33,463 nt of DNA from Betaproteobacteria bacterium (lineage in GTDB: Bacteria > Pseudomonadota > Gammaproteobacteria > Burkholderiales > SG8-41): contig JACPTJ010000058.1 of the NCBI GenBank assembly GCA_016192835.1, forward strand, positions 1 through 33,463, written 5' to 3'. Both the position numbers and the translations under genes were made by a program. Within the stretch, counting starts at the first letter, position 1. Every line of letters begins with the position of its first letter. Below, in pieces: positions 1-33,463 of this stretch. The notes beneath the pieces were generated by a model. It did no database searches. It saw nothing but the letters and a program-made list of their open reading frames with translations, and had not been told where the DNA came from.

Positions 1-344
1 TGCACCCGCGCAATCACATCGTCGTAGCGCGCAGTCGGCCAGTCGACCCGGATGAAATTGCGGTCAGCGTAGTCACGCGCTTCCTCACGATGGCGCGCGA
101 GCCCGCAATAAGCACAGTTGGCGCGGCAGCCTTCGGGATAGGTCACCAGCAGGTTCAGGCAATGCGTGCAAGCGGTGCGGTGCATTTTGCCCGGAACCAG
201 GCCGAGCGTGATTGCCGCCGCGGTACTCATCTGCACGTATTCCGGCGAACGCATCTCGGGCGTCCTCACGTGATAGTCGGGACGATAGAAGCGGATCGGC
301 TGCGGGTCGTTCAGTAATGCACTCATGTCGTAATCCATTTTCAT
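1..344 (-). CDS. lipS2: Radical SAM lipoate synthase component, LipS2-type (N-terminal part; cut by left edge)
   Basis: Only the first 114 codons are visible. They carry a radical SAM cluster motif CxxxCxxC at C73, C77 and C80 (CRANCAYC), preceded by two extra cysteines at C59 and C62 that could ligate an auxiliary cluster. The ATG at 344 overlaps the stop of lipT (ATGA, 4 nt), which implies translational coupling. In sulfur oxidizers with sHdr, two radical SAM proteins (LipS1, LipS2) together insert the two sulfur atoms into octanoyl-LbpA to make lipoate. Finding this gene next to lipT, slpl and a second radical SAM gene supports that role. Which of the two is LipS1 and which LipS2 is assigned from my recollection of the usual gene order, not from diagnostic residues. 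In-frame ATGs at codons 3 and 7 are alternative starts. Confidence 0.72.
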   Translation of the reverse strand, partial: MKMDYDMSALLNDPQPIRFYRPDYHVRTPEMRSPEYVQMSTAAAITLGLVPGKMHRTACTHCLNLLVTYPEGCRANCAYCGLARHREEARDYADRNFIRVDWPTARYDDVIARV

Positions 345-1420
345 GCGGCCTCCGGCTCGGCAAAATATTCGGGGAAGGCAATCCAGCCGCGGCGATGCAG
401 CGCGTCCTGCCGCGCCGCCGCGGTATGCCAGTATCGATTGAGTTCGTTGCGCCGCGTGACCGCACGCGTGAGCGTTGCCTCGAACTGATCGCGCAGGTCG
501 TCTTCGAATTCGCGCAGCGCTGCGGCAGCGTGACCGCCCACATGGCCAGCAGCCGCCTGCCCGGCACGCTCTCCCGAAATGACCGCCGCCGCAATTCCGG
601 CGCCGGTGATCGGGTGGGTAAGCCCGGCCGCGTCGCCCACGAACAGCACGTTGCCGACCGCCAGCCGCTCGCGCGGGCCGCCGACCGGAATTGCGCCGCC
701 GGTGCGGTAGAAAATCTCCGTTCCGACACGGCCGGCGGCGACCAGTTGCCGGTGCAATGCATCGAGCGGCGTTTTCAGGCCGCGTTCAAAGCGCGGATCG
801 ATGCCGAGGCCGAGGTTGGCTTGCGCGCCTTTCGGAAACAGCCACGCGTAGCCGCCCGGATAGTCGCTCGACAACCAGATATCGGTCGCGTGGTGCGGGT
901 GCGTGAGCGCCACGGTGTATTGCCGTGTGTTCACGCACGCGAGCGGTTTCAGCCCCAGCTCGCGCGCAACACCGGAGTGCGGCCCGTCGGCTGCGACCAT
1001 CACCCGGTAGCGGATACTGACGTTTCCCGCCGGGGTTGCCACGCGCGCAACACCGGCTTGCCGCTCGACGCCGTGCAGCACGCTCTCCAGCATCAGCTCA
1101 GCCCCCGCCTGCTGCGCCTCGCACGCGAGTGCCCGGTCGAATGCCGCTCGGTCGACCATCAGCCCCGGGAATGGGGACGCCGTGACCGCACCCGAAGGCA
1201 ATACGCTATTCATTCCCGCGATGCGCTGCAGGAGCACGCCGGCACTTTGCGCGTGGCGAGCGAGCGGCAGCGGAATAAACTCGGCGCATTGCACCGGTTC
1301 GCCGATGATTTTTTTGCGGTCGATCGCAATCACGCTGAGCCCACGCGCCGCGGCGGCTGCGGCCGCCGCGCTGCCCGCCGGCCCGAGCCCGATTACCAGA
1401 ACGTCTGCCGTGCGAGTCAC
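341..1420 (-). CDS. lipT: FAD-dependent oxidoreductase of the geranylgeranyl-reductase type, LipT
   Basis: This 359-residue protein begins with a Rossmann dinucleotide-binding motif GLGPAG (residues 11-16), an acidic end to the second strand (AIDR), and a second FAD motif near the C-terminal half (NVLFVGDAAGLTHPITGAG). These are typical of the geranylgeranyl reductase-like flavoprotein family. In sHdr clusters such a protein is called LipT and accompanies LipS1, LipS2 and the lipoate ligase; it has been proposed to supply electrons to, or regenerate, the radical SAM steps, and its reaction is less settled than those of its partners. It overlaps slpl upstream and lipS2 downstream by 4 nt each, so the three are probably co-translated. 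No signal peptide is seen, so it is cytoplasmic. Confidence 0.78.
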   Translation of the reverse strand: MTRTADVLVIGLGPAGSAAAAAAAARGLSVIAIDRKKIIGEPVQCAEFIPLPLARHAQSAGVLLQRIAGMNSVLPSGAVTASPFPGLMVDRAAFDRALACEAQQAGAELMLESVLHGVERQAGVARVATPAGNVSIRYRVMVAADGPHSGVARELGLKPLACVNTRQYTVALTHPHHATDIWLSSDYPGGYAWLFPKGAQANLGLGIDPRFERGLKTPLDALHRQLVAAGRVGTEIFYRTGGAIPVGGPRERLAVGNVLFVGDAAGLTHPITGAGIAAAVISGERAGQAAAGHVGGHAAAALREFEDDLRDQFEATLTRAVTRRNELNRYWHTAAARQDALHRRGWIAFPEYFAEPEAA

Positions 1421-2496
1421 GTGCGGCTCGAAGCCACGATCGGCTGCTGGACGGCGAGCCGTATCACCGCGATGAAATCGTCCGGTGTCAGCGCCAGCAT
1501 GTCGACGTCACGCCCGGTGAAGAATACGCGCACGTTGTGCTCCATGCGCTCGACCGAAGTGTCGCGCAATGCGGCCTCGAGGTCCGCGATCGTGCGCCGC
1601 GGGCTGACGAAAATATCGCCACTGAACCCTACCTGCCTGATGCGATGCGTGAGGCGGTCGTAAGTGAGGCTGGCACGCAGCATGCCGCCCGCGAACTTCT
1701 GCACGGACTCGTAGAGCGGCATGTCGGAGGCCGGCCTGCGCACGAGGTCGATCCAGTCGGGGGTGTCGATTTCGGCGAGCGCCACCTGGTAGCGCGCATG
1801 CTCGGTCAACGTCAGATCGCCCGCCTGGAATTCGACGTCGAATTCGCTTTCGAATGCCTCAGTCAGATTGCGCTTGATGAGATCGGGGTCCGGGCGCCGG
1901 CCCAGCAGGTCCGTGAGGTTCGCGACGCGCTCGCGCGCGGACGCAATCGCCTTGTCGGAAAGTTTCTCGGCAGGAATGCGCAGCACGCGCAGCATCTTCT
2001 CGACGTCGAAGTCGATCAGCAACGTTCCCTGATACAGCAGCGCCTCGCCGTCGAACGCTCCTCCGGTGCCGGAGATTTTTCGGCCATCGACCTCGATGTC
2101 GTTGCGCGGGCGGTAGCGTGCGTCGACGCCGAGCGCGCTGATCGCGGTCGCCGCGGCGTGGCAGATGCGCCTCGCGATTGCCTGCATGTCGGAAGTGCCG
2201 ACGTCGCGCCGGTGCAGATAAAGCTCCCAGCCGAGTTGCGCCGGGTCGAAATAAATCGCGCCGCCGCCGGTAATGCGGCGCTGGATCGCGATGCCGTTCG
2301 CCTTGCAGTAGTCGAGATTGAACTCCTGCTCGGCGCTCTGGTGATAGCCGAGCAACGCGCTCGGCGCAAACCGCAGGAACCGCAGCGTGCTCGGAATTTC
2401 CTCGGCCTGGCGCGCCTCGAGCAGGGCGCGATTGAGCGCGATGTTCTGCGCCGCAGGGCGCAGCCCGGTATCGATAACCCGCCACATTTCGCTCAT
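1417..2496 (-). CDS. slpl: Lipoate/octanoate-protein ligase dedicated to LbpA, sLpl(AB)
   Basis: The 359-residue protein is a lipoate-protein ligase of the biotin/lipoate ligase fold. It has the RRITGGGAIYF substrate-loop signature near residue 75, and a DGRKISGTGG motif carrying the conserved lysine that contacts the lipoyl-adenylate. The length is enough for the catalytic LplA domain plus the C-terminal accessory LplB domain on one chain. It would activate octanoate or lipoate with ATP and transfer it to the LbpA lysine. The open frame extends upstream to 2583, but I chose the ATG at 2496 because GGGAG sits 7 nt before it and because the longer version would overlap lipS1 by 41 nt. Its end overlaps lipT by 4 nt. 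Confidence 0.85.
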   Translation of the reverse strand: MSEMWRVIDTGLRPAAQNIALNRALLEARQAEEIPSTLRFLRFAPSALLGYHQSAEQEFNLDYCKANGIAIQRRITGGGAIYFDPAQLGWELYLHRRDVGTSDMQAIARRICHAAATAISALGVDARYRPRNDIEVDGRKISGTGGAFDGEALLYQGTLLIDFDVEKMLRVLRIPAEKLSDKAIASARERVANLTDLLGRRPDPDLIKRNLTEAFESEFDVEFQAGDLTLTEHARYQVALAEIDTPDWIDLVRRPASDMPLYESVQKFAGGMLRASLTYDRLTHRIRQVGFSGDIFVSPRRTIADLEAALRDTSVERMEHNVRVFFTGRDVDMLALTPDDFIAVIRLAVQQPIVASSRT

Positions 2497-2542
2497 ATGT
2501 CGCTCCCATGGGTAGCCGTCGGCCGGTTGCATGCCCGCCCGG

Positions 2543-3682
2543 CTAGGCGCGAACCACCACCGGAATTCGTGATAGTGCGGCATGCGGCCGGCGCCGGCTG
2601 CGCTCGCGTTCGATGACGTGCTGCACGTCGATCGCGATGCCGCTCTCCGTACTGTCGAGAGCCAGCACTTCGTCGCCGAGCGCGATCGAGCAACACGCAG
2701 GAGTCACTCGCACTTCGCGCCCGAGCCGGGCTGCGAGCTCGACCATGCCGTCGGCCGGATGCGCGATGCCGTTCAGCCCCGCCATCACTGCGTAGGCGTC
2801 AATTTGCGCCTTCACTGTCCCAGCGGGCCGCGCGCACCCGAGCAGCAGCGGAATGTCCGGCAGCGCGCCGCGTGCATCGAGCAGCAATCGTCCGACCTCG
2901 TGCGGGTCGGGTGTCGCGTAAGGCCGGAGCGCCGGCGCGTAGAACGGCATCACCACCACCAGCACCAGCGCCGCAGGCCTATGGCGCCTGACGATTTCGA
3001 GCGCGTTCCACTCGCCGAGCAGTTTTCCATAGTGCAGCCCGATCACGATATGGGGCACGACCTTGAGCGTAGTCGCAGTGAGGCACGCGAGCGAACGCTC
3101 GAAGTCCGCCACCCCCCGGCGCAGATGATAGACCTGCGAGATCGTGTCCTGGCTGCCGATCACGTCCATCATCGCGGCATCGATGCCGCATGCCTCCATG
3201 CGCAGCGCGATATCGCGATCGACGAGCGCGGTGTGCAGCGCGATCCTGAACGCCGGGAACGCTTGCTTGATGCGGCGCAGCGTCGGATAAAACGCGTCGT
3301 ATTCGACTTCGTTGCGCCGGTTGGAGCCACCGGAAAGCAGCATGCCGCGCGCGCCGCGCTCGATTTCGCCATTGACGACACGCCACAGCTCGTCAGGCGT
3401 GCGCGCGGGAATCATCGGCTCGAGGATCTTGGCTTTGCAATGATCGCACTGCAACTGGCAGTCGCCGCCGGTGATCGATACTGCCGGCCACGCGCTTTTA
3501 CCGCAACCGGTGAGCTCGGAGGTCGAGTAAGCCTTGAAGGTGGGCGTATAGAAATTGATCCGGCCGGCGTGTCCGCCGCGCAGCGCACGGTGGCGCCGCT
3601 GCATCTCGCCAGTCAGCGCGATATCGAGCGCCACGTCCTCCAGCGGCGCGACTTGCGCGGCGACTTCACCCCAGGAATTCAT
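2543..3682 (-). CDS. lipS1: Radical SAM lipoate synthase component, LipS1-type
   Basis: The 379-residue protein has the radical SAM cluster motif CxxxCxxC at C75, C79 and C82 (GGDCQLQCDHCKAK) and a downstream LLSGGS motif typical of the SAM-binding barrel. It resembles the biotin-synthase-like radical SAM proteins that act in pairs as lipoyl synthases (LipS1/LipS2) in archaea and in sHdr-containing sulfur oxidizers. Together with the partner at the left edge it would add sulfur at C6 and C8 of octanoyl-LbpA. The LipS1 label, rather than LipS2, rests on gene order only. The ATG at 3682 lacks a strong ribosome-binding site, so the start could be slightly off. It lies 72 nt after lbpA and 46 nt before slpl. 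Confidence 0.75.
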   Translation of the reverse strand: MNSWGEVAAQVAPLEDVALDIALTGEMQRRHRALRGGHAGRINFYTPTFKAYSTSELTGCGKSAWPAVSITGGDCQLQCDHCKAKILEPMIPARTPDELWRVVNGEIERGARGMLLSGGSNRRNEVEYDAFYPTLRRIKQAFPAFRIALHTALVDRDIALRMEACGIDAAMMDVIGSQDTISQVYHLRRGVADFERSLACLTATTLKVVPHIVIGLHYGKLLGEWNALEIVRRHRPAALVLVVVMPFYAPALRPYATPDPHEVGRLLLDARGALPDIPLLLGCARPAGTVKAQIDAYAVMAGLNGIAHPADGMVELAARLGREVRVTPACCSIALGDEVLALDSTESGIAIDVQHVIERERSRRRPHAALSRIPVVVRA

Positions 3683-3754
3683 GGGTGCCGCACCATTGAT
3701 GAACTCGCGGCCTCCACGGCGTTCCCGAATCAGGGCGAGGACGCGCCAGACGGC

Positions 3755-4198
3755 TCACGATTGACAGCCGGCGAAACCTTCGGCCGTCATTTTCGTCTCG
3801 AAGGCGCTGGCAGCCGCGCCGCCAGTGACGAGTGTGGCCGAATCGCTATCCCAATTGGCCGGCTTCAACCGGATCATCCAGCCTGAACCGTAGGGGTCGG
3901 AATTGATGGTGGACGGCGCTGCCGCGAGCGCTTCGTTGATCGCGACCACCTCGCCCGCGACCGGGGACTTGACCGGCCCCACCCATTTGCCCGATTCGAC
4001 GGTGACCGCCGACTTGTTGAGCTCGATCGATCTGCCGACCTTCTTCGGCGTGCACGACACGATCTGGCCGGCAAGCGCGGCGGCGTAGGCAGTCATGCCG
4101 ATCACCACGTTGCCGTCGCCTTCGCGCCGCGCCCATACGTTGGTTTCGACGTTGTAATAGAGATCGTCCGGAAAATTGCAGCCTTTGACTGAAGCCAT
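3755..4198 (-). CDS. lbpA: Lipoate-binding protein LbpA (copy 2 in transcription order)
   Basis: A 147-residue GcvH-like single-domain protein. The lipoylation site is K71 in VESGKWVGP, on the tip of the expected beta-hairpin. The N-terminus (KGCNFPDDLYYN...VWAR) is characteristic of the LbpA branch that works with sHdr rather than of glycine cleavage H protein, and no gcvT or gcvP is nearby. The covalently bound lipoate is the proposed carrier or redox partner of sHdr during sulfane sulfur oxidation in the cytoplasm. AAGGGAG precedes the ATG at a good spacing, supporting the start. It is followed by the lipoate assembly genes that should modify it. A paralogue lies two genes upstream at 4609-5055. 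Confidence 0.9.
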   Translation of the reverse strand: MASVKGCNFPDDLYYNVETNVWARREGDGNVVIGMTAYAAALAGQIVSCTPKKVGRSIELNKSAVTVESGKWVGPVKSPVAGEVVAINEALAAAPSTINSDPYGSGWMIRLKPANWDSDSATLVTGGAAASAFETKMTAEGFAGCQS

Positions 4199-4213
4199 GA
4201 TTCTCCCTTCCCA

Positions 4214-4609
4214 CTAGAAAAAAAGCGCCTTGTCGCAGCTCAGGATCAGGTCCGCGAGCGCACCGCCACTCGATATCTCGTCCACCTCGGGTATCACGTT
4301 CGTGACTTCGATGTCGTAGCCGGGCAACGCCGGCCGGCACAGATGGAACGTGGCTCCCGCCGCTTTCGCGTCGCGCATGAACTCGATTATTTTCTTCCCC
4401 CCATCCAGTGCAGTCAATTTGTCGGGCACGCCCTGCTGGCAGAGCTTCACGCCCTCCATGGTGAAGAAAACCCTGACTTCGGCATCCATCGAAGCCAGCA
4501 GCGCCGCCATGAAAAATGGCGTCGCGCAACGCTGCGGCGTCGACGGTCCGCTGGTCATGACTATGACCACCGACTTCGCTTCGTTGTCGAGATAGTGTTG
4601 CTCAGCCAT
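4214..4609 (-). CDS. dsrE: DsrE-family sulfurtransferase, DsrE3A-like
   Basis: A 131-residue DsrE/F-fold protein starting MAEQHYLDNEAKSVVIVMTSG. It has four cysteines (in QRCATP, VKLCQQG, FHLCRPA and ILSCDK), any of which could carry a persulfide. DsrE3A proteins are encoded with tusA and shdr and pass sulfane sulfur in the cytoplasm toward the sHdr complex. The A-type subgroup is inferred from context. The ATG at 4609 shares one base with the stop of the preceding lbpA (TGATG), which decides this start over a longer in-frame reading to 4660. It lies between two lbpA genes, an intimate placement that fits sulfur transfer near LbpA. Confidence 0.83.
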   Translation of the reverse strand: MAEQHYLDNEAKSVVIVMTSGPSTPQRCATPFFMAALLASMDAEVRVFFTMEGVKLCQQGVPDKLTALDGGKKIIEFMRDAKAAGATFHLCRPALPGYDIEVTNVIPEVDEISSGGALADLILSCDKALFF

Positions 4610-5055
4610 CAGACTGCCTGTCGTTTGCAGTGGATGTCTTCGTTGCGGACACGGGTGCAATAGCCGTCGCGTGCCGGCTCGCCGGTGACCAGGCCGGCAA
4701 GCGCCTGCTCAAGGGCTGCCACCGGCCTGATGCGCGCGATCCACGCCTCATAAGGATGCTGATTGAGCAGCGCCGGGTTGTCGAGCACTTCAGGGTTGGC
4801 CGCATCGATGGTGCAGTCGAACGGGTTGGGGACCGGGCCCGCCCATTTGCCGCTTTCGATCGTCGCCACCGGTTTGCCGGCCGGCCGCGGCGTACCCGGC
4901 CGCCGCACCCGCACGTGCAGGATCCTGCCGGCGATCGTCTGTGAAATGTCGGTCATGCCGATTGCGAGCGTGCCGTCGTCCTCGATGCGCGCCCAGATCT
5001 GGAATTCCGGGTCGTAATACAACTCGGGACGGAACTCGCAGCCATTGCATTGCAT
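4609..5055 (-). CDS. lbpA: Lipoate-binding protein LbpA (copy 1 in transcription order)
   Basis: A 148-residue GcvH-like protein with lipoylation lysine K70 in IESGKWAGP. It shares the LbpA N-terminal pattern with the copy at 3755 (GCEFRPELYYD...WAR) but differs widely elsewhere: it has MQCNGC at the start, an Arg/Pro-rich loop before the lysine (RRPGTPRPAG), and a longer C-terminal tail. It starts 7 nt after shdrB2 and ends in a 1-nt overlap with dsrE. Both copies keep the lysine and the flanking glutamate and glycine, so both should be lipoylated. The divergence suggests two functional types rather than a recent duplication. Confidence 0.88.
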   Translation of the reverse strand: MQCNGCEFRPELYYDPEFQIWARIEDDGTLAIGMTDISQTIAGRILHVRVRRPGTPRPAGKPVATIESGKWAGPVPNPFDCTIDAANPEVLDNPALLNQHPYEAWIARIRPVAALEQALAGLVTGEPARDGYCTRVRNEDIHCKRQAV

Positions 5056-5062
5056 TGGCGGC

Positions 5063-5974
5063 TCAGATCACGCCCTTTGCGTGCAGCAAATCGAGCGAAT
5101 CGCTGATGTTTTCGTGGATGGCCAGCTTGCGCGCCGACAATCCCAACGCAAGGCCGAGCAACTGCGTGAAATACAGGACCTTGACGCCGGTTTTGATGCC
5201 GAACTGGGTCTCGGCACGAATCTGGTGCATTTCAAGACCCGAATGGCAGGTCGGGCATTCAGTCGCGATCACCTCGGCGCCCGCTTCCTCCGCCGCCTGC
5301 AACAGATTGAGCACGAGTCGGGTCGAGGTATCGGAATCCGACAGGGTATGGGCGCCGCCGCAGCACGCGGTCTTCAGGGGAAAGTCGACATTGACTGCGC
5401 CGGCCGCCGCCAGCAGGTCGTCCATGAAATGCGGCTTGTACGACGACTCCGAACCCGGTCCCTGATCCTTTTCCGGAAAAATCTGGCGCGGCCGCGTATA
5501 CATGCAGCCGTAGTAGTTGGCGATCCTGATGCCGTTCAGGTTTTTCCTGATGCGCTGCTTGATGCCGTCGGCACCGATTTCCTCGATCAGCCATTCGAGC
5601 AGATGGATGGTGCGCACGTCGCCCCGATAAACCGGATCGCCGGCTTTCCTGGCGAGATCCTGCACCGTCTGCATGGCCTCGGCCGAGGTCGCGCATTCAT
5701 ATTCGGCTTTCTTCAGGTTGTGATAGCAGCCGTTGCACGGCGCCATCACGGTGTCGAAGCCCATTTTTTCGGACGCGATCGCCAGGTTGCGCGCCGACAT
5801 GTAGGTCTGCAGCATCGGGTGAACATTCTTCACTTCCATCGCGCCGCAGCAGTTCCAGTCCTGCAGATTCACCATCTCCAGGTTGAGCTCTTTCACCAGC
5901 GCGCGCGTCGAGCGGTCGTAGGGACCGCCCGAGCCTTCGAGCGCGCAGCCCGGGTAATATGCAACTTTAGCCAC
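5063..5974 (-). CDS. shdrB2: sHdrB2, heterodisulfide reductase subunit B-like
   Basis: A 303-residue HdrB-like protein with two CCG domains. Domain 1 has C10, C42-C43-G and C80/C83 (CNGC). Domain 2 has C156, C203-C204-G-G and C239/C242 (CPTC). In HdrB these bind non-cubane [4Fe-4S] clusters that do disulfide chemistry. In the sHdr complex this subunit is proposed to act on the lipoyl or thiol-bound sulfur. The start is GTG at 5974, preceded by GAAGGA. It sits 29 nt after shdrC2 and is followed directly by lbpA, its likely redox partner. Confidence 0.92.
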   Translation of the reverse strand: MAKVAYYPGCALEGSGGPYDRSTRALVKELNLEMVNLQDWNCCGAMEVKNVHPMLQTYMSARNLAIASEKMGFDTVMAPCNGCYHNLKKAEYECATSAEAMQTVQDLARKAGDPVYRGDVRTIHLLEWLIEEIGADGIKQRIRKNLNGIRIANYYGCMYTRPRQIFPEKDQGPGSESSYKPHFMDDLLAAAGAVNVDFPLKTACCGGAHTLSDSDTSTRLVLNLLQAAEEAGAEVIATECPTCHSGLEMHQIRAETQFGIKTGVKVLYFTQLLGLALGLSARKLAIHENISDSLDLLHAKGVI

Positions 5975-6003
5975 TTCGCATCCTTCGTTAAACGTTCACT
6001 CAT

Positions 6004-6774
6004 TCACCGGCGCGCGAGCGCCTTCTGCTCTTCGACGTACTGCCGCAGCACGTCACCGGTGCGTCCCCACGCCTTGGTGCGCGGCTTGATGATCATTGCC
6101 CAGCCCATCCTGAGTGGACCGAGTATCGGCAACCGCGCGAGAAACGCGCCGACGCGGCCCTCGCGCAGCAGCGGCAGATTGTTCATGCGCGCGATCATGA
6201 TGCCGAGCCAGCCCTTCCTGAGCAGCTCGACGAGGTCCTGCTGGGTCTGCCTGAGGAAATTCATGATGACTTCGGTATCCTCGATGCGGCCGCGCTCGAG
6301 GCACTGGCGTGTGAACTCCTCGTCGAACCGGGTCGAGTTGGATTTTGGCACATGGCCTTCGTCCTCCAGCCAGTGCTGCAGCGCTTTCATCACGCCCTCG
6401 GGGCGCACGTCCTTCGGGCAGATGTTGGTGCACTGGTTGCACGACACGCATTGCCAGATGATGTCCTTGTCCTTGAGCAGCTCCTCTTTCAGGCCGATAT
6501 TGACGAGATAGATCCAGTAGCGCGGATTGAAGTCAGCGTTGAGCGCGTAGACCGTGCACGAATTGGTGCACGAGCCGCACTGCCAGCAGCGGTGCACGTT
6601 CTCGCCGCCGCCGTAGCTCTGTATCGTCTTGCAGAAGTCCCCGTCGTAATCGCTGACGTAACGCGGCTTGAGCATCGTGTTCCAGTGCCCCGACACGTCG
6701 ACGCCGTCCATGACCAGCTTGTCGGTGGTCATCAGGTCTTCGGGTGCGATCAGCGATTTCTCGTGGATAGGCAT
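6004..6774 (-). CDS. shdrC2: sHdrC2, heterodisulfide reductase subunit C-like ferredoxin protein
   Basis: The 256-residue protein has two classical [4Fe-4S] motifs: CWQCGSCTNSC at C63-C73 and CVSCNQCTNICP at C109-C119. This matches HdrC-like electron-transfer subunits. It would wire electrons between sHdrA and sHdrB2. The long C-terminal segment (residues 150-256) is basic with hydrophobic stretches around ARLPILGPLRMGWAMIIK, but it has no convincing transmembrane helix. The start is not firmly fixed: the ATG at 6774 has only a short GAG close to it, and codon 15 (ATG at 6732) is an alternative. Confidence 0.92.
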   Translation of the reverse strand: MPIHEKSLIAPEDLMTTDKLVMDGVDVSGHWNTMLKPRYVSDYDGDFCKTIQSYGGGENVHRCWQCGSCTNSCTVYALNADFNPRYWIYLVNIGLKEELLKDKDIIWQCVSCNQCTNICPKDVRPEGVMKALQHWLEDEGHVPKSNSTRFDEEFTRQCLERGRIEDTEVIMNFLRQTQQDLVELLRKGWLGIMIARMNNLPLLREGRVGAFLARLPILGPLRMGWAMIIKPRTKAWGRTGDVLRQYVEEQKALARR

Positions 6775-6809
6775 ATCTCAAATTCTGGTTAGCCGCCAAG
6801 GCAATGCAG

Positions 6810-7700
6810 TTATTGAACGCTGACTCCCGAACCCTGAATCCTGTCCTTCTTGACGCGGCTTGCGCCGGTGCGGCGCGCGCGATCGATGCCGAGCAGCTTG
6901 GCGAGCTGCTCGCCCGGCGTGGTGCCGCGCCCGAAATCCGCGCCGAGGTTGCCTTCGGCGACCGAGCGCAGGTAGTTCGTATAGGCCTGCGCGAGCATCA
7001 GATCGATCCACAGCGGCAGGTCGCGGTAAATGCCTTCCGTGCGCAGCTGATCGGCAATCCAGACGCGCGCGCCCTCGAACATTTCGGGCGCATTGGTCAG
7101 CGGAATTTCCTGCATCGAGTCGTTGCCGCGGATGAATTCGCGCAGCGCGCCGCTTTGCGTCGACTGGTCCCACACCCAGCGCGTCATCAGCGGAAACTGG
7201 TCAGGATCGCTGAAATGCAGCAGCTCGGCGGCGAAATCCCACGCCGCGCGCCGCAACTTGCTGGCGGCCTTGATACTCGCGCGATCCATGCCCGCAGTTC
7301 CGGGCATCGCATCGACGAACGCCTGCAGGCGTGCTGCGACCGGCAGCGCGTCGTGCCGGAGATGGGCGAGCGCCTCCCGGATTTTCGCGGCGCCGGCGGA
7401 TTCCAGCGCCGGATAAAGCCGGCGCCGCGCGGTGAAAACCGGGTCGAGCAACGACTCGATTTCGCTCAAGCTGGCGGCTGCCCGCGCCCGCTCGAATGTT
7501 GCGACGATCGCGTGCTGCTTCGCCTGCAGCCGTTCGATCAGCGCCGCGATGCCGCCATCGCCTCCGGATTGTTCCAGCAGTTGATCGAAGTGGTATTTGA
7601 AAATCTGGCTGTCGAGCGCGACCGGCAGCGGCAGCGGCACGATCGTATCAGTCGCCACTGGCAGCGTTTGGGCAAGTGGCTTTGGCTTGAACCACAGCAT
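6810..7700 (-). CDS. shdrH: sHdr-associated conserved protein (sHdrH) of unknown function
   Basis: A 296-residue soluble, mostly helical protein with no recognised catalytic motif and no cysteine. Its position between shdrA and shdrC2 is that of the conserved hypothetical gene in sHdr clusters (C1-B1-A-H-C2-B2), and this synteny is the basis for the name. The sequence contains TTPGEQLAKLLGIDRA near the end. The last residues (DRIQGSGVSVQ) look low in complexity and are encoded by a CAGGATTCAGGG-type stretch that may be intergenic repeat DNA read in frame. It lies 30 nt after shdrA and 35 nt before shdrC2. A structural or assembly role for the complex is possible but not shown by the sequence. 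Confidence 0.75.
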   Translation of the reverse strand: MLWFKPKPLAQTLPVATDTIVPLPLPVALDSQIFKYHFDQLLEQSGGDGGIAALIERLQAKQHAIVATFERARAAASLSEIESLLDPVFTARRRLYPALESAGAAKIREALAHLRHDALPVAARLQAFVDAMPGTAGMDRASIKAASKLRRAAWDFAAELLHFSDPDQFPLMTRWVWDQSTQSGALREFIRGNDSMQEIPLTNAPEMFEGARVWIADQLRTEGIYRDLPLWIDLMLAQAYTNYLRSVAEGNLGADFGRGTTPGEQLAKLLGIDRARRTGASRVKKDRIQGSGVSVQ

Positions 7701-7730
7701 GGTCGCGCTCGTCAGGAAACAATCTGCCGC

Positions 7731-8780
7731 TCAGGCGGCTTGCTGCGCGGCAGCGCTCAAATCACCGACTGCGCGCATCGCCATCGCCAGGCCATGCGAA
7801 ACACAGGTATCGATGTCTTCGGGGCCGAGCGCGGAGCCGCCGACGTAAATGCCGCGGCGCGTGCTCGCGAAGCTCGAGGTGTAATGCTCGCCGCGGTCGA
7901 TAAAGCCGTGCTTCTCGAGCGCAACGCCGAACACTTTCGCGATTCCGGGGTTGTCCAGATTGGGGTCCATGCCGATCGCGTGCACGACCAGGTCGAACGG
8001 GATCACGATCGGGCGCTTGACCAGCGTGTCCTCGCCTTTGACCAGCAGCCGCTTGTCGGGGCCTTGTGTCACTTCGGCAATTCGCGCCTTGACGAACTTG
8101 GTGCGGAATTCCTCCTGCGAACGCCAGTAATACTTGTCTTCGTACAAACCGAAGGTTCGGATATCCATGTAGTAAATGTAGACGTCGGTCTTGGGCGCGA
8201 GCTCTTTGATCTCCATCGCGAGGTTGCACGACACCGTGCAGCAGATCTTGGAGCACCATTCGCGGCCGATCTGGCGGTCGCGCGAGCCGACACAGAGCAG
8301 GATGCACACGCGCTCCGGCACGCGGCCGTCCGACGGACACGCGATCCTGCCCGCAGCCACCATCTGCTCTACCTGGGTCGTGGTTACGACGTCCTCGTAA
8401 GTGCCAAACCCCCACTCGGGCTTGTTGATCGAATCGAAATGGGTAAAGCCGGTGCCGAGTATCACCGCGCCGGCGCTGACGGTCCGGCCGTTGTCGAGCG
8501 TCGCGGTGAAGTTGCCGAATTCGCCGTCCAGTTTTGCGACCCTGGTGCCCTGGTGTATCGTCACGAGCGAATTATCGGTAACCCGCTTCACCATGCGCCC
8601 GATCGCGTCTTTCGCCCATTCACCGGACGGCACCAGCTTGGCATAGCCGGACAGTATCGGCGCGCCGCCGAGCACGCCCGTCTTCTCGACGAGCACCACT
8701 TTCCGGCCGACCGACGCGATGCCGGCGGCCGCGGACAGTCCGGTCGGGCCTGCGCCGACGATCAATAGGGTTTCGGACAT
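7731..8780 (-). CDS. shdrA: sHdrA, FAD- and FeS-containing core subunit of the sulfur-oxidizing Hdr-like complex
   Basis: The 349-residue protein opens with an FAD-binding Rossmann motif GAGPTG (residues 9-14). A central cysteine-rich stretch (CVGSRDRQIGREWCSKICC, followed by C in VSCNLAMEIKE) is the HdrA FeS ligand region. A second nucleotide-type segment ends in GIYVGGSALGPEDIDTC. The short length, lacking the extra ferredoxin domains of methanogen HdrA, is typical of sHdrA. It is the electron-splitting or electron-collecting centre of the cytoplasmic complex that oxidizes sulfane sulfur. It is separated from shdrB1 by 111 nt containing repeat elements, the largest gap inside the sHdr part of the operon. 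Confidence 0.94.
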   Translation of the reverse strand: MSETLLIVGAGPTGLSAAAGIASVGRKVVLVEKTGVLGGAPILSGYAKLVPSGEWAKDAIGRMVKRVTDNSLVTIHQGTRVAKLDGEFGNFTATLDNGRTVSAGAVILGTGFTHFDSINKPEWGFGTYEDVVTTTQVEQMVAAGRIACPSDGRVPERVCILLCVGSRDRQIGREWCSKICCTVSCNLAMEIKELAPKTDVYIYYMDIRTFGLYEDKYYWRSQEEFRTKFVKARIAEVTQGPDKRLLVKGEDTLVKRPIVIPFDLVVHAIGMDPNLDNPGIAKVFGVALEKHGFIDRGEHYTSSFASTRRGIYVGGSALGPEDIDTCVSHGLAMAMRAVGDLSAAAQQAA

Positions 8781-8817
8781 GTCGAACAGCTCCTCTTTCC
8801 AGTACCCCTCACCCCTG

Positions 8818-8843
8818 CCCTCTCCCCGGGCGCGGGGAGAGGG
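8818..8843. repeat. REP-like palindrome between shdrB1 and shdrA
   Basis: Perfect 10-bp inverted repeat CCCTCTCCCC / GGGGAGAGGG with a 6-nt loop, preceded by CCCCTCACCCCTG. Elements of this form recur between genes in many proteobacterial genomes. In the transcript it forms a very stable hairpin and could shield the upstream messages from 3' decay. It has no T-run, so it is not a standard terminator. Confidence 0.75.
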
Positions 8844-8858
8844 AGAAAATGCTGCGCC

Positions 8859-8898
8859 TTCACTCCTTCACTCCTTCACCCGTTCACTTGTTCACTTG
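8859..8898. repeat. Five tandem octamers (TTCACYYS) overlapping the shdrB1 stop codon
   Basis: Units in order: TTCACTCC, TTCACTCC, TTCACCCG, TTCACTTG, TTCACTTG. The shdrB1 stop (TGA at 8894-8892) lies in the last unit. On the coding strand each unit supplies a GTGA, and two units form GAAGGAG, a Shine-Dalgarno-like string. An 8-bp unit is prone to slippage, but changes would affect only the untranslated gap and the end of shdrB1. Confidence 0.8.
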
Positions 8899-10232
8899 CT
8901 TATCGCCAGCGCCGGATCGTAGAGATACTCGATGCGCCCCGCTTCGACTTCTTTCAGATACGCCTCGAAATTCTGCTTGGCCGCGAGCCATGAGATGCCC
9001 ATTTTTTCCACCACTTCCTCGCACGGGCTCGCGTGCCATTGCAGCTGCACGATCTTGAAGGGGTCCGCCCCGCACGCGAGCGCCGCGAACTGGATGTCGG
9101 CCATGATCGGCATCGAGTAGTTCTGGCCGTGCGCCTTGCCGATCCACTGGTTCTTGTCCATGGTGGTGATGCAGCCGGTGTCGATGCCGAGCATCACGTC
9201 GGCGTTGGCTTCCTGGCGCGCGACCTTGATCTTGCGGTCCATGGTGAACGAGCGCGTGAACTCGCGCTCGGAGATGATGTGGCGGAAGCCGAAGCCGCAG
9301 CAGTCGTACCACGTCGAATAATCGATCACCTGCGCGCCGAGCGCCTGTGCGATCGAGGTGCCGACCGCGGTGCGGTTGCCGCCGAGCACGGACTCATCGT
9401 AAATCGCGTCCTCGTGCACCATCTTGTAGTAATGGCATGCAGTATGCACCGTGGTCCGCAGATGCGAAACGTCGATGGTCTGCAGCTCGGACGCGATGCG
9501 GTTCCTCATCACATGCACCCACTCCGAGTAATGCACGATCTCTTCCGGAATCACGAGCTTGCCGTCGACCAGGCGGCCGATCTTGGCGAGGATCTTCCTG
9601 ACGCGGTCACGCAGCTGCGGCGACTCGATCAGGTATTTGCGAACTTCCTTGTAATTGCCGTATGAGGTGCCGCAATGCACCAGCGGGAAGAAATGCCCGA
9701 GCTCGTGGCCGTGCTGCTTGCCGGACACGTACGCCTGGTGGAAGTTGCGCAGGAACACCGCGGCGAGCGATTCGAGATTGCCGACGCCCGAACCGTGGTA
9801 GTTCCATGCCGTGCACGAAGTCTGGTCGGTCTCATCGAGGTAATCCCTGCCCGGCACGTGGCCGAGCTTGTTCATGGTCCACAGCAGCGCGGTCGGGTAA
9901 CCGGGGATATTGCCGCACTGGCCGCACGACTTGTGGTGCCACAGCTGCAGGGTCGGGATTTTCTTGTTCCAGCCGAACAAGGTCTTGACATCGACCGGCC
10001 GGTGCGCGTCCGACACGCGGTGGACGATGATCTCGCCCTCTTTCTCGAGCTGCCACATGTGCTCGCGCACGTCGTCCATGCGATCCGCCAGGTCGAGGGT
10101 GCGGCGGTCGACGTGCTTCTCCACCCATGCGGTCGCCTTGGCGGCGTCTTCGGGCGTGAGGTTGGTCGGCTGGAAAAACGCGCCGTGGCCGGCGATGCCT
10201 GAGCCGTCGCTGGGATGCTGGAGTGTGTTCAT
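8892..10232 (-). CDS. shdrB1: sHdrB1, large heterodisulfide reductase subunit B-like protein
   Basis: A 446-residue protein, much longer than sHdrB2. The C-terminal half holds one clear CCG domain: C266, C311-C312-G, and C354 in GIDTGCITTMDKN. The N-terminal half has a divergent cysteine set, C103 and C106 (CGQCG), C140 and C187, which probably forms a second, variant cluster site. This asymmetry is characteristic of the sHdrB1 type. The ATG at 10232 overlaps the shdrC1 stop by 4 nt (ATGA) and is preceded by GGAGG. It would receive electrons through sHdrC1 and act in sulfane-sulfur oxidation in the cytoplasm. Confidence 0.93.
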   Translation of the reverse strand: MNTLQHPSDGSGIAGHGAFFQPTNLTPEDAAKATAWVEKHVDRRTLDLADRMDDVREHMWQLEKEGEIIVHRVSDAHRPVDVKTLFGWNKKIPTLQLWHHKSCGQCGNIPGYPTALLWTMNKLGHVPGRDYLDETDQTSCTAWNYHGSGVGNLESLAAVFLRNFHQAYVSGKQHGHELGHFFPLVHCGTSYGNYKEVRKYLIESPQLRDRVRKILAKIGRLVDGKLVIPEEIVHYSEWVHVMRNRIASELQTIDVSHLRTTVHTACHYYKMVHEDAIYDESVLGGNRTAVGTSIAQALGAQVIDYSTWYDCCGFGFRHIISEREFTRSFTMDRKIKVARQEANADVMLGIDTGCITTMDKNQWIGKAHGQNYSMPIMADIQFAALACGADPFKIVQLQWHASPCEEVVEKMGISWLAAKQNFEAYLKEVEAGRIEYLYDPALAISK

Positions 10233-10948
10233 TTTTCCTCCGATTGCTCGGCGAGCAGGTCTTCATACTCTTCCCGCTTCTCATCGATGAAGTCTTCAAT
10301 CACGTCGTACAGATTTTCGTCCATCGTTTCGAGCGACTTGAGCACGCCGGTCATTTCCCAGATCGTATACATCTCGACCGAGGTCTTGAGCGAGACTTCC
10401 CACGCGGTCGCGGTGGTCTGCAGCGTGCGCACCGGGATCGCCTTGCGCAGCGTCTTCAAGTCGCCCTGGACCTTCTGGATGTTGGGGCCCCAGTCCGGAA
10501 AGTGGTCGGGCTGGATCATGTCGGGAGACAGCTGATTGCCGGTGGTGATCAGCTTCAGCATTACGCGCCCAAACGGCCGCAGCACGTCCTTCGCCGACTG
10601 CATGCCGTGCTTGATCGAGACTTCACGCATGATCGCGATCAGGCCGCCGGGCGAGTTCTTGAACGGGCAGCGCGCGGCACAGGTCATGCACTGCGCGCAG
10701 GCCCAGATCTTCTCCTGCATCGCGTCATGGATCTGCTCGACGTTTTCGGTCCACAGCAATTGCACGATTTCGCGCGGGCTGAAGTCGTAGAAATGCGCCG
10801 ACGGGCAGGTCGCGGTGCAAATGCCGCAATTGAGGCAGCCGTTCAGCTCGTGCTCATAGCGCAGATCGGACTTGATGTCCTCCACGATCTCGCGCATCTC
10901 GGCGTACGAGGCCGTCGGCTTGCCGGCAGTTGCGGCAGGTGCGGCCAT
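10229..10948 (-). CDS. shdrC1: sHdrC1, heterodisulfide reductase subunit C-like ferredoxin protein
   Basis: The 239-residue protein carries two [4Fe-4S] motifs, CLNCGICTATCP (C38-C48) and CAQCMTCAARCP (C84-C94). The N-terminus is Ala/Pro-rich and the C-terminus strongly acidic (DEKREEYEDLLAEQSEEK). It is the first sHdr gene after tusA, sharing one base with its stop (TAATG). It would transfer electrons between sHdrB1 and sHdrA. The paralogous sHdrC2 in the same operon differs in spacing and C-terminal extension, as expected for the C1/C2 pair. Confidence 0.93.
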   Translation of the reverse strand: MAAPAATAGKPTASYAEMREIVEDIKSDLRYEHELNGCLNCGICTATCPSAHFYDFSPREIVQLLWTENVEQIHDAMQEKIWACAQCMTCAARCPFKNSPGGLIAIMREVSIKHGMQSAKDVLRPFGRVMLKLITTGNQLSPDMIQPDHFPDWGPNIQKVQGDLKTLRKAIPVRTLQTTATAWEVSLKTSVEMYTIWEMTGVLKSLETMDENLYDVIEDFIDEKREEYEDLLAEQSEEK

Positions 10949-11175
10949 TATTTTTTCTTCATGAAGAAGATGAATTCGTTGTTGGCGGTTTCCGACGCCA
11001 GCAATTCGTTGCCGGTCTGTTTGGAAAACGCCTGGAAGTCTTTGACCGAGCCGGGATCGGTGGCAAGTATCCTGAGCACTTGCCCGGTCGTCATATCGGT
11101 CAGCGATTTTTTACAGCGCAGAATCGGCAGCGGGCAATTCAGGCCCCGCGCATCAAGCTCTTTATCGAAATTCAT
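10948..11175 (-). CDS. tusA: TusA-family sulfur carrier protein
   Basis: A 75-residue protein, MNFDKELDARGLNCPLPILR at the start, with the CPxP motif at C14-P17. The cysteine carries a persulfide. TusA moves sulfane sulfur in the cytoplasm, and in this setting it would pass it to the DsrE-like protein or to sHdr. A longer reading from a TTG at 11244 exists, but the ATG at 11175 has GGAG about 9 nt upstream and gives the normal family length; the extra region instead holds a likely promoter. It is the first gene of the long minus-strand operon. Confidence 0.93.
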   Translation of the reverse strand: MNFDKELDARGLNCPLPILRCKKSLTDMTTGQVLRILATDPGSVKDFQAFSKQTGNELLASETANNEFIFFMKKK

Positions 11176-11197
11176 GCCCCGGACTCCAAGTAAGATT

Positions 11198-11213
11198 AGT
11201 TTACAATTAAACT
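11198..11213. promoter_or_regulatory. AT-rich palindrome, candidate operator of the sHdr-lip operon
   Basis: AGTTTA-CAAT-TAAACT, a perfect 6-bp inverted repeat in otherwise GC-rich DNA. A partial outer extension is visible (ATT / AAT). It covers the start site predicted from the promoter at 11216-11244, where a repressor would block initiation. Known sHdr operons are controlled by ArsR-type repressors that bind AT-rich inverted repeats; no regulator gene is in the window, so the link is inference. Confidence 0.5.
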
Positions 11214-11215
11214 CT

Positions 11216-11244
11216 AATATACGGTGATTCACTCCGTGGCGCAA
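11216..11244 (-). promoter_or_regulatory. Predicted sigma70 promoter of tusA / sHdr operon
   Basis: On the minus strand, TTGCGC (11244-11239) is followed after exactly 17 nt by TATATT (11221-11216), five of six matches to the -10 consensus. The start site would fall near 11209, about 34 nt before the tusA ATG. It is the only good promoter-like site in the 234 nt between tusA and the end of bepA (11176-11409). Confidence 0.5.
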
Positions 11245-11409
11245 GGATCGGAGCCGCCTCGCCGCGCGCCGAGCCGTCTTCCGGCGGCGACCTCGCGGCC
11301 GGCCGTGGAACTCCCTGCGCAGGACGAGAATTATAGTGCCTAATCCGCGCCGGTGCGGCGCACCATTCCCCCATCGCGATCAGGGGTATGGGTTGAAACT
11401 GATTCCGGT

Positions 11410-12852
11410 TTACCGCTTGTTGCGGCCTTCTTTGCGCATTTCGTTGTCGATCGCGCGCAGTTCCCTGAGACGCGCATCGACGCTCGATTGCTGATAAAAA
11501 TCGCCGTCGCCGCTTTTCTGCGCCAGCACCAGCTGCTCGATTGCCGCCGGAATGTTGCCGAGCCGGTATTGCGATTCCGCGAGCGCGCGGTGTTGCTGCA
11601 ATGACTTGTTCAACGCGGCGTAACCCCGCGCCTGCAGCTGATAGAGCCGGTAATCCGACATCGAATACTGCAGCCGGCTTTCGACCAGCTTCAGCGCTTC
11701 CTCAGGCTGCCGGTTCCGCAACAACGCATCGGCATAGTCGTAGATCAGCGCGCGGTAGCCGGGATAATTTTTCAGCGCCTCGCGGTAGGTCTGCAGCGCC
11801 GCCGCACCGTCACCGGCCGCGTCAAAGAGCCGCGCCGCCAGCGTATCGACGATCGGGCTCGAGGGCACCGTCTTGCGTAACGCCCGCAACTCCTGGGTCG
11901 CGCGCGCAGTGTTCTTGGCGCGGATCAGCGCCGTTACCAGGCCATAACGGCTCGCCGCCTCGCTCAGATATTTGCGCTCTTTCAGGCTTTCCTCGAAAAA
12001 AGCGACACTGTCCTGCGGGCTGTCCTGTAAGGCCTTGAGCTTGGCGCGGATCAACTGGAAGTCGAGGCTGTCGGGAACCTGCCGATACTGCAGGTTCTGC
12101 GCGCGGTTCTGCATGTCGGCGATACGCTCGTACGTCAGTGGGTGGGTGCGCAGATACGACGGTGCGGCGGTTTCATAAAACCGCGTCGAGCGCTGCAGGC
12201 GCTCGAAAAACAAAGGCATCGCCTGCGGATCGAATCCGGCATGCTCGAGGGTCTGGAAGCCTACCCGGTCAGCTTCTCGCTCGTTGTCGCGCGTAAAATT
12301 GAGCGCGGACTGGACCGAGCCCGCCTGGGACGCGACTATTGCCGCCTGCGACAACTCCGAGCTCACGCGCGATGCGAGGATCGCGACCGCAAGTCCCGCC
12401 AGCGACGTGATCGCCGATTGTTTCTGCGCCACCAGCATGCGCGCGATATGGTGCTGGGTCACGTGTGCGATTTCGTGCGAGACCACGCTGGCGAGCTCCG
12501 ACTCGCTTTGGGCAGCCAGAATCAGGCCGGAATTGACTCCGATGAAGCCGCCCGGCAACGCGAACGCATTGATCTGCGGATCGAGGATCAGGAAAAAATT
12601 GAATTCCTGGCGCGATTCGCCGCCCGCCGATACCAGGCGATAGCCGAGCGTGTTGAGATAATGGGAAATTTCGGCATCGTCCGAGTAACTGCGGTCGGCA
12701 CGGATTTCGCGCATGATGCCCTCGCCGAGGCGGCGCTCCTGCAACGGCGAGAACTCGCTTTGCGACACGTCGCCGAGATCGGGCAGCCGCTGGCCAAAAA
12801 CGGCGGGGACGGCCAGCAAAACGCAGGCCAACAACAGGTTTATCGACTTCAC
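11410..12852 (-). CDS. bepA: Periplasmic M48 metalloprotease with TPR repeats, BepA-like
   Basis: A 480-residue protein with an N-terminal signal peptide (hydrophobic to about residue 20, cleaved near VFGQ). The zinc site is HEIAH (126-130), with the third ligand in NEREADRVG (about 190-198). C-terminal TPR-type helical repeats fill about residues 260-460. BepA (YfgC) is a chaperone/protease that promotes LptD assembly and degrades misfolded outer-membrane proteins in the periplasm. The start is GTG at 12852; no strong ribosome-binding site is seen. It is divergent from the TPR-glycosyltransferase gene at 12913 with only 60 nt between. It lies behind tusA on the same strand but 234 nt away, so it is a separate unit. 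Confidence 0.9.
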   Translation of the reverse strand: MKSINLLLACVLLAVPAVFGQRLPDLGDVSQSEFSPLQERRLGEGIMREIRADRSYSDDAEISHYLNTLGYRLVSAGGESRQEFNFFLILDPQINAFALPGGFIGVNSGLILAAQSESELASVVSHEIAHVTQHHIARMLVAQKQSAITSLAGLAVAILASRVSSELSQAAIVASQAGSVQSALNFTRDNEREADRVGFQTLEHAGFDPQAMPLFFERLQRSTRFYETAAPSYLRTHPLTYERIADMQNRAQNLQYRQVPDSLDFQLIRAKLKALQDSPQDSVAFFEESLKERKYLSEAASRYGLVTALIRAKNTARATQELRALRKTVPSSPIVDTLAARLFDAAGDGAAALQTYREALKNYPGYRALIYDYADALLRNRQPEEALKLVESRLQYSMSDYRLYQLQARGYAALNKSLQQHRALAESQYRLGNIPAAIEQLVLAQKSGDGDFYQQSSVDARLRELRAIDNEMRKEGRNKR

Positions 12853-12912
12853 GTTGATATGATAGTCTGGACTTGCTGAAGTTCCTACACCGCGGTCGCG
12901 AGGGTTCGATCT

Positions 12913-14535
12913 GTGCTGCTCGATCTGCTGAAGTCAGTTGCCGGAAAGCTTGCCCGCGGGAGAGCGCCGCACGCCGCTACTTCCATGCCCGCCGCCGCCC
13001 GCAGCGCGGCGGCGGCGGGCAGCACGGGTGACGATGATGCGTCGCTGCGCGCTCAGGCACTGTATGGCGCGGGCGAGATGGACGCAGCGCGGCCGCTTTA
13101 CGAAGAATTATTGCATCGCGACCCGGATAATCTCGACGTTGCGTACCAGCTCGGCGTCATTTATGGCCGGACCAACCACCTGCAGCCCGCCAGCGCCCTG
13201 CTGGAGCGGGTCGTCGCGATGCGACCGGACTCGATCGATGTACTCAATGCGCTGGCCAATGTAGCCTGGTTGCAATGCCGTTGGCGGGACGCTGAGCAGC
13301 TGTTTCGCCATGCGCTCGAGATTCAGCCCGGCACAGTGGCGCTGTGGGCCAATCTCGGCCTGTGCCTGCACGATGCCGGAAAGCTCGATATGGCCGCGCA
13401 GGCGTTGCAACGCGCATTGGAGATCGACCCCGGCCATCTCGATGCGTTGCTGAATTCCGCTATGGTCAATATCGACGTTGGCCAACTCGACACCGGCGTG
13501 GCGATCCTGCAAAAAGCCTTGCAGATCGACCCCCGGTTCGCCGAGGCCCATGCGCTGCTCGCGCAACTGCGGTTGCAGCGCGGCGATTTTGGCGCCGGCT
13601 GGCCCGAATACGAATGGCGATTTCGTTGTGCCGACGCGCAACATCGGCGCGATGATGCTTTGGCGTCGTGGAACGGGAGTGCCGATTTGAAGCGCAATCT
13701 GGTTATTTACGGCGAGCAGGGTCTTGGCGATCAAATCATGTTTACATCGTGTCTGCCCGACGCGATCGCGCGCACCGGGCACTGCATTATGGAATGCGAT
13801 CCGCGGCTGGTGGGACTGTTTGCGCGCTCGTTTCCACAGGCGACTTTTTTACCCTACGATCCCAAGTCCGGGAAAGGCTCGGCCGAAGTGGACGCGAGGC
13901 CCGATTGCCAAACTCATCTCGGCAGCCTGCCGGGATTGTTTCGAAAGCAGTGGGCCGATTTTCCCCGGCACGAAGGTTACCTGAAACCGGACCCGGCGCG
14001 CGTCGCGTACTGGCGCGAGCGGCTTGCCGGTCTGGGTGCGGGCCTGAAAATCGGGATCTCATGGCGTGGCGGCGTGCCGCGGACGCGACACGCGTTAAGG
14101 TCGATCCCGTTGCGCGAATGGCTGCCCTTGCTGGAGTTGAAGGGACATAACTTTGTCAGCCTGCAATACGGCGAATGCCGCGGCGAGATCGCGGAGTTGG
14201 CGTCGCGGCCCGGCATTGAACTGCCCCATTGGCAGGAAGCACTCGATGACTACAGCGAGACCGCTGCACTGGTGGACGCGCTCAATCTGGTGATCAGCGT
14301 GTGCACGTCAGTAGTCCATCTGGCCGGGGCGCTCGGGAAATGCGCATGGGTATTGGTCCCCGTATGCCCGGAATGGCGTTATCTGAGTGCCGGGGATCGC
14401 ATGCCCTGGTATCCGGCGGTGCAGTTGTTCCGGCAGCAGACGCTCGGGGAATGGCAGCCTGTAATTGCCACCGTCCGTGACCGCCTGGCAACGGCAGCCG
14501 CGAGCCAGCCGGACGGAATCGAAATTTCAAGGTAG
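12913..14535 (+). CDS. TPR protein with GT9-like glycosyltransferase domain
   Basis: A 540-residue protein. After an N-terminal amphipathic basic segment ([16 protein letters not shown]) and an Ala-rich linker, TPR repeats run from about 43 to 235, then a GT9-like (ADP-heptosyltransferase-type) domain from about 258 to 535. Motifs are [12 protein letters not shown] (266-277), [21 protein letters not shown] and CPEWRY...MPWYP. The usual Asp of the (D)TxxxHLAGALG motif is replaced by Cys. No signal peptide is seen, so it should be cytoplasmic. GTG start with GAGGG 8 nt upstream. It is closely similar in layout and motifs to the island proteins at 20628, 23814 and 28886, but is separated from them by moaC and sox. 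Donor sugar and acceptor are unknown; a protein acceptor is suggested by the TPR domain. Confidence 0.82.
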
Positions 14536-14597
14536 ACCCGGGGGGGCCCGTGTTTTCATTCAGTACGCGCCGCGTTGGCTTAGAATATCTGTTTCGT

Positions 14598-15116
14598 ATG
14601 CAATCACCTACACGATACGTTTCAGACTTTGAACGCACCTTGAAAAAACTCACCCATTTCGACGCGGGCGGCAGGGCGCACATGGTCGACGTCGGCGCCA
14701 AAGACGAAACGCACCGCATCGCGCGTGCGCATGGCCGCATCGTGATGCAGCGAACCACGCTCGCCATGATAGTCGCCGGCAGCACCACGAAGGGCGACGT
14801 GCTGGGCGTGGCGCGCATCGCCGCAATCCAGGGCGCCAAGCACACCGCTGAACTGATCCCGCTTGCCCACCCGATTGGCCTGACCCGCGTCGGTGTCGAT
14901 TTCAAGATCGACCGCAAACGCAACGCGATCGAGTGCACTGCGACCGCGGAAACCCGTGGCCGCACGGGCGTCGAAATGGAGGCGTTGACCGCGGTCGCAA
15001 CCGGACTGCTGACCGTGTACGACATGTGCAAGGCGGTCGATCGCGGCATGCGCCTCGAGGACATTTGCCTGCTCGAAAAAAAAGGTGGCAAATCAGGTCA
15101 TTGGATCAGAAGCTAG
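14598..15116 (+). CDS. moaC: Cyclic pyranopterin monophosphate synthase MoaC
   Basis: The protein has all MoaC signatures: [15 protein letters not shown] near the start, the [19 protein letters not shown] segment, [23 protein letters not shown], and YDMCKAVD, which holds the catalytic Asp and Lys. MoaC converts the MoaA product to cPMP in molybdenum cofactor synthesis in the cytoplasm. Its start is uncertain. The ATG at 14598 gives 172 residues, about 16 more than usual at the N-terminus; a GTG at 14550 and a TTG at 14640 (MKKLTHFD) are alternatives, none with a strong ribosome-binding site. No other moa gene is in the window. Confidence 0.93.
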
Positions 15117-15361
15117 CGCGCCGCAATCGGTAGCTGCCGTTTCCGGCGGTACCGAAGCGAATTGACGCGCCTTGCACCCATCCGCAATTAGCATTTTTTA
15201 TCGCTCAATAAAAACAAATGTCTCGGCACGATAAACATGTGGACAATGGGTGCATCTTTTGGATAGCATCCACGGTCGATGATATTTGCGCTATGCGCGC
15301 TACGGACTGCTATGCGGTGCTCAAGCGACAGTGCGATAATCGCGTAAGCAAAGGAGGGTAG
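15117..15361. promoter_or_regulatory. sox upstream region with spaced 9-bp inverted repeat
   Basis: This 245-nt gap precedes soxY. It holds a perfect inverted repeat TGCACCCAT (15173-15181) / ATGGGTGCA (15246-15254) flanking an AT-rich stretch, a short direct repeat GCTATGCG (15290-15297 and 15309-15316), and AAGGAGG just before soxY. A weak sigma70-like candidate is TTGGAT (15259-15264) with GATATT (15281-15286). Sox operons are often repressed by the ArsR-type SoxR, so the paired half-sites could be operators, but no known consensus is matched with certainty. Confidence 0.4.
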
Positions 15362-15817
15362 ATGAATCAACTGCGCAGAACGTTTCTCAAGCTCTCGGGT
15401 GCGGCATTGGCGCTCGGCGCCGGCCTGCTCAAAAGCGGTGCGGCACTGGCCGCGGTCTGGAACAAAGCCGCATTCGAATCGAAAGCGGTCGCCGATGTGC
15501 TCAAGAATCTCGGCGCGCCCAATCTGATCGAGAGTAAAGACATCACCATCACCGCCCCGGACATCGCGGAAAACGGCGCCGTGGTACCCATAGCGGTGAC
15601 CAGCAGGATACTGAATACCCAGAGCATTTCGATCATCGCCGAGAAAAATCCGTTCCCGTTGAGCTCCACTTTCGATATCGCGAACGGCGCCGAGGGCTAC
15701 GTTTCGACCCGGCTCAAAATGGGCGAAACCTCGAACGTGCGCGCGGTGGTCAAGGCCGACGGCAAGTTTTACACCGCCGTCAAGGAAGTCAAGATCACCA
15801 TCGGCGGCTGCGGCTGA
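15362..15817 (+). CDS. soxY: SoxY, sulfur-carrying subunit of the Sox system
   Basis: A 151-residue protein ending in the diagnostic GGCG, whose cysteine (C150) covalently carries the thiosulfate-derived sulfur chain. The N-terminus is a Tat signal (RRTFLKLSGAALALG...), so SoxYZ is exported folded to the periplasm. AAGGAGG precedes the ATG at a good spacing. It is the first gene of soxYZAXB. Thiosulfate is coupled to the SoxY cysteine by SoxAX, and the terminal sulfone is removed by SoxB. Confidence 0.97.
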   Translation: MNQLRRTFLKLSGAALALGAGLLKSGAALAAVWNKAAFESKAVADVLKNLGAPNLIESKDITITAPDIAENGAVVPIAVTSRILNTQSISIIAEKNPFPLSSTFDIANGAEGYVSTRLKMGETSNVRAVVKADGKFYTAVKEVKITIGGCG

Positions 15818-15869
15818 TCCCGCATCGATCACCCCCGCGACCACAGGATAACGAGGAAAGGATCCCCTC

Positions 15870-16190
15870 ATGGCTGAACCGATGAAAATCCGCGCCACGC
15901 TGCAGGTTGATACGGCTGACGTGCGCATCCTGATGCTGCACCCGATGGAAACCGGGCAGCGCAAGGACGCCAAGGGCGCCATCGTGCCGATGCACTTCAT
16001 CCAGAACGTGGTGGTCACGCACAACGGCAAGAACGTGCTCGACGCGCAATGGAGTCAGGCGATTTCGCGCAACCCGTTTCTCGGCCTGCGCGTGAAGGGC
16101 GCCAAGGTTGGCGACAAGATCAGCGTTACCTGGACCGACAACAAAGGCGACAAGCGCACCGACGAAGTCGCCGTGGCGGCGCCGTCGTAA
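15870..16190 (+). CDS. soxZ: SoxZ, partner subunit of SoxY
   Basis: The 106-residue beta-rich protein starts MAEPMKIRATLQVDTADVRI and contains HPMETGQRKDAKG and HFIQNV, all typical of SoxZ. It has no signal peptide of its own and would be exported as a complex with SoxY. It lies 52 nt after soxY and 52 nt before soxA, and the ATG is preceded by GAGGAAAGG. Confidence 0.97.
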   Translation: MAEPMKIRATLQVDTADVRILMLHPMETGQRKDAKGAIVPMHFIQNVVVTHNGKNVLDAQWSQAISRNPFLGLRVKGAKVGDKISVTWTDNKGDKRTDEVAVAAPS

Positions 16191-16242
16191 GTACGGCAGC
16201 CCGCCCGCACCGCCCACTAAAAAAATACTGGAGGAGGTCATC

Positions 16243-17052
16243 ATGTCTGGAATTCGCAGCAGCATTGCCGCGATCACTCTGGCTTGCGTGAGCGCGATGG
16301 CGTTCGCGCAAGGCAGCGCAAGCGATCCGCTTGCGGTCGGCCGGCAGATGCTGGCCGAGGACAACCCCGGCGAACTGTGGATAGACAAGGGCAAGCAGCT
16401 GTTTTACGAAAAACGCGGTCCCAAGAGCGCGTCTTTGGAGCAGTGCGACTTCGGCCTGGGCCCCGGCAAACTCGAAGGCGCAACCACCCGGCTGCCGCGC
16501 TACTTCCCCGACACCGACAAGGTTCAGGACCTGGAGTCGCGGCTGCTGACCTGCATGGTCCGGTTGCAGGGCTTCAAACGCGAGGACATCGTCAAAAGGG
16601 CGATCAGTCCCGGCGGCAGCAACGGCTCCGATGTCGAGGCCCTGGCGCTTTACATCACGTCCCGCTCGAACGGGATGAAGATGAACGTCGCGCTGAGCCA
16701 TCAGAAAGAATATGACATGTACAAGGCAGGCGAGTACCTGTTCTACCGGCGCAGCGGCCAGACGGATTTCGCGTGTATCCAGTGCCACGGCGAATCCGGC
16801 AAGCGCATACGCTTGCAGGACCTTGTGAACATGACCGACAAGAAGCAAATTCAGGAGACCGTCTCGACCTTCCCCGCGTATCGCGGCGCGCATTTCGTGG
16901 TCCGCACCATGCAGTGGCGGCTTTACGACTGCTTCTGGCAGATGCGGTTGCCCGAATTGGCCTATGCGTCTGATACGTCAATCGCGTTGACGACATATCT
17001 TCATTATCAGGGTAACGGGGCCGCAATTCAGGTGCCCGGATTCAAGCGCTAG
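16243..17052 (+). CDS. soxA: SoxA, c-type cytochrome subunit of SoxAX
   Basis: A 269-residue protein with a Sec signal peptide cleaved near AMAFAQ (about residue 22). It has one haem motif, C178-IQ-C181-H182. The N-terminal domain lacks CxxCH and instead has C68 and C104, expected to pair as a disulfide, so this is the monohaem SoxA type. C230 (RLYDCFWQMR) is the conserved active-site cysteine that ligates haem as a persulfide. SoxAX oxidatively joins thiosulfate to the SoxY cysteine in the periplasm. The ATG at 16243 is preceded by GGAGGAG; an in-frame extension back to 16108 would overlap soxZ and is rejected. Confidence 0.95.
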   Translation: MSGIRSSIAAITLACVSAMAFAQGSASDPLAVGRQMLAEDNPGELWIDKGKQLFYEKRGPKSASLEQCDFGLGPGKLEGATTRLPRYFPDTDKVQDLESRLLTCMVRLQGFKREDIVKRAISPGGSNGSDVEALALYITSRSNGMKMNVALSHQKEYDMYKAGEYLFYRRSGQTDFACIQCHGESGKRIRLQDLVNMTDKKQIQETVSTFPAYRGAHFVVRTMQWRLYDCFWQMRLPELAYASDTSIALTTYLHYQGNGAAIQVPGFKR

Positions 17053-17067
17053 GAAAAAGGGGGTCGC

Positions 17068-17706
17068 ATGCGAAAATCGTGGTTGAGATGGACACTGCTG
17101 GGTGTCTTGGCGCTGATTGCCGCGGGCTGTGCAACTTATCCCGATCAGGCGACCACGCGTCAGATGGCCGAGAAAATGGTGAGCGGGGATTTCACCGCGC
17201 CGACACCGGCCCTGCTCAAGCGCCTCGCGCAGGACCGCTCGCAGCAGATCTGCAGCAAGATCGCGGGTGCGGAACTCACGCAGGCAGAAGCGGACGAAGT
17301 GCTCAAGCTGGCGCGCGCCTCCATCAAGTATCCGGCATCCGGGAAGCTGATGGGCGACTGGAAGGCAGGCAACAGGCTCGCGCATGACGGCGCCGGCGAC
17401 CGTATCCAGGGCGGCAGGCTCGAGAAGCGCAAGGAAAACGGCGGGCTCTGCCAGAACTGCCATGCGCTTGCGGCTGGAGAAATCAACGTGGGTAATGTCG
17501 GACCGAGCCTGACCGGCTTCGGCGCGCAGCGCGGCAATTCGGCGGCGATCGTCAAATACACTTACGATAAGATCTACAACTCGTGGGCCAATGTTCCCTG
17601 CTCCAACATGCCGCGCCTCGGCGCCACCGGCCACCTCACGCCGGAACAGATCACACACATGGTGGCGTTTCTGATCGACCCGCAGTCCCCGATCAACCGC
17701 AAATAA
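17068..17706 (+). CDS. soxX: SoxX, c-type cytochrome subunit of SoxAX, probable lipoprotein
   Basis: A 212-residue protein with haem motif C128-QN-C131-H132 and a likely distal methionine ligand M181 (CSNMPRLG). The N-terminus has a lipobox LIAAGC with C21, so it is probably a lipoprotein; many SoxX proteins are instead soluble and periplasmic. Residues 25-110 form an N-terminal extension before the cytochrome domain. It starts 15 nt after soxA. A terminator-like hairpin follows 22 nt after the stop, before soxB. Confidence 0.93.
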   Translation: MRKSWLRWTLLGVLALIAAGCATYPDQATTRQMAEKMVSGDFTAPTPALLKRLAQDRSQQICSKIAGAELTQAEADEVLKLARASIKYPASGKLMGDWKAGNRLAHDGAGDRIQGGRLEKRKENGGLCQNCHALAAGEINVGNVGPSLTGFGAQRGNSAAIVKYTYDKIYNSWANVPCSNMPRLGATGHLTPEQITHMVAFLIDPQSPINRK

Positions 17707-17716
17707 CCGCGCAGGT

Positions 17717-17736
17717 CAGGCCGCGAATCAGGCCTG
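17717..17736 (+). promoter_or_regulatory. Possible antiterminator hairpin upstream of the soxX-soxB terminator
   Basis: CAGGCC (17717-17722) can pair with GGCCTG (17731-17736), which lies in the left arm of the terminator stem. The two hairpins are mutually exclusive: a 6-bp alternative versus a 9-bp terminator. This is the layout of an attenuator, but it could be chance in GC-rich DNA. Confidence 0.35.
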
Positions 17737-17760
17737 GAGCAATCCAGGCCTGTGCTTTTT
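17729..17760 (+). terminator. Intrinsic terminator between soxX and soxB
   Basis: Perfect 9-bp stem CAGGCCTGG / CCAGGCCTG with loop AGCAAT, followed by TGCTTTTT. It lies 22 nt after the soxX stop and 11 nt before the soxB start, so soxB needs readthrough, antitermination or its own promoter. Confidence 0.85.
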
Positions 17761-17771
17761 AGAGACCACCG

Positions 17772-19430
17772 ATGGCAATGTCCCGCCGCGAGTTCCTGCA
17801 CACGCTCACGGTCGCCGCAGCGGCCGGATTTCCGTTCGCCGATAACGCGCGTGCCGCAGCCGCGATCGGCGGTTTTTACGACCTGCACCAGTTCGGCAAC
17901 AACGTGACGCTGATGCATTTCACCGACTGTCACGCCCAGCTCTTGCCGAGCTATTTCCGCGAGCCCGACGTCAACCTCGGCGTCGGCGACATGGCGGGCA
18001 GGCCGCCGCACCTGGTCGGCGGGGCGCTGCTCAAGCACTTTCCTGCGCGCACCTTCGGCAAGATCGGCGGTTTCGCGCATCTGGCGACACTGGTGAAAAA
18101 AGTGCGCGGGCAGCGCCTGGGCGCGCTGCTGCTCGATGGCGGCGACACCTGGCAGGGATCGGCGACCGCGCTGTGGACCAAGGGCGAGGACATGGTGCAG
18201 GCGGCCAAGCTGCTCGGGGTCGACCTCATGACCGGCCACTGGGAGTTCACGCTCGGCGCCGGGCGCGTCAAGCAACTCGTCGACCAGCAACTCAAGGGCA
18301 GGATCGAGTTCCTGGCGCAGAACGTGAAAACCGCCGATTTCGGCGACCCGGTGTTCCCCGCGTGGGTAATGCGCGAGATCAACGGCGTGCCGGTCGCAAT
18401 CATCGGCCAGGCTTTTCCCTACACGCCGATCGCCAACCCGCGCTATCTGGTCCAGGACTGGACGTTCGGCATCCAGGAAGAAAACCTTCAGAAAACCATC
18501 GACGAGGCTCGCGCCAAAGGCGCGCACGCCGTGGTACTGCTGTCGCACAACGGCATGGACGTCGACCTCAAGCTGGCGGGCCGCATGACCGGCATCGATG
18601 TCATTCTCGGCGGCCATACCCACGACGCGGTGCCGGATCCGATGCCGGTTAAAAATCGCGACGGCGTGACGCTGGTGACCAACGCCGGCTGCAACGGCAA
18701 GTTTCTCGCGGTGCTCGATCTCGACGTCAGAAACAAGCGTGTCGCCGGCTACCAGTACCGGTTGCTGCCGGTGTTTTCCAACCTGCTCGAACCCGATCGC
18801 GAAATGGCGCAATTGATCCGCAAACTGCGCGAACCATACGAAACACAGCTGGCTGAGAAACTCGCCGTGAGCGAGGGACTGCTCTACCGGCGCGGCAACT
18901 TCAACGGCACCTTCGATCAGGTTATCCTCGACGCTTTGCTGGAAGCAAAAAACGCCGAGATCGCGTTCTCACCCGGCTTCCGCTGGGGCACCACGATCCT
19001 GCCCAACGAGCCGATCACGCTCGAGCACGTGATGGACCAGACCGCGATTACCTACCCTTACACTACGCTCACCGAAATGACCGGCGAGACGATCAAGGGC
19101 ATCCTCGAGGACATCTGCGACAACCTGTTCAATCCGGACCCCTACAAGCAGCAGGGCGGGGACATGGCGCGCATCGGCGGCATGACGTACACGTGTAATC
19201 CGGCTGCAGCGAAGGACCGCCGGATTTCCGACATGATGCTTGGCGGCAAGCCGATCCAGGCCGGCAAGAAATACAAAGTCGCAAGCTGGGCGCCGGTTGC
19301 CGAGGGCGCATCCGGCCAGCCGGTCTGGGAAATCGTGACCGCGTATTTGCGCAACAAGAAAGTGCTCCGCCCGCCCAAGCTCAACCTGCCCCGGCTGACC
19401 GGCGTCGGCGGCAACCCGGGAATGGGCTGA
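17772..19430 (+). CDS. soxB: SoxB, dimanganese sulfur-sulfate hydrolase
   Basis: A 552-residue protein with a Tat signal (SRREFLHTLTVAAAAGF) and the metallophosphoesterase/5'-nucleotidase-type core. Metal-site motifs are D52-C-H54 (FTDCHAQ), LDGGDTWQGS (121-130), GHWEF (155-159), SHNGMDVD and GGHTHD. SoxB hydrolyses sulfate from SoxY-bound S-sulfonate in the periplasm. The start is ATG at 17772; ATG at 17778 is also possible. There is no soxCD after it: the next gene is convergent, 27 nt away. Sulfane sulfur left on SoxY is therefore probably taken into the cytoplasm, where sHdr would act. Confidence 0.97.
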   Translation: MAMSRREFLHTLTVAAAAGFPFADNARAAAAIGGFYDLHQFGNNVTLMHFTDCHAQLLPSYFREPDVNLGVGDMAGRPPHLVGGALLKHFPARTFGKIGGFAHLATLVKKVRGQRLGALLLDGGDTWQGSATALWTKGEDMVQAAKLLGVDLMTGHWEFTLGAGRVKQLVDQQLKGRIEFLAQNVKTADFGDPVFPAWVMREINGVPVAIIGQAFPYTPIANPRYLVQDWTFGIQEENLQKTIDEARAKGAHAVVLLSHNGMDVDLKLAGRMTGIDVILGGHTHDAVPDPMPVKNRDGVTLVTNAGCNGKFLAVLDLDVRNKRVAGYQYRLLPVFSNLLEPDREMAQLIRKLREPYETQLAEKLAVSEGLLYRRGNFNGTFDQVILDALLEAKNAEIAFSPGFRWGTTILPNEPITLEHVMDQTAITYPYTTLTEMTGETIKGILEDICDNLFNPDPYKQQGGDMARIGGMTYTCNPAAAKDRRISDMMLGGKPIQAGKKYKVASWAPVAEGASGQPVWEIVTAYLRNKKVLRPPKLNLPRLTGVGGNPGMG

Positions 19431-19457
19431 AGCGCAACCGGCCGAACGATGACCTGA

Positions 19458-20546
19458 TCAAGGCAGCCGCAGCATCCGAATCGCTTCGTCGTCGACAAAC
19501 CGGGTGATATTGATCTGCCCATGAAACCCGAATGTGGGTCCGGTGGGCTCGATATGCTCAAAGGAGAAGCGCTCAGCAATCGCGTCCGGGGCGAACGCAA
19601 TACCATACTGCTCCTCCAGGTAGCGGCGGTGGGTCAGACAAATCGCCCCGTCTTCCGGATGTGCCGCTACCACGCGGGGATCCTGCAAAGCCTGCAGCAG
19701 GGCCTTTGAGCGCAGCGAGAATCCGCCGTTGCCCACCGTATGATCGGCTGGAATGTTCAACGCCTCATGCGGCCAGCGTGCGCCGATGTAATCGTACAGC
19801 AGGAACTGATCGGACCAGGCGTCAGGATTTACAACATAACCATCCCACTGGACCAGCAGCACGTAATCGGTGTCGATGTACGGCAGCAGACGCTTCATGA
19901 CGAACAGCGCGTAATCGTCCAGCGATTGGATGGGATCAATAATCACTGTTTCTACCGGTCCAACGTCGAACTTGCGGTCCGTGAAAAACATCGCGCGCGG
20001 GAACTCGCATCCGTTCAACGTCAGGTTCAGCGCGCGAATCGCGAGTGCGTGATTGCTGCAATCGACGCAGCACAAGATGGTATTGGGAATCTTCACCCTG
20101 GTCGCCCGCGGTTCGACCATGCTCTGTGCTTCGGGCGCGATAAGCCGTCGCTTGATCAGGGCGGTCACATCGCTAATGCGACCGCATTCGCCCATGATTT
20201 TCCAGATACCCGTGTGTGCCTTGTGACAACCCGGATCGATGCGCAAAACCTGGCGCAACTCCGCAAGTTCCTCCTCATTTTGCTGTAACGCGGTCAGCAC
20301 CTGCTCCCGCGTATTTCTGATCACCGGGCTGTCGGGACGCAGGGCCATCGCGCGGAGCGAAAACTGATCGGCCGCGTCAAGACGTCGCCGTCGCAGCGCA
20401 ATGATCGCGCCCAGACGCAGCAGGTCGGGATGATCAACCGAGATGTCAAGTATGCGGTCGAGCAGCGCAGCCGAAGAGTCAAACTCGCCCGCACGAAGTT
20501 TCTCGAGTACTTGTTGTAACTGCCCCTCGACAAGCCTGACGTCCAT
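19458..20546 (-). CDS. TPR protein with DUF5672-like glycosyltransferase domain
   Basis: A 362-residue protein from the ATG at 20546; a GTG at 20564 would add six residues, and neither start has a strong ribosome-binding site. Residues about 1-130 form TPR-like helices. The C-terminal part matches the DUF5672 pattern: LCCVDCSNHALAIRAL, DTDYVLLVQWDGYVVNP, DYIGARWPH, VGNGGFSLRSKALL and a final GFHGQINITRF. DUF5672 proteins sit in polysaccharide and glycan clusters and look like nucleotide-sugar transferases. The LVQWDG motif takes the place where a DxD would be expected. It is the last gene of the minus-strand island, 81 nt after the TPR-GT9 gene. Confidence 0.72.
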   Translation of the reverse strand: MDVRLVEGQLQQVLEKLRAGEFDSSAALLDRILDISVDHPDLLRLGAIIALRRRRLDAADQFSLRAMALRPDSPVIRNTREQVLTALQQNEEELAELRQVLRIDPGCHKAHTGIWKIMGECGRISDVTALIKRRLIAPEAQSMVEPRATRVKIPNTILCCVDCSNHALAIRALNLTLNGCEFPRAMFFTDRKFDVGPVETVIIDPIQSLDDYALFVMKRLLPYIDTDYVLLVQWDGYVVNPDAWSDQFLLYDYIGARWPHEALNIPADHTVGNGGFSLRSKALLQALQDPRVVAAHPEDGAICLTHRRYLEEQYGIAFAPDAIAERFSFEHIEPTGPTFGFHGQINITRFVDDEAIRMLRLP

Positions 20547-20627
20547 GGCGGAGTTAGCGGACACGGAGTGGGACGATTTGCATAGTCATCGCGGAGACAA
20601 TGCCCCCGCGGGCAAGACGGGGACAAA

Positions 20628-22427
20628 TCATGATTTTAGTCGTGGCCGTAAAATCTCGTGCAGCGCGTCGGCTACCGCTGTAAATGCCTGGGTCCAACCG
20701 CCGTCGCGACGATGGAACAGGCGAACCGTCGGATACCAGGGACTTTCCGTGCCGGCGATCTCCCAGCGCCAATCCGGAATTCCGGGATGCAACAACCAGG
20801 TCGGCCTGCCCATCGCTCCACAGAGGTGGGCAACTGAAGTGTCAACCGAGATCACCAGATCGAGGTTGGCCACGAGCGCTGCCGTATCCGCGAAGTCTTC
20901 GATGCGGGGAGTAAGATCGATCAGCGGCAATGGGAAACGCGCGACATCGTCCGCACTGCCGCCCAGCTGGAGGTTGTAGAACGCCACACCCGGAATCGCG
21001 GCAAGCGCGCAATATTCATCCACCGCCGGGATGCGTCCGTGTTGATGCGTGCGCAACGGATTCCCGCCCCAGGCAAGCCCCACCCGCAATCGGGTGTCGT
21101 CGGCGAGATTCATGCGCCAGGTTTGAATCAGGTTCGGGAGCGCCCTGAGGTAGGGGATCGGCCCGGGCAAGTTGGCGAGCCCTATCCCAAACGCGCGCCC
21201 GAGACTAAGCAGCGGAATTGAAAAATCCGCCGTGACCGTCTCCCCGGCTTCCGCGTCGATCACGCGGTTTAGACCGGAAAAATCCCGCAGCAAGCGGACC
21301 AGTGCCCGGCGACATCGGAAAACGACCGTGGCGCCTGGCTGGTTGATGCGGGAAAGAAATCGCGCGAACATCAGTACGTCGCCATAGCCCTGCTCGGCGT
21401 TTACCAGCAGCGTTTTCCCGTCCAGACGCTCTCCTCCCCATCGCGGTTCCGGCGCGTTGTAGTATCGAGCGAATCTTGGCATCCGGGTACGCCACTCGTA
21501 ACCTTCCCAGCCCGCCGCCAGATTGCCTTGCAGCAGGGCAACATTGGCCAGCCCGAAATGCGCATCTGCACAATCGGCGTCGAGCGCCAGCGCCTCACGA
21601 AAATATTGCCGCGCCTGGGGCATTCTCCCCATCTCGAAGTTCGACTTCCCGAGTCCGCAAATGATTTCGGTGCGGCCGGGGGCCACGCGATGGCAGGTCT
21701 CCAACTGTGCAAGCGCCTGCTCATGCTCGCCAAGCTCGCTTAGCGCAAGCCCGATGTTGATGCTCGCGTGGATGTGGCCCGGATCAAGTGCGAGCGCGGC
21801 GCGAAAGCACGCGAGCGCGGTGTCGTATTGCTTGCGTTCGCTGTACACGCGCCCGAGATTGTTCTGCGCAGTGGCGAAATCGGACTTCAGCTGCAACGCT
21901 TTTTCGAAACATTGTTCCGCCTCGGGCAACCGGCCCGCACCGAGGTGAATCAAACCGAGGTTGTTATGCAGCCCCGCAACGTCGGGAGCGAATTCGAGTG
22001 CCGCCTGATAACACGCCTGGGCACGTGCCGGCTCACGCCACGCCATGTAGAGCTTGGCGAGCTCGATGTGCGCGGCCACCAGATCAGGGCGTAGAGCGAC
22101 TGCGTTTTCGAAATGGCCTGCTGCGGTACGGTCTTCGCCTTTCCTGCGCTCAAGTTGCCCGCGCAGAAATTCAAGATCGGCATCGTTTGGGTAAGCCTGC
22201 GCCAGCCGAGTGATTCTCGGCTCGGCTTCCGCCAGAGCACCGGCATCGATCAGCGCATGAATCTCCAAAATCGCAGCGGCGGGTGTCATAGAGGCGCCGC
22301 CGGAGGCAAACGCTGATCCTGCCGATTCGCCGGCACTGGTTCCCCGAGGTGCCTTCAGAAGCATGGCTTTCGCCAATCGCAGCAAGGAGCGATACCGATC
22401 ATGGTGAGAGCTTTGATTATTAGGCAT
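20628..22427 (-). CDS. TPR protein with GT9-like glycosyltransferase domain, downstream of the pilins
   Basis: A 599-residue protein. An N-terminal basic segment (RYRSLLRLAKAMLLKAPRG) and a Ser/Gly/Ala linker lead to a long TPR array (about 50-320) and a GT9-like domain (about 338-595). Motifs are NAEQGYGDVLMF (343-354), RVGLAWGGNP, SVDTSVAHLCGAMG and IPDWRW. It is the most divergent of the five GT9-like domains: it has GYGD for GLGD and DWRW for EWRY, but keeps the Asp in DTSVAHL. No signal peptide is seen. The ATG at 22427 lacks a good ribosome-binding site; ATG at 22364 is another option. It lies 121 nt behind the second pilin, in which I see no terminator, so it may be transcribed with the pilins. 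The target is unknown; pilin is the obvious candidate. Confidence 0.78.
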   Translation of the reverse strand: MPNNQSSHHDRYRSLLRLAKAMLLKAPRGTSAGESAGSAFASGGASMTPAAAILEIHALIDAGALAEAEPRITRLAQAYPNDADLEFLRGQLERRKGEDRTAAGHFENAVALRPDLVAAHIELAKLYMAWREPARAQACYQAALEFAPDVAGLHNNLGLIHLGAGRLPEAEQCFEKALQLKSDFATAQNNLGRVYSERKQYDTALACFRAALALDPGHIHASINIGLALSELGEHEQALAQLETCHRVAPGRTEIICGLGKSNFEMGRMPQARQYFREALALDADCADAHFGLANVALLQGNLAAGWEGYEWRTRMPRFARYYNAPEPRWGGERLDGKTLLVNAEQGYGDVLMFARFLSRINQPGATVVFRCRRALVRLLRDFSGLNRVIDAEAGETVTADFSIPLLSLGRAFGIGLANLPGPIPYLRALPNLIQTWRMNLADDTRLRVGLAWGGNPLRTHQHGRIPAVDEYCALAAIPGVAFYNLQLGGSADDVARFPLPLIDLTPRIEDFADTAALVANLDLVISVDTSVAHLCGAMGRPTWLLHPGIPDWRWEIAGTESPWYPTVRLFHRRDGGWTQAFTAVADALHEILRPRLKS

Positions 22428-22548
22428 CGCGGCAAGCGCGCATGGCCAAGCTGCGTATGCGAGCTGTACGTTTGCGGCGTGGACAGCAACCGACGCGACC
22501 GCTGCCTTTACGGTCCGGTACCGCCGCGACGATGATTGCAGGTCGGAT

Positions 22549-22971
22549 TCAGTTCCGGCATTCGGCCGGCACGTACTTGTACTGCGCGGTCGTTCCGCCG
22601 GTACCGCATACCCAGGTTACCCGGCCCGCCGAATTTGACGGCGTCAAGACTATGCTTACCGCCGTCCCCACCGACGTATTCGAGCCAAGGACGGTGATAA
22701 TGCCGCCATCGGTAACCGAGCCGCCGGTAATCTTGCCACTGAAAGGGGTCAACGTCAGGCCCAAACCAGAGCTGGCCAGCGTCATGTCGGAATTGGCTTT
22801 CGCGGCGATCGCACTCTTGAAAGCACTTGCTGCCGCCACCAACTCCGACACCTTGGCCCGGATCGCGTAATCCTGGTATGCGGGGGCCGCCATGGCCACC
22901 AAAATCGCGATGATCGCCACCACGACCATCAATTCAACCATGGAAAAGCCGCGTCGAATCTTATTATAAAT
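22549..22971 (-). CDS. pilA: Type IV pilin, second tandem copy, without a normal start codon
   Basis: The mature protein starts at the prepilin site G|FSMVELMVVVAIIAILVAM, with Glu at position 5, as in type IVa pilins. It ends [19 protein letters not shown]; the two cysteines in this region would form the C-terminal disulfide loop. About two thirds of residues match the neighbouring pilin. No ATG lies upstream in frame. The coordinates given use an ATT at 22971, which yields a normal 8-residue basic leader (xYNKIRRG) and has AGGGG 7 nt upstream. GTG at 22998 or TTG at 23034 would give leaders of 17 or 29 residues without a ribosome-binding site. It may be expressed poorly, or be losing its start. 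Confidence 0.8.
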   Translation of the reverse strand: MYNKIRRGFSMVELMVVVAIIAILVAMAAPAYQDYAIRAKVSELVAAASAFKSAIAAKANSDMTLASSGLGLTLTPFSGKITGGSVTDGGIITVLGSNTSVGTAVSIVLTPSNSAGRVTWVCGTGGTTAQYKYVPAECRN

Positions 22972-23040
22972 GGCCCTGCCCCTGCCTCCCGCGGACACCT
23001 CGGTCGAGGCACCCGGTGTTGAATTAACTCGCAATACGAA

Positions 23041-23472
23041 TCAGTGCCGGCATTCGGCCGGCACGTACTTGAACTGCGCCGCCGTCCCGGCCGTTATCGC
23101 GCCGGCCGTGCATTCCCAGATTAGCCGCCCGGAGTTTATCGACGGCCTCAAGATGATACTTACCGCTGTGCCCACCGACGTATTCGAGCCCGCGACGGTA
23201 ATAGTACCGGTCACGCTCACCGCGCCAGCGGTAATCTTGCCGCTGAAGGGGGTCAGCGTCAGGCCCGAACCAGCGCTGGCTAAAGTGCCGTCCGAGGTGG
23301 CTTTCTCGGCAATCGAGGTCTTGAAGCCGCTCGCGGCCAGCACCAGTTCCGACACCTTTGCGCGGATGGTGTAATCCTGATAGGCGGGCAGCGCGACCGC
23401 TGCCAGAATGCCGATGATCGCCACCACGATCATCAGCTCGATCAGAGTAAAACCTCTTTGGATACGTTTCAT
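23041..23472 (-). CDS. pilA: Type IV pilin (PilA-like), first tandem copy
   Basis: A 143-residue prepilin with leader MKRIQRG, cleaved before [19 protein letters not shown] (Glu5 present). The mature part is rich in Thr, Ser and Gly and ends with a disulfide loop ([21 protein letters not shown]). PilD would cleave and methylate it, and it would polymerize into pili in the cell envelope. The ATG at 23472 is preceded by GGGAG at 8 nt, which rules out the longer frame to 23532. A sigma54 promoter lies about 60 nt upstream. No pil assembly genes are in the window; instead glycosyltransferase genes flank both sides. Confidence 0.93.
23044..23064 (-). repeat. Hairpin at the 3' end of the first pilin gene
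   Basis: GTGCCGGC-ATTCG-GCCGGCAC, a perfect 8-bp inverted repeat that encodes the final PAECRH residues just before the stop. The same site in the second pilin has lost the outer pairs. There is no T-run, so it is more likely an RNA stabilizer or processing site than a terminator. Confidence 0.5.
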
Positions 23473-23540
23473 ATATAAGCTCCCGGTTGACAAAAAAGCT
23501 ATCGTTATATTTCGCGCATTGTTAAAGCGCATTCTGATTA

Positions 23541-23556
23541 CGCAAATTCCGTACCA
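23541..23556 (-). promoter_or_regulatory. pilA: Sigma54 (RpoN) promoter of the pilin genes
   Basis: On the minus strand the site reads TGGTACGGAATTTGCG. It matches the -24/-12 consensus TGGCACGNNNNTTGC with GG and GC separated by 10 nt. Transcription would start near 23531, giving a leader of about 58 nt. Sigma54 control of pilA through PilR is well known in proteobacteria. Confidence 0.82.
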
Positions 23557-23569
23557 AAAAATTTTTGGT
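23553..23569. promoter_or_regulatory. Palindrome overlapping the -24 element of the pilin promoter
   Basis: ACCAAAAA-A-TTTTTGGT, 8-bp arms around one central A. The -24 TGGT is the lower end of one arm, so a protein bound here would compete with sigma54 RNA polymerase. The A/T tracts could also bend DNA or bind IHF-like proteins. Confidence 0.5.
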
Positions 23570-23779
23570 TTCCAATTGTCTTTTCGATATTTTGAAACAA
23601 GGCACGGAACGCCGGGCTAATCGCACAAAGCAAGCGCGAACCTGAAGATTCCTGCCAGATCTGCCGGCATTAACGATGTTGAGCAAAGCTTTCTTGATTT
23701 TTGGCGGTCGCAATCCTGATCTTGGTTTCCATCTGGATGAAGTTGGTACCATTCTTATATTGCAATGCAGCACAGAAGC

Positions 23780-23817
23780 GTGACGCCAAAGCGTCAGAAA
23801 CTGCCGCGTGGCGTCAC
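23780..23817 (-). repeat. Two competing hairpins at the end of the double TPR-GT gene
   Basis: GTGACGCC (23780-23787) pairs with GGCGTCAC (23810-23817), which contains the stop codon. The first arm can instead fold locally as TGACGC-CAAA-GCGTCA (23781-23796). No T-run follows on the minus strand, so termination is uncertain; 3'-end protection is possible. Confidence 0.4.
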
Positions 23818-26800
23818 AATTTCAGCATCGACACGCGCTGTGCAATGCCCATGATGACCGGAATCCATCCGTCGCGCTGCTGCCGGAAAAGCCGGACGGA
23901 TGGATACCACGGCATCGCGTTCCCGGTTTGCAGATAACGCCACTCGGGTACCGCCGGCACCAGCACCCACGCGGGCTTGCCCAGCGCCCCGCTCAAATGT
24001 GCGACCGCGGTTTGAACCGAAACGACCAGGTCAAGCCCCGCAATCAGCGCGGCTGTTTCGTCGAAATCGTCGATCGCGTGCTGCCAATGATGAACGGAAA
24101 CGCCATGTTCGCGTGTAAACCTGCCGGACTCCTCGCCATTGTCACCGTATTGCAGGCTGACGAAATGGCACGATGCCTGCGAAATCAGCGGCAGCCACTG
24201 CTCCAACGGTATGGAGCGCAACTCGCGGCGTGTGGATACTGCTCCGCCGCGCCAGGATATGCCGATCTTGTGGCCCGCGCCGAGCGTTGCCAGTCGTTCT
24301 CGCCAATATGCGCAGCGCTCCGAATCTGCCCGCAGATAACCGCCATGATGCGGAAAGCGGGATAAATCGCTGCGGAAGTGCAGCGGCAAGCTGCCGATCG
24401 CCACCTGATAATCGATTGCGCCGAGCCCCGAAATCCAACTCGAATCGCGGTTGGCTTGCTCGCCAGCGCGAACTGTTACCGTCGGAAACGACCGGCGAAA
24501 CAGCTTTTCCAATTGCGGCGAGCATTCGACGATGCAACGTCCGGCATGCTGCAGCAAGTCCGGCAAACACGATGCAAACATGATTTGGTCGCCGAGGCCT
24601 TGCTCGGCGTATACCAGGATCGATTTCCCCGCCAGCGGTTCCCCGCGCCATTCCGGAAAACCGAAATCCCTGGCTACGTAGCTGCCGTACGCGCATTTGC
24701 GGGCCTCATAATCAGGCCAGCCCTCGGCAAAGCGCCCCAGCTTGAGCGCGGCAAGCGCGCGGTTAAGCCGCGCTTCATGCAGGTCCGGATGCGCCGCAAG
24801 CAAATCATCGCACAGCGCGAGCTCGGCATCGAGCAGGCCCCGGTGCGCGAGGACCATGCAGTAATTGCATCGTATGTCCGGATCCTGCGGGCGAAGCCGC
24901 AAGGCGGCCTCGATATGCGCGGCGCCGCGCTCAGGCTCGCCGAGATCGATGAACAGCGTGTAGCCGAGGTTGTTGTGCGCATGAGCAAGCTCGGGGGCAA
25001 GCGCGATTGCCTTCTCAAAATATGCCACCGCTTCGCCGTAATCCCGCCGCTGCCGCGCCACGAGCCCGAGTTGATGCAGCGCCTCGGGAAAATCAGGCCT
25101 GAAATGCAGTGCCAACAGGAAACAATCCGCGGCGTCCTCAGGAAGCTTCTGGTTGAGATGAGACAGCCCGAGATAGTAATGAGCTTGCGCATGATCATGT
25201 TTGATCTCGAGTGCTGCATTGAGGTGACGCACAGCGGTATCGAAGTCGCCGGCGACGCAGGCTGCCCGGCCGGCTTCAAACAAGTTCTCAGCTGCGGCCG
25301 AGCCACCGCCTTCATGCTCTCTGGCCGTCGCATCCGATGGTGCCTCCGGCGCGCGGCCGGCGCCGCGAGCAGCCCGGAATCTGGAAAACCAATCCGGCCA
25401 GTTCATGACGCCGCACGGTTCCGGCGCGCGGCCATTTCGAACATCACGCACCTGTGCAAGCTGTCGCATCGCGTCGCCCACCTCGGAAATCACCGATGCC
25501 CATTCGCGCGGCTTCGTCTGGCGGAATAACCGCGCCGACGGATACCACGGCATCGTGACGCCGCTGCGCGGGTAACGCCATTCGGGCGCGCTCGGCAGCA
25601 ATACCCACACCGGGTGCCCGAGCGCGCCGGCCAGGTGCACGGCTGTCGTGTCGACACTGATCACGAGATCGAGCGCGGTAATCGCCGCTGCCAGTTCGTC
25701 AATGTCGGCAAACTCCTCCCCGAAGCTGCGCACCGTGACGCCGTGCTCAACGCGCAGCTGCGCGAGCTCGGTTGCAACGTCCCCGTATTGCAGGCTCACA
25801 AAATCCACGTCCGACTGCGCCAGCAGCGGCAGCCAGCACGGCAGTGCGACCGAACGGGTGAACCGGCGCGAGCGCAACGATCCGCCGCGCCACGCAATGC
25901 CGACGCGCAGCCTGCCATTGGACGCAGCAAGCCGCGCGCGCCAGAACTCAACACGCGCCGCATCGGCGCGCAGATAGCCGCGATGCGCCGGAAACGCCGA
26001 GCGCACCCCCCGGAAATGCAGCGGCAGCGACCCGATCGCGACCTGGAAGTCGGTGGGCGGCAGCGCCTGCAGCCACGCCTTGCTGTCATCCTTGCTTCCG
26101 CCGTGTACCGTCGCCGACGGAAACGAGCGCGCGAACAGCCGCGCCAGGCGAGTGCTGCATTCGATAACCACATGCCCGGCGCGCTGCAACACTTCGGGCA
26201 CGCAGGAAGCAAACATGATCTCGTCGCCGAGGCCCTGCTCGGCGTAGACCAGGATGCGCTTGCCGCTCAGCGGCTCGCCGCGCCAGACACGGAATGGGAA
26301 GCCCCGCTCGGACGTGGCGGTCGCCGCGAAACGGCGCTCGTATTCGGCCCAGCCGGCGGCGTAATCCTCCCGCATCAAAAGCGCACAGCAGCGGTTGAGC
26401 ACGGCGTCGCCAAACTGCGGTTGGCGCGCCAACACGTTATCGTAATGTGCAAGCGCCTCGTCGAGGCGGCCGAGATCGCGCAAGGCGTGCGCAATGCAGG
26501 CCCGCGTCTCCGGTGTGCCGGGCCGCAGCGCAAGCGCACGCTCGAAGCTCGCGAGCGCCTCTTGCGGATAGCCGGTCTCAAGCAGCAGCAAACCGAGGTT
26601 GTGGTGCACCTCGGCGAAGTCCGGCCTGGCGGCGAGCGCTGCCGCGTGGCTTGCGCGCGACTCCGCGTAGCGTCCCAGCTTGTAGAGCACGAACGCAAGC
26701 TGGCCTGTCGCATCCACAAGCCCGGGGTCACGCGTTATCGCCGAGCGATAGCATTCGACCGCCTGCTCAAGCTCGCCGCGTGCCTTGCAGGCATTACCGA

Positions 26801-27224
26801 CCTGGAACCACGCCGCAGCAGACTGCGGCTCGAGCTCGAGCGCGCGGCGGCACGCGCTTTCCGCCTCGGCGTCGCGACCCAGCTGGGCGAGCGCAGTTCC
26901 CAGATCGCGATGGGCGGCGGCACGATGCGGTGCAAAATGTACCGCCAGCTGGAGGCAGTCGGCGGCGTCCTCGAAGCGACCCAGCTCGAGATGCACGAGC
27001 CCCAGCTGGTGGTGCGCCTCGCCGCAATCATGCCTGAGCTCGATCGCACGTGTCAGGGTGCGCTCTGCCTCCTCGTGCTGCGCGCGCTGGCGCTGCGATG
27101 CGCCGAGACGCAGCAGTTCGGCCACGACAGTACCCTCCGCGACCGCCGGGGCAGCACGTTCGGCGACAGCGGGGGCGGCGTTATGCCTCCCGCGCCAGCG
27201 CCTCAGAACAGTGCGGAAATCCAT
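23814..27224 (-). CDS. Double TPR + GT9-like glycosyltransferase (two complete units fused)
   Basis: A 1136-residue protein made of two full copies of the TPR-GT9 architecture. Unit 1: basic N-terminus (MDFRTVLRRWRGRHN), TPR about 35-300, GT domain about 310-590 with YAEQGLGDEIMF (327-338), [22 protein letters not shown] and PEWRY...MPWYPSARLFRQ. A linker (590-645) contains MNWPDWFSRFRAARG at 607, which resembles another protein start. Unit 2: TPR about 645-845, GT about 860-1130 with [12 protein letters not shown] (872-883), [22 protein letters not shown] and PEWRY...MPWYPSVRLFRQ. Unit 1 keeps Asp in the DTTAVHL motif, while unit 2 has Gln. The reading frame is unbroken across the linker. 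It is probably a two-step or two-site transferase with unknown sugars. ATG at 27224, 73 nt after the TylF-like gene. Confidence 0.82.
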   Translation of the reverse strand: MDFRTVLRRWRGRHNAAPAVAERAAPAVAEGTVVAELLRLGASQRQRAQHEEAERTLTRAIELRHDCGEAHHQLGLVHLELGRFEDAADCLQLAVHFAPHRAAAHRDLGTALAQLGRDAEAESACRRALELEPQSAAAWFQVGNACKARGELEQAVECYRSAITRDPGLVDATGQLAFVLYKLGRYAESRASHAAALAARPDFAEVHHNLGLLLLETGYPQEALASFERALALRPGTPETRACIAHALRDLGRLDEALAHYDNVLARQPQFGDAVLNRCCALLMREDYAAGWAEYERRFAATATSERGFPFRVWRGEPLSGKRILVYAEQGLGDEIMFASCVPEVLQRAGHVVIECSTRLARLFARSFPSATVHGGSKDDSKAWLQALPPTDFQVAIGSLPLHFRGVRSAFPAHRGYLRADAARVEFWRARLAASNGRLRVGIAWRGGSLRSRRFTRSVALPCWLPLLAQSDVDFVSLQYGDVATELAQLRVEHGVTVRSFGEEFADIDELAAAITALDLVISVDTTAVHLAGALGHPVWVLLPSAPEWRYPRSGVTMPWYPSARLFRQTKPREWASVISEVGDAMRQLAQVRDVRNGRAPEPCGVMNWPDWFSRFRAARGAGRAPEAPSDATAREHEGGGSAAAENLFEAGRAACVAGDFDTAVRHLNAALEIKHDHAQAHYYLGLSHLNQKLPEDAADCFLLALHFRPDFPEALHQLGLVARQRRDYGEAVAYFEKAIALAPELAHAHNNLGYTLFIDLGEPERGAAHIEAALRLRPQDPDIRCNYCMVLAHRGLLDAELALCDDLLAAHPDLHEARLNRALAALKLGRFAEGWPDYEARKCAYGSYVARDFGFPEWRGEPLAGKSILVYAEQGLGDQIMFASCLPDLLQHAGRCIVECSPQLEKLFRRSFPTVTVRAGEQANRDSSWISGLGAIDYQVAIGSLPLHFRSDLSRFPHHGGYLRADSERCAYWRERLATLGAGHKIGISWRGGAVSTRRELRSIPLEQWLPLISQASCHFVSLQYGDNGEESGRFTREHGVSVHHWQHAIDDFDETAALIAGLDLVVSVQTAVAHLSGALGKPAWVLVPAVPEWRYLQTGNAMPWYPSVRLFRQQRDGWIPVIMGIAQRVSMLKL

Positions 27225-27297
27225 GGCACGATTTTGCCGTATTATCCACGGACCCGTGACGTGCGGCGAGCAGCTCCCGCCTCATGCTCGAGCCCCA

Positions 27298-28077
27298 TCA
27301 CAGCATTTTGACCGCGACCGCACAATCGGATGAAGCAAAACCAATATAGCGATAGCCCTTGCCCGTTTGCGCGACAAACTCCTGAAATGCCCTGAATTCG
27401 TGCTGCTGCCAGGCCGGGTAATTCAGGTATTCGTCGAACAAAATCACGCTGCCGCTCACGATGCGCGGGGTCAACAACTGCAGCACCGTCCTCGCCGAGC
27501 TGTAGATATCGCAATCGACATGAATGAATCTTGCCGGTCCCGGATGATCCTCCAGAAACTGAGGCAGCGTCTGATCGAACCACCCTTTGTGAATCCGGAC
27601 GCCCGGCGCGTCGATGGCGGGCGCCTCCCCCCGCAGCGAAAACCTGCCCTGCTTCTGGAAATAGGTCCAGTCCTGCGGCAGTCCCTCGAAAGAATCGAAC
27701 CCATGCACCTCCTGCCCGGCGCGCTCGGCGATCGCGCGCAATGACGTGCCGTGATATACGCCGAATTCCAGAACCAGGCCTTCGATCGCGCATTCACCGA
27801 GGGCAAACTCCAGCAGGCTGGACCGCCGCACGAGGTTCCGCGCGCCCATCATGTGGTTGATCATGTAATCGGCGGAGCTTGTCGCCGCCATCAGATGCGC
27901 GACCATTTCGTAATCGATGGTCTTGGGATGAGCCAGCGGTTCGCGCAGTAACGACGCGAGCGCAGCCCGCACTTCGGATCGCAACGCCACCTCCCCGCGG
28001 CTGGCGCCCGGTGGCGCCAGCGCCGCGGCATTTCCGTTCATCCTGCGCCAGATGCGCTTGAGCAGCGAGCCCAGCAT
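27298..28077 (-). CDS. TylF/macrocin O-methyltransferase-like SAM methyltransferase
   Basis: A 259-residue protein with the class I SAM fold as in TylF-type sugar O-methyltransferases: LEFGVYHGTSLRAIA (SAM motif I), VHGFDSFEGLPQDW, FIHVDCDIYSSARTVL (metal-binding acidic motif) and ILFDEYLNYPAWQQHEF. Relatives methylate hydroxyls on sugars of glycans or antibiotics. The ATG at 28077 has GGGGAG 6 nt upstream, which favours it over a longer frame to 28206. The N-terminus (MLGSLLKRIWRRMNGNAAALAP) resembles the basic amphipathic starts of the TPR-glycosyltransferases in the island. It could methylate a sugar added by the neighbouring transferases. Confidence 0.82.
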   Translation of the reverse strand: MLGSLLKRIWRRMNGNAAALAPPGASRGEVALRSEVRAALASLLREPLAHPKTIDYEMVAHLMAATSSADYMINHMMGARNLVRRSSLLEFALGECAIEGLVLEFGVYHGTSLRAIAERAGQEVHGFDSFEGLPQDWTYFQKQGRFSLRGEAPAIDAPGVRIHKGWFDQTLPQFLEDHPGPARFIHVDCDIYSSARTVLQLLTPRIVSGSVILFDEYLNYPAWQQHEFRAFQEFVAQTGKGYRYIGFASSDCAVAVKML

Positions 28078-28132
28078 GATACGCTCCCCTCGTGACGCCG
28101 CGCCCGGACCTGCGGGGCCGCCCGCAATGCAA

Positions 28133-28750
28133 TCAACTGTCGCGGCTACCGTGATCTTCGACCACAAGCTTCCACGTGACGCCCGGATGGTCCTTGGCGG
28201 CCTCATCGAAGATGGCCTTCCACCACATCATGGGGCGCACGGTACAGTGCGCGTTTTCGCCATTGGGCAAAGTGGTCAAAGCGGGATAGCACGCAATGTT
28301 GGCAAACACGAAGCGCGTCGCATAGCTGAAAATCTCGGCCACGATCCACCGCACATCCCCCTCCGGGCAATGCTCAAGCACGTCGGTCGAGATCACACCG
28401 TCGAATTTGCCTTCCGGCAGCTTGCAGTAGGGCTCGTAACACGGATCGTAGCAGCACACCTCGTCCACGTCCCAGTAATCAATCACGCTGTCCCAGTTTC
28501 CTTCGCCCGGTATGACGATATTGGTCGGATTGTATTGGTACCCCTTGCCGCAGCCGTAATCGAGCAGGGTCTGGGCACCCGTGCTGGCGATCAGATCTTT
28601 GATGCGTTTGGCGTGCGGGAAAAGACTCTTGCCCGGATAAGTGGCCTCGGGCGCGAGACCGAGCCGCCGCTCGCCTTCCTCATGCAGGCGGCGATAGAGC
28701 TGCGTCAGTTCCAGATAACGCGGGCTTGGGTTGTGCCGGGAGAAACTCAT
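28133..28750 (-). CDS. Class I SAM-dependent methyltransferase
   Basis: A 205-residue protein starting MSFSRHNPSPRYLELTQLYR. Motif I is LLDYGCGKGYQYNP, and the post-motif region has FDGVISTDVLEHCPEGDVRWIV, followed by FVFANIACYPA and a conserved-looking GENAHCTVRPMMWWK. The substrate is not recognisable. The frame is open to 28882, but the extra 44 residues are low in quality, so the ATG at 28750 is preferred despite a weak ribosome-binding site. It lies in the same minus-strand series, 55 nt before the TylF-like gene, suggesting glycan decoration. Confidence 0.78.
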   Translation of the reverse strand: MSFSRHNPSPRYLELTQLYRRLHEEGERRLGLAPEATYPGKSLFPHAKRIKDLIASTGAQTLLDYGCGKGYQYNPTNIVIPGEGNWDSVIDYWDVDEVCCYDPCYEPYCKLPEGKFDGVISTDVLEHCPEGDVRWIVAEIFSYATRFVFANIACYPALTTLPNGENAHCTVRPMMWWKAIFDEAAKDHPGVTWKLVVEDHGSRDS

Positions 28751-28885
28751 GTCAGCCCGGCCGCATTGCGCGGACCATCGTTCGCGCCGCGGCAAATCCG
28801 GGTTATCTTCATCACCGTCATCGTCACATCTTCGCATGAGGGTCGAGCCGCGGCAAGCAATGGCCGCGATACTGAACAACACCGT

Positions 28886-30478
28886 TTACCGGCGCTCGCT
28901 GCGGCCGAGCTCGGCTGTGACGGATGCGATTACGGGCACCCAATCACTGGAACGCGCTTGGCGGAACAACCGCGCCGACGGATACCACGGCATCGTTTCA
29001 CCGCGCCATGCGTAGCGCCACTCGGGCGCATGTGACAGCGGAATCCAGCACCGTTGTCCCAACGCGCCGGCCAGGTGCACGTTGGTGTTGGGAACGCTGA
29101 TAACCAGATCAAGTGCAGCGATCAATGCCGCGAGCTCGTCCGTGTCTTGCAGCGCCTCGGGCCACCAATCAAGCCCGACGCCCAGCCGCTTCGCCGCCGC
29201 CACCTCTTCCGCGCAATCACCGCGCTGCAGGCACACGAACCGGCAGTTGTGCGCTGTGAGCCAGGGCAGGCACTGGGCGAAGGTCAGCGAGCGCAGTTCC
29301 TCGCGCGTTTTGCGCGTGCCCCCGCGCCAGCTCAACCCGACATTGAGCGCGCCGCCATTTCCCGCCAGGCGCGACTTCCAGTCAGCGACGCGAGCGCGAT
29401 CGGCAACGAGATAGCCGCGGTGTGGCGGAAAATCGGCCGCACTGCGGCGCAGAAAGCGCGGCAGGCTGCCGCACGCAACCTGCACGCTCAATTCGGGAAA
29501 TGCGTTCAACCAGACGCGGCTGGCATCGCGCGGCGCGCCGTGCACGTGCGCCGCGGGGAATGAGCGCTGAAACAGCGAAGCGAGCCGCGCATCGCACTCG
29601 ATCACGACGCCGCGCGCCTGCCGCATTACGTCGGGCACGCACGAGGCGAACATGACCTCGTCGCCCAGGCCCTGTTCGCCGTAGATCAGGATGTCGCGCC
29701 CGCCCAGCGCGCCGCCCGCCCAGGGTATGAATGGAAAATGGCGCGCGACGGATTTGCCGGGGCGCTCGTTGCGCGCTTCGTAATCGTCCCAGCCGCGCGC
29801 AAAATCACCCACGCTCAGCCGCGCAACGCCGCGGTTCCATCGATATTCCGCGACGCCGGGATAGGCCTCGATCAACCGGTCGTAGTGCGCGCGCACAGCC
29901 TCGAACCCGCCCTGCTCCTGCAACGCGAGCCCGAGATTGGCCTGCGCCGCTACCGAGTCAGGCTGCAATACGGCCACGCGCTCGAAATACCGCTGCGCGC
30001 TGTCCGGATTCCCCAATTGCGTGAGCTGAATCAGACCGATATTGATGCATGCCGGGACGTCATCCGGCGCAAGCTCGAGCGCGCGCTCGTAAGCCGCCAG
30101 CGCCGAGCGCGTGTTGCCGCCGCGATTGTGAGTCAGACCCAGCTCGACGTACGGCTCCGCACTGCGCGGCGCCGCCCGCGCCGCACGCTCGAGCAAAACC
30201 AGCGCCCCATCGCAATCCCCCGCCTCGCGGCGCAGCCGGGCGAAGCCGAGCAGCGCCGGCAGGTGATCCGGCGAGAATGCGAGCGCCAGCTCGAAACAAT
30301 CGGCAGCATCCTCGAGATGGCCGAGTTCACTGTGTATTTGAGCCTGGCCGACGAGCGCCTCGACGTCATCGTGTCTCGCCGCCACGGCACGCTTGAAGCT
30401 TGCGAGCGCCTCCTCGCTGCGCCCGGCGCGCGCGAGCGCCAGGCCGCGTTCGAGCCAGTTTACGGGTGCTTCAAACAC
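28886..30478 (-). CDS. TPR protein with GT9-like glycosyltransferase domain
   Basis: A 530-residue protein. TPR repeats occupy about 5-240 and the GT9-like domain about 261-525. Motifs are [12 protein letters not shown] (266-277), [32 protein letters not shown] and PEWRYAWRGETMPWYPSARLFRQ. In the nucleotide-sugar motif the usual DT is PN, so its donor use may differ. The start is inferred: a GTG at 30478 overlaps the stop of the upstream glycosyltransferase by 8 nt and puts the first TPR helix (WLERGLALARAGRSEEAL) at the N-terminus. The frame continues upstream to 30625, but that part reads as non-coding overlap. Unlike its relatives it lacks a basic N-terminal segment with this start. Confidence 0.8.
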   Translation of the reverse strand: MFEAPVNWLERGLALARAGRSEEALASFKRAVAARHDDVEALVGQAQIHSELGHLEDAADCFELALAFSPDHLPALLGFARLRREAGDCDGALVLLERAARAAPRSAEPYVELGLTHNRGGNTRSALAAYERALELAPDDVPACINIGLIQLTQLGNPDSAQRYFERVAVLQPDSVAAQANLGLALQEQGGFEAVRAHYDRLIEAYPGVAEYRWNRGVARLSVGDFARGWDDYEARNERPGKSVARHFPFIPWAGGALGGRDILIYGEQGLGDEVMFASCVPDVMRQARGVVIECDARLASLFQRSFPAAHVHGAPRDASRVWLNAFPELSVQVACGSLPRFLRRSAADFPPHRGYLVADRARVADWKSRLAGNGGALNVGLSWRGGTRKTREELRSLTFAQCLPWLTAHNCRFVCLQRGDCAEEVAAAKRLGVGLDWWPEALQDTDELAALIAALDLVISVPNTNVHLAGALGQRCWIPLSHAPEWRYAWRGETMPWYPSARLFRQARSSDWVPVIASVTAELGRSERR

Positions 30479-31157
30479 GGCCGTTGCGCTGGTCCACGCG
30501 CAACATGGCCTGCCGCTCGCGGCGCCATTCCTCCGCATACTCGCAGTCGCGGTATTCGTCGAAGTACGGCCCGCCGAGTGTGTAATGAACCAGCGACACC
30601 CCTTTGCGCGGGGGGTTGTAGCCAACCAGGTGGTTCCAGTGCTCCGGCAGCGCGCCGATCAGGCCATCATCGCCCAGCCACTTGAATTGATGCAGATCGA
30701 GTCCCGATGCGGCATTCACATACTCCGGCGTCAGCGCGCGGCAACGCGCGTTGTTGAACAGCATGACACTCGACCAGTTTTTCTTCTGATAGGGCGTTTG
30801 CGGCTGATCGAGAAATTTCCGGCTTTCCTTCGGCACGTGATCGTGCTTGACCACCATCACCGCGTAGCGCCCGTCGCACAGCGCATGAAGCCTGGCGATA
30901 TCGTCAAGCATCAGCATGTCACAATCCATGAATACCGACCAGCCCCGGTACTCCGACAGGTATGGTGTCAGAAAGCGTGAAAAAGAAAAATCCGTCGACT
31001 GCAAGGGGTGACGCTCGCGGGTCAGGACCCCCTTGAGTTCAGACAGCATCAGCGGGGCGATGCTGACCGGCTGTGACGAGCGAGCGTGGATGCTGTAGGC
31101 GAGCACGCTGAAGGCCGCGGCTTCCCGCGGGTCGTAACCAATAAACACTTCTATCAT
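30471..31157 (-). CDS. DxD-type glycosyltransferase
   Basis: A 228-residue protein starting MIEVFIGYDPREAAAFSVLA. It has a GT-A fold pattern with the metal-binding DxD in WSVFMDCDMLML (about residue 78), then KNWSSVMLFNNARC and KWLGDDGLIGALPEHWNHLVG, as in GT8-like and capsule-type transferases. It should use a nucleotide sugar with a divalent metal in the cytoplasm. The ATG at 31157 overlaps the OGT-like gene's stop by 4 nt (ATGA), which sets the start, and its own end overlaps the next TPR-GT gene by 8 nt. The three are probably translated together. Confidence 0.8.
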   Translation of the reverse strand: MIEVFIGYDPREAAAFSVLAYSIHARSSQPVSIAPLMLSELKGVLTRERHPLQSTDFSFSRFLTPYLSEYRGWSVFMDCDMLMLDDIARLHALCDGRYAVMVVKHDHVPKESRKFLDQPQTPYQKKNWSSVMLFNNARCRALTPEYVNAASGLDLHQFKWLGDDGLIGALPEHWNHLVGYNPPRKGVSLVHYTLGGPYFDEYRDCEYAEEWRRERQAMLRVDQRNGRV

Positions 31158-32998
31158 GTCGCCGGTACTTTCTCTGTCGATGCTCTGGGAGCGCACCAGC
31201 CGGTCCAGATTTGCCGGAAGCGTGCCTCGAGATGGCGGGTAAAACGTTCCGCGTCGGTGAGCGGGGAATTCAGCATGCGGTCACGCAGACCGCCGCGCAA
31301 TGCCCTCAAACTTCCAGGATCGCCGGCGAGTCGTGTCGCGATATTCACGTAGTCGTCCACTGAATTCGCAATCATACCCTTCAACCCGAGGTTCGTGAGC
31401 ATGCTCACGCCAACTCGCGACACATGGCTTTGCCCGGCGAGCGTCACCACGGGCAGGCCCATCCACAGGGAATGGCAGGTGGTGGTCGTGCCGCTGAAAG
31501 GGAACGGGTCGAGCGCAATATCGGCCTGGTGGTGCAACGCCAGAAATTCGCGTAACGGCAATCTGCCGTGCAACTCGAGGCGCGCGGAATCAACGCCGTA
31601 CGCGGCAAACATCCCGCACACCCGCTCACGTGTCTGCCCGGCAGGCAACGTGGCCAGCAGCAGCCTCGCGCCGGGTACCGCCAACAGGATTCTGGACCAG
31701 GCTTGCACAACCTGCGGCGTGAGCTTGGACAACGCGTTGAACGAGCCGAAAGTCAGCCGGCCGGATTGCGCCGCCGGCAGATCGTTGACGGCGGGGCTGT
31801 CGGGGGGCGGACGGAATACCATGTAGATGTCGGGCATTCGGATCAGCTGCTCGGTGTGCAGGTGTTCGGTCATCCCCGGCGGGTCCGCGAACGCATCAGT
31901 GATGCGGTAGTCCATCGCCGACATGCCGGTCGTGTTCGCGTAACCGTTCCAGGTTATCTGGATGGGCGCCGGTTTGCGCGCGAACACCAGCAGCCGGTTT
32001 CTTTCCGTGTGCCCGGTCAAGTCCACCAGGATGTCTATCCTGTCCCCGAGTATCTGTTCTGCCAGTTCTTCGTCGGTCAAATGCGCGCACTCGCGCCATT
32101 CGCCGCTGCATTGCCTCAATCGTGCGGTGTATTCGTCCGCCTGAAGCACATCGGAGTAACAAAAAATCTGAAACTGCCGCGCATCGTGGCATGCCAGCAC
32201 CGGCTCGAAAAAATAAGCGGCGGCGTGATTCCTGAAGTTCGGTGATACATAGCCGACGCGCAGCCGGCGGCCGGGCACGGCCTCGTTGGCGTGATGCGGA
32301 ATGAACCGCCGCAGGGGCTCGGCGTGGCTGCGCGCCCAGGCGAGATGCTCCTCAAAGACGCGTTGCGGTTCATAGCCCGAATCGAAATTGAGCGCGTAAA
32401 CGTAATTGCTGTGCGCCGTGACGAACGACGGCCGCAGCATGAACGCGCGGCGGTAGCATTCGATGGCCTCCGCGAGCCTGCCCTCAAGATGCAGCAGGTT
32501 CCCCAGATTGTAGACGGCCTCAGCGGAATCCGGCCGCAACCCGAGTGACCTGCGATACGAGAGTTCCGCTTCATCCAGCCTGCCAGCGGCTGTCAGCACG
32601 TTCCCCAGGCTGCTCAGGGCTTCGGCAAAATCGGGCCTCAGGTCGAGAGCTTTTTCGAAGCACCGGGCAGCGCGCTCGTATTGCCCGATGGCATTCAGCG
32701 CTCCACCCAGGTTGTAGCACGCCTCGGCCGATTCCGGCTGCAGCGCAGTCACGCGTTCGAGCAGCGCCACCGCCTCGTGATGCCTGCGTTGCAGCATCAA
32801 ATTGCTCGCGAGCAGATGCATCACATCGGCATGCGGTGGAACCGCTCCCAGCAGCTCCCGGTAGATGGTTTCAGCCTCGGCCAGGCGCCCGCTTTGTTGA
32901 TGCCCGAGCGCGGCGCGCAGCCGCTCATCCAGCGGCATTGCCTCGCGCGCAGCTTCGCGACTGGGCCTGAACAGTTGTCCGAGCAGGTTTTTCAGCAC
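31154..32998 (-). CDS. TPR-containing O-GlcNAc transferase-like (GT41/SPINDLY family) protein glycosyltransferase
   Basis: A 614-residue protein with TPR repeats (about 25-205) and a GT41 catalytic region (about 245-600). Visible OGT-type motifs are LRVGYVSPNFRNHAA (246-260), ITWNGYANTTGMSAMDYRI, FGSFNALSKLTPQVVQAW with K425 at the position of the UDP-binding lysine, and DPFPFSGTTTTCHSLWMGLP (497-516). GT41 enzymes add a single sugar to Ser/Thr of proteins (OGT, SPINDLY) or to Asn (HMW1C), so this is the best evidence that the island acts on protein. GTG start at 32998, overlapping the upstream gene by 7 nt. The N-terminus (LLGQLFRPSREAARE) shares the basic amphipathic look of other island proteins. 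Confidence 0.9.
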   Translation of the reverse strand: MLKNLLGQLFRPSREAAREAMPLDERLRAALGHQQSGRLAEAETIYRELLGAVPPHADVMHLLASNLMLQRRHHEAVALLERVTALQPESAEACYNLGGALNAIGQYERAARCFEKALDLRPDFAEALSSLGNVLTAAGRLDEAELSYRRSLGLRPDSAEAVYNLGNLLHLEGRLAEAIECYRRAFMLRPSFVTAHSNYVYALNFDSGYEPQRVFEEHLAWARSHAEPLRRFIPHHANEAVPGRRLRVGYVSPNFRNHAAAYFFEPVLACHDARQFQIFCYSDVLQADEYTARLRQCSGEWRECAHLTDEELAEQILGDRIDILVDLTGHTERNRLLVFARKPAPIQITWNGYANTTGMSAMDYRITDAFADPPGMTEHLHTEQLIRMPDIYMVFRPPPDSPAVNDLPAAQSGRLTFGSFNALSKLTPQVVQAWSRILLAVPGARLLLATLPAGQTRERVCGMFAAYGVDSARLELHGRLPLREFLALHHQADIALDPFPFSGTTTTCHSLWMGLPVVTLAGQSHVSRVGVSMLTNLGLKGMIANSVDDYVNIATRLAGDPGSLRALRGGLRDRMLNSPLTDAERFTRHLEARFRQIWTGWCAPRASTEKVPAT

Positions 32999-33463
32999 CC
33001 GCGGGGCCCCTGCGCGAGCGCCGCCTCCCAGGCGATGGTGACCGCCTCGGGCGGATAAGTTGCTGCGACAAACGCCTCGCCTGCGAGCACCCTGCGCTGC
33101 GCCTCATCGGGATGCTCCAGCGCCCACCTCAGCCCTTCGACGATGCTGTCCCCGAGCCAGCAGTAGGGCGCCAGCGAGCGGTACGCCGGTAACGGATTGG
33201 CGACGGTGAAACGGCCCGCGCGCAGACTTTCCACGAGCCGGTTAGGGCTCTTGACCGCCTGGCTCGCGTCATCGGACCAAGTCGGAATCAGGACCGCCGT
33301 TGCCCGCGCCAGCCCTTCCCACGTCGCATCCAGCGACCACGGCGTGAATCGCAGCCGGCACGTGCGGCCATGCTTCGCATTGAATTCGTCGCAGAACTCC
33401 GCCACGCCGCAAACCTGCGCGGTGATGATTTCGAGCTCGATCGTCCATCCGCGTAGCTCGAGC
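32992..33463 (-). CDS. Glycosyltransferase-like protein, C-terminal part (cut by right edge)
   Basis: 157 residues are visible without an upstream stop, so the gene continues beyond the window. The segment TPWSLDATWEGLARATAVLIPTW and the acidic KSPNRLVESLRAGRFTVA stretch, followed by LGDSIVEGLRWALEHPDEA, resemble the C-terminal donor-binding half of GT-B glycosyltransferases (GT1/GT4-like). The substrate cannot be told. Its stop overlaps the start of the OGT-like gene by 7 nt, placing it in the same operon. Confidence 0.6.
   Translation of the reverse strand, partial: LELRGWTIELEIITAQVCGVAEFCDEFNAKHGRTCRLRFTPWSLDATWEGLARATAVLIPTWSDDASQAVKSPNRLVESLRAGRFTVANPLPAYRSLAPYCWLGDSIVEGLRWALEHPDEAQRRVLAGEAFVAATYPPEAVTIAWEAALAQGPRGC

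Follow-up and report, generated by a model that had tools for sequence, protein, structure and literature searches.

The window analysed here, i.e., the whole stretch of 33,463 nucleotides, contains on its reverse strand one long open reading frame (23814..27224, (-)) that starts with ATG, encodes 1136 amino acids and has no internal stops. The product consists of two units, each with a tetratricopeptide repeat (TPR) superhelix followed by a GT9-like glycosyltransferase (GT) domain of GT-B type. Unit 1 (U1; residues 1-606; 25407..27224, (-)) comprises a superhelix at residues ~27-303 (26316..27146, (-)) and a GT domain at residues 310-595 (25440..26297, (-)). Unit 2 (U2; residues 607-1136 and the stop; 23814..25406, (-)) repeats this layout, with the superhelix at residues ~639-843 (24696..25310, (-)) and the GT domain at residues 855-1136 (23817..24662, (-)). 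Both superhelices are seen with profiles as well as in AlphaFold2 models, both GT domains score 441 bits with a profile of our own, and each half, modelled separately, is predicted with confidence (mean pLDDT 88.7 for unit 1 and 87.7 for unit 2). The initial annotation, which described a single frame with two complete TPR + GT9-like units, is thereby borne out. The units are joined by approximately 43 residues (596-638; 25311..25439, (-)), made up of the U1 tail and the U2 N-terminus. These have mostly low pLDDT (U1 residues 600-606; U2 residues 1-3 and 8-32), and the models suggest that they are likely to form a flexible linker. Inside the open frame, the motif MNWPDWF starts at residue 607, as had been noted before as a start-like motif. 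It matches the N-termini of U2 orthologues (MSIGDWFG, MNIRTWLG and MSIRDWFS compared to MNWPDWFS), and by this alignment M607 (25404..25406, (-)) is the former start codon of unit 2, still present at the junction. GC3 is 0.59 over the 17 residues preceding M607 and 0.79 in unit 1.

The surroundings of the fused gene have the appearance of a glycosylation island. A type IV pilin gene (Pfam Pilin and N_methyl; 23041..23532, (-)) lies 281 bp downstream and is followed by a second one (22549..23034, (-)); these are the only two PF00114 pilins in the whole genome. Past the pilins, profiles identify GT9b, an additional TPR-GT paralogue (20628..22427, (-)), and a DUF5672 protein (19458..20564, (-)). 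On the other side, a TylF/Methyltransf_24 methyltransferase (27298..28206, (-)) may have an internal true start, as its relatives align from residue 44. Next come a methyltransferase-like ORF (28136..28882, (-); Methyltransf_23 at 20.1 bits, below the cut-off of 27), the separate TPR-GT paralogue GT9c (28886..30625, (-)) and an OGT-like protein with TPR and Glyco_transf_41 (31154..32998, (-)), a true GT41 enzyme near the fusion. A further TPR-GT paralogue, GT9a (12913..14535, (+)), was assigned with profiles and relatives; its orthologue comes after U2 in the cluster of the relatives.

Family TPR-GT genes adjoin pilin genes in many Betaproteobacteria, and flagellin genes in some other bacteria. 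In 12 of the relatives' 20 loci, a pilin gene is found on the same strand within ~2.1 kb of the cluster, and of the 12 loci in which the sequence continues for 1 kb or more downstream, 11 have a pilin; in the remaining one no pilin was found in 3.5 kb downstream. Over all named loci, a pilin was found in 31/73 and a flagellin in 8/73. For this count, the window pilin and the flagellin of one of the loci (L109, which thus matches itself) served as queries, and the contigs of several named loci recur among family loci L028-L047.

The family to which the units belong is best described as GT9-like. With Glyco_transf_9 (PF01075; curated cut-off 22 bits), unit 1 scores 22.1, unit 2 20.2 and the whole fusion 38 bits, but the best stretch covers only profile positions 173-208, i.e., 36 of 247 rather than most of the domain, for which reason we do not use the label GT9 itself. 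The NCBIfam equivalog matches examined for both units, to TPR families and to heptosyltransferase I, all fell below their cut-offs. When alignment A3 was compared with the L124 protein using hhalign, a 15-residue stretch was matched on IVSNDSGLMHIAAALG (35 columns, probability 63, E 6.9e-5), and the position of the C-terminal D-[ST]-G motif aligns with that of a heptosyltransferase. The units thus resemble WaaC/WaaF and the TibC family of autotransporter heptosyltransferases in a short C-terminal motif and in the presumed catalytic Asp. TibC has a beta-barrel where the units of the fused protein have their TPR domain, and the family is characterized by an iron finger, this beta-barrel and a dodecameric assembly (PMC4358343). 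Glyco_transf_41 is not among the 21 Pfam families that match the fusion at E <= 0.001. A Foldseek search with unit 2 nevertheless returned SPINDLY and OGT as best chains (SPINDLY: E 6.4e-14, TMq 0.48), with a loose whole-chain fit (7y4i_B: Z 20.5, rmsd 10.3, 416 residues aligned). OGT and SPINDLY (GT41) likewise have a TPR superhelix followed by GT-B, and this likeness is one of common layout, not of GT41 membership. Profile searches of the PDB gave only chance matches with the GT domains alone (3, best E 0.032) and were swamped by TPR proteins with the whole of unit 1. WaaC and TibC are absent from the VIA-align lists; these are filled by TPR rows, so that their absence excludes nothing.

Both halves have retained the Asp that we take to be catalytic by the role of its counterpart in WaaC. 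It is D334 in GLGDEIMF of unit 1 (codon 26223..26225, (-); invariant in 13/13 rows of alignment A1) and, by alignment, D879 in GLGDQIMF of unit 2 (24588..24590, (-)). Among 195 domains of the family, the position is D in 194 and a gap in the remaining one. The halves differ at a second position, D525 in DTTAVHL of unit 1 (25650..25652, (-)), which aligns with the Asp of NDSGLMH in a heptosyltransferase-like protein that this genome also encodes and is replaced by Q1071 in QTAVAHL of unit 2 (24012..24014, (-)). The initial annotation was right about this difference. The position is D in 11/11 members of the unit 1 clade and Q in 17/17 members of the unit 2 clade (alignment A2, with 14 unit 2 rows, has Q in ten of them and C in four), and over the 195 domains it varies widely (C 69, D 43, A 34, Q 27, G 9, T 5, P 4, S 4). 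The D/Q difference is clade-wide and therefore marks nothing special about the fused protein; it was rejected as specific evidence that the second site is dead or altered.

The two halves are clearly related, with 224/513 identical residues (44%; BLASTP E 4e-135) and 65% identity over 786 columns at the DNA level (blastn E 1.6e-24), far above chance. The DNA similarity reported earlier at around 24590-24620 and 26215-26250 is real, as 24522-24650 and 26157-26285 are 75% alike on the catalytic GLGD loop. This likeness is, however, shared with the neighbouring paralogue (29594-29722, 65%), which makes it a family mark and no sign of a recent copy. In the tree, the U1 and U2 groups are separated by a branch with support 100/99 and each half groups with separately encoded orthologues; forcing the halves to be sisters costs 65 log-likelihood units and is rejected (AU p 1.6e-5). 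From the phylogeny, the halves are ancient paralogues, the duplication of which predates the family and gave rise to separate adjoining genes, while the fusion is much younger and confined to one lineage. Of the origin by duplication and fusion that had been proposed, the fusion of two complete units thus stands, but not a single shared history of the two events. A recent internal duplication of one unit could draw on the 44% identity, on the patches of similar DNA and on the GT domains of the window's halves, which at 53.4% identity are the most alike among 11 U1-U2 pairs (41.5-50.2% in the 10 relatives). Since the AU test and the clade placement both contradict it, it was ruled out and we give it practically no credence. 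Identity of the window's GT domains to their own orthologues is 48.6-60.6%, near the value between the halves, and no clear conversion tract emerged from a sliding comparison, although in three of 18 short stretches (columns 0-30, 75-105 and 90-120) identity between the halves surpasses, by at least 6 points on both sides, the mean identity to their own orthologues.

How the merger arose can be read from the relatives. A fusion between U1 and U2 is absent from all 12 family loci that have both (L028-L037, L039 and L040), and in eight of these they are adjacent genes, with the U2 start on the U1 stop in an ATGA overlap in 4/8. In L034, both lie in the same frame with a TGA between them. Homologues that are always encoded as two genes, named in the initial annotation as speaking against a fusion, are thus what is found for this junction in these 12 loci. 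They date the fusion instead of refuting it, and together with the frequent adjacency they point to neighbouring genes having merged in one lineage. The end of unit 1 would have run into the frame of unit 2 via stop loss or a small indel. The window's U1 tail has 31 residues from a conserved Trp to M607, compared to 16-26 residues from that Trp to the stop codon in 12 relatives, which fits stop loss somewhat better than a frameshift past an ATGA overlap. On balance, we favour the reading that the ORF arose when two adjacent TPR + GT-B (GT9-like) genes, long diverged and belonging to a glycosylation island linked to type IV pilins, merged into one.

Several alternatives to this merger into a working double enzyme have to be weighed. 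An error of assembly or sequencing, with the genes being separate in the real organism, would agree with their separation in all 12 relatives' loci and with the nature of the source assembly, which is of metagenome type (586 contigs, 85.84% complete, 5.65% contaminated), related sequences being prone to form chimeras. A second contig from another bin, MIAC01000177.1, matches 24351-29221 without gaps (99.08% identity, 45 mismatches), and its frame is open across the U1-U2 junction as well. Of its mismatches, 44 are located in the 1997 bp upstream and one, synonymous, in the fused gene, of which 2874 bp are covered (Fisher p 1.9e-16). This odd, nearly identical block suggests recombination, a sweep or a mixed consensus, and it means that the second contig is not fully independent. 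Still, misassembly is unlikely given the same gapless junction in that contig, and fusions recur at a neighbouring junction and in other relatives, so that an error of this kind seems very improbable to us. Less improbable, albeit doubtful, is that the frame is fused while two proteins are made, with U2 also being initiated at M607 and the fusion being largely incidental. The old ATG is intact and aligns with the starts of the U2 orthologues, and its ATGA context is kept, as in half of the adjacent pairs. On the other hand, inspection by eye found no clear Shine-Dalgarno sequence directly upstream of M607, an A following ATG is common by chance, and an internal start would be masked by the ribosomes translating unit 1. 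That one half is a dead passenger, serving as a second TPR docking platform, could be argued from unit 2 having Q instead of D at the position presumed to bind the donor. With Q fixed throughout its clade, D a minority state overall and the catalytic Asp and the motif His, Arg and Trp kept in unit 2, we regard this as highly unlikely.

The fusion is not the only one of its kind. Eighteen multi-unit TPR-GT ORFs were listed, 17 of them distinct including that of the window (L053 repeats L040). A further set of loci, chosen for long open frames or as leftover contigs, gave two multi-unit ORFs out of 28, which owing to this choice is no rate. In G053, which represents another genus of the family, U2 and GT9a are fused into a protein of 1149 aa upstream of a pilin (JACPEF010000167.1; L040 and L053). 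This is also a merger of adjacent island genes, at the next junction along, and an independent event. In Azospirillum and relatives (L108, L112, L119, L121, L122 and L123), single frames hold two to three TPR-GT units and are orthologous across species, which shows that such fusions can persist. Their domains belong to other clades and their origins are separate from that of the window's fusion. They are annotated at most as 'tetratricopeptide repeat protein', and records H1 and H5 are without annotation. In the stretches fetched for these loci, neither pilin nor flagellin was found (by BLAST in L108, L112, L119 and L121; by motif scan only in L122 and L123).

For the function of the fused protein, the closest model is FlmG of Caulobacter. 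FlmG is a flagellin O-glycosyltransferase of ~600 aa with TPR at 1-313 and GT-B at 309-596, its TPR part binds flagellin and the sugar is pseudaminic acid (PMC7591256). Its layout is that of unit 1, each window unit being TPR followed by GT, and at such loci TPR-GT genes adjoin genes for filament subunits, as they do here. FlmG is, however, a single unit acting on flagellin, whereas the window's protein has two units and a pilin as neighbour. By this analogy, the gene cluster probably decorates type IV pili with sugars, and the fused protein is probably a two-site enzyme of this pilin-glycosylation island with an FlmG-like build and pilin as its presumed substrate. The product would be a single polypeptide of two independently folded transferases with a flexible linker of ~40 residues. 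Each TPR superhelix would hold a protein acceptor and each GT-B domain would transfer a sugar, as in FlmG; the D- and Q-type sites probably add different sugars to the pilin whose gene lies just downstream, or serve different steps in its modification. The fusion would couple two steps and fix their ratio.

Pilin is secreted and the GTs of the window look cytoplasmic. Pilin glycosylation, in the descriptions consulted, proceeds via a periplasmic oligosaccharyltransferase, which together with this difference in location counts against direct modification of the pilin. Alternatively, the product of the island may be a polysaccharide, either lipid-linked or of the surface, or a glycan that an oligosaccharyltransferase uses, with the pilin being a later acceptor or a mere neighbour. 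GT9 proper consists of LPS heptosyltransferases, Wzy_C proteins include O-oligosaccharyltransferases, and the latter proteins are encoded in 13/15 genomes of the genus, own genome included, in three of them (G038, G041 and G043) 8-11 kb from another pilin. Yet both Wzy_C matches of the own genome lie outside the window, the TPR domains on the GTs suggest protein acceptors, and tight linkage to pilin or flagellin recurs over lineages; we consider this alternative possible, though not the likelier one. Going beyond the island proposed here, the pilin-linked TPR-GT class may stepwise glycosylate type IV prepilin in the cytoplasm without an oligosaccharyltransferase, like FlmG does on flagellin, with GT9c, U1, U2 and GT9a as an ordered series and repeated fusions leading to assembly-line enzymes, the present protein included. 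Drawn by analogy, this extension is speculative and, as a whole, unlikely.

Altogether, the fusion looks real, yet it is one among several recurring fusions of its kind. In a literature search, with most subscription papers outside its reach, no description of pilin-linked TPR-GT enzymes or of these multi-unit fusions was found. Should the linked subunit prove to be the substrate, there would be an FlmG-like path of glycosylation for type IV pilins alongside that via an oligosaccharyltransferase, and pairs fused in nature would reveal which transfer steps are consecutive.

The fused ORF (23814-27224, reverse strand) runs in one frame through 1136 codons without interruption and contains two TPR + glycosyltransferase units, U1 (residues 1-606) and U2 (residues 607-1136), which are 44% identical over 513 aligned positions. 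TPRs are found in both units by Pfam, and a family-derived profile locates a glycosyltransferase domain in each (310-595 and 855-1136, 441 bits apiece), confirming the two full units recognized in this frame by the initial annotation. Modelled separately with AlphaFold2, both units are predicted confidently (pLDDT 88.7 for U1 and 87.7 for U2). Low confidence is limited to a few stretches, including the end of U1 and the first 32 residues of U2, which likely form a flexible linker. For U2, Foldseek ranks chains of SPINDLY and OGT highest; both are protein glycosyltransferases that share its TPR and GT-B layout, although whole-chain superpositions are loose.

A second assembled copy of the fusion is present on contig MIAC01000177.1, assigned by binning to a Rhodospirillales MAG. 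All 4871 bp of this contig match 24351-29221 of the window with 45 mismatches and no gaps, and the frame is open across the U1-U2 junction. The mismatches are distributed unevenly: 44 fall within the 1997 bp that lie upstream of the fused gene, and a single, synonymous one within the covered 2874 bp of the gene itself, so that the strain differences end almost abruptly on reaching it. Such a pattern points to a block that was recombined or swept, or to a mixed consensus, which makes the support of this contig for the fusion strong, not complete.

The same island occurs in genomes of the same family, in which U1 and U2 are separate genes. In none of the 12 loci having both (L028-L037, L039, L040) is U1 fused to U2: the two are immediate neighbours in eight (L030-L037) and separated by one extra paralogue in L028 and L029, while in L039 and L040 other genes or a gap intervene. 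Four of the eight neighbouring pairs have the U1 stop overlapping the U2 start as ATGA, and in L034 both genes share a frame with a TGA in between. M607 in the window is the counterpart of the relatives' U2 start. In a tree of 35 domains, 13 U1 rows are split from 14 U2 rows by a 100/99 branch, with the paralogue GT9c on the U1 side and GT9a on the U2 side; a broader tree built from 195 domains gives the same picture. A constrained tree with the two halves of the fused ORF as sisters was rejected (AU p 1.6e-5). As U1 and U2 fall in opposite clades and are separate genes in the relatives, their duplication predates the family's split and their merger is late. The proposed origin by duplication and fusion was thus right in its parts, but wrong in their order and age. 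GT-domain identity is 53.4% between the window's halves versus 41.5-50.2% in pairs of 10 relatives; no clear gene conversion tract was found between the halves.

The fusion is probably genuine, of late origin and one of a recurring type. Multi-unit members of the TPR-GT family recur; 17 distinct multi-unit ORFs, including the fused ORF, were counted among 226 ORFs with a domain match. One relative's genome (G053, in which L040 and L053 are one contig) has a U2-GT9a fusion, and a chosen sample added two more multi-unit ORFs, with two and four units, from genomes of the window's own genus and family (G045, G057). Azospirillum and Roseomonas loci encode two- and three-unit proteins that are orthologous between species, and other loci have four (L109), three (L082) or two units (L102). 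In the Azospirillum loci L122 and L123, TPR-GT genes of two and three units face each other on opposite strands, an arrangement also present in L112, L119 and L121. The four-unit ORF (L109:1792-9246, 2484 aa) has a flagellin alongside. Its units 2 and 3 have equal domain scores and are followed by near-identical linkers, pointing to an internal duplication of very recent date or else to an assembly repeat.

Of the 195 domains, 194 have D at the position of the presumed catalytic Asp, and the remaining one has a gap there. The initial annotation additionally contrasted the motifs DTTAVHL in U1 and QTAVAHL in U2. This contrast is real, but it belongs to the paralogue clades and not to the fused protein, since the D525 position (Q1071 in U2) is D in 11/11 members of the U1 clade and Q in 17/17 of the U2 clade; among the 195 domains, it is highly variable outside these clades. 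D525 aligns with the Asp in the NDSGLMH motif of a heptosyltransferase-like protein encoded by the same genome, a position that, going by WaaC, we take to have a role in donor binding.

The island also contains a GT41 gene, a TylF-like methyltransferase and further paralogues. Between GT9c (28886-30625, reverse strand) and U1 the window has methyltransferases, whereas relatives L028 and L033 (with similar ORFs in L032, L034 and L036) have a protein whose N-terminal part weakly resembles GT2 and which also has an FkbM methyltransferase part (L028:10097-11725, L033:10929-12248). A 263-aa ORF in another relative (L043:8351-9142) is apparently a GT41 remnant, as its best GT41 stretch is confined to the C-terminal end of the profile (439-532 of 543).

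Downstream of the fused ORF, on the same strand, are two type IV pilin genes, the nearer at 281 bp, which are the sole PF00114 matches in the genome assembly. These tandem genes (22549-23532) share 74% identity across 300 nt, and 86% across another 57 nt. A pilin lies near the cluster in 12 of 20 relatives' loci and in 11 of the 12 with at least 1 kb of downstream sequence, L029 being the exception. Because the loci were selected by their TPR-GT genes, without regard to pilins, and genomes of the genus have 0-7 PF00114 matches each, chance cannot explain this link. Among the 73 named loci, a pilin is present in 31 and a flagellin in eight. In the latter (L079, L083, L087, L104, L109, L110, L114, L117), TPR-GT relatives from other bacteria have a flagellin gene nearby, in parallel to the pilin link.

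By analogy, the nearest model with evidence for the role of U1 and U2 is FlmG, the flagellin O-glycosyltransferase of Caulobacter, in which the TPR region binds flagellin, while flagellin modification requires the GT-B region (PMC7591256). U1 and U2 may likewise modify the pilin or assemble its glycan, each active site carrying out one glycosylation step. Against direct transfer by U1 and U2 counts that the route of pilin glycosylation reported in PMC7591256 and PMC8498110 runs through a periplasmic oligosaccharyltransferase. Wzy_C proteins, whose family includes such oligosaccharyltransferases, occur in 13 of 15 genomes of the genus, although neither of the two matches in the own genome lies inside the window. 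In three relatives (G041:C276, G043:C81, G038:C298), a different pilin and a Wzy_C protein share a contig at a distance of 8-11 kb, perhaps marking a separate pilin locus of the oligosaccharyltransferase type. The pilin-linked family of TPR-GT enzymes is a more interesting lead than the fusion.
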